Source of the DNA: Massilia sp. 9096 | GTDB lineage: Bacteria > Pseudomonadota > Gammaproteobacteria > Burkholderiales > Burkholderiaceae_D | Reading direction: 5' to 3' | Length of the DNA stretch: 64,000 nucleotides | NCBI RefSeq assembly: GCF_000745265.1 | Contig: NZ_JQNN01000001.1 | Span: 4,154,001-4,218,000 of the forward strand | In this document: in pieces, positions 1 through 64,000 of the stretch | Position numbering within the stretch: the first letter of the stretch is position 1 | Layout of the letters: each line of letters opens with the position of its first letter | Position numbers and translations under genes: made by a program | Notes under the pieces: model-generated | What the model was told of the DNA's origin: nothing | Databases searched by the model: none | What the model saw: the letters and a program-made list of their open reading frames with translations, nothing else

Positions 1-2453
1 ACCGGGCCGTTGTCCCACTCGAAGTTGACGCGGTGGCGCCACTTCTGGATCACCTGGTCGTTCAGGAACACGCCCAGGTTGCTGCGGTAGGGTTCCTGCG
101 GGCCGAACTGGCGGTCATAGCGCAGCACCAGGGTGCCGGACAGGTTGACGCCGAAGCGTCCCCAGGCGCCGCGGTCGCTGCGCCAGTCGGCGCCGACATC
201 GAAGCCGTTGGTCTTCAGGCGGCCCTGGTTTTCCTTCATCAGCAGGATGCTGGTGATGAAGCCGTCCTCGTCGCGCTGGATGTACTTGCCGTTGTAGGCG
301 GCCGGGTTCTCGATGATGACCTGCTCGCCCAGCGTGCTGATCACGTCCTTCTTCTCGATGTTCCAGTAATCGAGCGACAGGCTGGCGCCCTTGACCGGCT
401 CGAACACCGCGCCGAGCGTGAACTGGCGCGACTTCTCCGGCTTGAGGTTCGGGTTCGAGCGGCGCTCGACGTCCCACTGGTCGGTGCAGGTGTCGATGCT
501 GCCTTCCTGCTTGACGCACTGCGGGTCGGTCAGGATGCCGGCGGTGGTGCCGTAGATGGTCGGGCGCTTCAGGTCCGACAGCGAGGGCGCGCGGAAACCC
601 GTGCCGGCCGAGGCGCGCAGCAGCAGGGCCTGGGCCGGTTGCCAGCGCAGGCCGATCTTCGGGTTGGTGGTGTTGCCGACTTCGCTGTAGCGGTCGTAAC
701 GCAGCGCGAACTGCAGTTCCAGTTCCTTGGTGACCGGCGCGACCAGCTCGGTGAACACCGAGGCCACGTTGCGGCTGTCGTCGGCGGTCTCGACGTCGGC
801 GATGTCGCCGGCCGCGATCGTGCTGTCGCGGTCGCCGGCGATGTTGTTCGACTTGAGCAGATCGGAGGGCGTGAACACCTGGTGCTCATGGCGCAATTCG
901 CCGCCGATGGCGATCGCCAGGTCGCCGCCGGCCAGCGCCATCAACGGACGCGACATCTTGGCGTCGAGCATGGTCGACACGCCTTTCGCCTTGCGTGCCT
1001 CGTCGTCGATCCGGATGCTGTTGATCAGGTCCAGGCCGGCCTGGGACGACGGGCCGAACGGATTGATGATCCCGGAACGCACGCCGGCGTCGAACTGGTC
1101 GTACAGGACGTAGCCGTTGACGTACTGGTCGACGGCGCGGTTCTCGGCGCGCGACAGGCCGGCATCGTAGTCCCAGGCGCCCAGCGTCCCGGTGGCGCCC
1201 AGCACCAGGCGCTGGCCGGTGCTGGTGACCTCGTTGCTGCGGTTGCCGGCTTCGGTCATCCGGTAGCGGATGCCGCTGAAGGTGGCGGGCAGGCCGGGAC
1301 CGGAGAGCGCCGCGCGGTAGGCCGCCGGCAGGATGCTCACCGGCAGGTTGCGGATGCGGACCGGGTTCGGCGACAGCACGTAGGTCGACTTGGCCTGGGT
1401 CTGCACCAGTTCGGCGAACAGCTGGTTCTGCGGATCGAGCTGGAAGGTCGCGCGGCCGATGAAGCCGATCTTGCGCGAGTCTGGGTAGATCTCGGTGTCT
1501 TCCATGTAGTCGTAGCTGCAGCCGGCCACGCCGCCCGGCCCCTTGGCGGCATACACGGTGGCCGGCGGATTGCAGCCCGGCGCGCTCGGGTTGACGCGGC
1601 TGACGGTGCTGCCCGGCGCCAGCAGTCCGGCGCCGATCAGGGCGTTGCGCTGCGCGCTCGAGATGTCGATATTGGCGGGGAAGGTATTGCTGGACATCTG
1701 CGCCGGCAGCGTGGTCGCCAATGCGCGGTCGGCGATGAAGCTGCGCTGGCCCGAGCGCAGGCGGTCGAGCTGCTGGACGTCGAACACGCCGAACACATTG
1801 AAGCGGTCGGTCTGCAGGTTGCCGGCGCCGGCGCTGATGGCGGCCGTCTTCTTGCCGGCGCCGCCGTGCTGGGTGCCCTCGCCCGAGGCCGCCAGGTCGA
1901 GTCCGACGTAGTCCTTGCGCGTGATGAAGTTGATCACGCCGCCGATCGCGTCGGTGCCGTAGATCGCCGAGGCGCCGTCCTTGAGCACCTCGACGCGCTG
2001 GATCGCGCCGGCCGGGATGTTGTTCAGGTCGACGCCCGCGTTGTCGCCGGGAGAGGCGAAGTTCGCCAGGCGCCGTCCGTTCAGCAGGATCAGCGTGGAC
2101 GACACGCCGATGCCGCGCAGGTTGGCGCCATTCATGCCGCGCTGGCCGGAGGTGCTGTCCGAGATGCTCGGACCGTCGGTCAGCGGCGCCGTGTTGGCGC
2201 TGATGTTCCTGACCAGCTCGGCGGCGGTGGTGGCGCCCATCTTGTCGATGTCGTCGCGCGTGATCACCTGCACCGGCAGGGCGGTCTCGCTGTCGATGCG
2301 CTTGATCGACGAGCCGGTGATCTCGACCCGGTGCATCGCCGGCTGGCCGCCCCGGTCCTGGGCGTACGCCTGCGGCGCCATCAGGGCCAGTGCGGCAAGG
2401 ATGCTGGACGCCAGGACGGTCGGCCGCAAGGTATTCGAAATGTGCTGACGCAT
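1..2453 (-). CDS. TonB-dependent outer-membrane receptor, 3' end outside window
   Basis: Outer-membrane beta-barrel that would import a ligand using TonB energy; the ligand cannot be read from the sequence. The 817 visible residues begin with a signal peptide ending near AYAQ (about residue 32). A TonB-box-like stretch HRVEITGSSI lies near residue 42, followed by a plug domain with the typical LKDGASAIYGTDAIGGVINF-like segment. The rest is barrel with aromatic-rich strands, and WRHRVNFEW sits at the window edge. The terminal barrel strands are missing, which fits a family length of about 900 residues. I chose the ATG at 2453 because GGGAG precedes it by 6 nt and the signal peptide starts there. 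A TTG at 2457 opens only an out-of-frame shadow. The next gene downstream of its promoter side is a same-strand GH39 glycosidase, so a glycan ligand is possible but inferred. Confidence 0.93.
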   Translation of the reverse strand, partial: MRQHISNTLRPTVLASSILAALALMAPQAYAQDRGGQPAMHRVEITGSSIKRIDSETALPVQVITRDDIDKMGATTAAELVRNISANTAPLTDGPSISDSTSGQRGMNGANLRGIGVSSTLILLNGRRLANFASPGDNAGVDLNNIPAGAIQRVEVLKDGASAIYGTDAIGGVINFITRKDYVGLDLAASGEGTQHGGAGKKTAAISAGAGNLQTDRFNVFGVFDVQQLDRLRSGQRSFIADRALATTLPAQMSSNTFPANIDISSAQRNALIGAGLLAPGSTVSRVNPSAPGCNPPATVYAAKGPGGVAGCSYDYMEDTEIYPDSRKIGFIGRATFQLDPQNQLFAELVQTQAKSTYVLSPNPVRIRNLPVSILPAAYRAALSGPGLPATFSGIRYRMTEAGNRSNEVTSTGQRLVLGATGTLGAWDYDAGLSRAENRAVDQYVNGYVLYDQFDAGVRSGIINPFGPSSQAGLDLINSIRIDDEARKAKGVSTMLDAKMSRPLMALAGGDLAIAIGGELRHEHQVFTPSDLLKSNNIAGDRDSTIAAGDIADVETADDSRNVASVFTELVAPVTKELELQFALRYDRYSEVGNTTNPKIGLRWQPAQALLLRASAGTGFRAPSLSDLKRPTIYGTTAGILTDPQCVKQEGSIDTCTDQWDVERRSNPNLKPEKSRQFTLGAVFEPVKGASLSLDYWNIEKKDVISTLGEQVIIENPAAYNGKYIQRDEDGFITSILLMKENQGRLKTNGFDVGADWRSDRGAWGRFGVNLSGTLVLRYDRQFGPQEPYRSNLGVFLNDQVIQKWRHRVNFEWDNGP

Positions 2454-2600
2454 GCAATGCTCCCTTATGCTTGGCCGAGTTTCATAAGTGCAAATCTAAA
2501 CCCGGTGCACATGCAAGCTCAACAATTTTCTGTCAATACCCCTTGATGGCCTTTAGTTGTGTAAAAAATCATACATTTGCCGACCTGGCGCTGTGCCGTC

Positions 2601-4163
2601 TCAGTGCCCGATCTTGACCAGCACCACGTCGTTGACCCGCATCGGCACCTGCAGGCTGGCGCTGCCGTCGGCCGCGACCGTGATCTGGCGCGTCTCCGGC
2701 TTGTCCAGGGTCTGCGCCTGCAGCTTGGCGATCTGATCGGCGCTCAAGGTCTTCGGCTTGCCCATCTCCAGCCAGGCCGTGTGCGCGTCGTTGACCTTGA
2801 AGCCGGTGCGCTGGATCTGCACCGTATGATGGCCCGGCTTCAGGTGCTGCAGGTTCAGGTTCAAGGGCGCGCCGTCGCGGGTCGGCTGCACGGTCGTGTA
2901 GAACGGCCGGTTGCTCTTGTTGCCCTGGTCGGGCTGCTGCCAGTCCCAGGCCAGCACCTGCACGTTGCCGGATGCGTCACGCGTCACCCAGCTTTGCGCA
3001 TCCTGCGTCTTGAGTTCCCGGTCGCCCAGCTGGTGCAGGTACTTGTAGGCGAACCAGGCCGGCTTGCGCACGCCCTGCGGGTTCATCAAGCCGAAACCGC
3101 CTTCGAACGGCGCGGTCGGCGGACCCGGTTCCTCGAACAGGTCGGAATAGGTCCAGTAGCTCATGCCCTGCAGCTGGCCTTCGCTGCCCTTGAGCTTGCT
3201 CAGGATGTAGGGCGCGCTCACGTACGAGTCGTGCACCGGGTCGCGCGGCGTGTAGCTGGTGCTCCACTCCGTGAAGTACAGCGGCAGCTTGGGCAGGTAG
3301 GACGCCGCGATCTCGCCGCGCACCTTGCGCACGTCGCCGAGGATGGCATCGGGCGACGGCGACAGCTTGGTGTCGCCCTTGCCGTCTTCGTCCAGGAAGC
3401 CGCCGTCGACGCCGTAGGTGTGGGTGGTGATGAAATCGACCGGGGCCTTGCTCGCGTGCGTGTGCGCGAGGAATTCCGGCACCCAGGCCGCGCCCGCGGT
3501 CGACGGACCGCCCACGCGCAGCGCCGGGTCGACGCGTTTCAGGGTCGCGGCGGTCAGGTCGTACAGCTCGAAATAGGCTTTCTGGTCGGCCTTTTCCCAG
3601 AAACCGTCCAGGTTCGGCTCGTTCCAGACTTCGAAGAACCAGCTCTGCACTTCCGGCTTGCCGTAACGCTGTTCGACGTGGCGCGCGAAGGCCTCGACCA
3701 GTTGCGCCCACTGCGCCGGCACCGGGTGCGAGGTGTTGCCCTTCCAATAAAAGATGCTGTTGTCGGACGTCTTCATGGCTTCCGGCGTAAAGCCGAGTTC
3801 GACGAAAGGCTTGATGCCCATGCCGAGCAGTTTGTCGTACAGGTAATCGATCTTGGTCCAGTCGTAGACCGGCTTGCCGTCGACGACTTTATAGGTGCCG
3901 AGCACGTCGTGGAAAATGCCGTGGAAGCGGATGTAGCGGAAACCCAGTTCCTCGCGTGCGGTCTTGAGTTGGGCCAGGCTGTCGTCGCGGATCAACGTGC
4001 CGGGGTAGTCGGAACCGACCGACAGGTCATAGAAATGGTCGCGTGGCGTGGTCGGCGCCTGGGCGTCGATGACGATCTGGCGGCTCGGGGCGGCGTGGGA
4101 CAGCTGGGGGAAAGCGAAGGCGAGCGCCAGCGCGGCGCCCACCAGGTTACGACGGTGTCTCAT
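2601..4163 (-). CDS. GH39 family beta-xylosidase-like glycosidase, exported
   Basis: Retaining glycoside hydrolase of the GH39 type, expected to cleave beta-xylosides or related sugars in the periplasm. The 520-aa product has a signal peptide ending near SHAA (residue 24) and a TIM-barrel core with the two diagnostic carboxylates. These are the acid/base Glu182 in VWNEPN and the nucleophile Glu299 in FTEWS. A beta-sandwich region follows from about residue 390. The start ATG has AAGGA about 8 nt upstream. It lies between a TonB receptor (147 bp downstream on the same strand) and a PAP2 phosphatase lipoprotein, all on the minus strand but with gaps too wide to prove one operon. Family membership rests on the WNEP/TEW pair and overall layout. 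The exact substrate (xylan oligomers, other glycosides) is inference. Confidence 0.87.
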   Translation of the reverse strand: MRHRRNLVGAALALAFAFPQLSHAAPSRQIVIDAQAPTTPRDHFYDLSVGSDYPGTLIRDDSLAQLKTAREELGFRYIRFHGIFHDVLGTYKVVDGKPVYDWTKIDYLYDKLLGMGIKPFVELGFTPEAMKTSDNSIFYWKGNTSHPVPAQWAQLVEAFARHVEQRYGKPEVQSWFFEVWNEPNLDGFWEKADQKAYFELYDLTAATLKRVDPALRVGGPSTAGAAWVPEFLAHTHASKAPVDFITTHTYGVDGGFLDEDGKGDTKLSPSPDAILGDVRKVRGEIAASYLPKLPLYFTEWSTSYTPRDPVHDSYVSAPYILSKLKGSEGQLQGMSYWTYSDLFEEPGPPTAPFEGGFGLMNPQGVRKPAWFAYKYLHQLGDRELKTQDAQSWVTRDASGNVQVLAWDWQQPDQGNKSNRPFYTTVQPTRDGAPLNLNLQHLKPGHHTVQIQRTGFKVNDAHTAWLEMGKPKTLSADQIAKLQAQTLDKPETRQITVAADGSASLQVPMRVNDVVLVKIGH

Positions 4164-4310
4164 GGTTCTTATCCTTTATCGACGTCGGACTGTTTGCGCT
4201 AACAGCAAAGTGCGACGACAGGATAGAGGATAAATAACGATTAGTAAATTCTGCTCCCGACCCGCGTGGCGAGGCCGGGAGCGTCATGCCCGAAGTCAAA
4301 GCCGAGAAAC

Positions 4311-6272
4311 TCAGCTGTCGATATGGACCGACACGCTGCGGTTGTCGTAGACCAGCGTGCCCTTGTAGCCATCGATCACGACGCTGGTGAACACGCCTTT
4401 GCGGCTGCCCGCGCTCAAGACCTGGTAGGTGGCGCCGACGGTCGGGGTGAAACCGCTGGCGAATTTCAGGTGCAGCATACCGCCGACGATGGTGGCGCTG
4501 CCCTTCACCGCCAGCGTACCGGTGTTGCCGGCGCCGTAGGTGAGGTTCAGCGTGCCCTTGTCCAGTTGCGCGTAGTTGCCGCCGATGGCCAGCTGGCCCG
4601 GCGCCTTGTTTTCCAGCGTGCCGGCGCTGCCGACGTACACGTCGCCGTTGCCGAAGGCCGTGTTGGAATCGGCTTCCAGCGTGCCGCCGTCGATCTGGGC
4701 GCCGCCGGTCCAGCTGTTGTTGCCGCCGAGTTTCAGCATGCCGGTACCCTGCTTGACCAGCTTGCCGCTGCCGGTGATGTCGTTGCGCCAGCGGTCCACT
4801 GCGTTGAAGCCGCCCTTGCTCGCATCCATGTTCACTACGACGTTGCCGGTGAACGCGGCATAGCCGTCGGCCGCGGCGAACAGGTTCAGGCGTCCCCAGC
4901 CTTCCGGATCGTCCAGGACCGGGTAGCCGGAGGCGATCGCGGTGGTTTTCAGCACCACGCGGCGCTGGGCGTCGCTCAGGTAAGGCAGGCGGCTTTCGAG
5001 CAGCACTTCGGCGCCCTTGGGCACGCTGACAGGCAGGTTGGTCGGGCCGGTCGGCGCCAGGCCGTAGGTCATGCGGCGCAGGTAGTCGGCCTTGCTGGCG
5101 GCGTAGTCGGCGAAGCGGTCGTTGTCCGTCGTACCGGATTCGGCGTAGGCCGCGAAGGTGGCGTCGGTGGTCTTGGTCAGCGCCAGCATGGTGGCGTGGG
5201 CCTGGGCGACCGCGGCGGCGCGCATGGCGGCGCCATCGGCGATCAGGTTGGCCGCGCCGACCGCCTGTGCCTGCACGCGCCCGCCCATCACGTCCAGCGG
5301 CGAGTGCATGCCGGCCAGGATACGGTTCTCGCCCAGCTCGAGGCCGCGCGCGACGATCTGCTGGTAGCGTTCCGGCAGCACGTAGGCCATGCCCATCGCG
5401 TTGCGGGTCGCTTCGGCCGCGTGGCCGCTCGGGAAACCGCCGTCGGTGGTCGGCGTGCTGCTCTTGGCCGGCACCAGGTTCGGCACCACCTGCACGGCGC
5501 TGCTCCAGCGGTACGGGCGCGCGTACTTGAAGAAGCGCTTGGCCGGTTCGGTCGAGCCGTTGTTACCCATCGAATTGATCAGGTCGACCACCTTGCCGAA
5601 GCTGGCGTTGGCGTTGCCGCCGACGCCGTTGTTGTTGCCGCCGTCGTTGTACAGGACCGTGGTCGAATCGGCGGCCATGCTGGTGATGGTGGTGGTCTGG
5701 CCGGTTGCGCTGCGCCAGACGGACGTCAGCGGACCCATGCTGTCGCTCATGCTGTAGCCCTTGTTGCGGCGGTCGTCCAGGTAGGCGGCCAGGGTCTGCG
5801 CGGCAGTGCGGTTGGCCGTGGCTTGCACCACGTAGCCGATGTTGGCGTTGTGGGTGGCCGCGTCGAGGACGGTGCCGCCGTTGGTGCCGTCGTTCGGCAC
5901 GCCGGTCCAGATCGAGCCGACGACGGCCGGGAAGCCGTCCACGGCCGGCGCGGTCACGCCGGCGTCGACGATCGCCGTCAGCGGCTGCCACATCTTCAGG
6001 AAGCCGCCGATGACGCGCACGCCGGCGTTGGTCTCCAGGGTCGCGTAGCGCGCATCACTGCGTTGGTTAGTTGCAGCAGCATCCACGAATGCGGTCGCCG
6101 AGGGCACCGGCGCGATATCGGCTGCGCCCTGGTCGGCCGGCGCGGCGGGCGCGGTCGTGACCGGGGAGACATCGATCGCATCGCTGCTGCCGCCGCAGGC
6201 GGACAATAGCGCCAGGACAGCGGCGGCGATGAGGGGTTGGGACAGGCGGTGCAGGGTAAAGCTTGGCGACAT
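4311..6272 (-). CDS. PAP2-family acid phosphatase lipoprotein with autotransporter-type beta-strand repeats
   Basis: Vanadium-haloperoxidase/PAP2 superfamily phosphatase of 653 aa. It begins with a lipoprotein signal whose lipobox is LSAC at about residues 20-23, so it should be membrane-anchored outside the cytoplasm. The PAP2 signature is complete: KRFFKYARP, then GFPSGHAAE near residue 279, then a GMHSPLDVMGGR segment holding the catalytic His. From about residue 500 the protein changes to glycine-rich repeats such as GSGKLVKQGTGMLKLGG and GGTLEADSNTAFG, typical of autotransporter-associated beta-strand (PATR) repeats, and it ends without a barrel domain. I chose ATG 6272 because GGAG lies 5 nt upstream; a GTG at 6278 is the alternative. 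The substrate is unknown. Confidence 0.88.
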   Translation of the reverse strand: MSPSFTLHRLSQPLIAAAVLALLSACGGSSDAIDVSPVTTAPAAPADQGAADIAPVPSATAFVDAAATNQRSDARYATLETNAGVRVIGGFLKMWQPLTAIVDAGVTAPAVDGFPAVVGSIWTGVPNDGTNGGTVLDAATHNANIGYVVQATANRTAAQTLAAYLDDRRNKGYSMSDSMGPLTSVWRSATGQTTTITSMAADSTTVLYNDGGNNNGVGGNANASFGKVVDLINSMGNNGSTEPAKRFFKYARPYRWSSAVQVVPNLVPAKSSTPTTDGGFPSGHAAEATRNAMGMAYVLPERYQQIVARGLELGENRILAGMHSPLDVMGGRVQAQAVGAANLIADGAAMRAAAVAQAHATMLALTKTTDATFAAYAESGTTDNDRFADYAASKADYLRRMTYGLAPTGPTNLPVSVPKGAEVLLESRLPYLSDAQRRVVLKTTAIASGYPVLDDPEGWGRLNLFAAADGYAAFTGNVVVNMDASKGGFNAVDRWRNDITGSGKLVKQGTGMLKLGGNNSWTGGAQIDGGTLEADSNTAFGNGDVYVGSAGTLENKAPGQLAIGGNYAQLDKGTLNLTYGAGNTGTLAVKGSATIVGGMLHLKFASGFTPTVGATYQVLSAGSRKGVFTSVVIDGYKGTLVYDNRSVSVHIDS

Positions 6273-6334
6273 GGTCACTCCATGGATGGGGAATGCCGCG
6301 CATTATTCCTTTACATTATGACCTGCTCATGAAT

Positions 6335-6365
6335 GAAAAAAGGGACGAGTCGAACCTCGTCCCTT
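6335..6365 (-). terminator. Intrinsic terminator downstream of pckG
   Basis: Read on the minus strand, a perfect 10-bp stem AAGGGACGAG/CTCGTCCCTT with a 6-nt loop is followed by a run of six T. It lies about 65 bp past the pckG stop. Confidence 0.85.
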
Positions 6366-6374
6366 CCCCCGTTG

Positions 6375-6398
6375 CGGCCGCAGTACGTGCTGCGGCCG
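6375..6398. other. Second perfect hairpin between pckG and its terminator
   Basis: CGGCCGCAG and CTGCGGCCG form a 9-bp perfect stem around a 6-nt loop. There is no T-tract, so it is not itself an intrinsic terminator. It sits between the pckG stop and the real terminator and could protect the mRNA 3' end. Confidence 0.6.
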
Positions 6399-6431
6399 TC
6401 GTCTCCTCGCTGATTCTCCAACGAAACTATT

Positions 6432-8297
6432 TTATTCTGCTAAACGTTTCTCCAGCGCACGTTTGGTTTGCACCAGTTCCTGCGGCAGGCGATAGGCCAG
6501 TTTGTCGAACAATTCGGTGTGCAGCTTGAGCTCGTCACGCCAGGCGTCCTTGTCGATGGACGTGATCCGGGTGAACTGCTCCATGCTGAAATCGGTGCCG
6601 GTCCAGTTCAGGTCGTCGTAGGACGGGGTGGTGCCGAACATGTGCTCGACGCCGCCGGCCTGCCCGTCGACGCGGTCCAGGATCCATTTCAGGACGCGCA
6701 TGTTGTCGCCATAGCCGGGCCAGACGAAGTTGCCCTGCTCGTCCGTGCGGAACCAGTTGACGCAGAAGATCTTCGGCAGCGCCTGCGGGTTCCGGGCGGC
6801 GATTTTCTGGCCCAGGTTCAGCCAGTGCTGGAAATAGTCGCTCATGTTGTAGCCGATGAAGGGCAGCATCGCGTACGGATCGCGGCGCACGACGCCCATC
6901 TGGCCGGCGGCGGCGGCGGTGGTTTCCGAACCCATGGTGGCGGCCATGTACACGCCTTCGGTCCAGTCGCGCGCTTCGGTCACCAGCGGCACCGTGGTGG
7001 AACGGCGCCCGCCGAAGATGAAGGCCGAGATCGGCACGCCGGCCGGATCGTCCCAGGCCGGATCGATGACTGGATTCTGGGTCGCGGCGACGGTAAAGCG
7101 CGCGTTCGGATGCGCGGCCTTGGTGCCGGAGGCCGGGGTCCAGTCCTTGCCCTGCCAGTCGATCAGGTGGCCTGGAGCCTCCTTGGTCATGCCTTCCCAC
7201 CAGACGTCGCCGTCGTCGGTCAGCGCGACGTTGGTGAAGATCACGTTCTCGCGCAGCGAGGCCATGCAGTTGGGGTTGGTCTTTTCGTTGGTGCCCGGGG
7301 CCACGCCGAAATAGCCGGCTTCCGGGTTGATCGCGACCAGGCGGCCATCCTGGCCCGGCTTGATCCAGGCGATGTCGTCGCCGATGGTCGTGACTTTCCA
7401 GCCGTCGAAACCGGCGGGCGGGATCAGCATCGCGAAGTTGGTCTTGCCGCAGGCCGACGGGAAGGCGGCGGCGACGTATTTCTTTGCGCCTTCAGGCGAT
7501 TCGACGCCCAGGATCAGCATGTGCTCGGCCAGCCAGCCGGTGCCGCCCTGTTGCGCTTCCTGGTAACCCATGTTGGAGGCGATGCGCAGCGCGAAGCATT
7601 TCTTGCCGAGCAGCGCATTGCCGCCGTAGCCGGAACCGAACGACCAGATCTCGCGCGTTTCCGGATAGTGGACGATGTATTTGGTGGCGTTGCATGGCCA
7701 GCGCACGTCATGCTGGCCGGCCTGCAGCGGCATGCCGACGCTGTGCACGCAAGGCACGAAATCGCCGTCGTCGCCGAGCACGTCGTACACCGCCTTGCCC
7801 ATGCGCGTCATGATGCGCATGTTGACGGCGACGTAAGGCGAATCGGACAGTTCGACGCCGACGTGGGCGATCGGCGAACCCAGCGGCCCCATCGAGAACG
7901 GCACCACGTACAGCGTGCGGCCGGCCATGCAGCCGTCGAACAGGCTGTGCATGGTCTGGCGCATTTCCTGGGGATCGACCCAGTTGTTGGTCGGGCCGGC
8001 CTGCTCGCGGGTCGCCGAACAGATGAAGGTGCGGTCTTCGACCCGCGCGACGTCGCTGGGGTCCGAATGGGCAAGATAGGAATTCGGGCGTTTTTCCGGG
8101 TTGAGGCGCATCATTGTGCCGGCCTCGACCATTTGGGCGCACAGGCGGTCGTATTCTTCCGCGGAGCCATCGCACCAGTAGACGGCGTCCGGCTTGGTGA
8201 GCGCGGCGATTTCCGCTACCCAGTTGATCAATCGATTATGCTTGACGTGTGCAGGGACCTTCAGTGCGGCGACGCCGCCCATCACAGGTTGATTCAT
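6432..8297 (-). CDS. pckG: Phosphoenolpyruvate carboxykinase (GTP)
   Basis: Converts oxaloacetate and GTP to phosphoenolpyruvate, CO2 and GDP, the first committed step of gluconeogenesis, in the cytosol. The 621-aa protein has the GTP-PEPCK signature: the substrate-binding [13 protein letters not shown] near residues 222-234, the kinase-1a loop FPSACGKTN (280-287) with the reactive Cys283, and the metal-binding GDDIAW (307-311). Length fits the GTP class (about 600-620 aa) and not the ATP class. I chose ATG 8297 because GGAGG lies 4 nt upstream; a TTG at 8315 would place this site inside the gene. It is monocistronic: two hairpins, one a true terminator, follow the stop, and a divergent dehydrogenase gene starts 409 bp away across a shared promoter region. 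Confidence 0.97.
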
Positions 8298-8706
8298 AGT
8301 GCCTCCAATTGCCAATTAAGAATGCGTGGCACTTCGAACGGCGGGCGGTTCAAAGCTCGCTGCTGCGATGACGGCGCAAGAAGCGCACTGCGGCGGTTCG
8401 AAGTCCTGGTTGTCTTCGGTTCCCGGCAGGATCGTCGTCGATTGGCGCCTCGTGGGCTACGGCGGTCTTGTCGCCAGCGGCGGTAACACTTCCCGGCTGG
8501 ATGGAACGTTGCTGCTGCTCGCAAGTGATGTCAATCAGTCATCGCGAGTTCTTATGTCTGGTCGATTCTACACCTGCACCATCGCGTTTCAAATGCTTCA
8601 ACAACAAAAATGTAGTGGTTTTGGTTGACCAATGTAGTAGGTTATTTGCGATCGCTTTGATTCTGTTATTTCATTACTTTCTGCCCACTAACAACATTAA
8701 AACCCC
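8298..8706. other. Divergent promoter region between pckG and a 2-hydroxyacid dehydrogenase
   Basis: This 409-bp gap has no convincing gene. The half nearest the dehydrogenase is AT-rich. It holds the palindrome TTGGT-TG-ACCAA at 8621-8632, flanked on both sides by copies of AATGTAGT (8609-8616 and 8631-8638). The pckG-proximal half is GC-rich and shows only the GGAGG of pckG. Confidence 0.6.
8621..8632. promoter_or_regulatory. Candidate GntR-type operator
   Basis: TTGGT and ACCAA form a perfect palindrome around TG. GntR regulators of the FadR/PdhR branch bind sites of the form TGGT-n-ACCA, usually with three bases between the arms rather than two. The site lies 75 bp upstream of the dehydrogenase start, and no GntR gene is in the window, so the assignment is tentative. 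Confidence 0.3.
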
Positions 8707-9696
8707 ATGAAAATCGCAATCCTTGATGACTATCAAGATGCTGTGCGCAAGCTGAAATGCTTCGAATTATTGGACGGCCACGAGGTCAAAGTCTTCAATA
8801 GCTCGGCGCGCGGCGTCGGTCAGCTTGCGATCCGCCTGGCGCCTTACGACGCGCTGGTGTTGATCCGCGAGCGCACCGCGTTTGCGCGCAACCTGCTGTC
8901 GCGCTTGCCCAACCTGCGCCTGATCTCGCAAACCGGCAAGGTGTCCGGCCACATCGACGTGGCGGCCGCCACCGAAGCGGGCATCGCCATTGCGGAAGGC
9001 GTCGGCTCGCCGGTGGCCCCGGCCGAGCTGACGTGGGCGCTGATCATGGCGGCGAGTCGCAAGATCCTGCCTTATGCCAATAACCTCAAGGAGGGGTTGT
9101 GGCAGACGGCGTCGATCAATCCCGAGCTCAACGGCCTGGGCAGGACGCTCAAGGGCCGCACGCTGGCGATCTGGGGCTACGGCAAGATCGGCAAGACGAT
9201 CGCCGGCTACGGCAAGGCTTTCGGCATGCAGGTGATGGTATGGGGAAGCGATGGCAGCCGTGCCGCGGCCGCGCACGACGGCCTGATGGCCGCGCCCTCG
9301 CGCGCAGCCTTTTTCGAAGCGGCCGACGTACTCAGCCTGCATCTGCGCCTGTCGGACGCGACGCGGGGCATCGTCACGGCGGCGGATCTGGCGCGCATGA
9401 AGCCGGATGCGCTGTTCGTCAACACGAGCCGCGCCGAGCTGGTCGAGGAAGGCGCGCTGGAAACCGCGCTGCATCGCGGGCGGCCGGGCTATGCGGCGCT
9501 GGACGTGTTCGCCAGCGAGCCGCTGCCCGAGGATGCGCCGTTATTGAAAATCCCGACCGTGCTGGCGACGCCGCACCTCGGTTATGTCGAGCAGGACAGT
9601 TACGAGCTGTATTTCAGGACGGCGTTCGAGAACGTGGTGAATTTTGCGGAGGGCAAGCCGAGCAATATCCTGAATCCGGAAGCGCTGGCGAAATGA
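8707..9696 (+). CDS. D-isomer-specific 2-hydroxyacid dehydrogenase family protein
   Basis: NAD-dependent oxidoreductase of the D-2-hydroxyacid dehydrogenase family, 329 aa, probably cytosolic. It reduces a 2-keto acid or oxidises a D-2-hydroxy acid. The Rossmann motif is IWGYGKIGKTIAG (about 160-172). The catalytic trio is visible: Arg in NTSRAELVEE (about 242), Glu in ASEPLPED (about 271) and His in ATPHLGY (about 290). The N-terminal substrate domain begins at the first residue. No Shine-Dalgarno sequence is apparent before the ATG, and the leader is AT-rich. The gene stands alone, divergent from pckG. It could be a phosphoglycerate-dehydrogenase-like enzyme, but it lacks an ACT domain and lies far from any serine gene, so I give no symbol. 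Confidence 0.9.
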   Translation: MKIAILDDYQDAVRKLKCFELLDGHEVKVFNSSARGVGQLAIRLAPYDALVLIRERTAFARNLLSRLPNLRLISQTGKVSGHIDVAAATEAGIAIAEGVGSPVAPAELTWALIMAASRKILPYANNLKEGLWQTASINPELNGLGRTLKGRTLAIWGYGKIGKTIAGYGKAFGMQVMVWGSDGSRAAAAHDGLMAAPSRAAFFEAADVLSLHLRLSDATRGIVTAADLARMKPDALFVNTSRAELVEEGALETALHRGRPGYAALDVFASEPLPEDAPLLKIPTVLATPHLGYVEQDSYELYFRTAFENVVNFAEGKPSNILNPEALAK

Positions 9697-9780
9697 TGGC
9701 TTGCGAATGATCGCTGGCGAATGCTCGCGTGCGAATGATGGAATGCGCGTGACGCAGCGGTCACGCGCAAGCCCGATGAA

Positions 9781-10560
9781 TCAGCGCAGCTCCGGCTCGC
9801 CCGTGAAATTCGGGCGGCGCATCGGCATGGCGTGACGGCGCGTCCACAGGCCGTGCCATCCCGGCGGCCAGCCGATCGTGCGGCCGGCATAAGCCGGCAA
9901 GCCGGCGCGCACCGGTACGATCGGCACCGGCGGTTCTTCGATCAGGCCGCCGTTGGCGTTCTTTTGCATCGGCGCCATGTCGAACGAGTAGGTGTAACCC
10001 GGCAGCAAGGCATCGCAGGCATTGGCGAACCAGGCGGTGTGGTCGTCGTCGCGCCCGAGCGCGCGCGCGAGGCCTTCGGGATCGAACTTGGCCAGCGCAT
10101 GGATGAGTTCATCGGTCGTGGCGCCGGGCGCGTCGCCCCAGCCCATCACCGGGTTGTTGTTGTAGTCGGCGCCCGAACCGTACCAGCCTTCGCGCCAGGG
10201 ACGGTTCATCCAGTCGCGCTGGCCGGCGAACAAATGCCAGCGCCAGTGCAGGCCGGAGGGCTTGGGCCAGGAATGCAGATACAGCTTCTGGTAGCCGGCC
10301 TTGTGCAGCTCGTGCACCATCGCCATCAGGCGCGCGTGCGGCATGCGGTCCGGCGGCGAGCGGCGGAACCGGATCGCCTCGCCGTCGGCGTGCTGCACCT
10401 CGTCGCTCGACAGATTCAGGTCGAGCGTGCGCGCTTCGTTGCCAAAGCGGGCCGAGATCCAGCCGGTCAACAGGTTGACGTGGGTGATGACGCCATAACC
10501 GCGATGGCGATGGAAAATGACAGTTCCGGGTGCGACGGGTTTCATGGAAGAAGTTGGCAT
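9781..10560 (-). CDS. Conserved-looking hypothetical protein, 259 aa
   Basis: I do not recognise the family. The product is tryptophan-rich and soluble with no signal peptide or membrane segment. An N-terminal region of about 45 residues (APGTVIFHRHRGYGVITHV, then ISARFGNE) looks like a small SH3-like beta barrel. The middle contains LHWRWHLFAG and WREGWYGSGADYNNNPVMGWG. The C-terminus is rich in proline and arginine. I chose the ATG at 10560 with a weak AGAG 4 nt upstream; reading could begin at 10545 (MKPVAP) instead. An extension to 10686 would run through the inverted-repeat element and is unlikely. Codon use matches the neighbours. It converges on the upstream dehydrogenase gene. Confidence 0.72.
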   Translation of the reverse strand: MPTSSMKPVAPGTVIFHRHRGYGVITHVNLLTGWISARFGNEARTLDLNLSSDEVQHADGEAIRFRRSPPDRMPHARLMAMVHELHKAGYQKLYLHSWPKPSGLHWRWHLFAGQRDWMNRPWREGWYGSGADYNNNPVMGWGDAPGATTDELIHALAKFDPEGLARALGRDDDHTAWFANACDALLPGYTYSFDMAPMQKNANGGLIEEPPVPIVPVRAGLPAYAGRTIGWPPGWHGLWTRRHAMPMRRPNFTGEPELR

Positions 10561-10577
10561 AAGCTCTAAAGAAAACG

Positions 10578-10713
10578 CCCGGGCCTTGGAAACCGTAGCG
10601 AGCGGCAGCAGTTTTGGCCGAGACGCGCAGCTGTACTCAAGTACAGCCGGTCCGCCGTCGCGGAGCATCGCAGGCCAAAAATGCAACGCGCAGTAGGTTT
10701 ACAAGGCCCGGGG
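10578..10713. repeat. Nested inverted-repeat element
   Basis: Three nested palindromic layers share one centre. The outer arms at 10578-10594 and 10697-10713 match at 16 of 17 bases (CCCGGGCCTTGGAAACC against its complement). Middle arms GTTTTGGCC and GGCCAAAA lie at 10611-10619 and 10673-10680. A core GCTGTACT-CA-AGTACAGC is at 10630-10647. The element fills the gap between two divergent genes. It could fold as a cruciform or a long RNA hairpin; no coding frame fits it. Confidence 0.7.
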
Positions 10714-10813
10714 ACACTCATCTGAGCTGGATGATTCTATCGCAGAGGCGGGACGGTACACTACCGTTGCGGCTATCATTACCCACCTTTTTTTACTCAG
10801 TTACCAAATAATT

Positions 10814-11305
10814 ATGACTTTGCGTATCATCGCCACCGGCGGCACCTTCGATAAACACTATAACGAATTGAATGGCGTGCTCGGCTTTGCTGACAGTCAT
10901 TTGCCGGAGGTTATCAAGCGCGCGCGCCTCACGGTGCCGGTCGAGCTCGAGGTCGTATCGCTGCTCGACTCGCTCGACATGCAGGACACCGACCGCCACA
11001 AGGTGCTGGGCGCTTGCCAGGCTGCGGCGGAAAAGGCGATCGTGATCGTGCACGGCACCGACACCATGCGCGACACGGCGCAGGTACTGGGCGCGGCCGA
11101 GGGCACCAGCGACAAGACCATCGTCTTCACCGGCGCCATGATTCCTTACGAAATCGCCAATTCGGATGCGCTGTTCAACTTCGGCTTCGCCTGCGGCGTG
11201 GCGCAAGTGCTGCCGCCGGGCGTGTATGTTGCGATGAACGGCAAAGTATTTACATGGGACAATGTGACGAAAAACCGCGCGGCAGGCGTGTTCCAGCCAC
11301 TCTGA
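10814..11305 (+). CDS. Short asparaginase-domain protein
   Basis: A 163-aa protein matching only the N-terminal domain of L-asparaginases. It has the first active-site motif ATGGTFDK (residues 8-15) and the second VHGTDTMRD (about 79-87), so both catalytic Thr residues and the Asp are present. Two-domain asparaginases are about 330 aa; this one stops after the first domain with an apparently intact end (stop codon 87 bp before the catalase start), and no homologous second half follows. One-domain asparaginase-like proteins occur in related bacteria. Whether this one hydrolyses asparagine is uncertain because the second domain normally completes the active site. No signal peptide is seen, so it should be cytosolic. 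No clear ribosome-binding site precedes the ATG. Confidence 0.85.
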   Translation: MTLRIIATGGTFDKHYNELNGVLGFADSHLPEVIKRARLTVPVELEVVSLLDSLDMQDTDRHKVLGACQAAAEKAIVIVHGTDTMRDTAQVLGAAEGTSDKTIVFTGAMIPYEIANSDALFNFGFACGVAQVLPPGVYVAMNGKVFTWDNVTKNRAAGVFQPL

Positions 11306-11356
11306 CAAGGCTTTTTGCCGGAGGGCTAGCGAACGCTGCGCGGTTTCGTCAAATCC

Positions 11357-11362
11357 TATAAT
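11357..11362 (+). promoter_or_regulatory. Probable -10 box of the catalase gene
   Basis: A perfect TATAAT lies 30 bp before the catalase ATG. No good -35 hexamer sits at the right distance, so an activator may be needed. Confidence 0.4.
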
Positions 11363-11391
11363 GTTTCTTACCTTGATTGAGGAGGAAACAA

Positions 11392-13026
11392 ATGAACGAG
11401 CAGCGCCCCACCTTGACTACCCGCCAGGGCCACCCCGTGCGCGACAACCAATCGCTGCGCTCGGTTGGCGAACGCGGTCCGGCCACCCTCGAGAACTACC
11501 AGTTCATCGAAAAGATCACCCATTTCGACCGTGAACGCATCCCGGAGCGCGTGGTGCACGCGCGCGGTACCGGCGCCCACGGCTACTTCGAGGCTTACGG
11601 CAAGATCGGCGACGAACCCGCCAGCAAGTACACGCGCGCTAGGGTGCTGAACGAAGTCGGCGTGCAGACGCCGATGTTCGTGCGTTTCTCGACCGTGATC
11701 GGCGCCAAGGAATCGCCGGAGACGGCGCGCGACCCGCGCGGTTTCGCGGTCAAGTTCAAGACCGTCGAAGGCAACTGGGACCTGGTCGGCAATAACCTGA
11801 AGGTGTTCTTCATCCGCGACGCGATCAAGTTCCCGGACATGATCCACGCCTTCAAGCCGGATCCGGTCACCAACCAGCAGGAGCCGTGGCGCTTCTACGA
11901 TTTCATCGCGAACCACCCCGAGTCGCTGCACATGGTGACCTGGGTCAAGAGCCCGTGGGGCATCCCGGCCAACTACCGCGAGATGGAAGGCTCGGGCGTG
12001 AACACCTATAAACTGGTGAACGACCAGGGCATCGCGCACCTGGTGAAATTCCACTGGCAGCCCAAGCAGGGCGTGCGCAACCTGACCTCGCCACAAGCGG
12101 CCGAGATCCAGGGCCAGGACACCAGCCACGCCACGCGCGATTTGTACGACGCGATCGAACGCGGCGACTATCCGGAATGGGAATTCTGCGTGCAGATCAT
12201 GGCCGACGGCGAGCATCCCGAGCTCGACTTCGACCCGCTCGACGACACCAAGCGCTGGCCCGAAGACCAGTTCCCGCTGCTGCCGGTAGGCCGCATGGTG
12301 CTCGACAAGAATCCGGACAACGTGTTCGCCGAGACCGAGCAGTCGGCGTTCGGCACCGGTGTGCTGGTCGATGGCATCGACTTTTCCGACGACAAGATGC
12401 TGCAGGGCCGTACCCTGTCCTACTCCGACACCCAGCGCTACCGCGTCGGTCCCAACTACCTCCAGCTGCCGATCAATGCGCCGCAGGAAAAGGCGCGCGC
12501 CCGCACCAACCAGCGCGACGGCCAGATGGCGTTCTACGTCGATGGCGGCGGTGAAGAGAAACACATCAATTACGAACCGAGCCTGCTGGGCGGCCTGAGC
12601 GAAGCGCCGCAACCGGCAAAGGACTATCACCAGTACGTGCAGGGCCACCTGGGCCGCTACCAGACCACCAGCACCGCCGCCGACTACAAGCAGGCCGGCG
12701 ACCGCTACCGCAGCTTCCAGGACTGGGAGCGCGATGACCTGGTCAACAACGTCGGCGGCGATCTCAAGAAGTGCCCGGAGGTGATCCAGCTGCGCATGGT
12801 CTGGCACCTGTGGCACTGCGACGAGGACTACGGCCGCCGCGTGGCGGAAGTGGCCGGCATCGACCTGGAACAGGCCAAGGCCTTGCCGCCGATGCCGGGC
12901 AAGCCGGCCCCGCACGCGAACCGCCAGGGCGCGACCTACACCAGCGGCCAGTCCGAGCAAGCCGGCGCCGGCGCCGGCGCAGCCAAGGAACCGTCGACCA
13001 GCGAGGAAGCCGCGGCGGCCAAGTAA
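11392..13026 (+). CDS. Haem catalase
   Basis: Monofunctional haem catalase that turns hydrogen peroxide into water and oxygen. The 544-aa protein has the distal active-site segment [14 protein letters not shown] with the catalytic His near residue 56, the conserved FVRFSTV, and the catalytic Asn region DLVGNN (about 130). The proximal haem-ligand segment is [12 protein letters not shown] (about 341-352), with Tyr as ligand. Length fits small-subunit catalases with a short tail. The last 35 residues are a low-complexity Ala/Gly/Ser/Glu tail. The ATG is preceded by GGAGG with 7-8 nt spacing and a TATAAT 30 bp upstream. The gene ends before a perfect 14-bp terminator shared with the convergent rdgC. 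I give no symbol because katA/katE naming cannot be settled from the sequence. Confidence 0.96.
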
Positions 13027-13033
13027 GCGCCCT

Positions 13034-13065
13034 CGCGCGCGCGTACACACGTACGCACGCGCATG
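13034..13065. repeat. 32-bp perfect alternating purine-pyrimidine tract
   Basis: Every step from 13034 to 13065 alternates pyrimidine and purine (CG, then TA/CA/CG steps). Such tracts favour left-handed Z-DNA under negative supercoiling. It lies between the catalase stop and its terminator. Confidence 0.75.
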
Positions 13066-13069
13066 AACG

Positions 13070-13103
13070 AAAAACGGCCCGGGCATGCACCCGGGCCGTT
13101 TTT
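13070..13103. terminator. Bidirectional intrinsic terminator between catalase and rdgC
   Basis: A perfect 14-bp stem AAAAACGGCCCGGG/CCCGGGCCGTTTTT surrounds a 6-nt loop. T-tracts occur on both strands, serving two convergent genes. Confidence 0.95.
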
Positions 13104-13145
13104 CCTCGTCCCCGCGCAGGCGGGGTTCCAGGTTTCTTACCTGCC

Positions 13146-14042
13146 TTACGCCTTGGCTTCCCCGCCCAGCGCCTCGACCAGGTCGGCCAGCAGCTTGGCC
13201 AGTTCGCCGGTCATCAGCATGATGTCGTTGTCGAAACGCTCGTCGTCGCTGTAGGTGATGGTTTCGCCTTCCTTGATCACGTCGAGCGGCTTGATCGACT
13301 TGACGGCCAGCTGCTCGGTCAGCGTGAACGAGATGCGGCTGGTCCAGGTCATCGCCAGGCGCGTGCACTGCTTGCCCGAGGAGATGTGGCGGCGGATGTC
13401 TTCCGGATCGAGCGAGTGTTTTACGTAACGCACGGTCGCCTTGCTTTCGCCGGTGGCGCGCAGCTCGGTATCCTGGTCGATCGTGAAGTTGTACGGCGCC
13501 TCGTCCGATTCCAGCCAGGCGGTCATCACGCCCACCGGAGAGCGCTGCACGCGCAGCGATTCCAGCGGCATCTTGTCCACGGCCTTGAGCAGCAGCTTGA
13601 TGACGTCGTCGGCTTTCGACGGGCTGGCGGCATCGACGACCAGCCAGCCGTTGACCGGATCGACCCAGACCCAGGTATTGCTGCGGATCGAGAAGGCGCG
13701 CGGCAGCAGCTCGTCGGCGACGCGCTCCTTGAGTTCCTTCATCGCCTTTTTGCCCGGCGGGAAGCCCTGCTGCTCTTCCAGCTCGGCGGCGCGCGCCTTG
13801 GCGACCTGGTTGATGACCGAGCTCGGCAGCAGTTTCTTTTCGGTGCCCAGCATCATCAGCATCTGCTTGTTCACCACGTGCACCAGCTTGCCATTGCCGC
13901 GCGGCGAATCCCAGCCTTGCTGCAGCAGCTCATTGCTGTTGGCCGGTACGAACGCTTGCGATTGCAGCGCGTCTTCCATTTGTTCAGGGGTGAACGCCCA
14001 GGGAGCGGGCAAGCGGTAAATCTGCAGATTCTTGAACCACAT
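13146..14042 (-). CDS. rdgC: Recombination-associated protein RdgC
   Basis: RdgC is a ring-shaped, sequence-nonspecific DNA-binding protein that limits RecA activity and is needed when replication forks collapse. The 298-aa product starts [11 protein letters not shown], has the typical segments [18 protein letters not shown] and [18 protein letters not shown], and is close to the usual 300 aa. It begins 87 bp after the dinB stop on the same strand, so DNA-damage genes are clustered here, though no second LexA box is seen before it. It converges on the catalase gene across a strong terminator. Confidence 0.96.
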
Positions 14043-14129
14043 AACGTTAGTCGAGTTATCCAGTATTTCGAAGGAACGACATTCTACACGCTGCCGAGCA
14101 GCAATCTTCAGGTCGTCGGTAAGGGTTTT

Positions 14130-15206
14130 TCAGTGTGTTGTGCGTTCGTCAAACAAGCTCAGTTGCTCGACTTGCTCGACGTCGGCCAGGCGTACGCCGA
14201 CGCCGAGCAGGCGCACCGGGCGGCTGGCGCGCTGCCAGCCGGTTTCCATCAGGCGCCGGTAGGTTTCCAGGTTGGGCGCATGGCCGACGCACTCGACCGT
14301 CGTTTGCTGGAAGTCGGAAAATTTAATTTTCACGAATAATTTGTTGATGAACTTGTCGGCATTGTTTCTCTTGATACGGCCTTGCAAATGCTCCATCAGC
14401 TCGGGCAACAGCGCCAGGCAGGCCGGCAGATCCGGCACGTCGGGTGTGTACGTTTCTTCGGTGCTGATCGATTTGCGTTCACGCACCGGGTTGACCTCGC
14501 GGTCGTCGATCCCGCGGCATAAATCGTACAGGCGCGCGCCGAACGAGCCGAAATGCTCCTGCAGCCGCGCCATGCTCCAGTTGCGCAGGTCGGCGCAGGT
14601 CTGGACGCCGAGCCCGTTCATCTTGGCCGCCGTCACTTTCCCGACACCGTGCAATTTCTTGACCGGCAGCGCGGAGACGAACGCGTCGACTTCATCCGGG
14701 CGGACCAGAAACAATCCATCCGGCTTGTTCCAGTCGCTCGCGATCTTGGCCACGAATTTATTCGGCGCCACCCCGGCCGAGGCCGTGATGCCGACGGTGT
14801 CGAAGATGCGGCGCCGGATCTCCTGCGCGATCAGGGTGGCGCTGCCCTTGCAGTGTGGCGAATTCGTCACGTCCAGGTAGGCTTCGTCCAGCGACAGCGG
14901 CTCCACGAGTTCCGTGTAGTCCTGGTAGATCTCCATGATCTGGCGCGAAGCGATGCGGTACTTCTCCATGTTCGGCGGGATCATCAGCAGATCCGGACAC
15001 AGCTTGATCGCCTGCGCCGTCGCCATCGCCGAGTGGATGCCGTACCGTCTCGCTTCGTAATTGCAGGTGGCGACCACGCCGCGCTGGTCCGGCCGTCCAC
15101 CGACCGCCAGCGGCCGTCCACGCAGCGACGGGTCATCCCGCATCTCGACGGACGCGTAGAAACAATCGCAATCGCAGTGGATGATCTTGCGGACGGGGTC
15201 GTTCAT
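14130..15206 (-). CDS. dinB: DNA polymerase IV
   Basis: Y-family translesion polymerase, 358 aa. The first catalytic Asp is in HCDCDCFYASVE (Asp12), and the second acidic pair is in EPLSLDEAYLD (Asp107, Glu108). The steric-gate aromatic Phe16/Tyr17 follows the first motif. A helix-hairpin-helix region with KLHGVGKVTAAKM lies near residue 190. The C-terminus carries QLSLF (348-352), a beta-clamp-binding motif. The start ATG at 15206 has no Shine-Dalgarno sequence, and a LexA box abuts it with one base between, which suggests a very short or leaderless mRNA. Expression should therefore be SOS-controlled. Confidence 0.97.
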   Translation of the reverse strand: MNDPVRKIIHCDCDCFYASVEMRDDPSLRGRPLAVGGRPDQRGVVATCNYEARRYGIHSAMATAQAIKLCPDLLMIPPNMEKYRIASRQIMEIYQDYTELVEPLSLDEAYLDVTNSPHCKGSATLIAQEIRRRIFDTVGITASAGVAPNKFVAKIASDWNKPDGLFLVRPDEVDAFVSALPVKKLHGVGKVTAAKMNGLGVQTCADLRNWSMARLQEHFGSFGARLYDLCRGIDDREVNPVRERKSISTEETYTPDVPDLPACLALLPELMEHLQGRIKRNNADKFINKLFVKIKFSDFQQTTVECVGHAPNLETYRRLMETGWQRASRPVRLLGVGVRLADVEQVEQLSLFDERTTH

Positions 15207-15207
15207 A

Positions 15208-15223
15208 CTGTAATTGCATACAG
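15208..15223. promoter_or_regulatory. LexA (SOS) box of dinB
   Basis: CTGT-N8-ACAG matches the gammaproteobacterial/betaproteobacterial SOS box exactly (CTGTAATTGCATACAG). It extends to the palindrome ATACTGTATGC/GCATACAGTAT-like flanks. Its edge lies one base from the dinB start codon. Confidence 0.9.
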
Positions 15224-15258
15224 TATCGCCGAAGCGATGTTGTTGTGCAAGCCAATGA

Positions 15259-15292
15259 CAAAAAGGCCCACCCCGGTTCGCCGGAATGGACC
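15259..15292 (-). terminator. Intrinsic terminator of the first subtilase gene
   Basis: On the minus strand GGTCCATTCCGG pairs with CCGGGGTGGGCC (three G-T wobbles) around a short loop and is followed by TTTTTG. It lies 41 bp past the subtilase stop. Confidence 0.75.
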
Positions 15293-15332
15293 TGTTATTT
15301 CAACCTGGCTCAAACAGCCTCAACTACCCGGA

Positions 15333-17201
15333 TTACCAGGCCAGCTTCAGTGAATACTTGCCGTTGGTGGCGCCGGTGCCGCCGCGGTAATACACCACGC
15401 GCACGTAGCGCGCCGCGGCCGTCGTGCCGGTGTTGGCGGTCGATGCCGCTTCCACCACGCCATTGCCGTCCTTGGCGCTGTAGGCCAGGCGCGTGCCCGC
15501 TGCATTGTAGATGTAAAGGTCGTAGTCCGAGCTGGCGTTCGGGCTCAGGGTCGCGCTCAGGGTCTTGCCGGCCGGGAGCTGGACCACGAAATAATCCGTA
15601 TCCGCGCTGTTGGCGATGGTGCCGTTGACGATCGTGCCCGAGGTCGCGATCTTGTTGGCGGTGGTGACGGTGTTGTTCGACTCGGTTTCCGCGATCGTCG
15701 GCGCGACCGGCGCCGGGGCCGGCGCCGGCGTCGTGCTCGCGCCGCCGAGCGCCGCGTTCACGGCCGCGCCGGCGTCGACGATGCCGGCGCCGCAACCCGG
15801 GCAGGCGGCCGGGAAGGCGCGCGCGGTCGACTTCAGCTTGGCGGCGACGTCGTCCGGGGTCAGGTTCGGATTGGCCGACAGCATCAGCGCGACGACGCCG
15901 GCCACATGCGGGGTCGCCATCGAGGTGCCCATGTAATAGGCATAGCTGTCCGCGCCCGGCGTGGTGGTGCCGGCGTTCAGCGTCGACAGGATGCCGGCCC
16001 CGTTGTCGCCGCCCGGGGCCGCGATGGTCACGATGCTGCCGGTATTCGAGTACGAGGCCTTGCCGCCGGTGCGGCCGGTCGCCGCCACCGCGATCACGCC
16101 GGCGCAGTTGGCCGGGCTGCTGGTGCTGGCCTCGGTGTTCGAGTTACCCGCCGCGACCACGACCACGGCGCCGCGCGAGCGCGCGCTGTTGATCGCGTTT
16201 TGCGTGGTGGTGTCGCAGGCGCCGCTGCCGCCCAGCGACAGGTTCAGTACGCGCGCCACGTTGGCGTTGGCCGGCACGCCCGAGACGCTGCCGCCCGAGG
16301 CCCAGATCATGGCGTCGGCGATGTCCGAGGTGTAGCCGCCGCATTTGCCGAGCACGCGCGCCGGGACGATCTTCGCGTTCCAGGCGATGCCCGCCACGCC
16401 GATGCCATTGTTGGCCTTGGCGGCGATGGTGCCGGCCACGTGGGTGCCGTGCCAGCTCGAGTTTTCGTCGGCCGCCGGCACGCCCGCCGCGCATTGGCCG
16501 GCCGTGGTCCAGTCGCCCGGATCGCTGGCGTCGCTGTCGCGGCCGTTGCCGTCGTTGGCGATGGTGGTGTTGGTGATGAAGTCGTAGCCTTGCAGGATCT
16601 GGTCGGCCAGGTCGGCGTGCGGGCGGTAGCCGGTGTCGATCACGGCGACGTTGACGCCGGCGCCGGTCGAGCGGTCCCAGGCGGCCGGGGCGTTGATGCC
16701 GCCGGCGCTCTCGAACAGGTCCCACTGCTGGCCGTAGCTTGGATCGGTCGGGGTCGCCTGGGCGGTCATGATGCGGTCCGGCTCGGCGTACTCGACGTTG
16801 CTGTCGCGCGCCTTCAGCTCGGCGGCCAGCTGGCGCGCCTGATCGAGCGTCATCGTGTGGTTCAGCTGGAACACGTGGGCGCCGCCGGCGGTTGCGCGCA
16901 GCGCGCGCAGGGTGGCGCCGAACTGCTGGCCGGCGCGGTCGAGGATCGCCTGGCGCGCGGCCGGAATCACAGCAAGATTCGCGGCGGCAGCAGCCGGGGG
17001 CACGATCTTGCCGTCTACGGCGTTGACGTCGACGCCTTGCGCGGCGTCCTTGTATTTGACGATCAGGCGGTCGGTCTGGGTGATGAAGTGGGGCGTCTTG
17101 TTGCCGTCCTGCTGGCCGGCATGCGCCATGGCCAACGGCCCGGCGGCGAGCAAGGCGCCCATGAGGGCCGATACGATGAGGGACGTGTGACGCTGCGTCA
17201 T
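15333..17201 (-). CDS. Exported S8 subtilisin-family serine protease, copy 1
   Basis: Secreted serine endopeptidase of 622 aa. It has a signal peptide (to about AHAG, residue 29), an I9-type inhibitory propeptide (about 44-145) and an S8 catalytic domain. The triad is Asp189 (VIDTGYRPH), His251 (SSWHGTHVAG) and Ser427 (GTSMATPH), with the oxyanion Asn in VVAAGNSN near 353. After an Ala/Pro linker (about 490-505) comes a PPC (pre-peptidase C-terminal) domain from about 508 to the end (ETESNNTV, then DTDYFVVQLPAGKTLS). The PPC domain is normally removed after secretion. The start has AAGGA 7 nt upstream. It is a tandem paralogue of the gene at 17399-19225, and a terminator separates the two, so each is probably transcribed alone. 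Confidence 0.96.
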   Translation of the reverse strand: MTQRHTSLIVSALMGALLAAGPLAMAHAGQQDGNKTPHFITQTDRLIVKYKDAAQGVDVNAVDGKIVPPAAAAANLAVIPAARQAILDRAGQQFGATLRALRATAGGAHVFQLNHTMTLDQARQLAAELKARDSNVEYAEPDRIMTAQATPTDPSYGQQWDLFESAGGINAPAAWDRSTGAGVNVAVIDTGYRPHADLADQILQGYDFITNTTIANDGNGRDSDASDPGDWTTAGQCAAGVPAADENSSWHGTHVAGTIAAKANNGIGVAGIAWNAKIVPARVLGKCGGYTSDIADAMIWASGGSVSGVPANANVARVLNLSLGGSGACDTTTQNAINSARSRGAVVVVAAGNSNTEASTSSPANCAGVIAVAATGRTGGKASYSNTGSIVTIAAPGGDNGAGILSTLNAGTTTPGADSYAYYMGTSMATPHVAGVVALMLSANPNLTPDDVAAKLKSTARAFPAACPGCGAGIVDAGAAVNAALGGASTTPAPAPAPVAPTIAETESNNTVTTANKIATSGTIVNGTIANSADTDYFVVQLPAGKTLSATLSPNASSDYDLYIYNAAGTRLAYSAKDGNGVVEAASTANTGTTAAARYVRVVYYRGGTGATNGKYSLKLAW

Positions 17202-17265
17202 TTGTTTCCTTGGGAAGTAACTCTGGGGAACGATGCGAAGGGAATAAAGCTATCCTGCAGCGTAA

Positions 17266-17296
17266 TAAAAAACGGCCCGCTTGGGGCCGTTTTTGG
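17266..17296 (-). terminator. Intrinsic terminator between the two subtilase genes
   Basis: AAAACGGCCC pairs with GGGCCGTTTT around a 5-nt loop, with a T-tract on the minus strand. It ends the upstream subtilase transcript (17399-19225) before copy 1 starts. Confidence 0.88.
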
Positions 17297-17398
17297 GTAA
17301 TTTACCGCAGGAAATTTTTCTCAAGTAATTGAATATTAAGAAAATTCCAGACAACGCACGCCCGTGCGAGCGTGCATGCTGCTCATGCTACGTCCGGC

Positions 17399-19225
17399 TT
17401 ACCACACCAGCTTCAGCGTGTACTTGCCGCTGGTCGAGCCGGTGCCGCCGCTGTAGTAGACCACGCGCACATACACCGTCACCGCCGTCGTGCCGTTGTT
17501 GACCACCGATGCCGAATCGACCGCGCCGGTGCCGTTGGTGCTGGACGTGATCTGGGTACCGGCCGAGTTGTAGATACTCAGGTCGTAGTCCGAGCTCGAG
17601 TTCGGGGTCAGGGTCGACGCCAGGGTCTTGCCGGCCGGGAGCGAGACCGAGAAGTAGTCGGTGTCCGAGCTGCTCGACATCGTACCGTTGACCGTCGTGC
17701 CGGACGTCGTCACCTTGTTGGCGGTGCTGACCGTGTTGTTCGACTCGGTTTCCGAGATCGTGGTGCCGGTGCCCGAGCCCGCGCCGGTGGCGGCGTCGAT
17801 TGCGGCCGATGCATCGAGGATGCCGGCGCCGCAGCCCGAGCAGCTGGCCGGGAAGGCGCGCGCGCTCGACTTCAGGCGCGCGGCGACGTCGTCCGGGGTC
17901 AGGTTCGGGTTCTTGGCCAGCATCAACGCGACCACGGCGGAGACGTGCGGGGTCGCCATCGACGTGCCCATGTAGAACGCGTAGCTGTCGGCGCCCGGCG
18001 TGGTGGTGCCGGCGTTCAGCGTCGACAGGATGCCGGCGCCGGTGTCGCCGCCCGGGGCCGCGATCGTCACGATGGTGCCGTAGTTCGAGTAGGATGCGCG
18101 CCCGCCCGAACGGTTGGTCGCCGCCACGACGATCGTGCCCGAGCAGTTGGCCGGACTCGAATTGCTGGCGTTCTGTGCCTCGTTGCCGGCCGCGACCACG
18201 ACCACGGTGTTGCGCGAGCGCGCACTGTTGATCGCGTTTTGCGTCGTGGTGTCGCAGGCGCCGCCGCCGCCCAGCGACATGCTGATCACGCGCGCCGGGT
18301 TGGCGTTGGCCGGGACACCCGAGACGCTGCCGCCCGAGGCCCAGACGATGGCGTCGGCGATGTCCGAGGTGTAGCCGCCGCACTTGCCGAGCACGCGCAA
18401 GGGCACGATCTTGGCGCCGTAGGCGATGCCGGCGACGCCGCTGCCGTTGTTGGTCAGCGCGGCGATGGTGCCGGACACGTGGGTGCCGTGCCAGCTCGAG
18501 TTCTCGGCTGGCTGGCCGCTGCCGCATTCGCCGGCGGTGACCCAGTCGCCCGGGTCGCTGGCGTCGCTGTCGCGGCCGTTGCCGTCGTTGCCGATGGTGG
18601 CGTCGGAGATGAAGTCATAACCTTGCAGGAACTGGCCGGACAGGTCCGCGTGCGGGCGGTAGCCGGTGTCGATCACGGCGACCTTGACGCCGGCCCCGGT
18701 CGACTTGTCCCAGGCGGCCGGCATGTTGATGCCGCCGGTGGCCTCGTAATAATCCCACTGCTGGCTGTAGCTGGTGTCGTTCGGGGTGAGCAGCGCGTGC
18801 ATCATGCGGTCCGGCTCGGCGTACTCGACGTTCGGATCGCTGGCGACCAGGTCGGCCGCGACCTTGCGCACGTCCGCCAGCCCCATCTTGCGGTCGAGCT
18901 TGAGGATGCGGGCGCCGGTGGCGATCGAGTGCAGCTCTTTCATTTGCGTGCCGTGCTTCTGGCCGACGCTGTCGAGCAGCGCCCTGCGGGTGCTCGCGAG
19001 CGGCGCGGCCTTCAGTTGTGCAACGGCGGCGGCATTGCCCTTGACCGACATCGGCGCGGCATCCTCCTTGTATTTGACGATGAGGCGGTCGGTCTGGTCG
19101 CCGATGGCGGCCACCTGCGACGCCGGCGCGGCCGAGACGCCGGTGCTGGCGGCGGCGCCCAGGCCGATGACGGCGGCGGCGCACAACTTCAGGACTGCAG
19201 GGGTGATCGATTGCTGAGACTTCAT
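17399..19225 (-). CDS. Exported S8 subtilisin-family serine protease, copy 2
   Basis: Tandem paralogue of the downstream subtilase with the same domain order over 608 aa: signal peptide (to about SAAP, residue 33), I9 propeptide, S8 catalytic domain and PPC domain. The triad motifs are VIDTGYRPH, SSWHGTHVSG and GTSMATPH. Long stretches are identical to copy 1, including the LGKCGGYTSDIADA segment and the LSTLNAGTTTPGADSY segment. The two differ most in the propeptide, the linker (here GSGTGTT instead of Ala/Pro) and the PPC domain. GGAAG precedes the ATG by 5-6 nt. The gene has its own terminator. Both copies look intact, so this is a retained duplication rather than a decaying one. Confidence 0.96.
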   Translation of the reverse strand: MKSQQSITPAVLKLCAAAVIGLGAAASTGVSAAPASQVAAIGDQTDRLIVKYKEDAAPMSVKGNAAAVAQLKAAPLASTRRALLDSVGQKHGTQMKELHSIATGARILKLDRKMGLADVRKVAADLVASDPNVEYAEPDRMMHALLTPNDTSYSQQWDYYEATGGINMPAAWDKSTGAGVKVAVIDTGYRPHADLSGQFLQGYDFISDATIGNDGNGRDSDASDPGDWVTAGECGSGQPAENSSWHGTHVSGTIAALTNNGSGVAGIAYGAKIVPLRVLGKCGGYTSDIADAIVWASGGSVSGVPANANPARVISMSLGGGGACDTTTQNAINSARSRNTVVVVAAGNEAQNASNSSPANCSGTIVVAATNRSGGRASYSNYGTIVTIAAPGGDTGAGILSTLNAGTTTPGADSYAFYMGTSMATPHVSAVVALMLAKNPNLTPDDVAARLKSSARAFPASCSGCGAGILDASAAIDAATGAGSGTGTTISETESNNTVSTANKVTTSGTTVNGTMSSSSDTDYFSVSLPAGKTLASTLTPNSSSDYDLSIYNSAGTQITSSTNGTGAVDSASVVNNGTTAVTVYVRVVYYSGGTGSTSGKYTLKLVW

Positions 19226-19613
19226 GTTTCTTCCTTAATAAAGAAAAGCATCAAGTTTTTGATTTTCCGCAAGCACGAATGCTTGAGATCTCGTTTTATT
19301 CAGCGCCAGATCAGCACGCCGAATTTCCGTCTGAAAGCGGATAAGGCAGAGTAGCGCGAACTTTATATGTACGCGGAAATTTCACAATTGAATTCGATGC
19401 AAATACAACAGATCTGCCATGCGGTAGCGCTAAAACCTATATTGTTCGGGAAATTGTGAAATCGACAGAAGAACATATTCCTAGGCAAAAGACCCATCGA
19501 TTACACTTTTGTATTGACTTTCAGGCGTTGATCGACTGCTCAGGTATTCGTATTGATCTGGAACAGATAATTGTTAAATCTCCCCCCGTTGCAGGACGCT
19601 GCGGTAGGGCGAT

Positions 19614-19640
19614 AAAAAAGGCCGCGTTTCTTCGCGGCCT
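19614..19640 (-). terminator. Second minus-strand terminator downstream of the TonB receptor
   Basis: AGGCCGCG pairs perfectly with CGCGGCCT around a 6-nt loop and is followed by six T on the minus strand. It lies about 160 bp beyond the first terminator. Confidence 0.85.
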
Positions 19641-19796
19641 GTTACCGCATGCGGCTGCAGGCTTGCCCTGCCACCCTTGCCTATCGCTGCAGGCAGTGCA
19701 GCGCGCCGCAGCTCGTCACGTACAGCGTCCGACATCGGCGCCACATGGTGATACCAGAAAGCGTACGAGGTGCCTTCCGGATTTTTTCATGTCAAA

Positions 19797-19834
19797 CAAA
19801 AACACCCTGCCAGCGTGCGCTGTGCAGGGTGTCG
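19797..19834 (-). terminator. Intrinsic terminator of the second TonB receptor gene
   Basis: ACACCCTGC pairs with GCAGGGTGT around an 11-nt loop and is followed by TTTTTG on the minus strand, 53 bp past the receptor stop. Confidence 0.82.
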
Positions 19835-19886
19835 GACTTCGCATGGGCCGCGTCGCGCGCGACCCGTTTCACGTCATGCGTTCAGA

Positions 19887-22124
19887 TCAGAAGTTGCCCT
19901 TGAACTGCAAACCGAAGACGCGCGGCTCGTTGGTGAAGCCGGTCAGGTTGTTGAAGTCGATGGCGCCGGTGATGCGGCGCTGGTCGAGGACGTTGCGGGC
20001 GAACGCGGCCAGTTCGTACTTGCCTTCCGCCCAGGTGTAGCCGACGCGCACGCCGCCTTCGGTCAACGGCTTGCCGGTGAACTCGGCGGCTTCGTACAGG
20101 AAGAAGTTGATCTTCGAACGCCACGACCAGTCGGTGTAGACGAAGAACTCGCCGTCGCCGACCGGGATGCCGTAGCGCGCCGACGCGTTCGCGATCCAGT
20201 GCGGCGCCTGCGGCAGTGCGTTGCCGTTGATCGACACCAGGCCGTTGGCGGCGATCGGGTCGGTGATCGTGCACTGGGCGCACTTGGCGACGTACAGGTT
20301 CGGATCCTTGATCTCGGTGAAGTTGTACGATGCGCTGGCGTTCAGGCGCAGCGACGGCGTGACGATGCCTTCGAGCTCGAGCTCGGCGCCGCGGCCGGAC
20401 GACTTGGCGGCGTTGATCAGCTTGGTGACGTTGGAGTTGCCGCCAACCACGGTCAGCTGCTGGTTCTTGACTTCATAGTCGTACAGCGAGAACGCGACGC
20501 GGGCGCGGCGCTCGAACAGGTCGGCCTTGATACCGCCTTCGTACGAGGTGATGGTCTCGGCATCCGCGACCGTCACCGGCACCGACGCCGAAGCGGCGGC
20601 GATCGACGGGGCGCGGAAACCGGTGGCGACGCGCGCGTACAGGTTGACGTCGTTGGTCAGCTTGTAGGTGCCGGAGGCATCCCAGCTCACCTTGCTCTTG
20701 CTCTCGTTGACGCCGGCCGGTCCGATCAGGACGACGTTGTCGTGGGCCAGCGTGATGAAGTCTTTCTTGTCATCGGTGTAACGCACGCCGCCGCGCACCG
20801 TGAAGGCATCGTTGACCGCGTAGGTGACCGAACCGAACACGGCGCCGGCCTTGTTCTTCTGGTTCGACTCGACGTGCGAAGTCTGGGCCTGGGTGGTGCT
20901 GTCGTAGTTGTTGCTGTAACCGGTCGCATCTTCATTGAAGTAGTACACGCCGGCCTGCCAGTTCAGCGGGCCGCTGTTCTTCGATTCGAGACGGAATTCC
21001 TGCGACCACTGGCTCAGGTCCTTCAGGCCGCCGCCGGTCTGCACCTGGAACGGGACCACGCCCGGGCCGGCGGGGATGCCGCCGTCGATGTCGCCGCGGC
21101 TGTAGTAATGGTCGACGCCTTCGTAGCCGGTGATCGAGTACAGCTTGACGTCGCCCAGGTCCCAGGTCAGGCGCAGGTTGGTGCCGGTGGTCTTCAGGCT
21201 CTGGTTGTTGAGGGCGTTGGTGACGATGCTGTTCAGGTCAGTACCCGGCGCGAAGTCGTTCGTGCCCTTCTGGATCAGGTTGGCGCGGAACAGGCGCGCG
21301 CTGCCGTCGGTGACGCGCTCGTGGGCGTTGAACAGCGCGGTGAAGGTGCCGTCCGTCGGGGCGTACATGATCTGGACACGTTCGGCATGCTCGTTATAGC
21401 CGTCCAGGTCGCCGGTCTTGTGGGTCTTGGCGAGGTCGCTGTAGTTGCTGACGTAGTCGTCGCGGCGCTGGCGCAGGGTCGACACGCGCATCGCCCATTC
21501 CTTCGACAGCGGGATGTTGACGGCGCCTTCGAGGCTCTCGGTGGCGTGGGTGCCGGCCGACACGTTGTAGTAGCCCTCGAGCTTTTTCGTGTTCGGCTTC
21601 TCGGAATCGAACTTGACCACGCCGGCCGGGGTGTTACGGCCGAACAGGGTGCCCTGCGGACCGCGCAGCACTTCGACGCCGGCGACGTCGAAGATCGGGA
21701 AACCTTTCAGGATGCCGTTTTCCTGGACGATGTCGTCGTACACCAGCGACACCGGCTGCGACGCGAAGGTCGAGAAGTCGGTATTGCCGTAGCCGCGGAT
21801 GTAAAAGCGCGGGAAGGTGCGGCCGTTGGAAGACTCAATGTTCAAGCTCGGGACCTTGGCGGCCAGCACGCGGATGTCGTCGCCGCCGGACATCAGCACG
21901 TCCAGCTTGTCGCCCTTGATGGTCGACACCGACACCGGCACGTCCTTGATATTCTCGGCGCGGCGCTGGGCGGTCACGGTCACGGTCTGCAGCTGGGTCG
22001 TCTGGGACGACTGATCGGTTTGTGCGGTCTGGGCCAGGGCGGCGCCGACCGGCAGGGTCGCCAGTGCGAGCAGCGCGCCATGCGCGGCGATGACGCGCTT
22101 ATGCATCTTGGACATTTTGTTCAT
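19887..22124 (-). CDS. TonB-dependent receptor
   Basis: Outer-membrane TonB-dependent receptor of 745 aa. A signal peptide ends near ALAQ (about residue 32). A TonB-box-like LQTVTVTAQRR lies near 46-56, followed by a plug domain with the FYIRGYGNTDFS and VEVLRGPQGTLFGRNT segments. The barrel ends in the typical aromatic residue (QFKGNF, terminal Phe), a signal for BAM-mediated insertion. The sequence style (QRRAENIKDVPVSVS, LRGPQGTLFGRN) is that of the large CirA-type group seen in sphingomonads and Oxalobacteraceae, whose ligands range from siderophores to plant compounds, so the ligand is unknown. It is transcribed alone, with its own terminator. Confidence 0.94.
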   Translation of the reverse strand: MNKMSKMHKRVIAAHGALLALATLPVGAALAQTAQTDQSSQTTQLQTVTVTAQRRAENIKDVPVSVSTIKGDKLDVLMSGGDDIRVLAAKVPSLNIESSNGRTFPRFYIRGYGNTDFSTFASQPVSLVYDDIVQENGILKGFPIFDVAGVEVLRGPQGTLFGRNTPAGVVKFDSEKPNTKKLEGYYNVSAGTHATESLEGAVNIPLSKEWAMRVSTLRQRRDDYVSNYSDLAKTHKTGDLDGYNEHAERVQIMYAPTDGTFTALFNAHERVTDGSARLFRANLIQKGTNDFAPGTDLNSIVTNALNNQSLKTTGTNLRLTWDLGDVKLYSITGYEGVDHYYSRGDIDGGIPAGPGVVPFQVQTGGGLKDLSQWSQEFRLESKNSGPLNWQAGVYYFNEDATGYSNNYDSTTQAQTSHVESNQKNKAGAVFGSVTYAVNDAFTVRGGVRYTDDKKDFITLAHDNVVLIGPAGVNESKSKVSWDASGTYKLTNDVNLYARVATGFRAPSIAAASASVPVTVADAETITSYEGGIKADLFERRARVAFSLYDYEVKNQQLTVVGGNSNVTKLINAAKSSGRGAELELEGIVTPSLRLNASASYNFTEIKDPNLYVAKCAQCTITDPIAANGLVSINGNALPQAPHWIANASARYGIPVGDGEFFVYTDWSWRSKINFFLYEAAEFTGKPLTEGGVRVGYTWAEGKYELAAFARNVLDQRRITGAIDFNNLTGFTNEPRVFGLQFKGNF

Positions 22125-22274
22125 TGAGTTTTTTTCCTAGGGAAGAGTAAAAAAGCCGCGTGTCTCCGCTATTCCTCGTTCCCGGCGGCCGCCTGAGGGC
22201 CGCGCAACCGACGCCGCATCTTGTTGATGTCTTTACATGTCGGTTTATCAAAGGCGACATTGTCGAATATATGA

Positions 22275-22295
22275 TTATCCTTATGCAAGGGATAA
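22275..22295. promoter_or_regulatory. Candidate operator upstream of the TonB receptor
   Basis: The inverted repeat TTATCC-N9-GGATAA lies about 150 bp before the receptor start. It is not a good Fur-box match, so the regulator is unknown. Confidence 0.25.
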
Positions 22296-22380
22296 GTTTT
22301 CCAGCAGCTTACATACAACACTTTGTGATATATGCACTTTGCATGGCGCGTCGAAATGTTCAATTTTTTCGGAAAACCTC

Positions 22381-22409
22381 TTGCGCAGCTTTGAACCGGA
22401 GGCTATGAT
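22381..22409 (+). promoter_or_regulatory. Sigma-70-type promoter of the tRNA-Val/tRNA-Asp unit
   Basis: TTGCGC, a 17-bp spacer and TATGAT lie in ideal order, about 50 bp upstream of the tRNA-Val 5' end. Confidence 0.6.
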
Positions 22410-22458
22410 GCGTGCCTCTTCAGACGTGATGACAAACGTTGCAAGATACCTCGCAAGA

Positions 22459-22534
22459 GGGCGCTTAGCTCAGTTGGTAGAGCGGATCCCTTACAAGGAT
22501 TAGGTCGGGAGTTCGAGCCTCTCAGCGCCCACCA
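22459..22534 (+). tRNA. tRNA-Val (anticodon TAC)
   Basis: Complete 76-nt cloverleaf with encoded CCA. The acceptor arm GGGCGCT pairs with AGCGCCC. The D loop carries AGTTGGTA. The anticodon loop CTTACAA gives anticodon TAC (valine, GTA/GTG codons). The T arm has GTTCGAG. It shares a promoter with the tRNA-Asp gene 40 bp downstream. Confidence 0.97.
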
Positions 22535-22574
22535 TCCTAGGTATCGGAAAATGAAGCACCGATCAAAGTAAAAC

Positions 22575-22651
22575 GGAGCGGTAGTTCAGTTGGTTAGAAT
22601 ACCGGCCTGTCACGCCGGGGGTCGCGGGTTCGAGCCCCGTCCGCTCCGCCA
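22575..22651 (+). tRNA. tRNA-Asp (anticodon GTC)
   Basis: Complete 77-nt cloverleaf with encoded CCA. The acceptor arm GGAGCGG pairs with CCGCTCC. The anticodon loop CTGTCAC gives GTC (aspartate). The T arm is GGGTTCGAGCCCC. A terminator follows within 10 bp, and its 3' end plus terminator is repeated 152 bp downstream. Confidence 0.97.
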
Positions 22652-22694
22652 GATGCATGAAAAAAGGTCCGCTTGCCGGGCCTTTTTTCTTTTC
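22631..22694 (+). repeat. 64-bp direct repeat, copy A (tRNA-Asp 3' end plus terminator)
   Basis: Starts inside the T loop of tRNA-Asp (CGAGCCCC) and runs through CCA, a short ATGCATG spacer and the terminator. It is identical over 64 bp to 22783-22846. Confidence 0.95.
22660..22694 (+). terminator. Intrinsic terminator after tRNA-Asp
   Basis: AAAAAAGGTCCG pairs with CGGGCCTTTTTT (one G-T wobble) around a 5-nt loop. T-tracts on both strands. Confidence 0.88.
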
Positions 22695-22782
22695 AGGTAC
22701 AGAGGATCTCCCCTGCGGGAGATCCGGTTCGGGGCTCGAAGGGAATCGCTTGCAAGCGATTCCGCGGCCCGCGGCACGTGGG

Positions 22783-22846
22783 CGAGCCCCGTCCGCTCCG
22801 CCAGATGCATGAAAAAAGGTCCGCTTGCCGGGCCTTTTTTCTTTTC
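22783..22846 (+). repeat. 64-bp direct repeat, copy B (orphan tRNA-Asp 3' end plus terminator)
   Basis: Exact copy of 22631-22694 without the 5' half of the tRNA, offset by 152 bp. The spacer between copies contains two short perfect palindromes, GGATCTCCC/GGGAGATCC (22704-22725) and GGAATCGCTT/AAGCGATTCC (22742-22763). Confidence 0.95.
22812..22846 (+). terminator. Duplicated intrinsic terminator
   Basis: Second copy of the tRNA-Asp terminator hairpin with its T-tract, part of repeat copy B. Confidence 0.85.
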
Positions 22847-22929
22847 GGGCGTCGTGAGAATTCGACTTTCCGACTCTTGCGTTCTGGTAACCTCTTTTGT
22901 TGACACCCCCGTCAACCAAGGAGTCCGCC

Positions 22930-23772
22930 ATGTTCGATCGCTTCAAGCGCAGTTTCGATCTCGTCCGCGCAAGCGCGCGCATCCTGCGCCGCGACAACCA
23001 CCTGATGTTGTTCCCGGTGATCTCCGGCGTCACGATGATGCTGGTCGTCGCCGCCTTCCTGCTGCCCCTGTTCGGCTTCAAGTCGATCGACGGCCTGGGC
23101 CGCTCCGGCCTGTATTCGGCCGCCTTCCTGTTCTACGTGGTCCAATACTTCGTCATCTTTTATTTCAACACGGCGCTGGTCGGCGCGGTCATGGTCCGGC
23201 TCGACGGCGGCAGCCCGACGCTGGGCGACGGCCTGCGCATCGCCAACAGCCGTCTCGGCGCGATCCTCGGCTACGCCGTCATCTCGGCCACCATCGGCGT
23301 GATCCTGCGCAGCATCCAGGAGCGCGTCGGCTTCATCGGCCGCCTGATCGTCGGCCTGATCGGCGCCGGCTGGGCGGTGGCGACCTACCTGGTGGTGCCC
23401 GTCATCGTCACGCGCAACGGTGGCGCGATCGACTCGATTTCGGAAAGCGCCAGCTTGCTCAAGCGCACCTGGGGCGAAAACCTGGTCGGCCAGACCGGCC
23501 TTGGCGCCGCCTTCGGCCTGGTGTACTTCGGGCTGGCCGGCGCCATCGCCGTGCTGGCGATCGTGCTGGTGCCCGTCGCAGCCGCGCTCAGCCCATGGCT
23601 GTTCGTCGCCGCCGCCGTGTTCGTCGTGCTGGCCGTGCTGGCATGCGCGCTGGTCCATGCGACCCTGACCGGTATCTATTCGGCGGTGCTGTACCGCTAC
23701 GCCGTCGACGGCAGCGGCACGCCGGGCTTCGATGCCGCCATGCTGGGGTCGGCGTTCCAGCGCAAGTCATGA
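22930..23772 (+). CDS. DUF6159-type integral membrane protein
   Basis: Polytopic membrane protein of 280 aa and unknown function, resembling the DUF6159 family. It starts MFDRFKRSFDLVRASARILRRDNHL, an amphipathic cytoplasmic head. About six hydrophobic segments follow at roughly 33-52, 60-85, 113-133, 138-158, 198-220 and 225-250. The segment SISESASLLKRTWGENLVGQTG lies between the fourth and fifth. AAGGAG precedes the ATG by 7 nt. Its TGA overlaps the ATG of a small frame (ATGA), so the two are probably translated together. It follows the tRNA unit and its doubled terminator. Confidence 0.85.
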   Translation: MFDRFKRSFDLVRASARILRRDNHLMLFPVISGVTMMLVVAAFLLPLFGFKSIDGLGRSGLYSAAFLFYVVQYFVIFYFNTALVGAVMVRLDGGSPTLGDGLRIANSRLGAILGYAVISATIGVILRSIQERVGFIGRLIVGLIGAGWAVATYLVVPVIVTRNGGAIDSISESASLLKRTWGENLVGQTGLGAAFGLVYFGLAGAIAVLAIVLVPVAAALSPWLFVAAAVFVVLAVLACALVHATLTGIYSAVLYRYAVDGSGTPGFDAAMLGSAFQRKS

Positions 23773-23981
23773 TCGACCAATTCATCGAGATGACCCGGGC
23801 GGTGATCGACGAGGATGGCTTCGAAGGGTATCTGCCGACGCTCGTGCTGCCGGAGCAAAACGAGGTGATGGTGCTCGACGACGTCCCCGCCGATATTGAT
23901 AGCGAGCGCGCCGCCCTCGACTGGGCCGGGGCGGTTGGCGGGCAGGAGCAGGACTATCGCGCGCCTCGACGGGCAATATAG
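23769..23981 (+). CDS. Small protein overlapping the membrane-protein gene, possibly frameshifted
   Basis: A 70-aa acidic product beginning MIDQFIEMTRAVIDEDGF and containing LPTLVLPEQNEVMVLDDVP. Its ATG overlaps the upstream stop as ATGA, a strong sign of coupled translation. The family is not recognised. The last residues (QDYRAPRRAI) look less natural than the alternative frame, which from about 23959 continues as ARLDGQYSEQVCLA to a stop at 24003 with the same GC-rich codon style. A one-base indel near 23955-23960 would join the two. The gene could therefore be a slightly damaged or mis-sequenced protein of about 84 residues. Confidence 0.6.
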   Translation: MIDQFIEMTRAVIDEDGFEGYLPTLVLPEQNEVMVLDDVPADIDSERAALDWAGAVGGQEQDYRAPRRAI

Positions 23982-24037
23982 CGAGCAGGTTTGCCTCGCT
24001 TGAGATCGCGCAGCACGATGCCGCCGGCGCCTCGGCG

Positions 24038-25189
24038 TCAGGCGCTCTTGAAGATCGCCGGCCCGACTTCGACGCGGTTGCGCCCGCCGGTCTTGGCGGC
24101 ATACAGCGCGTGGTCGGCGCGCGCCAGCGCCGCGGTCAGTTCCTCGTTCGGCTCCACCATCACCAGGCCGATACTGACGCTCATGCGGTAAGTCGGGGCG
24201 CAGTCGATCACGGCTTGGCTGAGCGTGACGCGCAGGCGTTCGGCGGCCTGCAGCGCGCCCTCCAGCGGCGTGCCGGGCAGCGCAAGCGCGAATTCCTCGC
24301 CGCCCAGGCGGCCCAGCAGATCCGGATCGCGCAGCACGCCGCGCGCGGTGTCGGCGAACAGGCGCAGCGCCTGGTCGCCGCAGGCATGGCCGAAGTTGTC
24401 GTTGAGCTGCTTGAAGTGGTCGAGGTCGAGCATCAGCAGCGCCAGCGGCTTGCGCAGGCGCAGCGTCAGCTGGCGCGCGCTTTCGGCGCGCTCGAAAAAG
24501 GCGCGCCGGTTCAGCGCATCGGTCAGCGAATCGATCGTGGCCATGCGCTGCATCTGGCGATCGTCGCGCTGCTTGCACATCAACAGGAAACCGAAGCCGG
24601 TGACGATCATCAGGAGGTAGCTGGCCAGGTAGGCGAGGCCGCCGATGACAGTCGTGCCGCCCGCATTGGCGCCTTTTTCCACCACCAGCCAGATACCGAT
24701 CGCGAGCGCATACAGCACGTCGTTGACGCCGATGATGCGCTCGAGCAGCGTGCGCTTCTTGCGCAGATCCAGCAGTACCACTGATGCATTGAAGGTGTAC
24801 ACGGCGATCAGGCCGCCGACGACTGCAGTCATCTGCGTGCGCGATGCGCCGGCGAACAGCGCACATCCAATCGTGACGATAGCGATTCCGATCGGTACCG
24901 GCATCAAACGCCACAAGCTGCGAAAACCGAAGAAACGGCAATACGCGGCCACTTCGAGCAGAACCCCGCCGATCCAGACGCCCAGCGCGAACACCTCGAA
25001 GACGTGCGATCCCATGCGCGGTGCGATCCACCAGGCGCATTCGCCCAGGCCACATGCCAGGCGCGCCCACATCCAGTCGCGCAGCGCCAGGCTGCGCTCG
25101 GCGCCGTGCATGTAGCACGCCATCAGCAGCGCAAAAGCGACATTGCCGACGCCGAGCGCCAGCATGAAGGTCTGAATATCGATCACCAC
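24038..25189 (-). CDS. Membrane-anchored diguanylate cyclase (GGDEF)
   Basis: Makes cyclic di-GMP from two GTP. The 383-aa protein has an N-terminal membrane region of about seven hydrophobic helices (residues 5-205), then a coiled linker and a GGDEF domain (about 213-380). The active-site motif is GGEEF (296-300), a catalytically competent form. An RDPD inhibitory I-site (287-290) lies exactly five residues before it, so product feedback is expected. Nearby motifs DLDHFKQLNDNFGH and GDQALRLFA are typical. The membrane part carries no recognisable named sensor domain. It converges on the small frame upstream and is followed on the same strand by nothing close. Confidence 0.94.
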   Translation of the reverse strand: MVIDIQTFMLALGVGNVAFALLMACYMHGAERSLALRDWMWARLACGLGECAWWIAPRMGSHVFEVFALGVWIGGVLLEVAAYCRFFGFRSLWRLMPVPIGIAIVTIGCALFAGASRTQMTAVVGGLIAVYTFNASVVLLDLRKKRTLLERIIGVNDVLYALAIGIWLVVEKGANAGGTTVIGGLAYLASYLLMIVTGFGFLLMCKQRDDRQMQRMATIDSLTDALNRRAFFERAESARQLTLRLRKPLALLMLDLDHFKQLNDNFGHACGDQALRLFADTARGVLRDPDLLGRLGGEEFALALPGTPLEGALQAAERLRVTLSQAVIDCAPTYRMSVSIGLVMVEPNEELTAALARADHALYAAKTGGRNRVEVGPAIFKSA

Positions 25190-25380
25190 GGTTCTTTCAT
25201 GAACTTACCGTAAAATGATGGTCGCAATTAAACGGTTGTTTCCTCAAAGAACTATCTTACATGGTTTTAGAAACGCCCCTTGCACAATTCGACTATGGCG
25301 CTAGTCAGATATCTTGACTGTGGTCATGAGGCCACGGATTGAAACGGCTGCCTGGCGTCCCCAGCGTAGTGCTCGGGACG

Positions 25381-25410
25381 AAAAAAAACCGGAGCCTGCG
25401 CCCCGGTTTC
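25381..25410 (-). terminator. Intrinsic terminator of the radical SAM gene
   Basis: AAACCGGGG pairs with TCCGGTTT around an 8-nt loop and is followed by a run of eight T on the minus strand. Confidence 0.85.
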
Positions 25411-25438
25411 ATTTGCGACTTTATTAAGCGCGAGCCCT

Positions 25439-27763
25439 TTACTTGCGCCCTGCCCTCGGCTTGGCCTTGATGGTCGACAGGATGCCGGCCTTGGCCTTGC
25501 CCGGAGGCGGCGCGAATCCGCCACCGGCCGGGGCACGATCGCCCCCGCGCGCGAAGACACGTTCCTCGCCACGCGGCTGGGCGCCACGGCGCGCCGCCAC
25601 TTCGATCACGCGGCCCTTCGGCGCGGCGCTTCTGGCTTCGGCCACCAGCGGCAGGTGCTTGCGCTCACCGCGCTCGTGCGCCGCCTCGGCTTCGCTGCCC
25701 GGCGGCGGCACCAGGTGACGCTCGCCATTGCCGATCAGGTCGCCGCGGCCCATGCGTTTCAGGCCCTCGCGCAGCACCGGCCAGTTTTCCGGATCGTAGT
25801 AGCGCAGGAAGGCTTTATGCAGCTTGCGCGTCTTGCCGCTCTTGGCGGTGATGACTTCTTCCGACTCGTCGGTGACCTTGTGCAGCGGGTTCTTGCCGCT
25901 GTGGTACATCGTGGTCGCCATCGCCATCGGGGTCGGCGTGAAGGTCTGCACCTGGTCGAGGTGGAAGTTGTTCTTCTTGAGCCACAAGGCGAGGTTGAGC
26001 ATGTCCTCGTCGGTCGAGCCCGGGTGGGCGGCGATGAAGTAGGGGATCAGGTACTGCTTCTTGCCCGCTTCCTTCGAGTACTTGTCGAACAGCGCCTTGA
26101 ACTCGTCGTAGGCGCCGATGCCCGGCTTCATCATCTTGGAAAGCGTGCCCTCCTCGGTGTGCTCCGGCGCGATCTTCAGCAAACCGCCGACGTGGTGCGT
26201 GACCAGTTCCTTGACGTACTCGGGCGAACGCACGGCCAGGTCGTAGCGCAGGCCGGAACCGATCAGGATCTTCTTGATGCCGGGAATCGCGCGCGCCTTG
26301 CGGTACAGCGAGATCAGTTTGCTGTGGTCGGTGCCCAGGTTCGAGCAGATGGTCGGGTAGACGCACGACAGGCGGCGGCACGACTCCTCGATCTTCTTGT
26401 CCTTGCACGACAGGCGGTACATGTTGGCGGTCGGGCCGCCGAGGTCGGTGATGGTGCCCGCGAAATTCTTGGTCGTGTCGCGGATCAGCTCGATCTCGCG
26501 CAGGATCGACGGCTCCGAGCGGCTCTGGATGATGCGGCCTTCGTGCTCGGTAATCGAGCAGAAGGTGCAGCCGCCGAAGCAGCCGCGCATGATGTTGACC
26601 GAATAGCGGATCATTTCCCAGGCCGGGATGTGCGCCTTGCCATAGCTCGGGTGCGGCGCGCGCGCGTACGGCAGGTCGTACACGTTGTCCATCTCGTCCA
26701 TGGCGAGCGGCAGCGGCGGCGGGTTCAGCCAGACGTCGCGGTCGCCGTGCTGCTGCACCAGCGCGCGCGCGTTGCCCGGGTTCGACTCGAGGTGGAACAC
26801 GCGCGAGGCGTGCGCGTACATCACCGGGTCTTCGCTGACGGTCTCGAAACCCGGCAGGCGCACCACGGTCTTGCGGGCTTTTTCGCGCGCGGCGGCCTGG
26901 CGTTCTTCGCGCGTCATGATGACGATCGGTTTCAGGATCGGCTGTGAATCCGGCTCCGGCCCGGCGTTGTCGCGCGCGCACTGCTTCGGATCTTCCAGCG
27001 CCATCGCGTACGGGTTCGGCACCTTGTCGATGCGGCCCGGCACGTCCACGCGCGTGGAGTTATGCACGGTCCACTCCTCGTCCGGCATCCAGCCGTGCGG
27101 CACCAGGAAGGCGGTGCCGCGCAGGTCGCGGATCTGCTTGATGTTTTCCCCGGCCGCGATGCGGCGCGTGACGTCGACCAGCGCGCGCTCGGCGTTGCCG
27201 AAGATGACCAGGTCCGCCTTCGATTCGAACAGCACCGAGCGGCGCACCTTGTCCGACCAGTAATCGTAATGCGCGATGCGGCGCAGCGAGGCCTCGATCG
27301 AACCGGCGATGACCGGCACGCCCGGGAACGCTTCGCGCGCGCGCTGGCAGTAGACCGTCACGGCGCGGTCCGGCCGTTTATTGGGCGCGCCGTCCGGGGT
27401 ATAGGCGTCGTCCGAGCGGATCTTGCGGTCGGCCGTGTAGCGGTTGACCATCGAGTCCATGTTGCCGGCGGTGATGCCCCAGTACAAATTGGGCTTGCCG
27501 AGCGCGCGGAACGGCTCCACGGAGGTCCAGTCCGGCTGGCTGATGATGCCGACGCGGTAACCCTGCGCTTCGAGCAGGCGCCCGACCAGCGCCATGCCGA
27601 AACTGGGATGGTCGATGTAGGCGTCGCCGGTGATCAGGATGATGTCGCACGAATCCCAGCCCAGCTTGTCCATCTCGGCGCGCGACATGGGCAGGAAGGG
27701 GGCAGCGGGAGCACGGCTGGAACGTTTGGCAACGTTCGAGAAGAGATTGGCGGGGGAGTTCAT
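25439..27763 (-). CDS. ygiQ: YgiQ-family radical SAM protein
   Basis: Large radical SAM protein of unknown reaction, 774 aa. A B12-binding-like N-terminal region of about 370 residues begins near [23 protein letters not shown]. The radical SAM core carries CFGGCTFC (Cys395, Cys399, Cys402) to hold the 4Fe-4S cluster. Downstream segments [26 protein letters not shown] and [20 protein letters not shown] are family hallmarks. The last 80 residues are a low-complexity Arg/Gly/Ala/Pro tail. It is cytosolic and transcribed alone. Assignment to the family is firm; the function of the family is not known. Confidence 0.94.
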
Positions 27764-27875
27764 TGGCCGACATTCTACCGGAATTCCAATATCGTGACTG
27801 GCCCTCCCCTAAAAATTGGTTTTATTATCAAAGACTTGGCTCATCCATGGGCAAAAGCCGAGGACAAGCGTTGTT

Positions 27876-28166
27876 TTAGATCCCCATGCTGGTCAGGATA
27901 TTGTTGAGTTCGCGCAGCGCCGGCTCGAGCTTGGGATGGCGCAGCGCAAAGCGGGCGGTCAGCTCCTGGGTGCGCGACGCCAGGCCGTAGGTATTGGCAT
28001 CGGGGTCGTCGGCGTGCTTGTCGAGCACGTGCTTGATGTCGCCGTCGAGCTGGCGCAGCAGCATCTCGAGTTCGTCGTCGACCTGGCCGGTGTCCTCGAG
28101 GTGGCGGTGCAGGGTTTTGAGATGCGCCTTCAGGTTGTCGGCATTGTCGTTGTTGTCGTTCAACAT
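27876..28166 (-). CDS. DUF4404 family protein
   Basis: A 96-aa, acidic, mainly helical protein of unknown function that matches the DUF4404 pattern: LKAHLKTLHRHLED at the N-terminus, LRQLDGDIKHVLD in the middle, and the family-typical end HPKLEPALRELNNILTSMGI. Soluble, with no signal peptide. It starts 21 bp after the VF530 gene stop on the same strand and is probably co-transcribed with it. Confidence 0.85.
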   Translation of the reverse strand: MLNDNNDNADNLKAHLKTLHRHLEDTGQVDDELEMLLRQLDGDIKHVLDKHADDPDANTYGLASRTQELTARFALRHPKLEPALRELNNILTSMGI

Positions 28167-28187
28167 GGCGTGGTCCTTTCGTGTTCC

Positions 28188-28394
28188 TTAGTTGGTGAAG
28201 CGGGTCTCGAGGTACAGCTTCTCGACCTTTTCCCGGGCCCAGGGCGTCTTGCGCAGGAACTTCAGGCTCGACTTGATGCTGGGATCCTTGATGAAGCAGT
28301 TGATGTCGATACGGCGGCCGAGTTCGGCCCAGCCGTAGTGCTCGACCAGCCGGGTCAGCAAGGATTCGAGGGTGATGCCGTGTAATGCCTGCAT
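28188..28394 (-). CDS. VF530 (DUF2132) family protein
   Basis: A 68-aa DNA-binding-like small protein of the VF530/DUF2132 family. Family hallmarks are nearly complete: [39 protein letters not shown] and [12 protein letters not shown] chose ATG 28394 because the family starts a few residues before LHG. No strong ribosome-binding site is seen. An extension to 28460 adds nothing that looks like the family. It is the first gene of a two-gene unit with the DUF4404 gene. Confidence 0.9.
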
Positions 28395-28461
28395 ACGTAT
28401 TGCTTGATGTCGTCGTGCTTGTTGTACAAAGTTTATACCCGATGCGCGCTGAGCGCCCACG

Positions 28462-28499
28462 AAAACAAAACGCCGCCCCGGGCGGGCCGGGACGGCGTT
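28462..28499 (-). terminator. Intrinsic terminator of the first M3 peptidase gene
   Basis: On the minus strand AACGCCGTCCCGG pairs with CCGGGGCGGCGTT (one wobble), followed by TTTGTTTTC. It lies 35 bp past the peptidase stop. Confidence 0.8.
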
Positions 28500-28534
28500 C
28501 AGGTCAGGCCAATAACAAGCCTAGGCCGTGGGTC

Positions 28535-30661
28535 TTATTCGCCGGTCAGGCCGCGGCGCTCGAGCAGCGGCTGGATCTCGGCATCGCGGCCGCGGAAGCT
28601 GCGGTACATCTGCATCGCGTCCATGGTGCCGCCTTTGGACAGCAGCATCTGGCGGAAGCGGTCGCCGTTCTTGCGCAGCAGGCCGCCGTTTTCCTTGAAC
28701 CACTCGACCGTGTCGGCGTCCAGCTTTTCGGCCCACAGGTAGCCGTAGTAGCCGGACGAGTAGCCGCCCGAGAACACGTGCGAGAAGTAGGTCGTGCGGT
28801 AGCGCGGCGGCACCAGCGGGAAGTCGACGCCGTCCTTGTGCAGCGCGTCGGCTTCGAAGGCCAGCACGTCGGTCGGGATCTGGTTGGCCGACAGCTGGTG
28901 CCAGTTCTGGTCGAGCATCGCGGCGCCCAGGTACTCGGTGGTCCGATAACCCTCGTTGAACTTCTTGGACGCCTGCACCTTGTCGAGCAGTTCCTTCGGC
29001 ATCGGCGCGCCGGTCTGGTAATGCTTGGCGTAGTTGGCCAGCACTTCCGGCCAGGCCATCCACATCTCGTTGACCTGCGACGGGAACTCGACGAAGTCGC
29101 GCGGGACGTGGGTGCCGCCGAAGCGCGGGTACTTCACGTTCGAGAACATGCCGTGCAGCGCATGGCCGAACTCGTGGAACATGGTGCGCACTTCATCGTA
29201 GGTCAGCAGGGTCGGCTCGCCGGCGGCCGGCTTCGGGATGTTCAGGTGGTTCGCCACCACCGGCATCGTGCCCATCAACTTGTTCTGCGTGACGTAGGCG
29301 TTCATCCAGGCGCCGCCGCGCTTGTTCGAACGCGCGTACGGGTCGTGCAGGAAGATCGCCAGCTGCTTGCCGTTCGCATCGAACACGTCGAACACGCGCA
29401 CGTCCGGGTTGTACACCGGCAGGTCCTTGCGCTCCTTGAACGTGATGCCGTACTCCTTGCCGGCGGCGAAGAACACGCCGTTCAGCAGCACGTTGTTGTA
29501 CTCGAAGTACGGGCGCAGCTGGCTCTGGTCGAAGGCGTACTTCTCCTGGCGCACCTTGTCGCTATAAAAATCCCAGTCGGCGGCGGTGGCCTGGAAGCCG
29601 CCCTTCTCGCGGTCGATGACGGCCTGGATCTCGGCCGCTTCCTTCTTGGCGTTGCGCACCGCCGGCGCGGCGAAGTCGGCCAGCAGCTTGTTGACGGTGG
29701 CGGTGTCCTTGGCGGTCTGGTCGTCCAGGATGTAGGCGGCATGGCTCGGGTAGCCGAGCAGCTGGGCGCGTTCGGCGCGCAGCCTGGTCAGCTGCAGCAC
29801 GACGTCGCGGTTGTCGTACGGGCCACCGTGGCTGCCGCGCGCCAGCGACAGCGCCAGCAGCTTCTGGCGCGTGGCGCGGTTGGTCAGCACGGCCAGCGGG
29901 GCCTGCTGGGTGGTGTTCACGACCGGCACCTTGAACTTGCCGTCCAGGCCATCCTTCTTGGCCAGCGCAGCGGCGGCGTCGATCGCCTTGTCGCTCATGC
30001 CGGCCAGTTCCGCGCGCGAATCGACCACCAGCGCCGAGGCGTTGGCTTCCTTTAGCACGTTCTGGCTGAACTGGGTCTGCAGCGCGGCGATCTTGGCGTT
30101 GTAGTCCTTCAGCTTGGCCTTGTCCGCATCCGACAGGTTCGCGCCCGCGCGCACGAAGTCGAGGTTGTAGCGCTCGAGCAGGTACTTCGATTCCGCGTCC
30201 AGGTGCAGCTTGTCGCGCTTGTCGTACAGGGTCTTCACGCGCGCGTACAGCTTGGCGTTCAGGTGGATCGCGTCGTTGTGCGCGGCAAGCTTGGGCGCCA
30301 GTTCCTTGTCCAGCGCATCCATCTGCTCGTCGGTGTTGCAGCCGACCAGGTTGAAGAAGACGGTCGACACACGGTCCAGCAGCCGGCCCGACTTCTCCAT
30401 CGCGACGATGGTGTTATCAAACGTCGGCGCGGCCTTGTTGTCGGCGATCGCTTCGACCTCGAGCGCGTGCTGGCGCATGCCTTCTTCGAACGCCGGCGCG
30501 TAGTCGGCATCGTGGATCTTGTCGAAGGCCGGATAGCGGAAAGGCAGCGTGCTCTCCTTGGCGAACGGGTTCGAGGCCGGCAGCATCGACGCCGGTGCGG
30601 CGTAGGCCAGGTTGGCGCAAGCCGCGGTAACGGCGATGGCCAGGATGTGGGAACGGTTCAT
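28535..30661 (-). CDS. Exported M3-family zinc metallopeptidase, copy 1
   Basis: Peptidyl-dipeptidase/oligopeptidase of the M3 (thimet) family, 708 aa, here with a signal peptide (to about AYAA, residue 22), so periplasmic or secreted. It would shorten peptides of modest length. The zinc site is HEFGH with His496 and Glu497 and the third ligand Glu further on in RDFVEFPSQVNEMW. Other hallmarks are the FRGRDAEIQPLLERRGL end and the YAFDQSQLRPYFEYNNVL segment. Length is close to bacterial Dcp (about 680). The next gene upstream is a close paralogue. Dcp is the nearest named relative, but I give no symbol because two copies exist. Confidence 0.95.
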   Translation of the reverse strand: MNRSHILAIAVTAACANLAYAAPASMLPASNPFAKESTLPFRYPAFDKIHDADYAPAFEEGMRQHALEVEAIADNKAAPTFDNTIVAMEKSGRLLDRVSTVFFNLVGCNTDEQMDALDKELAPKLAAHNDAIHLNAKLYARVKTLYDKRDKLHLDAESKYLLERYNLDFVRAGANLSDADKAKLKDYNAKIAALQTQFSQNVLKEANASALVVDSRAELAGMSDKAIDAAAALAKKDGLDGKFKVPVVNTTQQAPLAVLTNRATRQKLLALSLARGSHGGPYDNRDVVLQLTRLRAERAQLLGYPSHAAYILDDQTAKDTATVNKLLADFAAPAVRNAKKEAAEIQAVIDREKGGFQATAADWDFYSDKVRQEKYAFDQSQLRPYFEYNNVLLNGVFFAAGKEYGITFKERKDLPVYNPDVRVFDVFDANGKQLAIFLHDPYARSNKRGGAWMNAYVTQNKLMGTMPVVANHLNIPKPAAGEPTLLTYDEVRTMFHEFGHALHGMFSNVKYPRFGGTHVPRDFVEFPSQVNEMWMAWPEVLANYAKHYQTGAPMPKELLDKVQASKKFNEGYRTTEYLGAAMLDQNWHQLSANQIPTDVLAFEADALHKDGVDFPLVPPRYRTTYFSHVFSGGYSSGYYGYLWAEKLDADTVEWFKENGGLLRKNGDRFRQMLLSKGGTMDAMQMYRSFRGRDAEIQPLLERRGLTGE

Positions 30662-30800
30662 TCTCGTGGGCTCCAGGGTGTTGGATTTTTGTTTCTTCGT
30701 TCTTGTGGGTGCTGCTGGGCAGTGCTCTGTGCGGCCATCCGCGCGGGCACCCGAGGCCGGGGCCTCGAATGCGTGTCCACGCGGATGTACCAGGAAATGC

Positions 30801-32951
30801 TTAGTTACCGGTCAAGCCGCGGCGCTCCAGCAGCGGCTTGATGTCGGCATCGCGGCCGCGGAAGTCGTGGTAGGTCTTGAGCTCGTCCTGCGAGCCGCCG
30901 CGCGAGAGCACCATCTTGCGGTAGGTGTCGCCGTTCTTGCGCTGCAGGCCGCCGTTCTCGCGGAACCAGGCCGAGGTGTCGGCCGCCAGCTTTTCGCTCC
31001 ACAGGTAAGCGTAGTAGCCGGCCGAGTAGCCCAGCGAGAAGCTGTGCGAGAAGTAGGTCGTGCGGTAGCGCGGCGGGACCGGCTTGAAGTCGGCGCCGTT
31101 GTTGGCCAGCGCCTGCGCCTCGAAGCCCAGCACGTCGGTCGGGATCGCGTTCGGGGCCAGCTGGTGCCACTGCTGGTCGAGGATCGCCGCGGCCGTGTAC
31201 TCGGTCGTGATGTAGCCCATGTTGAAGGTCTTGGTCGCCAGCACCTTGTCCAGCAGCGCCTTCGGCATCGGCGCACCGGTCTGGTAGTGCTTGGCGTAGC
31301 TGGCCAGCACTTCGGGCCAGCTGGCCCACATCTCGTTCTGCTGCGACGGGTACTCGACGAAGTCGCGCGCGGTGTTGGCGCCGCCGAAGGTCGGGTACTT
31401 CACGTTCGAGAACATGCTGTGCAGCGCATGGCCGAACTCGTGGAAGGCGGTGGTGACTTCGTCGAAGGTCAGCAGCGTCGGCTGGCCGGCGGGCGGCTTC
31501 GGAATGTTCAGGTGGTTCGCCACCACCGGCATCGTGCCCAGCAGCTTGTTCTGGGTGACGTACTCGTTTTCCCAGGCGCCGCCCTGCTTGTTAGGGCGGG
31601 CGTAGTAATCCATGATGAAGATCGCCAGCTGCTTGCCGTCGGTGTCGAACACGTCAAACACGCGCACGTCCGGGTCGTACACCGGCAGGTCGTGGCGCTC
31701 CTTGAAGCTGATGCCGAATTCCTTGTTGGCGGCGTAGAACACGCCGTTCAGCACCACGTTGTTCATCTCAAAATACGGCTTGAGCTGGTTCTCGTCGAAC
31801 GCAAACTTTTGCGCGCGCACCTTGTCGGTGTAATAGGCCCAGTCCTGCGGACCGACCTGGAAGCCGCCCTTCTCCGCATCGATCACCTTCTGGATTTCGC
31901 CGGCTTCGTTGCGCGCGTTGGCCTCGGCCGGCTTGATCACGTCGGCCAGCAGCTTATTGACGGCTTGCGGATTCTTGGCGGTCTCGGTCTCGAGCGAATA
32001 GGCTGCGAAGTTCGGGTAGCCCAGCAGCGCGGCCTTTTGCGCGCGCAGCGTCACCAGGCGCAGCACCAGCTGGCGGTTGTCGAATTCGCCGCCGCGGCTG
32101 CCGCGCGCCATCGACGCGGCCAGCAGGCGCTCGCGCGTGGTGCGGTTGGTCAGCTGGGCCAGCGGCGCCTGGCCGGTGGTGTTGCCCAGCACGATGGCGA
32201 ACTTGCCGTCCTGGCCGCGCTTCTTGGCTTCGTCGGCGGCAGCGGCGATCTGCGTGTCGGACAGGCCGGCCAGTTCCGCGCGGGTATCGACGATCAGCGC
32301 CGAGGCGTTGGCTTCCTTCAGCGTGTTCTGCGCGAACTTCGACTGCAGGCTGGCGATCTCGCCGTTGTAGGCTTTGAGTTTTTCCTTGTCGGCGTTCGAC
32401 AGGTTCGCGCCCGCGCGCACGAAGTCGCGGTGGTAGCGTTCCAGCAGGTGCTCGGATTCGGCATCGAGCTTGAGGCTGGCGCGCTTGTCGTACACCGCTT
32501 TCACGCGCGCGAACAGCTTGGCGTTCATGTAGATCGCGTCCTGGTGCGCAGCCAGGACCGGCGACATCTCGCGGTCGATCGCGTCCAGGTCGTCGTTGGT
32601 GTTGGCCGACTGCAGGTTCGAGAACGTGGTCGACACGCGCGCCAGCAGGCGTCCCGATTTCTCCATCGCGACGATGGTGTTGTCGAACGTCGGCGCCGCA
32701 CGGTTAGCGGCGATCGCATCGACTTCGCGCAGCTGCTCGCGCATGCCGGCTTCATACGCGGGCTTGAAGTGTTCCGGCTTGATCTTGTCGAACTGCGGGT
32801 AGTGGAAAGGCAGCGGGCTGACCTGGGCAAATGGATTCGAGGCGTCGAGGGTGCTTGCGGAGGCGGTCGATGCGGCGAAGGAAGGGGTGGCGCTCGCCGC
32901 ATATGCCAGCGCGATGCTGGCCGCAACGATGAAGCTGTGGTGACGTTTCAT
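30801..32951 (-). CDS. Exported M3-family zinc metallopeptidase, copy 2
   Basis: Paralogue of the downstream M3 peptidase, 716 aa, with a signal peptide ending near SFAA (about residue 26). The zinc motif HEFGH begins at His504, and RDFVEYPSQQNEMW carries the third ligand region. The sequence follows copy 1 almost without gaps (for example DNTIVAMEKSGRLL, VRAGANLS, GTMPVVANHLNIPKP in both). I chose ATG 32951 because the signal peptide follows it directly and GAAAG lies 6-7 nt upstream; a GTG at 32969 is the alternative. The 139-bp gap to copy 1 contains no strong terminator, so the pair may be one transcript. Confidence 0.95.
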   Translation of the reverse strand: MKRHHSFIVAASIALAYAASATPSFAASTASASTLDASNPFAQVSPLPFHYPQFDKIKPEHFKPAYEAGMREQLREVDAIAANRAAPTFDNTIVAMEKSGRLLARVSTTFSNLQSANTNDDLDAIDREMSPVLAAHQDAIYMNAKLFARVKAVYDKRASLKLDAESEHLLERYHRDFVRAGANLSNADKEKLKAYNGEIASLQSKFAQNTLKEANASALIVDTRAELAGLSDTQIAAAADEAKKRGQDGKFAIVLGNTTGQAPLAQLTNRTTRERLLAASMARGSRGGEFDNRQLVLRLVTLRAQKAALLGYPNFAAYSLETETAKNPQAVNKLLADVIKPAEANARNEAGEIQKVIDAEKGGFQVGPQDWAYYTDKVRAQKFAFDENQLKPYFEMNNVVLNGVFYAANKEFGISFKERHDLPVYDPDVRVFDVFDTDGKQLAIFIMDYYARPNKQGGAWENEYVTQNKLLGTMPVVANHLNIPKPPAGQPTLLTFDEVTTAFHEFGHALHSMFSNVKYPTFGGANTARDFVEYPSQQNEMWASWPEVLASYAKHYQTGAPMPKALLDKVLATKTFNMGYITTEYTAAAILDQQWHQLAPNAIPTDVLGFEAQALANNGADFKPVPPRYRTTYFSHSFSLGYSAGYYAYLWSEKLAADTSAWFRENGGLQRKNGDTYRKMVLSRGGSQDELKTYHDFRGRDADIKPLLERRGLTGN

Positions 32952-33086
32952 TGGATCTTTCGCGGACACTGTAAGGACGCTGCCGGAACGGCCCCGGCAG
33001 CACGGTCGCGCAAGATCATAGCAGGGTTATTGCAGAATGGTTACATCGGATGTGTTGCGATTTCGATGTATGTATATAACGGCAAA

Positions 33087-33701
33087 TCAGGGCTGTTTGT
33101 CGTTCGCCGCTTCTTCCTGCTCGATTTCCTCGATCACTTTTTCTTCGATGCGCCGGTCGGGAATCAGCCACATCACCGCCACCGCCGCATACACGACAAA
33201 GCCGAGCCAGGCCGCCCACCACGACAAGCCGGCCCCGACCAGGTACAGCACGATCGAGATTTTGCCTTTGCGATCGTCGCCGATGGCTTCGGCCAGCATC
33301 GCGTTCTTTTCGTGATTCACGACCAACCGGCGTGCCAGGATCGAATACGCGGCCGCGCACATCAGCAGCACGAAGCCATACGCGGCGGTCGGCCCGGTCT
33401 CGAAATGGTTCTCGCCCATCCAGCCGGTCACGAACGGAATCAAGGACAGCCAGAACAGCAAATGCAGGTTCGCCCACAGCACGCCGCCGCTGACTTCCTT
33501 CACGGCGTGCAGCATGTGATGGTGGTTGTTCCAGTAAATGCCGACGTAGACGAAGCTGAGCACATAGCTCATGAACACGGGCCACAGCGGCAGCAGCGCG
33601 CGGAAATCCGGGCTGTGCGGGACTTTGAGTTCCAGCACCATGATGGTGATGATGATGGCGATGACGCCGTCGCTGAAGGCTTCTAGTCTGTTCTTGCCCA
33701 T
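33087..33701 (-). CDS. TMEM175-family (DUF1211) potassium channel-like protein
   Basis: Integral membrane protein of 204 aa resembling bacterial TMEM175 potassium channels. The signature RLEAFSDGVIAIIITIMVLEL at the first helix is intact (R5, F9, S10, D11). Further helices follow at about 40-58, 70-92, 105-122, 145-165 and 168-182, giving six in all, as in the bacterial single-repeat form that assembles as tetramers. The C-terminus is a charged Glu-rich tail. A scrap of this gene is repeated at 34221-34309. Potassium conduction is known for the family, not shown here. Confidence 0.9.
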   Translation of the reverse strand: MGKNRLEAFSDGVIAIIITIMVLELKVPHSPDFRALLPLWPVFMSYVLSFVYVGIYWNNHHHMLHAVKEVSGGVLWANLHLLFWLSLIPFVTGWMGENHFETGPTAAYGFVLLMCAAAYSILARRLVVNHEKNAMLAEAIGDDRKGKISIVLYLVGAGLSWWAAWLGFVVYAAVAVMWLIPDRRIEEKVIEEIEQEEAANDKQP

Positions 33702-33745
33702 CCATTTCCCTCATTTGATGCATTCGACTGCTCAACGATAACGGC

Positions 33746-34123
33746 TCAAGTGTATCGTTCAACCGTTCGCTTCAGCCCATTCCAAACGTCGTCTGACATC
33801 GCGTTGCGCCAAACCATCTGCAGGACCTTAACGAAATTAGCTTCGTTTGCGCAATATTTATCAACCCACGGCAAGGCCAGGTCGCCCTGATACACAAAAA
33901 GATCCTCTAGGGGTCCGGTAGCCAGATTCGAAAGGACTGTCTCGTCAGGCCGATTGGCGTATATCTGAACGATAACTTTCCAAGCAAGGTCAGGATTATC
34001 GCGGCATAGGCTCGAGAGGACCTCGAATGACCAGAAATCAGCCTCCCGCTCTTGGATACTGCTCTTCCCTTGATATAAGCGACACCAAGTTTCAGCAAGG
34101 TTTTTCAACTCAAAGTCAGTCAT
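33746..34123 (-). CDS. DUF6869-like protein, possible immunity protein
   Basis: A 125-aa acidic soluble protein that resembles the DUF6869 family: LAETWCRLYQGK, ADFWSFEVLSSLCRDNPDLAW, then LATGPLEDLFVYQGD, where the GPLEDL segment is typical. I chose ATG 34123 because AGGA lies 6 nt upstream; a GTG at 34138 would extend it by five residues. Small acidic families of this kind often sit beside polymorphic-toxin loci as immunity genes, but no toxin gene is in the window. The local base composition is visibly lower in GC than the flanking genes, which suggests transfer. Confidence 0.72.
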   Translation of the reverse strand: MTDFELKNLAETWCRLYQGKSSIQEREADFWSFEVLSSLCRDNPDLAWKVIVQIYANRPDETVLSNLATGPLEDLFVYQGDLALPWVDKYCANEANFVKVLQMVWRNAMSDDVWNGLKRTVERYT

Positions 34124-34220
34124 GTCATCCTGAGCCACATTTACGCTGTGCGTAACCTGTAACGCTCACCCAACGGCGAAGAGAAGCAACGCGAGGTGGG
34201 TAACAAGCAGGCTGGCGCTT

Positions 34221-34309
34221 GTCCCGGTAACTGCCGACGTAGACGAAGCCGGGCACGTACCTCATGAACACCCGCCGCAGCGTCAGCAATGCGCGCTAGT
34301 CGGGGCTGT
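34221..34309 (-). pseudogene. Scrap of the TMEM175 gene
   Basis: This 89-bp stretch aligns without gaps to 33528-33616, inside the intact TMEM175 gene (encoding the first-to-second helix region), with 72 of 89 bases identical (81%). It carries an in-frame TAG and no start, so it is a decayed copy. It lies 605 bp upstream of the region it matches, separated by the DUF6869-like gene. Confidence 0.85.
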
Positions 34310-34465
34310 CCGACCATGCAGAACTTTTCGGAAGAGGCGGCGGCCCAATTCGTTTAGAGCCTTCCTGCGCACTTCGGTGGCCGCGAGACCAATGCACTCG
34401 CTGACTTCGTCGGGCTCGAACTCATCGCCGTCGAGCGCAAAGTACACATCACCGACGTTGGTCAT
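34283..34465 (-). pseudogene. Truncated DUF4279-like gene
   Basis: About 60 residues can be read. The first 40 (MTNVGDVYFALDGDEFEPDEVSECIGL and onward) fit the N-terminal strand and helix of DUF4279, a family of small proteins often annotated as immunity proteins of about 120-140 aa. The rest (RKVLHGRTAPTSAHC) runs into the TMEM175 scrap at 34309, where the similarity ends. ATG 34465 has AAGG about 8 nt upstream. The gene thus looks cut off by the rearrangement that left the scrap, though a short functional peptide cannot be excluded. Confidence 0.6.
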
Positions 34466-34592
34466 CGTCTGCACCTTAGCTGGCGTAGTCGATACAGCAC
34501 AGTCCTATCACGCTTCCGAAGACGATAACGAGATGAAAAATCAAAGCCGGCCCAGTCAGAGCCGAGTTGCATGATATGGTCATGATCGGCTG

Positions 34593-35024
34593 TCAAACGT
34601 AGGAATGGGATATCTCGACCTGATCCGGGATCGCGTCGGCCACCAGAGCGAAGGAAGCCGATCCGGAGATAAATTGCCGAAAATCCGCCGGTCCATCCTG
34701 CCATTGGTTGCCAACACCCAGGATTTCCAGCTCGTGGCGAGGGACATATTTGTAGATCAGACTCAGCTGACTAATCGCATCATCGTCGTCGAGCTGCGCC
34801 TCGATGAACTGGCGCGTGATCGCAAGCTCGAAATATTTTCCCGATCCCCAATCATAAGTGCCCCACTCGTACAGCAACAGATCTTCCGAGCAGGCGGCGC
34901 AAGTCACCTCTGCCTGGAATTCGAGCATGGCCTGTATGCCGGCACGTGGCGTAGACACTCGCAAATTGACGCCCTTTGCGGATGCAAAGTCTTCGAACGC
35001 TTTGACAGATTCACTTGGTTTCAT
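34593..35024 (-). CDS. Hypothetical protein, 143 aa, in accessory patch
   Basis: I do not recognise the family. The product is acidic and soluble with no signal peptide. It contains a CAAC pair (about 42-45) in an AEVTCAACSEDLLLYEWGTYDWG segment. A C-terminal half with IYKYVPRHELEILGVGNQW follows. GGGAGG precedes the ATG by 4 nt, which supports translation. It lies beside a DUF6869-like and a truncated DUF4279-like gene, all on the minus strand with lower GC than the surroundings. That context hints at an immunity-type or other accessory protein, but this is inference. Confidence 0.7.
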   Translation of the reverse strand: MKPSESVKAFEDFASAKGVNLRVSTPRAGIQAMLEFQAEVTCAACSEDLLLYEWGTYDWGSGKYFELAITRQFIEAQLDDDDAISQLSLIYKYVPRHELEILGVGNQWQDGPADFRQFISGSASFALVADAIPDQVEISHSYV

Positions 35025-35148
35025 GCGGCCTCCCGAGGACATCAACAATAAGACAACTCAAATCATCGCCTGCAAATACCAGACCTATCGAAAGACAGAC
35101 CAACGGCAAGCCCTTCAGGCGATGCAAGAATGATCGCGAAGATGCCGC

Positions 35149-35445
35149 TTACGGCGCATCCGGCCGCATGTACTTGTCGAAATTCGACGCAAAATCATCC
35201 AGGTTTGCAGCCATCATCTGGCGGAACTGGTCCGTAAAGTATTCCAGCGCGCGATCCCGTTCGAGCTTCATGTTCTCCGCCGTCCCGACGGTCTTGGCGA
35301 CAATGAATGCGTTGAAGCGGGCGGCGGCGTACAAGGTGGACGCGCTGACTTCGTTCGGATGGGCGGTGCTGCACTGGTCGTTGGCCAGGTTGATGAAGGC
35401 GTTGGCGCGTTCCCAGAATTCCGGGCTGGGGGTGTTGTCACTCAT
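35149..35445 (-). CDS. DUF3144 family protein
   Basis: A 98-aa soluble protein with the DUF3144 hallmarks: SPEFWERANAFINLANDQ, the VSASTLYAAARFNAFIVAKT core, and YFTDQFRQMMAANLDDFASNFDKYM at the end. Function unknown; such proteins are widespread in proteobacteria. I chose ATG 35445, with GGA about 7 nt upstream. An extended frame to 35472 adds no family-like residues. Confidence 0.9.
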   Translation of the reverse strand: MSDNTPSPEFWERANAFINLANDQCSTAHPNEVSASTLYAAARFNAFIVAKTVGTAENMKLERDRALEYFTDQFRQMMAANLDDFASNFDKYMRPDAP

Positions 35446-35611
35446 GATGTCCAGTGTAGGTTGTTGAGGCAATAAAATGCAGGCGAGGCCACTCTAGCAC
35501 ACGCAAGTCGGCAATGATCCGCAAAGCATTCGGCCCCGGCACCCGTCTGGATAACGGGGGCCGGGGCCGAACTCACAACATCTCGGACGAACCGGCAACG
35601 CCGGCCAGAAA

Positions 35612-37252
35612 TCAGCCGTGCACCGGCAAATCCCGCGCCGCGATCGGGCAATCCTTGCGCTCGAACAGCGTCCAGGTGCCGCTCTTCATCACCAGGCGCG
35701 GCGCGCAATCGGCGCCCTTGAACAGGTCGGCGGGCAGCGGACCGGTGTCGCGCGCGATGATGTAGCGATATGGATCGATCGGGAATTTCGCGACCGTAAA
35801 CGCTTCGGCGCGGAAGGTTTCCTTGATCAGCGGCAGGTGATCGGTACGGAAACGGATGATCTGCGGCGGGAACCAGCCGAAATTGAAATCGACCAGGCCC
35901 TTCTTTTCCGATTGATACCAGGTCGCATAATGGCGGTACGCCATGTCGAGGCCGGCGTCCTCGCTGCGCGATGCATACGTCAGGGCCAGCACGCGCTGCT
36001 CCGGCTGCATCGCGGCCAGCACCGGTTCGAAATCCTTGGCTTCTTGCGCGAAGCGGTACATTTCCATCGAGTGGTAACCGAGAATGAACCACACGCAGGC
36101 CATCAGCACCAGCATGCCGCGCGCATGCGCACGGGCTATCTTGGGCGCCACCGCCACCGCCACCGCCGCCGTCGCCGCGGTAGCGCTACCGCTGTTCGCG
36201 CCGCGCGCCGCATTCGAACCCGAACCCGAGCCGAACGACGAGGCGACGAACACCAGCGCATAGGCCGGGAAGGCATACAGCGCGAAGCGCTCGTACACGT
36301 AACCGGTACTGATCATCGTGCTCGGCACGAAGAATTCGATGATCCCCAGGATGACCAGCATGACCCAGGCCGCCGGATTGCGTCGGTTCAGGCGCAGGCC
36401 CATCATCCACGGCGTGAAGAACAGGATGATGCCGGCGATGCCCAGCAGGATGCGTGGATTGTAGTAGTCGCCGGTCGCATTGATCACCAGGCGCGGCAGG
36501 CGCATGATGCTGATGTTCCACGAGACGGGCAGGTGGTATTGCGCCCAGTAGGCCGACTGGATCTTGGTGCTGACCACATACATGGCCACGCAGGCCGCGG
36601 CCGGCACGACGAATGCCCAGATGCCCTGCAGCCAGCGCTTCATCCATTGGTCGCCGGTGGCGCGGCAGCGCACCGTGTACAGGACGCCGGCGACGATGGC
36701 GCCGAAGACGAAGGCCAGTCCGTGCGACATCAGCAGCAGCACGCCGACCACCGTCACCGCCAGGCCGCGCTGCAGCGAGAACTGGCGCGCGTAGCGGTCG
36801 GCCACCAGCAGGAACAGGATCACGACCGGGGTCGACGCCAGGAAGGTATAAAAGCCCCAGGTGTAGGCGAAGCCGAAAAAGGTCGGGAAAAAGAACCAGT
36901 CCAGGCGTGGGTCGGCGTCGAATTGCGCGCGCAGGCGGCTGCCGAGCAGGACGAATGCCGCATACGCGACCGACAGGATCAGCTTCAATGCCGCCCCGAC
37001 CGGCATGATGAAGCTCAGCGGCAGCGCCAAACCGTAGCCGATCAGATATGGGGTGTACAGGTTAATCAGGAAGATCTTGCTCCACGGCGAAGTCCCCATG
37101 AGGAGATCATGCCACAAGGCAACTTGCCCGGCGTGCTGCGGGAAATCGACCAGAGGGGGCCGTGGCGCAATCCAGAAGATCGCGACGCCCCAGATCAGGG
37201 TCAGATAAAAGAGAACGCGGCCAATTCGATGTTCGGCACCAGTCTTTTGCAT
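35612..37252 (-). CDS. Polytopic membrane protein, possible GT-C-type transferase
   Basis: A 546-aa membrane protein with about ten hydrophobic helices and an extracytoplasmic C-terminal part of about 130 residues. The first loop carries PPLVDFPQHAGQVALWHD, with acidic and His residues as in GT-C glycosyltransferases, but no named family is clear to me. A low-complexity insert of Gly/Ser then Ala/Thr/Val (SSFGSGSGSNAARGANSGSA and following) lies near residues 340-380. ATG 37252 has AGGA 7 nt upstream; an upstream extension to 37270 is possible. It stands alone. Role unknown; lipid-linked sugar transfer is only a suggestion. Confidence 0.8.
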   Translation of the reverse strand: MQKTGAEHRIGRVLFYLTLIWGVAIFWIAPRPPLVDFPQHAGQVALWHDLLMGTSPWSKIFLINLYTPYLIGYGLALPLSFIMPVGAALKLILSVAYAAFVLLGSRLRAQFDADPRLDWFFFPTFFGFAYTWGFYTFLASTPVVILFLLVADRYARQFSLQRGLAVTVVGVLLLMSHGLAFVFGAIVAGVLYTVRCRATGDQWMKRWLQGIWAFVVPAAACVAMYVVSTKIQSAYWAQYHLPVSWNISIMRLPRLVINATGDYYNPRILLGIAGIILFFTPWMMGLRLNRRNPAAWVMLVILGIIEFFVPSTMISTGYVYERFALYAFPAYALVFVASSFGSGSGSNAARGANSGSATAATAAVAVAVAPKIARAHARGMLVLMACVWFILGYHSMEMYRFAQEAKDFEPVLAAMQPEQRVLALTYASRSEDAGLDMAYRHYATWYQSEKKGLVDFNFGWFPPQIIRFRTDHLPLIKETFRAEAFTVAKFPIDPYRYIIARDTGPLPADLFKGADCAPRLVMKSGTWTLFERKDCPIAARDLPVHG

Positions 37253-37570
37253 TTTATTTCCTAAAGACAATGTGTGTTCCAGGGAATTCGCACTTTTTGA
37301 TCCAGAGTCGCGCTGCCATCCAGATTACTCAAGAGCTGAAACCCCGCAGCATACGCGATAATTTAATGTTGCGAGTCTTCCAACATATCGTGCGCAACAT
37401 CTTTACGGCAATTCTTTGATTTTTAAGTTGTTAGGACAGTCTTTGCGTAAATTTCTTACGCGAAAATGACTGTTTTTTTGCCATGCTGCAATGCAGCGTA
37501 ATGACGCAAGCGACTCGCGCATAAAAAAACCCGCCGAGGCGGGTTCCAGTCGATCATGCGACGAGCACGG
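37253..37570. other. Intergenic region between slyX and the polytopic membrane protein gene
   Basis: This 318-bp gap holds the terminator of rep-slyX at its right end and a small inverted repeat GCGTAA-N5-TTACGC at 37445-37461 in an AT-rich stretch that probably includes the promoter of the membrane protein gene. No gene is seen. Confidence 0.55.
37522..37547 (-). terminator. Intrinsic terminator of the rep-slyX unit
   Basis: GGAACCCGCC-TCGG-type stem: AACCCGCC pairs with the facing CGGGTT around GAGG, followed by seven T on the minus strand, 25 bp past the slyX stop. Confidence 0.88.
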
Positions 37571-37774
37571 TCAATAATGCGGCGGCCGTTCGTTGACCGG
37601 GCCTTGCTCGCGGTCGCGCATCACGCGGATGTGCTCGGCCATCTTGGTCACCAGGGCTTCGAGCTGGTCGATGCGGCGGCCCTGTTCGTAGACGGTGCGG
37701 TTGAGCGCGTCGACCAGGTTTTCCTGGTCGGTCAGCTTGATTTCAATGTCGATGATGCGGTCTTCGTCGCTCAC
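37571..37774 (-). CDS. slyX: SlyX family protein
   Basis: A 67-aa coiled-coil protein of unknown role. Family hallmarks are RIIDIEIKLTDQENLVDALN, the heptad-like YEQGRRIDQLEALV, and the invariant C-terminal PPHY. I chose GTG 37774 because GGGGA lies 5-6 nt upstream and the family begins close to this point; an ATG at 37804 would add the unlikely leader MMPLLLPGTA. It starts 45 bp after the rep stop on the same strand and shares its terminator. Confidence 0.88.
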   Translation of the reverse strand: MSDEDRIIDIEIKLTDQENLVDALNRTVYEQGRRIDQLEALVTKMAEHIRVMRDREQGPVNERPPHY

Positions 37775-37819
37775 GGCGGTCCCCGGCAATAAAAGCGGCA
37801 TCATAACGCGGCGCCGGCG

Positions 37820-39892
37820 TCAGGACGGCACTTTCGGCGTCGACGTCGACAACAGCGCCTTCAGGTTGGCCAGGCGTTCCTTGGGGCTGAGGATCTCGGT
37901 TTCCTTGGGCGCCGCATCGCCGACCTCGAGCGCCATCTCCTTGATGAAGCGCGATGGATCGCACTGCACCAGCTCACCGGCGCGCTTTCTCTTCTTGCAC
38001 CAGGTCACGTGCAAGGTGCGCTGCGCACGCGTGATGCCGACGTACATCAAGCGCCGCTCTTCCTGGATGCGTGCGGCGATCTTTTCGATCGGGTCGTCCG
38101 GATCGCCCTTGTGCGGCAGGATGCCCTCCTCGACGCCGACCAGGTAGACGTGCGGATACTCCAGGCCTTTCGACGCGTGCAGGGTCGACATGCGCACCGC
38201 ATCCTGCTCCTCGTCCTGGCCTTCGAGCATCGACATCAACGCTACCATCTGGGTCAGCTCGAGCAGGTTTTTCTCCTCGCCGTCACGGTCGCGTCCGCCA
38301 CGGCCGCGTTCCTTCAGCCAGTTGACGAATTCGAGCACGTTCTGCCATTTGCTTTGCGCCGCCTTGTCGTCGAAGTTCTCGTACAAGTAGTGCTCGTAAT
38401 TCATTTCCTTCATCATCTCGTCGAGCAGTTCGGCGGCGTTGTCGCCGCTGCCGGACGGGCCGGGACGCGTCGCCTGGTGTTCCAGCTCGTTGATCCAATT
38501 GCAGAAATCGCGCAAGGGGTGCAGCTGGCGGTCGGACAGCATCCCCTCGATGCCGCCCTTGAACGCCGCCGCGAACAGCGAGCAGTTCCACTGGCGCGAG
38601 AACTCGCCCAGCTTTTCCAGCGTCGCCATGCCGACGCCGCGCTTGGGCGTCGTGATCGCACGGATGAAAGCCGGATCGTCGTCTTCGTTGGCGATCAGGC
38701 GCAGGTAGGCGATGATGTCCTTGATCTCGGCCTTGTCGAAGAAGCTCTGGCCGCCCGAGATCGTGTACGGAATGCGTTCCTTGCGCAGCGCCTGCTCGAT
38801 CACGCGCGCCTGGTGGTTGCCGCGGTACAGGATCGCGAAGTCGGCCCATTTGTTCTTGCGCTGGAAGCGTTCGGACGAGATCATCATCGCGATCTGGTCG
38901 GCCTCGGTCTCGTCGCTTTGCATGCCCAGCACTTTGATGGGCTCGCCCAGGCCGTGCTCGGACCACAGCGCCTTCTCGAACAGCTTCGGGTTGTTGCCGA
39001 TGACCGCGTTGGCTGCCTGCAGGATGCGCGTGGTGGAGCGGTAATTCTGCTCCAGCTTGATCACGCGCAGGTCGGGGAAATCGGTCTGCAGCGTCCGCAG
39101 GTTTTCCACCGAAGCGCCGCGCCAGGCATAAATGGCCTGGTCGTCGTCGCCCACCGCCGTGAACATCGGCTTTTTGCCCACCCCGGTCACCATCAGCTTG
39201 ACCAGTTCGTACTGACAGGTGTTGGTGTCCTGATATTCGTCCATGAGCAGGTAGCGCAGGCGGCGCTGCCAGCGATCGCGGATCGCTTCGTTGTTGCGGA
39301 ACAGTTCGACCGGCAGGCGAATCAGATCGTCGAAATCGACCGCCTGGTAGGCCTGCAGCGTGGCCAGATAACTGCGGTAAATGCGCGCGGCTTGTGCTTC
39401 GTCCTCGTCCTTGGCGTCGCGGATCGCATCCTCGGGGTCGACCAGGCCGTTCTTCCACAGCGAGATGGCATTCTGGATGTGGCGAATCTCCTTCTTGTCG
39501 GTAGTCAAAGCGAGATCGGACACGACGGTGTAGCAATCGTCGCTGTCCATGATCGAAAATTTGTCCTTCAAGCCGACGCCGGCCGCTTCCTGGCGCAGGA
39601 TCTTGACGCCCAGCGAGTGGAAGGTCGACACCGTCAACTGCTTGGCCTGCTTGGGCTGCTTGAGCAGCTTGCCGATGCGTTCCTGCATCTCGAGCGCGGC
39701 CTTGTTGGTGAAGGTGAGCGCCGCGATCGTGCGCGGATCGTAGCCGCGGTGCTCGATCATGTAGGCGATCTTCTGGGTGATCACGCGCGTCTTGCCGGAG
39801 CCGGCGCCCGCCAGCACCAGACAAGGACCGTCCAGATACAGCGTGGCTTCGCTTTGCGGCCCGTTCAGGCCGAAATTCGGGGTGGTGGACAT
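37820..39892 (-). CDS. rep: ATP-dependent DNA helicase Rep (UvrD family)
   Basis: 3'-5' superfamily 1A helicase that clears proteins ahead of the replication fork and helps restart. The 690-aa protein shows all helicase motifs: motif I AGAGSGKT (28-35), Ia LTFTNKAA, II LLMDEYQDTN, III AVGDDDQAIYAWRGA, IV LEQNYRST, V STLHASKGLEYPHVYLVG and VI EERRLMYVGITRAQ. The order and length fit Rep better than UvrD (about 720) or PcrA. The 2B insertion between IV and V is present. Its downstream partner is slyX. Confidence 0.95.
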   Translation of the reverse strand: MSTTPNFGLNGPQSEATLYLDGPCLVLAGAGSGKTRVITQKIAYMIEHRGYDPRTIAALTFTNKAALEMQERIGKLLKQPKQAKQLTVSTFHSLGVKILRQEAAGVGLKDKFSIMDSDDCYTVVSDLALTTDKKEIRHIQNAISLWKNGLVDPEDAIRDAKDEDEAQAARIYRSYLATLQAYQAVDFDDLIRLPVELFRNNEAIRDRWQRRLRYLLMDEYQDTNTCQYELVKLMVTGVGKKPMFTAVGDDDQAIYAWRGASVENLRTLQTDFPDLRVIKLEQNYRSTTRILQAANAVIGNNPKLFEKALWSEHGLGEPIKVLGMQSDETEADQIAMMISSERFQRKNKWADFAILYRGNHQARVIEQALRKERIPYTISGGQSFFDKAEIKDIIAYLRLIANEDDDPAFIRAITTPKRGVGMATLEKLGEFSRQWNCSLFAAAFKGGIEGMLSDRQLHPLRDFCNWINELEHQATRPGPSGSGDNAAELLDEMMKEMNYEHYLYENFDDKAAQSKWQNVLEFVNWLKERGRGGRDRDGEEKNLLELTQMVALMSMLEGQDEEQDAVRMSTLHASKGLEYPHVYLVGVEEGILPHKGDPDDPIEKIAARIQEERRLMYVGITRAQRTLHVTWCKKRKRAGELVQCDPSRFIKEMALEVGDAAPKETEILSPKERLANLKALLSTSTPKVPS

Positions 39893-40084
39893 GGGATCAG
39901 TGGGGAGGGATGCTTGGAAGTCAGCTCAACATTGTAACGAAGCCGCGCCATCCGCGCCCACTTGAATTGTTGCATGAACGCAGCAGCGTCGCTGTTCAGC
40001 TTGTGGAAAGCGCACGACGCCACCACATCGTGCTCTTACGGCCCTTGCGTTACCATGCCGGCATGTCCATAAGAGAGACGCACG

Positions 40085-40570
40085 ATGAAATTCGAACACC
40101 TGATTGAGATTAATGACCCGCTGAACCCGCTGATCGACACGATCAGCGTCGAGCAGCTCTGGCGCGGCCTGGTGCTGCGCGCCGAAGACCCGAAACGCTT
40201 CATGCCGCACCTCGATGAATGCACGATCAGCGAGCGCGAGGCCGGCAGCTTCAAGCGCAGCCTGCGCTACGGCGAGCTGGTGATCGCCGACCGCGTCGTG
40301 CTCACGCCGCTGCTGCAGGTGCGCTACGAAGTCCCGTCCCAGGGCGAGATCGCCGAGTCGCGCATGACGATGACGATCGAGGCGCCGAGCGAAGGCGTGC
40401 TGTGGGTGCGCTTCTTTTACGACGACGGCAACCCGGAAGCGGGCGACGAGATGAGCAAGATGTACGAGGACTTCAAGAAGTCGGCCTACCAGGAAGCCGA
40501 CATCGACACCATCAAGATCGTGCGCCAGCTGGCCGCCGATGGCAAGCTGGACGCCACTTATTTGAACTGA
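40085..40570 (+). CDS. SRPBCC-fold protein (DUF1857 type)
   Basis: A 161-aa soluble protein of the START/SRPBCC fold, close to the DUF1857/AtaL-like group: KFEHLIEINDPLNP, LWRGLVLRAEDPKRFMPHLDECTI, then the conserved beta strands and a C-terminal helix ending KSAYQEADIDTIKIVRQL. Such proteins bind hydrophobic ligands; no ligand is indicated. AGAGAG precedes the ATG by about 8 nt. It converges on the flavoprotein gene with only 15 bp between stops. Confidence 0.85.
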   Translation: MKFEHLIEINDPLNPLIDTISVEQLWRGLVLRAEDPKRFMPHLDECTISEREAGSFKRSLRYGELVIADRVVLTPLLQVRYEVPSQGEIAESRMTMTIEAPSEGVLWVRFFYDDGNPEAGDEMSKMYEDFKKSAYQEADIDTIKIVRQLAADGKLDATYLN

Positions 40571-40585
40571 ACCGAGTTCAACCGA

Positions 40586-42034
40586 TCACGTCCCCGGCTC
40601 CATGTCGGCCGGGTCGGTCTTGCTGGCGTCCTTGGCCAGTTCGGTGGCGAGGTCGCGCAGCGCGGTGCGCACGCCCTCCTCGACCACCGGGTGATAGAAC
40701 GGCATCTCCAGCATTTCTCCGACCGTCATGCGCGACTGCACCGCCCAGGCCAGCAAATGGCCCAGGTGTTCGCCGCGCGGCGCGATCATCTCCGCGCCCA
40801 GGAAGCGGCCGCTGCCATATTCCCCGTACACGCGCAGCATGCCCTGGTTCTGCAGCATGACGCGGCTGCGGCCCTGGTTCTCGAACGAGACCTGGCCGAT
40901 CGCGAACTTGGGCTTGCCCGGCGCGCACAAATCCTTGTAACCGGACCCGAGCGTGACGATGTTCGGTTCGGTGAAGGCGGTGGTCAGGGCGGCGCGGCGC
41001 AGGCCCGGGCGGATGTCCGGGTAGCGGCCGGCATTGTCGCCGGCGATCTTGCCGTGGTCGGCCGCTTCGGGCAGCACCGGGCGCTCGTTGTTGGCGTCGC
41101 CGGCGATGAAGATGTGGCTGGATCCGCACTGCATGGTGCGGCTGTCGAACAGCGGCACGCCGTTGGCGCCGCAGGCCAGGCCGGCCTTCTCGATGTCCAG
41201 GTCGAATACGTTGGGCGTGCGCCCGATCGCCATCAACACGTACTGGAAGCGCGCGGCCTGTTCCTCGCCGGCTTCGCGCGTGGTGAGCACGACCTCGTCG
41301 CCGTCCTGCACCGCGTTGACCACCTCGGACTGGAAATGCAGATCGAGCGCCTCGCCCATCACGCGCGCGGCGTTGCGCAGCACCACCGGGTCGCTCAGCT
41401 GGGCCACGCTGCCTCCGCGCGCGTACACGCTCACGCGCACGCCCAGGCGCGTGAGAGCCTGGCCGAGCTCCAGGCCGATCACGCCGGTGCCGATCACCGC
41501 CACCGAGCGCGGCAGGTCCTGCCAATAAAATACGTCATCGCTGGTGACCACGCCGGGGCCGACGTTTTCCAGGCGCGGCACGCGCGTCGGCGTCGAACCG
41601 GTCGCGATCACGATGCGCGCCGCCTCGATTTTGGCGACCGGGCCGTCTTCGCCGTCGACCTGCAGCGTGTGCGGCCCGGTGAAGCGCGCATGGCCGCGCA
41701 GCTTGTCTTCCGCCGGGATATGCTCGACGCCTTCGACTACGAAGCCGACGAAGCGGTCGCGCTCGTTGCGCACGCGCGCCATCACGGCCACGCCATCGAC
41801 GCGCTTTTCGCCCGCATGCACGCCAAAGCCGGGCGCGGCATCGATCATGTGCGCGGCCTCGGCCGCCGCGATCAGCAGCTTGCTGGGCATGCAGCCCACG
41901 CGCGCGCAGGTGGTGCCGTAGGGTCCACCCTCGATCAGGATCGTGCGCGCCCCCTGCGCCTTGGCGGCGCGGTAGGCCACCAGGCCGGCGGTACCGGCGC
42001 CGATCACGGCGACATCGACGTTCAATTGCTGCAT
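40586..42034 (-). CDS. Dihydrolipoamide-dehydrogenase-like flavoprotein
   Basis: Class I pyridine-nucleotide disulfide oxidoreductase, 482 aa, using FAD and NAD(P). The N-terminal FAD motif is VIGAGTAGLVAYRAA (about 10-24), followed by the redox disulfide GTTCARVGC (Cys43, Cys48). The NAD motif is VIGTGVIGLELG (about 187-198), and the second FAD motif is HIFIAGDANNERP. The C-terminal dimer interface has FYHPVVEEG with the His-Glu active-site pair. The gene is not linked to pyruvate or 2-oxoglutarate dehydrogenase genes, so its partner is unknown. Divergent from an MFS transporter gene with 82 bp between starts. Confidence 0.9.
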   Translation of the reverse strand: MQQLNVDVAVIGAGTAGLVAYRAAKAQGARTILIEGGPYGTTCARVGCMPSKLLIAAAEAAHMIDAAPGFGVHAGEKRVDGVAVMARVRNERDRFVGFVVEGVEHIPAEDKLRGHARFTGPHTLQVDGEDGPVAKIEAARIVIATGSTPTRVPRLENVGPGVVTSDDVFYWQDLPRSVAVIGTGVIGLELGQALTRLGVRVSVYARGGSVAQLSDPVVLRNAARVMGEALDLHFQSEVVNAVQDGDEVVLTTREAGEEQAARFQYVLMAIGRTPNVFDLDIEKAGLACGANGVPLFDSRTMQCGSSHIFIAGDANNERPVLPEAADHGKIAGDNAGRYPDIRPGLRRAALTTAFTEPNIVTLGSGYKDLCAPGKPKFAIGQVSFENQGRSRVMLQNQGMLRVYGEYGSGRFLGAEMIAPRGEHLGHLLAWAVQSRMTVGEMLEMPFYHPVVEEGVRTALRDLATELAKDASKTDPADMEPGT

Positions 42035-42116
42035 GCCTTCTCCTTGCGTTCGCGACCTGGCACCATTCTACCCCCGGCCGGCTCGCTCGTTCTTACCGTG
42101 CAATAATGCATTCCCG

Positions 42117-43322
42117 ATGAATCCCAATGAGCGTGCCCGAATGCGACTGGACTTGAGCGAGCGGTGGCAGCGCAATCTCATCGTTTGCCTGTTCGGCTCG
42201 TTCACGACCGTGCTGGGGATGACCTTGATGCTGCCGTTCCTGCCTTTGTATGTGGAACAACTCGGCGTCAGCGGCCACGCCGCGGTCGTGCAATGGTCGG
42301 GCGTCGCCTACAGCGCGACCTTCGTCATGGCCGGCCTGGTCGCCCCGCTGTGGGGCCGCCTGGGCGACCGCTACGGACGCAAGTCGATGCTGCTGCGCGC
42401 CAGCCTGAGCATGACGGTCTGCGTTTCGCTGATGGGGCTGGCGGCCAATATCTGGCAGCTGGTCGGCCTGCGCCTGCTGCTGGGCCTGGCGAGCGGCTAT
42501 TCGTCCGGCGCGACCATCCTGGTGGCGGTGCAGACGCCGAAGGCACGTTCGGGCCAGGCGCTCGGCCTGCTGGCCTCGGGCATCATGGCTGGCAACCTGG
42601 CCGGTCCGCTGGTCGGCGGCGCCTTGCCGCCCCTGATCGGCATCCGCGCCACCTTCTGGAGCGCCAGCGCGCTGATCCTGGTCGCCTTCGTCGTCACGGC
42701 CTGGCTGGTCAAGGAAGTGCCACGCAGCGCCGACGCGCCGGTGCGCAAGGCCGTCAGCTGGTCGCAGATCCCGAATAAGAAGCCGGTGCTGGCGATGCTG
42801 GTGACCGGCCTGATGCTGATGATCGCGAACATGTCGATCGAACCGATCATCACCGTGTACGTACGCACCCTGGTGGCCGATCCGGCCCACGTGACCTTCA
42901 CCGCCGGGCTGGTGATGTCGGCAGCGGCGCTGGGCAGCGTGCTGTCGGCTTCGCGCCTGGGCCGCCTGGCCGACCGGATCGGCCACGTGCGCGTGATCGC
43001 CTATGCCTTGACTGCGGCCGCCCTGCTGCTGCTGCCGCAGGCTTTCGTCACGGCGAGCTGGCAGCTGATCGTGCTGCGCTTCTTGATGGGCCTGGCCCTG
43101 GGCGGGCTGATGCCCTGCATTACCGCCGTGATCCGCCACAACGTACCCGAGCACGTGGTCGGCGCCACGCTCGGCTATTCGCTGTCGTCGCAGTTTGCCG
43201 GGCAGTTCACCGGACCGCTGATCGGCGGCTTCGTCGGTGGGCATATCGGCATGCGCGCGGTCTTTTTGGCGACTAGCGGCCTGCTGCTGGTCACCGCGCT
43301 GTATGCCCGGCGCGCGGCCTGA
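42117..43322 (+). CDS. MFS transporter
   Basis: Major facilitator superfamily permease of 401 aa, probably with 12 membrane helices. The motif A between helices 2 and 3 is GRLGDRYGRKSML (about residues 82-94), and a second-half copy GRLADRIGHVRV lies near 282. The N-terminal signature LPFLPLYVEQLGV is typical of drug/proton antiporters of the TetA-like group (DHA1). Substrate unknown. I chose ATG 42117; no clear ribosome-binding site precedes it, and MRLDLSERW at 42141 is an alternative. The stop codon abuts the priA stop (43322/43323). Confidence 0.88.
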   Translation: MNPNERARMRLDLSERWQRNLIVCLFGSFTTVLGMTLMLPFLPLYVEQLGVSGHAAVVQWSGVAYSATFVMAGLVAPLWGRLGDRYGRKSMLLRASLSMTVCVSLMGLAANIWQLVGLRLLLGLASGYSSGATILVAVQTPKARSGQALGLLASGIMAGNLAGPLVGGALPPLIGIRATFWSASALILVAFVVTAWLVKEVPRSADAPVRKAVSWSQIPNKKPVLAMLVTGLMLMIANMSIEPIITVYVRTLVADPAHVTFTAGLVMSAAALGSVLSASRLGRLADRIGHVRVIAYALTAAALLLLPQAFVTASWQLIVLRFLMGLALGGLMPCITAVIRHNVPEHVVGATLGYSLSSQFAGQFTGPLIGGFVGGHIGMRAVFLATSGLLLVTALYARRAA

Positions 43323-45329
43323 TCAGATATCGAGCGGATCGACCTCCAACGACCATCTTACCCTGCTCTTCATTGCACGTAACACATCTACCCAGGTCGT
43401 CAGGAAGGCTTGCAGCGCCGGGCGCGAGTTCGACTCGATCAGCAGCTGGGCGCGGTCGACGTTGTGCACGCGCGTCATCGTCATCGGGATCGGGTCGTTG
43501 ATGACGACGGCGTCGGTCGGCACCGCGTCGCGCGCCTGCTCGAGGAATTCGATCGCGGTGGCCAGTTCGGGCGCCTCGGCGCGCAGCAGGGCCTGGTACA
43601 TGTAGGGCGGCAGCGCGGCCTGGTGGCGCTCCTCCAGCAGTTCGCCGGCGAAGCGCTCGTAATCGTGGCGCATGACGGCCGCATACAGCGGGTGCTGCAC
43701 GTAGCGCGACTGGATCAGCACCTCGGATTCGAGACCGGCGCGCCCGGCCCGGCCGGCGACCTGCATCAGCTGGGCGAACAGGCGCTCGCTGGCGCGGTAA
43801 TCCTGCGAGAACAGGGCCGTGTCCGGGTTCAGGATGCCGACCAGCGTCAGCTTCTTGAAGTCGTGGCCCTTGGCGACCATCTGCGTGCCGATCAGGATGT
43901 CGACCTCGCCGCGGTGCACGGTGTCGAACGCGGCCTGGGCGCTGCCCTTGCGGCGCGTCGAATCGGCGTCGATGCGCAGGATGCGCGCCTCGGGGAACAT
44001 CGCCTGCAGGCCTTCCTCGACGCGCTGGGTGCCGCGTCCCAGCGGCTGCAAATCGATGTTGCCGCAGGTCGGGCAGGCGTGCGGGATGCGCAGCTCGAGC
44101 GAGCAGTGGTGGCAGCGCAGGCGCCGCTCGGGCCGGTGCAGGACCATGAAGGCGGTGCAGCGGGTGCAGTTGCTGATCCAGCCGCAGGCGTCGCAGCTCA
44201 GCACCGGGGCGTAGCCGCGCCGGTTCAGGAACAGCAGCGACTGCTCGCCCTTCTCGATGCGCGCGCGCAGGGCGCGCACCAGCGTCGGCGTCAGGCCTTC
44301 CACCGGCTTGTCGCGCTCCATGTCGATCATGCGCACGCGCGGCAGCACGGCGTCGCGCACCGCGCGTTCCTTCAATTCGAGCAGGCGGTAGCGGCCGGTC
44401 TGGGCATGGTGCCAGCTCTCCAGCGAAGGCGTGGCCGAGCCGAGCACGATCGGGATCTGCAGCTGGCGCGCGCGCCACACGGCCAGGTCGCGCGCCGAGT
44501 AGCGCAGCCCTTCCTGCTGCTTGTACGAGGGGTCGTGCTCCTCGTCGATCACGATCAGTTTCAGGTTCGGCAGCGAGGCCAGGATCGCCAGGCGCGTGCC
44601 CAGCACGATGCGCGCACGGCCCTGGTGCGCCGCCAGCCAGTGCAGCATGCGCTCGCCTTCGGACAGGCTGCTGTGCAGCGTCGCCAGCATCACGCCGGGG
44701 AAGCGCGCGCGGATGTTGCCCTCCAGCTGCGGGGTCAGGTTGATCTCGGGGACCAGGATCAGGATCTGCGCATGATCGTCATGCGCCAGCACCTGCGCGC
44801 AGGCCTGCAGGTACACCTCGGTCTTGCCGCTGCCGGTCACGCCGTACAGCAGCATCGGACTGAAGCCCTCGGCCGCGCCGATCGCGTCGGCGGCCTGCTG
44901 CTGGCCCGGATTCAGCGCCGGCATGCCGGCTGGGGTGGCGTCGTGCGCATCCTCGAGCTTGGCCAGCTTCTTGAGGGCGCGGTCCAGCGCGACCGTGGTG
45001 TCCAGGCGCAGGTTCTTGGGCAGGCCCGGCATCGCGACTTCGCCCAGTGGCCGGTGATAGTAAGTGGCGGCGAAGCTGGCCAGCGCCAGCCATTTGCCCG
45101 ACAACGGCGCCAGCTGGCTGCGCACCGCCAGCGCATCCTTGAGCTTGTCGGCGGGGACGTCGGTGCCCTCCTTGATCGCGACGATCACCCCGACCACTTG
45201 GCGCCGCCCGAACGGCACCAGCGCCAGTTGCCCGACCAGGGGTTCGCCGCCCGGTTCGCATGGCCACCGGTAATCGAACACGCTGTCGAGCGGGGTATCG
45301 AGGGCGATTTGGAGGATGCAGTGGGCCAA
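43323..45329 (-). CDS. priA: Primosomal protein N' (replication restart helicase)
   Basis: DEAH-type 3'-5' helicase that rebuilds the replisome at stalled forks. The 668-aa protein has the N-terminal 3'-end-binding domain (ALDTPLDSVFDY onward), Walker A GVTGSGKTE (163-171), the DEEHD box (about 265), helicase motif ILGSATPS-like VLGSATPSLES, and the zinc module with four CxxC-type pairs (CDACGWISNC, CTRC, CHHC, CPTC). Motif VI is QVAGRAGRA. Length is slightly under the E. coli enzyme (732). Upstream is the 543-bp AT-rich gap with DnaA boxes, whose priA-proximal TGTGGAAAA repeats begin about 30 bp from the start. Confidence 0.97.
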   Translation of the reverse strand: MAHCILQIALDTPLDSVFDYRWPCEPGGEPLVGQLALVPFGRRQVVGVIVAIKEGTDVPADKLKDALAVRSQLAPLSGKWLALASFAATYYHRPLGEVAMPGLPKNLRLDTTVALDRALKKLAKLEDAHDATPAGMPALNPGQQQAADAIGAAEGFSPMLLYGVTGSGKTEVYLQACAQVLAHDDHAQILILVPEINLTPQLEGNIRARFPGVMLATLHSSLSEGERMLHWLAAHQGRARIVLGTRLAILASLPNLKLIVIDEEHDPSYKQQEGLRYSARDLAVWRARQLQIPIVLGSATPSLESWHHAQTGRYRLLELKERAVRDAVLPRVRMIDMERDKPVEGLTPTLVRALRARIEKGEQSLLFLNRRGYAPVLSCDACGWISNCTRCTAFMVLHRPERRLRCHHCSLELRIPHACPTCGNIDLQPLGRGTQRVEEGLQAMFPEARILRIDADSTRRKGSAQAAFDTVHRGEVDILIGTQMVAKGHDFKKLTLVGILNPDTALFSQDYRASERLFAQLMQVAGRAGRAGLESEVLIQSRYVQHPLYAAVMRHDYERFAGELLEERHQAALPPYMYQALLRAEAPELATAIEFLEQARDAVPTDAVVINDPIPMTMTRVHNVDRAQLLIESNSRPALQAFLTTWVDVLRAMKSRVRWSLEVDPLDI

Positions 45330-45872
45330 GCCGAACCTTGTGTGTAGAACTGTGGGTAACTGTGGAAAACTTTGTGGAAAATGGAAAACTTGACCGGGAC
45401 AAAGGTTTACGTTAGGTCAAAGCACTTATCAATTCCCTAAGTTCATTAAATTATTTTCCCTATTAATTCAACGGCTTACAATCGCCGTGTTGAACCAGGG
45501 GAAATTGTGCATCGCTGTGACGCTTCTGTGTATAACTGCGCGTTTCCATTGAAGAACTTATAAGCATTGCAGCAAAATCTTGATGAATCACTTGAAGAAA
45601 TCGCGTAAGCCTCGGTAAACCAAGAGTTTTTATCCATTATTCACAGAATCTGTGCATAACTTTGTGAACAATGGTCGGGAAAGTGCAGTGGATAACTCGG
45701 CCGGTCTGCATAAACGCCCTGGAAGCCCTTTGTGGCAAGGACGCAAAAACCATAAGAATCAAGCACTTATGATACCACAACCAGTACTGTACATTTTCAC
45801 AGGAAGGCTGGGCCTAGTCCTGATTTTTGTGAATAAGTGTGATTGTGGCTTGCTTGAGCAGCGCGCTCGAAC
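45330..45872. other. AT-rich intergenic region with a cluster of DnaA boxes
   Basis: The 543-bp gap between hemE and priA is much richer in AT than its flanks. Perfect DnaA boxes (TTATNCACA) occur at 45527-45535 (-), 45637-45645 (+), 45651-45659 (-) and 45828-45836 (-). One-mismatch versions occur at 45351-45359, 45361-45369, 45373-45381, 45663-45671 and 45687-45695. An AT-rich, unwinding-prone stretch lies at about 45421-45480. No gene is seen. The arrangement resembles an origin or a DnaA-titration site; it may also carry the priA promoter. Confidence 0.7.
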
Positions 45873-46955
45873 TCAGACCGCGCGCTGGCGGCGGCTGAAG
45901 CTGTGCACCGCCTCGACCATCGCCGTGACCGATTCCGGCGGCGTGAATTGCGAGATGCCGTGGCCGAGGTTGAACACGTGGCCATGGCCGGCCTGCGGCG
46001 TACCGTAGCTGCTCAGGGCTTTTTCGACTTCGGCGGCGATCTGCTCCGGACCGGCGAACAGGATCGCCGGATCGAGGTTGCCCTGCAGCGCGACGCGGTC
46101 GCCGACCTGGGCGCGTGCGCGGCCGAGGTTGACGGTCCAGTCCAGGCCGAGCGCATCGGCGCCGATGCCGGCCATCTCGTCGAGCCACAAGCCGCCGCCC
46201 TTGGTGAACACGATCGCCGGGATGCGCTGTCCATCTTTCTCGCGCTGCAGCCTGGCCACCACCTTGTGCATATAGGCCAGCGAGAACGCCTGGTAGGCGC
46301 CGTCGGCCAGCGCGCCGCCCCAGGAATCGAAGATCATGACGGCTTGCGCGCCGGCGTCGATCTGGGCGTTCAGGTACTGGGCCACGGCCTCGGCATTGAT
46401 CTCGAGGATGCGGTGCATCAGGTCGGGGCGCGCATACGCCATCTTTTTGATGGTGTGGAATTCGCGCGAACCGCTGCCCTCGACCATGTAGCAGGCAAGC
46501 GTCCAGGGGCTGCCCGAGAAGCCGATCAGCGGCACGCGGCCGTTCAGGGCGGTGCGGATCGAGGTCACGGCGTCGAACACGTACTGCAGGTCGGCCATGT
46601 CGGGCACGCGCAGCGCAGCGACGTCGGCTTCGGTCTGCACCTTGCGCTCGAACTTCGGGCCTTCGCCGTCTTCGAAATACAGGCCCAGGCCCATCGCATC
46701 CGGCACCGTCAGGATGTCCGAGAACAGGATCGAGGCGTCCAGCGGATAGCGGTCGATCGGCTGCAGCGTGACTTCGGTGGCGAAGTCAGGATTCTTGGCC
46801 AGGCCAAGGAAGGAGCCGGCACGCGCGCGCGTGGCGCGATACTCGGGCAGGTAGCGCCCCGCCTGGCGCATCAGCCACACCGGGGTGTAGTCGGTCGGCT
46901 GGCGCAACAGCGCACGCAGGAAGGTGTCGTTCTGGAGCGGGGCGAATTGTGGCAT
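45873..46955 (-). CDS. hemE: Uroporphyrinogen decarboxylase
   Basis: Decarboxylates uroporphyrinogen III to coproporphyrinogen III in haem synthesis; cytosolic. The 360-aa protein has the two family signatures: [16 protein letters not shown] near residue 26-41 (with the substrate-binding Arg residues), and the [20 protein letters not shown] segment near 140-155. The catalytic Asp lies in [13 protein letters not shown] chose ATG 46955 (MPQFAPLQ), which matches the family start; the region before it has no clear ribosome-binding site. Downstream is the DnaA-box gap and priA on the same strand. Confidence 0.97.
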
Positions 46956-47105
46956 GGCTGACAATAAGTGACGAGTGAGTGCCGAGGGCAAACCTCTATT
47001 ATCGCATTCCTTGGCCGGGTCACGGCGCGCATTGTCGGACTGGCATGCGCTGCTCGATCGCGGACAAGTTCATATAATGCTGTCTTCCACTTCCCAGGAT
47101 CGATC

Positions 47106-49058
47106 ATGCTAGAGCCCATCCGCCAACCAGCCGCACCCTGCGGCGCCTGGACGTCCCCGATCACCGCCGCCATCGTCGCGGCCGGCGCTTCCCCGCTGTC
47201 GCAAGTGCTGCTCGACGGCGCCGACGTGCTGTGGCTGGCCGGGCGCGCCAGCGAAGGCGGACGCAACACGCTGCTGCGCGCACGCGCGGACGAGGTCAAC
47301 GAGATGACGCCGGCGCCGTTCAACGTGCGCACCCGCGTGCACGAATATGGCGGCGGCGCGCTGCTGGCGTCCGGCGGCGCGGTCTGGTTCTCGAATTTCG
47401 CCGACAACCGGGTGTACCACATCCCGGCCAATGGGCGCGAGCCGCAGCCGGTCAGCGGCGGCGGCGACCTGCGCTACGCCGATTTCGTGCTCGACGCGGC
47501 GCGCCGGCGCCTGGTCGGCGTGCGCGAGGACCACTCGGCCGGCGCAAGCTACCCGGTCAACACGATCTGCGCGCTGGCGTTCGACGGCAGCGAGACGGTC
47601 CTGGTCGACGGCAACGATTTTTATTCGTCGCCGCGCATCTCCCCGGACGGCAAACGGATCGCCTGGCTGTGCTGGGACCATCCGCGCATGCCGTGGCAGG
47701 GCACGGAACTGTGGCTGGCCGAGATCGGCGACGATGGCACGCTCGTCAACGGGCGCCTGGTCGCCGGCGGCGCGCACGAATCGATCTGCCAGCCGGAATG
47801 GTCGCCGGACGGCCTGCTCTACTTCGTCTCGGACCGCAGCGGCTGGTGGAACATCCACCGTTACGACCACGGCGTGGTGCATCCGGTCTGCGTCAAGGAG
47901 GCGGAATTCGCCGGTCCGCACTGGACTTTCGGGAATGCGATGTACGGCTTCGCTTCAAGCAGCGAGATCGTCTGCACCTATATCGAGGATGGCGTCAGCC
48001 GCCTGGCGCGACTGGGCCTCGCCGATGGCCGGCTCACCCCGATCGACAACCCGTACCAGGAGATCCGCGAGCTGCGCGTGGCCGGCGGCACGGTCGCGCT
48101 GATGGCGGGCGCGCCGACCATTGCCCAGGAACTGGCGCTGCTCGACCTGGCCGGCGGCACACGCAAAGTGCTGGCCAAATCGATCGAGACCCTGCCGGAT
48201 GTCGGCTACCTGTCGGTCCCGCAGAGCATCTCCTACCCGAGCATGCAGGGCCGCAGCGCCTACGCCTTCTACTACCCGCCGACCAATGCCGACTACCAGC
48301 CGCTGCCGGGCGAACTGCCGCCGCTGATGGTGATCGGCCATGGCGGCCCGACCAGCATGGCGAGCAGCACCTTGAAGCTTGCGACCCAGTTCTGGACCAG
48401 CCGCGGCATCGCCGTGCTGGACGTAAACTACGGCGGCAGCAGCGGCTTCGGGCGCGCCTACCGCGACCTGCTGAAGGGCCAGTGGGGCGTGGTCGACGTC
48501 GAGGATTGCGTGGCCGGCGCCCAGCACCTGGCGGACCAGGGCCTGGTCGACCGCGAGCGCCTGGTGATCCGCGGCGGCAGCGCCGGCGGCTTGACGACCT
48601 TGTGCGCGCTCGAATTCTTCGACGTGTTCAAGGCCGGCGCCAGCTATTACGGCGTGTCCGATCTGAAGGGGCTGGACGCCGACTCGCACAAGTTCGAATC
48701 GCGCTACAACGAATATCTGATCGCACCGAAGGCGCAGGCCGACGCCGTGTATGCGGCGCGCTCGCCGATCAACCATACGGACAAATTGCGCCGCCCGATG
48801 ATCTTCTTCCAGGGCCTGGACGACAAGGTGGTGCCGCCGCCGCAATCCGAGGTGATGGTCGAAGCCTTGCGCGCGCGCGGCGTGCCGGTCGCCTACCTGA
48901 CCCTGGAAGGCGAAGGCCACGGCTTTCGCAAGGCGGACAGCATCGTGCGCACGCTCGAGGCGGAGCTTTACTTTTACCTGCGTATCTTCGGCATCGACAT
49001 TCCCGCCGGGCTGCCGCCGGTCGAGATCGAGAACCTCGTGGACCCAGGGCGCGCATGA
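47106..49058 (+). CDS. S9-family prolyl-oligopeptidase-type peptidase
   Basis: A 650-aa serine peptidase with an N-terminal beta-propeller (about 30-400, including WSPDGLLYFVSDRSG) and a C-terminal alpha/beta-hydrolase domain. The catalytic triad is Ser492 in RGGSAGG, Asp572/Asp573 in QGLDDKVVPP and His605 in GEGHGFRK. The layout fits acylaminoacyl-peptidase/dipeptidyl-peptidase-type S9C enzymes. No signal peptide, so probably cytosolic. AGGA precedes the ATG by about 7 nt, and a TATAAT lies at 47073-47078. Its TGA overlaps the ATG of the SNF2 helicase gene (ATGA), so the two are translationally coupled. Confidence 0.94.
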   Translation: MLEPIRQPAAPCGAWTSPITAAIVAAGASPLSQVLLDGADVLWLAGRASEGGRNTLLRARADEVNEMTPAPFNVRTRVHEYGGGALLASGGAVWFSNFADNRVYHIPANGREPQPVSGGGDLRYADFVLDAARRRLVGVREDHSAGASYPVNTICALAFDGSETVLVDGNDFYSSPRISPDGKRIAWLCWDHPRMPWQGTELWLAEIGDDGTLVNGRLVAGGAHESICQPEWSPDGLLYFVSDRSGWWNIHRYDHGVVHPVCVKEAEFAGPHWTFGNAMYGFASSSEIVCTYIEDGVSRLARLGLADGRLTPIDNPYQEIRELRVAGGTVALMAGAPTIAQELALLDLAGGTRKVLAKSIETLPDVGYLSVPQSISYPSMQGRSAYAFYYPPTNADYQPLPGELPPLMVIGHGGPTSMASSTLKLATQFWTSRGIAVLDVNYGGSSGFGRAYRDLLKGQWGVVDVEDCVAGAQHLADQGLVDRERLVIRGGSAGGLTTLCALEFFDVFKAGASYYGVSDLKGLDADSHKFESRYNEYLIAPKAQADAVYAARSPINHTDKLRRPMIFFQGLDDKVVPPPQSEVMVEALRARGVPVAYLTLEGEGHGFRKADSIVRTLEAELYFYLRIFGIDIPAGLPPVEIENLVDPGRA

Positions 49059-52000
49059 CGCCGGAAGTCGTACTCGCCGTCTTCGAGGCATGCAGTGAAA
49101 AACGCAAGCTGATCCTGGCCCTGCTGGCGCTGTCCGGCGAGCCGATGGGCCGGCGCCGCATCCACGATCACCTGTTCCTGTTCCGCGAAAGCGAGAGCGA
49201 GGAAGCGCTGGCGCCCGACCTGGAAGCCTTGCGCGCCGACGGCCTGATCGGCGAGCTGCCCTCGCGCGGCTACGTGATCTCGCCCGACCTGGCCTGGCCG
49301 GCGATGGCCTGGTCGCTGCGCGCGCGCCGCTTCAACCTGCTGCGCGAAGCCTACCTGACGGTGCTGCCGCTGCGCGTCGACTGGCAAGGCACGCCGATGC
49401 TGCGCAGCTACCGCCAGGGGGTGGCGCTGCTGCGCATGGCGCTGCTGGCCGGCGACGGCCCGAAGGCGATCGCGCCGCTGCTGGCGGCCTGCCTGCGCTG
49501 CCACGAGGCGGCTTACCTGCATCCGCTGGTCGACATCTGCATGCGCCCGTTCGAGCCCGACCTGATCGAGCGCATCAACGGCGCCGTGCGCGACGAGGTG
49601 CTGGCCGTGCTGGTCAACCACGTCCAGCGCGAGCCGGCCAGTGCGCCGGCGGTGCGCGCCTACGCCGAGGAACATGTGGCGCAAGGCGGCGCTTCCATGG
49701 CGCTGCGCGTCGCGCTGGCCGAGCACCTGGTGCTGTGCGGCCGGCTGGACGCCGCCGGGGCGCTCCTGCACGACCTGGACGAATCGGCCGAGCTGACGTT
49801 CAGGAGCCTGCTGCAGCTGCTGCGCGGCGATGTCGAGCCCGCGCTGGCCGGCTTCGACAAGGCATTGAAGGCCTTGCGCCGCGAGACCGGCAAGCGCAAG
49901 GCCGTGTTCGAAGGCATCGCCGGCCATTTGTACGTGACGGCGCTGATCCGCAGCGGCGACCCGAAACACCAGAAGACGCTCGACGCCTATCTCGACGCCG
50001 CCACGCGCGCGGTGCAAAGCCACGACACTGCCGTCTACCAGCAGCTGTCGATGCTGCGCCAGATCCGCGGCGGCACCGTCGACGCCGAAGTCCTCCCCTC
50101 ACGCAACTGGGAAACCTCGCTGCAGCCGGTGATGTTCCGCGCGCTGCTGCACTGGTGGCTCGGCATCCCGCAGCTGGCCGAGAAGCGCGCCATGCTCGAG
50201 CAGCAGATGGACGTCGCGCAAGCGGCCGGCTTCGACTTCATCGCCGCGCAGATCGGCTCGGTGCTGGGCCAGCTCGGACTGGAAGGTGCGATCGCCATCG
50301 ACAAGCGCGCGATTGCCCTGCGCCAGCAGCACCGCTTCGTCGACCTGGCCTTGTGGTTCGAGCGCGAGCAGGCGTGGGAGCGTCAGCTCAACGCGCTGAT
50401 CAACCTGCAGCCGGCGGTGAACGTCGAAGTCGTCAAGGAGTCGCGCCTGGCCTGGCTGATCTCGTGGGACGCGCACCTGGGCGTGCGCGCGCTCGAGCCG
50501 CGCGAACAGAAGCGCGACGCCACCGGCGGCTGGAGCCGCGGGCGCGCCTTCAGCCTGAAACGCCTGGCCGAGGAAGCGGACGAACTCGAATTCCTTACCG
50601 CGCAGGACGTGGCCGTGGCCGGCACGATCGGCGCACACCGCTACTACAGCGGCACCGGCACGCGCTACGAATTCGACCTCGACCGCGCCGTCGCCGCGCT
50701 GGCCGGGCACCCGCTGCTGTTCTGGATGGATGCGCCGGGTTCGCGCGTCGAGCTGCTGCCGGGCGAGCCGCAGCTGGTGGTGCGCGCCGGCGGCGGCATG
50801 GTCCACATCACGCTCGAGCCGAAGATCGCCGAGCAGCAGGGCGACGTGGTCGTGACGAAGGAAAGCCCGACGCGCCTGCGCATCGTGAAGATCAAGGACG
50901 AGCACCGCCGCATCGGCGCCATCGTCGGCGAGGGCCTGGACGTGCCCTTGGAAGCCGAGCGGCGCGTGCTGCAGGCGATCAGCGCCATCTCCGCGATCGT
51001 CACCGTGCAGTCGGACATCGGCGGCAGCCCCGGCGACATCGAACAGGTCGAGGCCGACCCGCGCCTGCACGTGCACCTGCTGCCCTATCAGCAGGGTTTG
51101 AGAATCCGCGTGATGGTGCGCCCGCTGCCGGATGCCGGTCCCTACCTGCGCCCCGGCGAGGGCGCCGAGAGCATCATCGCGGATGTCAACGGCGTGCGCC
51201 TGGAAGCCAAGCGCCACCTGAACGCCGAGCGCGACGCCGAGCGCCAGCTGATCGCCGATTGCCATGCGTTCGAGGCGGCCGAGGACGAGCACGGCGAGTG
51301 GCTGCTCGCCGGGCCGGTGCAGTGCCTGGAGCTGCTGGCCGAGCTGCAGGAGCTGGACGCCTTCAAGGTGCTGGTGGCCTGGCCCGAGGGCGAGTCGTTC
51401 CGCGTGTCGAAAAAGATCAGCTCGAAGTCGGTGCGCCTGCAGATCCGGCGCGACAAGGACTGGTTCGCGGCCAATGGCGAGGTGCAGATCGACGAGGGGC
51501 GCGTGATGAACCTGCGCGAGCTGCTCGCGCGCGTGCGCGAGGACCGTTTCATCGCGCTCGGCGACAACCAGTTCCTGGCGCTGACCCACGAGCTGCACCG
51601 GCGCCTGATGGACCTGTCGGCCTACAGCGACGCCGACGCTCATGTTGCCGATGATGCGCTGCGCTTCCACCCATTGGCCAGCTTCGCGCTGGAAGAGATG
51701 GCCGGCGAGGCGGGCGAGATCGACGCCGACGCCGCCTGGCGCAAGCACCTGGAGCACATGCAGGCCAACGCCCACTACCAGCCGCAGCTGCCCTCCACCC
51801 TGCAGGCCGAGCTGCGCGACTACCAGCTCGAAGGCTTCGAGTGGCTGGCGCGCCTGGCGCACTGGGGCGTCGGCGCCTGCCTGGCCGACGACATGGGTCT
51901 CGGTAAGACGCTGCAGGCGCTGGCGCTGGTGCTGTCGCGCGCGCCCGGCGGGCCGACCCTGGTGGTGGCGCCGACCTCGGTCGCGACCAACTGGCTGTCG

Positions 52001-53239
52001 GAATCCGAGCGCTTCGCGCCGACCCTGAAGGTCAAGCTGTTCGGTCCCGGCGACCGCGCGTCGATGCTCAAGGGCGCCGGCGCTTTCGATGTGATCGTGG
52101 TCAGCTACGGCTTGCTGCAGCTGGAGGCGGCGCTGTTCGAGGCGGTGCGCTGGCACACGATCGTGCTCGACGAAGCGCAGGCGATCAAGAACGCGCACAC
52201 GCGCCGCTCGGCGGCGGTGATGGCCTTGAAGGGCGATTTCAAGATGGTCGCCACCGGCACGCCGCTGGAGAATCACCTGGGCGAATTGTGGAACCTTTTC
52301 AGGTTCATCAACCCGGGCCTGCTCGGCACCGCCGACCAGTTTCAACTGCGCTTCTCTGGCCCGATCGAAAAGGCTTCCGACAAGCGCGCGGAGCTGGCCG
52401 CGCGCACGCGCCTGAAGCGCCTGACCCAGCCCTTCATCCTGCGCCGGACCAAGGCGCAGGTGCTGTCCGAGCTGCCGCCGCGCACCGAGATCGTGCTGCC
52501 GGTGGAACTGAGCCAGGAAGAGACGGCGCTGTACGAATCGCTGCGGCGCGATGCGCTGGAACGCATCGAAGCGCTGGAGGCGCCGCAAAGCCAGAAGCAG
52601 ATCCAGATCCTGGCCGAGATCATGAAGCTGCGCCGCGCCTGCTGCAATCCGCAGCTGGTCGCGCCCGACAGCGGCATCAAGAGCAGCAAGCTGGAAGCTT
52701 TTGCGGGGTTGCTCGACGAGCTGCTCGAGAACCGCCACAAGGCGCTGGTGTTCAGCCAGTTCGTCGATCACCTGACGCTGATCCGCCAGCACCTCGACGA
52801 GCGCGGCATCCGCTACCAGTACCTCGACGGCTCGACGCCGATGCAGGAGAGGAAGCGCCGCGTCGACGCCTTCCAGGCCGGCGACGGCGACCTGTTCCTG
52901 ATTTCGCTGAAGGCCGGCGGCGTCGGCATCAACCTGACCGCGGCCGATTACGTGATCCACATGGACCCGTGGTGGAACCCGGCGGTCGAGGACCAGGCAT
53001 CGGATCGCGCGCACCGCATGGGCCAGCAACGCCCGGTGACGATCTACCGCCTGGTCACGCGCCACACGATCGAGGAAGGCATCGTCGACCTGCATCGCCA
53101 CAAGCGCGACCTGGCCGACAGCCTGCTCGATGGCACCGACGTCGCGGCGCGCATGACCCCTGGCGACATGCTGGCCATGCTGCAGCAGGGTTTATCCGGC
53201 ATCCGCGTGCCGTCGCTGGCGGACTGGCAGTCGATGTAG
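49055..53239 (+). CDS. SNF2-family DEAD/DEAH helicase with long N-terminal extension
   Basis: A 1394-aa protein. The last 500 residues are a Swi2/Snf2 ATPase: Walker A DDMGLGKT with Lys951, motif II DEAQ with Asp1039, ATGTPLENHLGELWNLF, the second lobe with LVFSQFVDHL, and motif VI in DPWWNPAVEDQASDRAHRMGQ (about 1305-1325). It should move along double-stranded DNA, remodelling bound proteins. The first 900 residues are mostly helical; they start with a winged-helix-like segment and otherwise have no domain I recognise. The start overlaps the S9 peptidase stop by ATGA. Bacterial SNF2 proteins such as RapA act on RNA polymerase, but this one lacks RapA's layout. Confidence 0.93.
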   Translation: MTPEVVLAVFEACSEKRKLILALLALSGEPMGRRRIHDHLFLFRESESEEALAPDLEALRADGLIGELPSRGYVISPDLAWPAMAWSLRARRFNLLREAYLTVLPLRVDWQGTPMLRSYRQGVALLRMALLAGDGPKAIAPLLAACLRCHEAAYLHPLVDICMRPFEPDLIERINGAVRDEVLAVLVNHVQREPASAPAVRAYAEEHVAQGGASMALRVALAEHLVLCGRLDAAGALLHDLDESAELTFRSLLQLLRGDVEPALAGFDKALKALRRETGKRKAVFEGIAGHLYVTALIRSGDPKHQKTLDAYLDAATRAVQSHDTAVYQQLSMLRQIRGGTVDAEVLPSRNWETSLQPVMFRALLHWWLGIPQLAEKRAMLEQQMDVAQAAGFDFIAAQIGSVLGQLGLEGAIAIDKRAIALRQQHRFVDLALWFEREQAWERQLNALINLQPAVNVEVVKESRLAWLISWDAHLGVRALEPREQKRDATGGWSRGRAFSLKRLAEEADELEFLTAQDVAVAGTIGAHRYYSGTGTRYEFDLDRAVAALAGHPLLFWMDAPGSRVELLPGEPQLVVRAGGGMVHITLEPKIAEQQGDVVVTKESPTRLRIVKIKDEHRRIGAIVGEGLDVPLEAERRVLQAISAISAIVTVQSDIGGSPGDIEQVEADPRLHVHLLPYQQGLRIRVMVRPLPDAGPYLRPGEGAESIIADVNGVRLEAKRHLNAERDAERQLIADCHAFEAAEDEHGEWLLAGPVQCLELLAELQELDAFKVLVAWPEGESFRVSKKISSKSVRLQIRRDKDWFAANGEVQIDEGRVMNLRELLARVREDRFIALGDNQFLALTHELHRRLMDLSAYSDADAHVADDALRFHPLASFALEEMAGEAGEIDADAAWRKHLEHMQANAHYQPQLPSTLQAELRDYQLEGFEWLARLAHWGVGACLADDMGLGKTLQALALVLSRAPGGPTLVVAPTSVATNWLSESERFAPTLKVKLFGPGDRASMLKGAGAFDVIVVSYGLLQLEAALFEAVRWHTIVLDEAQAIKNAHTRRSAAVMALKGDFKMVATGTPLENHLGELWNLFRFINPGLLGTADQFQLRFSGPIEKASDKRAELAARTRLKRLTQPFILRRTKAQVLSELPPRTEIVLPVELSQEETALYESLRRDALERIEALEAPQSQKQIQILAEIMKLRRACCNPQLVAPDSGIKSSKLEAFAGLLDELLENRHKALVFSQFVDHLTLIRQHLDERGIRYQYLDGSTPMQERKRRVDAFQAGDGDLFLISLKAGGVGINLTAADYVIHMDPWWNPAVEDQASDRAHRMGQQRPVTIYRLVTRHTIEEGIVDLHRHKRDLADSLLDGTDVAARMTPGDMLAMLQQGLSGIRVPSLADWQSM

Positions 53240-53357
53240 CGAATTGTTTCGAGGGGTCGGCAAGCGCCGGGATTGATGCTAATCTGACGCGCTCCCGTGC
53301 GCGCCCGCGCGTGCGCTGGCCATCTCGCCCATCATATTCACAGGCAGAGTATTCACG

Positions 53358-55256
53358 ATGATAAAAACGAAAATCGCGCTTGCCGTTTTGCTGACCAGCG
53401 TCGCGCTGGCGCCGGCGAGCGCGAACACCCACAAGGCCGCAAAGCACGCCACCAGCGCCAAGGCAGTCAAGGCCGCCGGCAAAAAAGGCAAGGCGGCCAA
53501 GGCCGTCGAGCGTGACGACGATGCGGCGCCGGCGAAAGCCGCCGCACCCGTCGCCGCGGCCGCACCGGCCGCCGCATCCAACGCCAACCGCAACGACCGC
53601 TACATGGACACGCTGTCCATGCAGTACCTGACCGCGCTGTGGCGCATCGATCCGGAAGGCGGCATCTACGTCGGCAAGTTCGACGCCGCCGCCAAGCTGA
53701 CCATCCCCGACAACGCCACGCGCACCAAACAGCTCGCCTTCATCGACGAGTGGCGCGACAAGTTCGGCAAGCTCAACGCCGACCGCCTCTCACCCAACCA
53801 GCGCACCGACCTGGCCCTGCTGACCAACAAGCTGCAGTACGACCGCTGGCGCCTGACCACCTTCCGCGAATTCGAGTGGAACCCGGCCCAGTACAACGTA
53901 GCCCAGTCGCTCGACCTGATCCTCAATACCGACTACGCCGCCAAGCCGCAGCGCCTGCGCACCATCCTCAAGCGCCTGGCCGACGTGCCGGCCTATTACC
54001 AGGCGGCGCAGGCGTCGATCGTGAACCCGACCCACGAGCACACCCAGCTCGCGATCACGCAGGCGCCGGGTACGCTGGCCGTGCTGGCCGACATCGGCAA
54101 GGCGGCACAGGACTCGATCCTGACGGCGCAGGAAAAGACCATCTTCGCGCAGCGCGTGGCCAATGCCGGCAGTGCGGTGCTGAAGTGGGTCGACTTCCTG
54201 TCCGACCTGGACAAGTCGCAGACCCAGATGCACACCGCGCGCTCGTTCCGCATCGGCAAAGCCTTCTACGAGCAGAAGTTCGCCTACGAGATCCAGTCGA
54301 CCAGCTCGGCCGAGCAGACCTATCAAAAGGCGCTGGCCGCGCGCGAGGAGCTGCTCACGCGCATGGACGGTTATGCCGACCAGCTGTGGGACAAGACCAT
54401 GGGCGGCGTGGCCAAGCCCACCGACCGCTACAAGAAGATCGGCATGGTCATCGACAAGCTGTCGCTGCAGCACACCACGCCTGACAACTACCTGGCGGAG
54501 ATCCGCCGCCAGATCCCGCAGCTGCAGGACTGGGTGGTCTCGCACAACCTGGTCTACATGGACCCGAGCAAGCCGCTGGTGGTGCGCGAGACGCCGATGT
54601 ACCAGCGCGGCGTGGCCGGCGCCAGCATCGACGCGCCCGGCCCCTACCGCCCGAAGGACAAGACCTATTACAACGTCACGCCGCTCGACGGCCTGAGCCC
54701 GGCGCAGCAGGAAAGCAGCCTGCGCGAGTACAACAACTGGATGCTGCAGATCCTGAACATCCACGAGGCGATCCCGGGCCACTACACCCAGCTGATGAAC
54801 GCCAACCGCTCGCCGTCGCTGGTCAAATCGCTGTTCGGGAATGGCGCGATGGTCGAAGGCTGGGCGGTGTATGGCGAGCGCATGATGCTCGAATCGGGCT
54901 ACGGCGACAACGCGCCCGAGCTGTGGCTGTTCTGGTGCAAGTGGAACCTGCGCAGCGTCTCGAACGCGATCCTCGACTACAGCGTCCACGTGCAAGGCAT
55001 GAACCGCGACCAGGCGATGGACCTGCTGGTGCGCCAGGCCTTCCAGACGCCGCAGGAAGCCGCCGAGAAGTGGCGCCGCGTGCAGCTGTCGTCGGTGCAG
55101 CTGGCCAGCTACTTCAGCGGCTACAACGACATCATGGAATTGCGCGAGCGCCGCAAGCAGCAGCTCGGCGACAAGTTTGACCTGCGCCAGTTCCACGACC
55201 AGTTCCTCGGCTACGGCAATGCGCCGGTGAAGATGATCGGGCAGCTGATGCAGTAA
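53358..55256 (+). CDS. Exported DUF885-family metallopeptidase
   Basis: A 632-aa exported protein of the DUF885 family, treated as zinc carboxypeptidase-like enzymes. A signal peptide ends near ASAN (about residue 22). The next 55 residues are a Lys/Ala-rich low-complexity linker (HKAAKHATSAKAVKAAGKK and onward) resembling histone H1 tails. The DUF885 domain fills the rest. The metal motif HEAIPGH lies at 469-475, with Glu470 as catalytic base, followed by EGWAVYGERMMLE, which carries the third ligand. Family members have been linked to peptide hydrolysis, but substrates are poorly defined. A strong terminator follows 26 bp after the stop. Confidence 0.9.
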   Translation: MIKTKIALAVLLTSVALAPASANTHKAAKHATSAKAVKAAGKKGKAAKAVERDDDAAPAKAAAPVAAAAPAAASNANRNDRYMDTLSMQYLTALWRIDPEGGIYVGKFDAAAKLTIPDNATRTKQLAFIDEWRDKFGKLNADRLSPNQRTDLALLTNKLQYDRWRLTTFREFEWNPAQYNVAQSLDLILNTDYAAKPQRLRTILKRLADVPAYYQAAQASIVNPTHEHTQLAITQAPGTLAVLADIGKAAQDSILTAQEKTIFAQRVANAGSAVLKWVDFLSDLDKSQTQMHTARSFRIGKAFYEQKFAYEIQSTSSAEQTYQKALAAREELLTRMDGYADQLWDKTMGGVAKPTDRYKKIGMVIDKLSLQHTTPDNYLAEIRRQIPQLQDWVVSHNLVYMDPSKPLVVRETPMYQRGVAGASIDAPGPYRPKDKTYYNVTPLDGLSPAQQESSLREYNNWMLQILNIHEAIPGHYTQLMNANRSPSLVKSLFGNGAMVEGWAVYGERMMLESGYGDNAPELWLFWCKWNLRSVSNAILDYSVHVQGMNRDQAMDLLVRQAFQTPQEAAEKWRRVQLSSVQLASYFSGYNDIMELRERRKQQLGDKFDLRQFHDQFLGYGNAPVKMIGQLMQ

Positions 55257-55282
55257 AGGACGCGAAGTGCGATCCAACGAAA

Positions 55283-55307
55283 CGGCGCCTCGCGGGCGCC
55301 GTTTTTT
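55283..55307 (+). terminator. Intrinsic terminator of the DUF885 gene
   Basis: CGGCGCC pairs with GGCGCCG around a 5-nt loop and is followed by six T on the plus strand. It also lies downstream of tatC on the other strand. Confidence 0.88.
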
Positions 55308-55356
55308 CATGTGCGGTGGAAGCGGATCACGCCGCGCCAATCGAGCGCAGGCCTAA

Positions 55357-56109
55357 TCAGGCTTCCTTGGGCGCCTGGCTGACCCGCACGAACACCGGCG
55401 CCAGCAGCAGCCCGAGCTCGAACAGCAGGCACATCGGCACGGCCAGGGCCAGCATGCTGATCGCATCCGGCGGGGTGACGATCGCCGAGATCACGAAGGC
55501 GACCACCACGGCATAGCGGCGCATCGACTTGAATTTCTCGACGCTGACCAGGCCCATGCGCACCAGGATCACGACCACCACCGGCACCTCGAACGCCGCC
55601 CCGAACGCCAGGCACATCGACATGACGAAGTCGAGGTAGTTCTCGACGTCGGGCATGACCGCGATCGAAGTCGGCGAGAATTCGGCGATGAAGTGGAACA
55701 CGCGCCCGAACACCAGGAAGTAGCAGAACGCCACGCCGGTCACGAACAGCACGGAAGACGAAACGACCAGCGGCAGCACCAGGCGCTTCTCGTGCGCGTA
55801 CAGGCCGGGGGCGATGAAGGCCCAGGCCTGGTAGAACACCCAGGGCAAGGCGACCAGCAACGCCAGCACCAGCGTGACCTTCATCGGCACCAGGAAGGGG
55901 GACGCGATGCCGGTGGCGATCATTTTCGCGCCCGAGGGCAGCGAATCGATCATCGGCTTGGCCAGGAAATCGTAGATGCGCGCCGGCCCCGGCCACAGCA
56001 GCAGGATGCCGCACGCGATCGCGACCCCGATGGAGGCGCGGACCAGGCGGTCGCGCAGCTCGACCAGATGGGATATGAATGTTTCTTCGCCCGCAGCTTC
56101 TTCAGTCAT
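55357..56109 (-). CDS. tatC: Twin-arginine translocase subunit TatC
   Basis: Six-helix inner-membrane receptor for twin-arginine signal peptides. The 250-aa product has the cytoplasmic N-terminus FISHLVELRDRLVRA with the conserved Glu17 and Arg residues that bind the signal, then helices typical of TatC and the loop FIAPGLYAHEKR. Its start lies directly after the tatB stop (56110), the end of the his-hinT-tat block. Confidence 0.97.
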   Translation of the reverse strand: MTEEAAGEETFISHLVELRDRLVRASIGVAIACGILLLWPGPARIYDFLAKPMIDSLPSGAKMIATGIASPFLVPMKVTLVLALLVALPWVFYQAWAFIAPGLYAHEKRLVLPLVVSSSVLFVTGVAFCYFLVFGRVFHFIAEFSPTSIAVMPDVENYLDFVMSMCLAFGAAFEVPVVVVILVRMGLVSVEKFKSMRRYAVVVAFVISAIVTPPDAISMLALAVPMCLLFELGLLLAPVFVRVSQAPKEA

Positions 56110-56625
56110 CTAGAAAAACGTCGTGTTGGAGCCCGTCGAACGCGGACGGAACTTGCGGACCCGGGCGGCACCTGACAGCACGTGCTGGCGGGCGCCATTG
56201 CGGTTCTTGTACCAGGCCGGCACGGCCGAGGTGCGCACCAGCTTCTTGCGGCGGAAATCGCGCGCCTTGCGCTCGATGTCGTCGCTGGTGGCCGACGGCG
56301 GCGGCGGCGCTGCCGGGCTGTCGCCGCGCCAGGCCGATTCGACCTCGCCCATGTGGGTCGAGACCGTGTTCTCGACTTCCGACTTGAAGCTGGCGACCTC
56401 GGTCTTGAAGCTTTGCGCGCTCTCCTGCACGTCCTTGTGCAGGTTGCGCAACTCTTCCATCTCGATCTCGCGCGACACCTCGGCCTTGACGTCGTGCAGG
56501 TAGCGCTGGGCGCGGCCGTACAGGGTGCCGGCCATGCGCGCCACCTTCGGCAGTTTCTCGGGGCCGATGACGACCAGCGCCACCGCGCCGATCACGGCGA
56601 GTTTGGTCAGTCCAAGATCGATCAT
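56110..56625 (-). CDS. tatB: Twin-arginine translocase subunit TatB
   Basis: Single-span membrane protein that works with TatC in signal-peptide binding. The 171-aa product begins MIDLGLTKLAVIGAVALVVIGPEKLP, the Tat hairpin with the GPEKLP motif, followed by an amphipathic helix, a long charged helical region, a Pro-rich break near residue 105 and a basic tail. It abuts tatC and lies 25 bp after tatA. Confidence 0.96.
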   Translation of the reverse strand: MIDLGLTKLAVIGAVALVVIGPEKLPKVARMAGTLYGRAQRYLHDVKAEVSREIEMEELRNLHKDVQESAQSFKTEVASFKSEVENTVSTHMGEVESAWRGDSPAAPPPPSATSDDIERKARDFRRKKLVRTSAVPAWYKNRNGARQHVLSGAARVRKFRPRSTGSNTTFF

Positions 56626-56650
56626 GGATGCATCAAACGATCAGGGACGC

Positions 56651-56890
56651 TTAATGACGCGTCTTTTCGCGCGCCTCGACGTCGATCGTCGACTGGTCGG
56701 GCACGACCGGCTGCTGCGGCGGCACGGTGCGGTTGGCGGCAGTGGTGTCCTCGCCATCCTTCATGCCATCCTTGAAGCCTTTCACGGCCTTGCCCAGGTC
56801 CGAGCCCGCGTTGCGCAGCTTGCCCGTACCGAACACCACCACCACCACCACCAGCACGATCAACCAGTGCCAAACACTCATCGAACCCAT
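56651..56890 (-). CDS. tatA: Twin-arginine translocase subunit TatA
   Basis: Pore-forming subunit of Tat export. The 79-aa product has the membrane helix [21 protein letters not shown] (about 4-24), the [21 protein letters not shown] hinge and amphipathic helix, and an acidic tail. The ATG at 56890 has GGAGAAG 4-5 nt upstream. Confidence 0.96.
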
Positions 56891-57026
56891 TGTCTTCTCC
56901 TTGCGGGCCTTGGCCCGAATTCACGTAACGCTCACGCGCAGTATAAGCGATGCGAGCCCGGAATGCTTCTTTCCTTTTGTTATCAGTCGCTTAGTCGCGC
57001 CTCAGTACAACTTTTCGCTGCGGTTT

Positions 57027-57401
57027 TCACGTACCCAGACCGCGCCACGGGCGTGGTCCGCCGTACACATGCAGGTGCAGGTGATACACCTCCTGCCCGC
57101 CGTCGGGACCGGCGTTGATCAGCGTCTTGTAGCCGCCGCTGCGCTCGCCCTCGGCGTCGGCCTGGACCGCGATCCCGTGCTGCGCCGCCAGCTGCGGCGC
57201 CAGCGCCAGCATCTTGCCCAGCAAGGGCGCCTGCGCGTCGGTGCAATCGGACAGGGTGGCGATGTGCTGCTTCGGGATCACCAGCAGGTGCACCGGCGCG
57301 GCCGGGTTGATGTCCTTGAACGCGAGCAGCTCGTCGTCTTCGTACACGACGCTGGCCGGGATCTGCTTCGCGGCGATCTTGCAAAAGATGCAGTTATCCA
57401 T
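57027..57401 (-). CDS. hinT: HIT-family nucleotide hydrolase
   Basis: Small purine-nucleoside phosphoramidase-type protein of 124 aa. The start CIFCKIAAKQIPASVVYED carries the CxxC seen in the group, and the active site is the histidine triad HLHLHV (His107, His109, His111). It sits between hisE and tatA, the usual arrangement in Burkholderiales. The ATG at 57401 is near a GGAGAC-like site; a longer open frame to 57557 overlaps hisE and is not used. Confidence 0.93.
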   Translation of the reverse strand: MDNCIFCKIAAKQIPASVVYEDDELLAFKDINPAAPVHLLVIPKQHIATLSDCTDAQAPLLGKMLALAPQLAAQHGIAVQADAEGERSGGYKTLINAGPDGGQEVYHLHLHVYGGPRPWRGLGT

Positions 57402-57433
57402 GGTGTCTCCGGTCGGGACTCGATGCCCGGTTT

Positions 57434-57787
57434 TCAGTTTTGCGGACGGGCGGCTTTTTCTTCCAGCCCGGACAGGCCTTCGCGGCGCGCCAGCTCGTCC
57501 AGCACCTGTTGCGGCGACAAACCGAAGCGCGCCAGCAGCACGGCCGAGTGGAACCACAGGTCGGCCACTTCGTACAGCAGCTTGCTGGCGTCGGCGCCGG
57601 CGCGCACGTCCTTGGCCGCCATCACGGTCTCGGTGGCTTCCTCGCCGATCTTTTTCAGGATCGCGTCGTCGCCTTTCGAAAACAGGCGCGCCACGTACGA
57701 TGTGGCGGGGTCGCCGCCGTGTTCCGGCTTGCGCGATTCGATGACCTCGGCCAGGCGCGCCAGGGTCGTGTCTTGGGTGCCGCTCAT
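57434..57787 (-). CDS. hisE: Phosphoribosyl-ATP pyrophosphatase
   Basis: Second step of histidine synthesis: hydrolyses phosphoribosyl-ATP to phosphoribosyl-AMP. The 117-aa product has the helical MazG-like fold with [15 protein letters not shown] (metal-binding Glu) and [17 protein letters not shown]. Its ATG overlaps the hisI stop (ATGA). Confidence 0.96.
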
Positions 57788-58218
57788 TTGCTCTTCTTCG
57801 GTTTGGTGTAGATGGTGTCCGGATCCTTCAGCACCGGGTCGATCGCGTTCCAGTCGCCGTTTTCGAACTTCTGGAAGAAGCACGAGTGGCGGCCGGTGTG
57901 GCAGGCGATGCCGCCGGCCTGCTCGACCTTCAGCAGCACCACGTCTTCGTCGCAGTCTAGGCGGATTTCCAGCACTTTCTGAACGTTGCCGGATTCCTCG
58001 CCCTTGTGCCACAGCTTCTTGCGCGAGCGGCTCCAGTAGACCGCTTCGCCGGTTTCCACGGTCTTGGCCAGCGCCTCGCGGTTCATCCAGGCGAACATCA
58101 GGATGTCGCCGGTCGCCGCTTCCTGCGCGATCACCGGCACCAGGCCGTGTTCGTCCCACTGGATCTTCTTGAGCCAGGGCTGGGCGGGAATGCTTGGGGG
58201 TGTGGTCGGGGTCGCCAT
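57784..58218 (-). CDS. hisI: Phosphoribosyl-AMP cyclohydrolase
   Basis: Third step of histidine synthesis: opens the purine ring of phosphoribosyl-AMP. The 144-aa zinc enzyme has FAWMNREAL, the metal-binding [15 protein letters not shown] and the Cys ligands in [13 protein letters not shown]. In this genome HisI and HisE are separate proteins. Confidence 0.96.
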
Positions 58219-58234
58219 GTGCTGGGTTCTTTAA

Positions 58235-58996
58235 TCAATCGAGGCGCATCGGGATGCCACGCTCGGCCATGAAGCGCTTGGCTTCGCCGACCGTGTGCTG
58301 CCCGTAGTGGAAGATGCTGGCGGCCAGCACCGCATCGGCATGGCCTTCCAGGACGCCGGCGGCCAGGTCGGCCACGCCGCCCACGCCGCCCGAGGCGATC
58401 ACCGGGATGCCGACCGCGTCCGAGACGGCGCGCGTCAGGCCCAGGTCGAAGCCGGACTTGGTGCCGTCGCGGTCCATGCTGGTCAGCAGCAGTTCGCCGG
58501 CGCCCAGGCCTTCCATCTTCCGGGCCCATTCGACGGCGTCCAGGCCGGTCGCGTTGCGCCCGCCATGGGTAAACACTTCCCACTTGCCGGGTGCGACCTG
58601 CTTGGCGTCGATCGCGACGACGATGCATTGCGAGCCGTGCTTTTGCGAGGCGTCGAACACCAGCTGCGGGTTGGTCACCGCCGAGGTGTTCATCGAGACT
58701 TTATCCGCGCCGGCGTTCAGCAGGCGGCGCACGTCCTCGACCTTGCGCACGCCGCCGCCCACGGTCAGCGGGATGAACACGGTCGAGGCCACCGCCTCGA
58801 TGATCGGCAGGATCAGGTCGCGCCCGTCTGAGGACGCGGTGATGTCGAGGAAGGTGATCTCGTCGGCGCCCTGTCCGTCGTAGCGGCGCGCGATCTCGAC
58901 CGGGTCGCCGGCGTCGCGCAGCTCGGTGAAATTGACGCCCTTGACCACGCGGCCGCCGGTCACGTCCAGGCAGGGGATGATGCGTTTTGCGAGCAT
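58235..58996 (-). CDS. hisF: Imidazole glycerol phosphate synthase, cyclase subunit
   Basis: Makes imidazole glycerol phosphate and AICAR from PRFAR with ammonia supplied by HisH. The 253-aa TIM barrel has the catalytic Asp11 in KRIIPCLDV and the second Asp in the [11 protein letters not shown] segment (about 130). Phosphate-binding motifs VGGGVR and ASGGVG are present. It follows hisA with a 4-bp gap. Confidence 0.97.
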
Positions 58997-59000
58997 GAGC

Positions 59001-59777
59001 TTAAGCCTGGGCCCCTTCGCTCAAGGCGTCGGCGCGTTCCTGCGCGGACGCCAGGTCGAGCGTGCCTTCGTAGATCGAACGGCCGCAGATCACGCCTTCG
59101 ATGCCTTCGTCCTGCACCGCGCACAGCGCTTCGACGTCGCTCAGGTTGTGCAGGCCGCCCGACGCGATGATCGGGATCTTGACCGCCTGCGCCAGGCGCA
59201 CGGTTGCTTCGATGTTCACGCCGCCCATCATGCCGTCGCGGCCGATGTCGGTGTAGACGATCGATTCGACGCCGTAGCCTTCGAATTTACGCGCCAGGTC
59301 GATCACTTCGTGGCCCGACATCTTGCTCCAGCCGTCGGTGGCGACCTTGCCGTCCTTGGCGTCCAGGCCGACGATGATCGAGCCCGGGAAGGCGCCGCAG
59401 GCGTCGTGCAGGAAGCCCGGGTTCTTCACCGCGGCGGTGCCGACGATGATGTAGGTGATGCCGTCGTCCAGGTAGCGCTCGATGGTGTCGAGGTCGCGGA
59501 TGCCGCCGCCGAGCTGGACCGGGATCTCGTCCAGGCCGTTGTCTTCGGCGTAGCTCTGCACGGTTCGCAGGATCGATTTGATCGCTTCCTCGTTCTTCGG
59601 CTTGCCCGCGAATGCCCCGTTCAGGTCGACCAGATGCAGGCGCCGCGCGCCTTTCTTCAGCCAGTGCAGCGCCATCTCGGCGGGATCTTCGGAGAACACG
59701 GTGGCAAGGTCCATATCGCCTTGTTTCAGGCGAACGCAGTGACCGTCTTTCAGGTCGATGGCGGGAATCAGCAGCAT
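59001..59777 (-). CDS. hisA: ProFAR isomerase
   Basis: Amadori isomerase of histidine synthesis, 258 aa. The TIM barrel starts [11 protein letters not shown] with the catalytic Asp8, has LGGGIRDL, and the second catalytic Asp is in [12 protein letters not shown] (about 140). ASGGLHNL is the phosphate loop. Directly upstream of hisF. Confidence 0.97.
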
Positions 59778-59816
59778 GGTCGTTGGCAGTAGGTTGACGT
59801 TGGGATGAACGAAAGT

Positions 59817-60458
59817 TCAGGGATTCCAGTGGATGAAATTGTGATACATGCGCAGGCCGGCGTCCGCGCTTTTTTCGGGGTGGAACTGGGCGGCGACGAT
59901 GTTGTCGCGCGCGACCACGCAGCAGTACGGGCCGCCGTAGTCGGCTTCGCCGATCGTGTCGTCGGGATTGTCCGGCTGGGCGTAATAGCTGTGCACGAAG
60001 TAGAACCAGGCGCCGTCCGGAATGCCGTCCCAGAGCGGATGCGCGCGCACCTGGCGCACGCGGTTCCAGCCCATCTGCGGCACCTTGAAGCGCGAGCCGT
60101 CGGGCTGCAGCTTGCCGTCCAGCTGAAAACGCACGACCTTGCCGGGCAACAGGCCCAGGCCCGGCGTGCCTTCGTTTTCCTCGCTCGCGTCGAACAGCAT
60201 CTGCTCGCCGACGCACACGCCCATCACCGGGCGCGTCTTCATGGCGCGCAGCACGGCTTCCTGTGCGCCGGATTCGCGCAGGCCGCGCATGCAGTCGCGC
60301 ATCGCGCCCTGCCCCGGCAGCACCACGCGGTCGGCGGCGTCGATGACGGACCCCTCGCTGGACACGATCACCTCGGCTTCGGGCGCGGCCGCGCGCAGCG
60401 CCTGCGCCACCGAGCGCAGGTTGCCCAAGCCGTCGACCACTACGATTTTATTGGCCAT
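59817..60458 (-). CDS. hisH: Imidazole glycerol phosphate synthase, glutaminase subunit
   Basis: Glutamine amidotransferase partner of HisF, 213 aa. The class I triad is Cys82 in [10 protein letters not shown], with His and Glu in AAQFHPEKS near residue 197. The oxyanion region is [10 protein letters not shown]. Typical HisH has CLGMQ at the nucleophile; the CVGEQ here is a mild variant. Confidence 0.96.
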
Positions 60459-60465
60459 GATGACG

Positions 60466-61056
60466 TTACAGGCTGCCTTTGGTGGACGGAATCTGGCCGG
60501 CGGCGCGGTCGTCGAGTTCGGACGCCATGCGCAACGCGCGCCCGAAGGCCTTGAACACGGTCTCGCACTGGTGGTGCGCGTTCACGCCGCGCAGGTTATC
60601 CACGTGCAGGGTCACGCCGGCATGGTTGACGAAGCCGCGGAAGAACTCGATGGTCAGGTCGACGTCGAACTTGCCGATGGTCGCGCGGGTAAACGGCACG
60701 TGCCATTCCAGGCCCGGGCGGCCGGAAAAGTCGACCACGACGCGCGACAGCGCCTCGTCCAGCGGCACGTAGGCATGGCCGTAGCGGCGGATGCCTTTCT
60801 TGTCGCCGATGGCCTTGGCGACCGCCATGCCGAGCGTGATGCCGGTGTCTTCGACGGTGTGGTGGTCGTCGATGTGCAGGTCGCCGACGGCTTCGACTTC
60901 CAGGTCGATCAGGCCATGACGGGCGATCTGGTCGAGCATGTGGTCCAGGAAAGGGACGCCGGTGTTGAGTTTCTGGCGGCCGGTGCCGTCCAGATTGAGC
61001 GCAACGCGGATTTGCGTTTCGCTGGTGTTGCGCGTGATTTCTGCAGTGCGGGTCAT
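60466..61056 (-). CDS. hisB: Imidazoleglycerol-phosphate dehydratase
   Basis: Monofunctional dehydratase of 196 aa; the phosphatase half found in enterobacterial HisB is absent. Metal-binding motifs are [25 protein letters not shown] and NAHHQCE. Its ATG overlaps the hisC stop by one base (TAATG). Confidence 0.97.
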
Positions 61057-62156
61057 TACAGGGAAGCCTTCAAGGCATTCAGGAATTGTGCGTTCTCTTC
61101 CGGGGTGCTGACCGTTACACGGATGCAATTGGCCAGCAATACATGCATTTTACTCAAATTTTTGATCAATACCTTTTCGGCGAACAGTTTAGCGCAGGTG
61201 CGCTCGGCGTCCGGCACGCGCACGGTAATGAAATTCGCGCTCGACGGGAAGACCGTCACGCCCGCCAGCGCGGCCATGGCGCCCGACAGTTCGGCGCGCG
61301 CGGCGTTCAGGCGCGCCGCCTGCGCGTCCAGCACGTCGAGGTGGTCGAGCGCGAATTCGGCCGCCACCTGGCTCAGCACGTTGACGTTGTACGGCGGGCG
61401 CACCTTGTCGAACTGCTCCAGCAGCGGCTGCGCGGCGGCCAGATACCCGAGACGGATGCCGGCCAGGCCCAGCTTCGACAGTGTACGCATCACCACCATG
61501 TTCGGAAACGAGGGCAGGCGTTCCATGAAGCTCGCGCGCGCGAACGGCTGATACGCTTCGTCGAGCACGGCGATGCCGCTGTCCCCGAGCGCCTCGACGA
61601 TCGCGACGATGTCGTCGGCAGCAAACAGGTTGCCGGTCGGGTTGTTCGGGTAGGCCAGGAACACCAGCGAGGGCTTGTGTTCGGCAATCGCTTCCAGCAT
61701 CGCCGGGCGGTCCAGCGAAAAGTCGGCTTTCAAGGGCACGCCGACGAAATCCATGCCGGCGAACTGGGCCGAGCGGCGGAACATCACGAAGTCGGGCACC
61801 GGGGCCAGGGTCACGGCGCGGCCGCGTCCTTCGCCGGCCTGGCGCGCGCAGGCCATCGTCAGGATGGAAATGATCTCGTCCGAGCCGTTGCCGAGGATCA
61901 CGTCGTACCCGGCCGGCACGCCCAGCTTGGCGCGGATGCGGCGCTTCAATGTCTCGTACGACGGCACCGGATAGCGGTTCAGCGCGGCGTCGGCCAGGCG
62001 CTGGCCCAGCTCGGCGCGCAAGGCGTCCGGCAACTGGTACGGGTTCTCCATCGCGTCCAGTTTGACGTAGCCGATCGAGTCCGGCACCTTGTAGCTCGAG
62101 CCGGCGCGCACGTCGGCGCGGATCGTGTTGGCGATCAGCTTGTCGATGTCGGTCAT
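61056..62156 (-). CDS. hisC: Histidinol-phosphate aminotransferase
   Basis: PLP-dependent aminotransferase of 366 aa. The cofactor Lys228 is in [15 protein letters not shown], and the conserved Asn is in AYPNNPTGN. The start [12 protein letters not shown] is typical. Its ATG overlaps the methyltransferase stop by ATGA, and its own stop overlaps hisB, so the chain is tightly coupled. Confidence 0.97.
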
Positions 62157-62983
62157 GGGTCGATTTCCTCGGGGGCGGGCGTAGTCGCCTTGGCGGTGGT
62201 CTTGCGCTTTTTGGCCACCAGCGCCGGCGTGGCGGGCGCGGCCAGGCGCTGGGCGATGATCTCGCAATAGGCCGGGTTCAGCTCGAAACCGGCGTAACGG
62301 CGGCCGAGGCGCTGGGCGGCCAGCGCGGTGGTGCCGCTGCCCATGAACGGGTCGAGCACGACCCCGCCCGGCGGACACGAGGCCTTGATCATGCGCTCGA
62401 TGATCTCGAGCGGCTTCTGGGTCGGATGATCCACCCGCTCGGCATGCTCGCGGTGCAGGCGCGACACGCTCCACAGGTCTTTCGGGTTGTAGCCGACCTC
62501 GAGCCACTTGGCGCCCACGAAAATCGAGCGCGAGCGCGCCTTCTTGGTCGCGGCGTCGTACGGGATGCGCACGGCGTCGAGGTCGAAATAGTAATCCTTG
62601 CGCCGGGCGAAAAAGCCGATCGTGTCGTGCACCGAGCTGAAGCTGCGGGTGCTGCCGCCCATCGAGGGCACGCGGCGGTCCCAGATGATCTCGTTCATCA
62701 TCGTCATGCGCCGTTTCAGCATCACGAAGATCTCTGGAGCGTAGCGCCAGGTGAGAAAAATATACAGGCTGCCGTTGGCCTTCAGCTTCGGGACGGCGAT
62801 GTCGATCCACTGCTCGGTCCAGGCCAGATAGTCTTCGACGCTTTGCTGGTCCGAGCCGTTGCCGTAGTCCTTGCCCAGGTTGTAGGGCGGATCGGTGAGG
62901 ATCAGGTCGATGGACCCGTCGGGGATGCGCGCCATGCCGGCCAGCGCATCCTCGCAGAAGACCTTGTCGACCCAGTCAGCCAT
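62153..62983 (-). CDS. DNA adenine methyltransferase (beta class) inside the his operon
   Basis: Site-specific DNA methyltransferase of 276 aa. The catalytic motif [14 protein letters not shown] (31-42) precedes the AdoMet-binding motif [17 protein letters not shown] (about 211-227), the order of beta-class N6-adenine/N4-cytosine enzymes. [14 protein letters not shown] (about 186) is the usual motif X-side anchor. It resembles YhdJ-like and CcrM-like orphan enzymes. No restriction gene is adjacent. Its ATG overlaps the hisD stop by one base (TGATG), and its stop overlaps hisC by ATGA, so it is co-translated with the histidine genes. The recognition site cannot be read from the sequence. A Lys/Thr/Pro/Ala tail ends the protein. 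Confidence 0.92.
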
Positions 62984-64000
62984 CAGCTGCTTTTCAAGCG
63001 GAGTTCTGCACTGCGCGCGTGCGCCTGCAAGCCCTCGCCGTAGGCCAGCTCGGCCGCCACCTTGCCCAGCGTCTGCGCGCCGGCTTCGGACACGAACAGC
63101 ACCGACGAGCGCTTCTGGAAGTCGTACACGCCCAGCGGCGACGAGAAACGCGCGGTGCGCGAGGTCGGCAGCACGTGGTTCGGACCGCAGCAATAGTCGC
63201 CCAGCGACTCCGACGAGAAGCGGCCCAGGAACATCGCGCCGGCGTGGCGGATCCGGTCGGCCCACTGCTGCGGGTTCTCGGCCGAGATCTCCAGGTGTTC
63301 GGCGGCGATCGAATTGGCGATCGTGCACGCCTCTTCCATGTCGCGCACCTTGATGAGGGCGCCGCGGTCGGTCATCGAGGTCGCAATCGTCTCCTTGCGC
63401 GGCATGGTCGGCAGCAGTGCATGGATGCTGGCTTCGACTTTGGCGATGTAGTCCGCATCAGGGCACAGCAGGATGGCCTGGGCCAGTTCGTCGTGCTCGG
63501 CCTGCGAGAACAGGTCCATCGCCACCCAGTCCGGGTCGGTGGTGCCGTCGCACAGCACCAGGATCTCGGAGGGACCGGCGATCATGTCGATGCCGACCGT
63601 GCCGAACACGCGGCGCTTGGCGGCCGCCACGTAGGCGTTGCCGGGCCCGACGATCTTGTCGACCGCAGGGATGGTCTCGGTGCCGTAGGCCAGCGCCCCG
63701 ACCGCCTGGGCGCCGCCGATGGTGATCACGCGCGTCACGCCGGCAATGGCCGCCGCGGCCAGCACCATGCGGTTTTTCACGCCGTCCGGGGTCGGCACGA
63801 CCATCACGATTTCCTTCACGCCGGCGACCTGCGCCGGAATCGCGTTCATCAGCACCGAGGACGGATACGCGGCCTTGCCGCCCGGGACGTAGATGCCGAC
63901 GCGGTCCAGCGGCGTGACGCGCTGGCCCAGCACGGTGCCGTCCGGTTCGGTATAGGTAAAGCCGTTCAGCTCTTGCTTCTGGCGCTCGTGGAACACGCGG
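62983..64000 (-). CDS. hisD: Histidinol dehydrogenase, 5' end outside window
   Basis: Last two steps of histidine synthesis, a zinc enzyme that oxidises histidinol to histidine. The 339 visible residues of about 430 include [18 protein letters not shown], the NAD-binding [21 protein letters not shown] and the zinc/catalytic segments [16 protein letters not shown] and [15 protein letters not shown]. The N-terminal 90 or so residues lie beyond 64000. The stop overlaps the methyltransferase start. Confidence 0.96.

Follow-up and report, generated by a model that had tools for sequence, protein, structure and literature searches.

A candidate datA-like DnaA-box element with an IHF site between hemE and priA in Massilia sp. 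9096 and its relatives

The datA and DARS elements have been worked out in Escherichia coli, and to our knowledge the cycling of DnaA activity is much less known in betaproteobacteria. The root source of the statements made about DARS conservation is probably a DARS paper from 2009. In an excerpted review, minimal datA is given as 183 bp (262 bp elsewhere in the same review), with boxes 2, 3, and 7 in one direction, a single IHF site, and a spacing that is important (PMC5742627). The DARS core is described there as a set of three boxes, spaced identically in the two elements DARS1 and DARS2, with box I in the opposite direction (PMC5742627). As for distribution, the excerpted texts give the DARS2 spacing as conserved in E. 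coli-proximal beta- or gamma-proteobacteria (PMC5742627), DARS conservation as gamma-proteobacteria (PMC4245941), and DARS-like sequences as conserved in many proteobacteria (PMC10380432).

The DNA analyzed here, referred to as the window, is C1:4154001-4218000, a 64-kb stretch of the 5.55-Mb chromosome of Massilia sp. 9096. A gap of 543 bp in the window separates hemE from priA. Both genes had been named correctly in a preliminary description, as the products match NCBIfam HemE (TIGR01464) and PriA (NF004067), each above the curated cut-off (Table 1). The closest named relatives of this PriA belong to Massilia (87–89% identity). The GC content of the gap is 43%, vs. 65% for the window. All four perfect TTATNCACA boxes of the window (at 45527, 45637, 45651, and 45828) lie in this gap. 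When one mismatch is allowed, the window has 22 boxes, 11 of which are in the gap (at 45341-45836). The earlier count of four perfect boxes was right, and that of five one-mismatch boxes is corrected to seven. The claim that perfect boxes should be rare by chance also holds. Dinucleotide shuffles of the whole window had a mean of 0.26 perfect boxes, with four or more in 0 of 100 shuffles, and in random sequences of gap composition, the mean number of boxes was 0.037 for perfect matches and 0.72 when one mismatch was allowed; none of 1000 such sequences attained the 4 or 11 boxes of the gap. A count of box density over the chromosome, which had been suggested as a check, gave 36 perfect boxes for the whole genome vs. 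47 for a reversed control pattern. Since perfect boxes are not enriched genome-wide, the clustering in the gap is local. The AT-rich stretch described at about 45421-45480 was confirmed, and it overlaps the IHF-like site at 45466-45478 (one mismatch). Rfam searches gave no match up to E = 1 in window positions 45200-46000 and nothing at the gathering score in the loci of six relatives, indicating that a known RNA family is absent there.

Table 1. Features of the hemE-priA gap and its flanking genes (window positions). Distances within modules are start to start, read from hemE to priA (minus strand).
Feature	Position	Strand	Basis and remarks
priA (replication restart helicase)	43323..45329	-	NF004067, 965 bits; TIGR00595; start at gap
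Two one-mismatch boxes, TTCTACACA and TTACCCACA, adjoining the priA start	45341..45359	-	scan
Module B, second and weaker copy, toward priA	45361..45535	-	distances 57, 97, 109 bp
Module B boxes TTTTCCACA	45373-45381 and 45361-45369	-	one-mismatch scan
Module B IHF-like site ATTCAACGGCTTA	45466-45478		one mismatch
Module B first box TTATACACA	45527-45535	-	perfect
Module A, intact candidate datA-like arrangement (box1-IHF-III-II) plus inverted box I (DARS core)	45637..45836	-	sequence
Box I TTATTCACA	45637..45645	+	perfect, inverted; 14 bp from box II (DARS I/II spacing)
Box II TTATGCACA	45651..45659	-	perfect
Box III TTGTTCACA	45663..45671	-	one mismatch; 98 bp past IHF start, 12 bp ahead of box II
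Two more one-mismatch boxes, TTATCCACT (45687-45695) and TTATGCAGA (45705-45713)	45687..45713	-	scan
IHF consensus site AATCAAGCACTTA (WATCARNNNNTTR)	45757..45769	+	zero mismatches
Box1 TTATTCACA	45828..45836	-	perfect; 67 bp ahead of IHF site
hemE (uroporphyrinogen decarboxylase)	45873..46961	-	TIGR01464, 421 bits; 3' end at gap

The arrangement of these sites suggests that a non-origin element for DnaA control is present twice in the gap, once intact and once in a weaker form. Our preferred reading, held with moderate confidence, is an IHF-dependent DnaA control site that is datA-like and carries an added DARS core in the family of the window genome. When datA of E. coli MG1655 was scanned in the same way, it read TTATCCACA - 65 bp - IHF - 97 bp - TTATTCACA, with the directions as in module A. 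In both elements, a lone IHF site lies between boxes of the same direction, at 65 and 97 bp in datA and at 67 and 98 bp in the window, and the IHF consensus is oriented the same way. Judged by sequence, perfect boxes (45828 and 45651) of putative high affinity stand on either side of the exact IHF site (45757), and box1, III, and II all lie on the minus strand, like the essential boxes of datA in their single direction. With this agreement in spacing, IHF site, and directions, together with the DARS core, the earlier remark that DnaA-titration or reservoir sites share the layout of the gap proved to be the better lead. However, the two elements are not identical. The weak box 7 of datA sits 12 bp before box2, whereas the weak box of module A is on the other side of the IHF site. 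The datA locus lies between glyVXY and queG rather than between hemE and priA, and the region upstream of E. coli priA has no such module. Unlike datA, the modules in hemE-priA gaps are often doubled, and module A has an inverted box I at 14 bp. Moreover, the relative distance between datA and oriC is conserved in strains of E. coli, according to an excerpted source (PMC4585315), whereas the distance of the element from parS varies among relatives, ranging from 11 kb (G031) to 1.56 Mb (G238). This variation counts against a datA-like element.

A comparison of the gap among relatives had also been proposed, and it showed that the module is conserved. Among 80 priA loci from named records, 77 have hemE in reach and three do not, and the addition of the window gave 78 gaps. 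Under a strict rule (box1 50–92 bp before the IHF site and a second box 104–114 bp after it, with at most one mismatch each and at most two in total), the module is present in 73 of the 78 hemE-priA gaps; neither the opposite direction nor any of 30 shuffled sets yielded one. The gaps without a strict module are L151, L154, L165, L170, and L172. At least two strict modules occur in 44 of the 78 gaps, and in 42 of the 48 that were placed in or close to Oxalobacteraceae according to their record titles. For the 120 strict modules, a search for a same-direction box ahead of box II covered offsets -20 to -9 and found one solely at -12 (90 modules). A search for an inverted box past box II covered offsets 9 to 24 and found one solely at +14 (73 modules). 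A loose rule, which required box II as TTRTNCACA with an IHF site (at most two mismatches) 104–114 bp before it, returned 102 rows from 75 of the 78 gaps, including the off-register duplicates WIN 337, L105 678, L124 283 and 1090, and L138 573. Within the allowed range of 104–114 bp, the distance from the IHF site to box II is 107–111 bp in 99 of these 102 rows. The IHF site is exact in 78 rows, and no more than one mismatch is seen in box III in 65 rows, with two in another 32. Box I has at most one mismatch in 57 rows and more than one in 45. The distances between box1 and the IHF site in these rows bunch near 56, 67, 77, and 88 bp, in steps of about one helical turn; compared with datA, first distances of about 56, 77, or 88 bp thus also occur in the modules of relatives. 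Exact IHF sites in the gaps are strongly biased in direction, with 93 in the module direction vs. five in reverse and 2.6 in shuffled gaps.

Beyond these gaps, the pattern has a patchier distribution. Among 300 genomes of the order (Burkholderiales), a strict box-IHF-box pattern was found in 90, representing 57 of 134 genera, with none for the reversed control. The absence of this pattern from the other 210 genomes counts against the preferred reading. The copy in the window itself is missed by the strict pattern because its box II is TTATGCACA. At the level of the class, a slightly wider pattern was found in 66 of 274 genomes (control, 0). Inspection of 46 module loci in the order, of which 30 were cut automatically and 16 were hand-picked, partly for oddness, found priA within about 1.5 kb in 35, both hemE and priA in 32, and neither gene in 11. 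Some of the loci that lack priA adjoin TatD- and PyrG-like genes (named by eye). For six genomes that have the module elsewhere (G155, G252, G025, G282, G232, and G130), the fetched stretch around priA contains neither hemE nor the module. In G039, hemE adjoins priA, yet there is no module between them, which counts against the preferred reading. In G149, boxes are present near priA in an arrangement outside the rule. In G269, the module is present at the priA locus as well as elsewhere.

For the class loci other than that of the window, nine of 27 have a PriA match on the box II side of the module, one of which is weak. PriA was matched in 54 class genomes, and a box-blind test was performed on the best 30 of these. 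The geometry was found upstream of priA and in the same direction in 11 of the 30 (10 of 29 without the window), compared with none in the opposite direction and none in 200 shuffles. At the threshold used, the geometry is absent from the remaining 19 priA loci, which also counts against the preferred reading. With at most one mismatch allowed, box III is present at -12 in 17 of 26 rows of class loci and box I at +14 in 16 of 26, and the corresponding numbers for the class priA rows are seven and eight of 10; the search pattern for class loci did not require both of these boxes. The loci found with the order pattern have lower proportions than the class loci (24 of 54 rows for box III and 17 of 54 for box I, again with at most one mismatch). 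The row sets of this comparison overlap, as L318 and L346 are one locus, and the stray row L314 is included.

The inverted box I links module A to a different group of described elements. Boxes I(+) at 45637, II(-) at 45651, and III(-) at 45663 have the same spacings of 14 and 12 bp as DARS1 and DARS2. In the scanned stretches of MG1655, these boxes are at 160(+)/174(-)/186(-) in DARS1 and 158(+)/172(-)/184(-) in DARS2. DARS2 is characterized by IHF and Fis sites at set distances. The IHF site of the window is on the box III side, as in DARS2, although it is 94 bp from box III vs. 67 and 83 bp in DARS2 (low end to low end). Unlike DARS, the window has a fourth box of the same direction beyond the IHF site, and box I is missing in many relatives.

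Elsewhere in the genome, about 1.57 Mb from parS, seven tandem units at C1:383892-384906 (L052 8892-9906) are flanked by xseA and by a gene that resembles exbB/tolQ but scores below curated cut-offs. Each unit has a box and an inverted partner at 14 bp, the DARS I/II spacing, and the partner has at most one mismatch in four units and two in the other three. A weak third box at 12 bp has two mismatches in six of the seven units. An IHF-like site is located 41–42 bp upstream, with at most two mismatches in six of the seven and an exact match in three. This organization looks like a DARS-type array. In G149, which belongs to another family, a weaker module match (L202 1501-1694) is also found beside xseA, like the array of the window genome.

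In the proposed mechanism, IHF on its fixed site would bend the DNA, such that DnaA on box1 is brought next to DnaA on boxes III and II. Because these three boxes point the same way, head-to-tail stacking of DnaA would be possible, as proposed for E. coli datA. The resulting complex would most likely promote hydrolysis of DnaA-bound ATP, in a DDAH-like manner, and hold DnaA, and re-initiation would be damped once the element has been copied. The inverted box I, which completes the DARS1/DARS2 core, may also help the exchange of ADP for ATP. The window genome encodes IHF-alpha and Hda, which makes an E. coli-type DnaA cycle plausible in this bacterium.

The datA-like reading is preferred because box1, the IHF site, and box II persist where box I has been lost, and because the loop has the spacing found in datA. 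A reactivating site is indicated just as well by the DARS core, which is exact in this family, and a DARS-like or mixed activity is possible. If the element works as DARS2 does, ADP-DnaA would bind all three core boxes (head to head on I and II), and with the assistance of IHF, ADP would be released, ATP-DnaA would be made, and initiation would be promoted. This explanation is possible, though we hold it only tentatively. It accounts for the 14/12-bp core spacing shared with both E. coli elements, for the IHF position on the box III side as in DARS2, and for the retention of box I, with one mismatch or none, in 57 of 102 hemE-priA rows, 16 of 26 class rows, and eight of 10 class priA rows. However, box I is needed for the head-to-head contact, and it is gone (more than one mismatch) from 45 of 102 hemE-priA rows and 37 of 54 order rows, whereas box1, the IHF site, and box II persist. 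In addition, descriptions of DARS2 include no box1 on the far side of the IHF site, and the interval of 94 bp between box III and the IHF site departs from the 67 and 83 bp of DARS2. A further explanation combines passive titration with local control of priA, in which bound DnaA would lower the level of free DnaA and block the priA promoter, the IHF spacing being incidental. Four one-mismatch boxes lie 12–52 bp ahead of the priA ORF start, so repression of priA by DnaA is possible in addition to any other function, and priA adjoins the module in 35 of the 46 inspected loci. Nevertheless, titration does not need an IHF site whose direction is conserved and whose distance is fixed and helically phased, as is the case here. 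Local control of priA also fits poorly with modules located away from this gene, for example beside the TatD- and PyrG-like genes (by eye), as priA is not within about 1.5 kb in 11 of 46 loci. Taken as a whole, this explanation is unlikely. A joint hypothesis may also be considered, in which the element linked to priA would be a composite switch of ancient descent, combining a datA loop with a DARS core and inactivating or reactivating DnaA depending on IHF and nucleotide state. Enterobacterial datA and DARS would then be later specialised descendants, and the seven-unit array beside xseA would be a specialised reactivating counterpart. We regard this scenario as doubtful.

The preliminary description compared the cluster to known origins, and this part of it is not supported. 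The cluster is very probably a non-origin DnaA site organised by IHF, and it is highly improbable that the gap is the chromosomal oriC or a second origin of this genome. Several features do favor an origin, including the box cluster itself, the AT-rich gap, and the replication gene nearby. As in E. coli oriC, there are DnaA boxes, and one IHF site is given for oriC in the excerpted literature (PMC5742627). In addition, the hemE-adjacent region of Ralstonia pickettii 12D was named a putative second oriC from boxes and Z-curves (Gao 2015; excerpted text, PMC4403523). The raw cumulative skew of the contiguous 438-kb stretch has its minimum at about 4.12-4.14 Mb, which is 60-80 kb from the gap, but the raw GC skew of the window genome is weak and tracks gene direction. 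After strand correction, the best fit is at 4.30-4.36 Mb, broadly, and a second, lower optimum is seen at 4.14-4.16 Mb. A dif-like site at 1,501,822 has its antipode about 79 kb from the gap, but equally about 79 kb from a box cluster linked to parS. That site is the one exact hit to what we take to be the dif motif, and the reversed control also gave one hit. The position of the element in relatives, together with the separate parS-linked cluster, sets it apart from E. coli oriC. In G238, the raw skew switches at about 0.25-0.6 Mb and parS is at 0.29 Mb, whereas the hemE-priA element is at 1.85 Mb. In G093, G049, and G098, the element is about 300-371 kb from parS, and the skew keeps its sign across the element. 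In G049, the sampled skew keeps its sign at parS as well. The element is thus off the skew switch in four of the six sampled relatives, and the other two (G178 and Alcaligenes faecalis) have an unclear skew. The skew of A. faecalis flips near the element, yet it does so at several places, and this genome was dropped from the position argument for that reason. The argument also leaves out the modules far from parS in G282, G155, G252, and G130, which are not beside priA.

The window genome carries a better origin candidate in the parS-linked cluster at C1:4357645-4358953 (end of L044 and start of L045), which is likely to be the real oriC. It is located 4–5 kb before an exact parS and mnmG and contains three related stretches of about 250 bp (58–62% identical) with paired divergent DnaA boxes in DNA of 52% GC. 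The genes nearby include MnmG and a ParB-family gene above NCBIfam cut-offs and a ParA-like gene below them, with an RsmG-like frame between (by eye). Another nine boxes with at most one mismatch are found at C1:4344246-4344666 (L044), between AsnC/Lrp-like and GlmU-like genes (by eye). The rpmH-dnaA gap was rejected as oriC on the basis of boxes, as it has a single one. For C. metallidurans, the excerpted genome paper describes a single perfect box ahead of dnaA and, about 90 kb away, a region with three boxes (PMC2864759).

The module is present beside hemE in the Ralstonia loci L162 and L169, which suggests that the hemE-side region of R. pickettii 12D is probably the same element, and that the second oriC proposed by Gao is probably the element described here. 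Both have hemE as a neighbor and a box cluster. However, the R. pickettii region was read as an origin, and the excerpted text mentions neither an IHF site nor a spacing (PMC4403523). The element thus offers an explanation for a box cluster that was read as a second origin. Among the literature matches listed, there was no description of a datA-like element between hemE and priA, in a search that was blunt because 'datA' also matches 'data', and an earlier notice of part of these findings is possible. An element of constrained spacing next to priA, present in relatives of Massilia and part of the class, would be a direct target for testing DnaA-ATP control outside E. coli, and it prompts the question of how datA and DARS came about.

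Other box arrangements were observed in some of the genomes compared. In G269, which belongs to the same genus as the window genome, another module in complete form, boxes III, II, and I included (L193 1501-1698), is located upstream of a UvrD/Rep-like helicase gene (by eye). Moreover, the small genomes of G076 and G031 both have an inverted pair of perfect boxes with the 14-bp spacing (L210 1634-1656 and L211 1638-1660, respectively). These pairs are located near mid-contig and adjoin a NUDIX-like gene (by eye).
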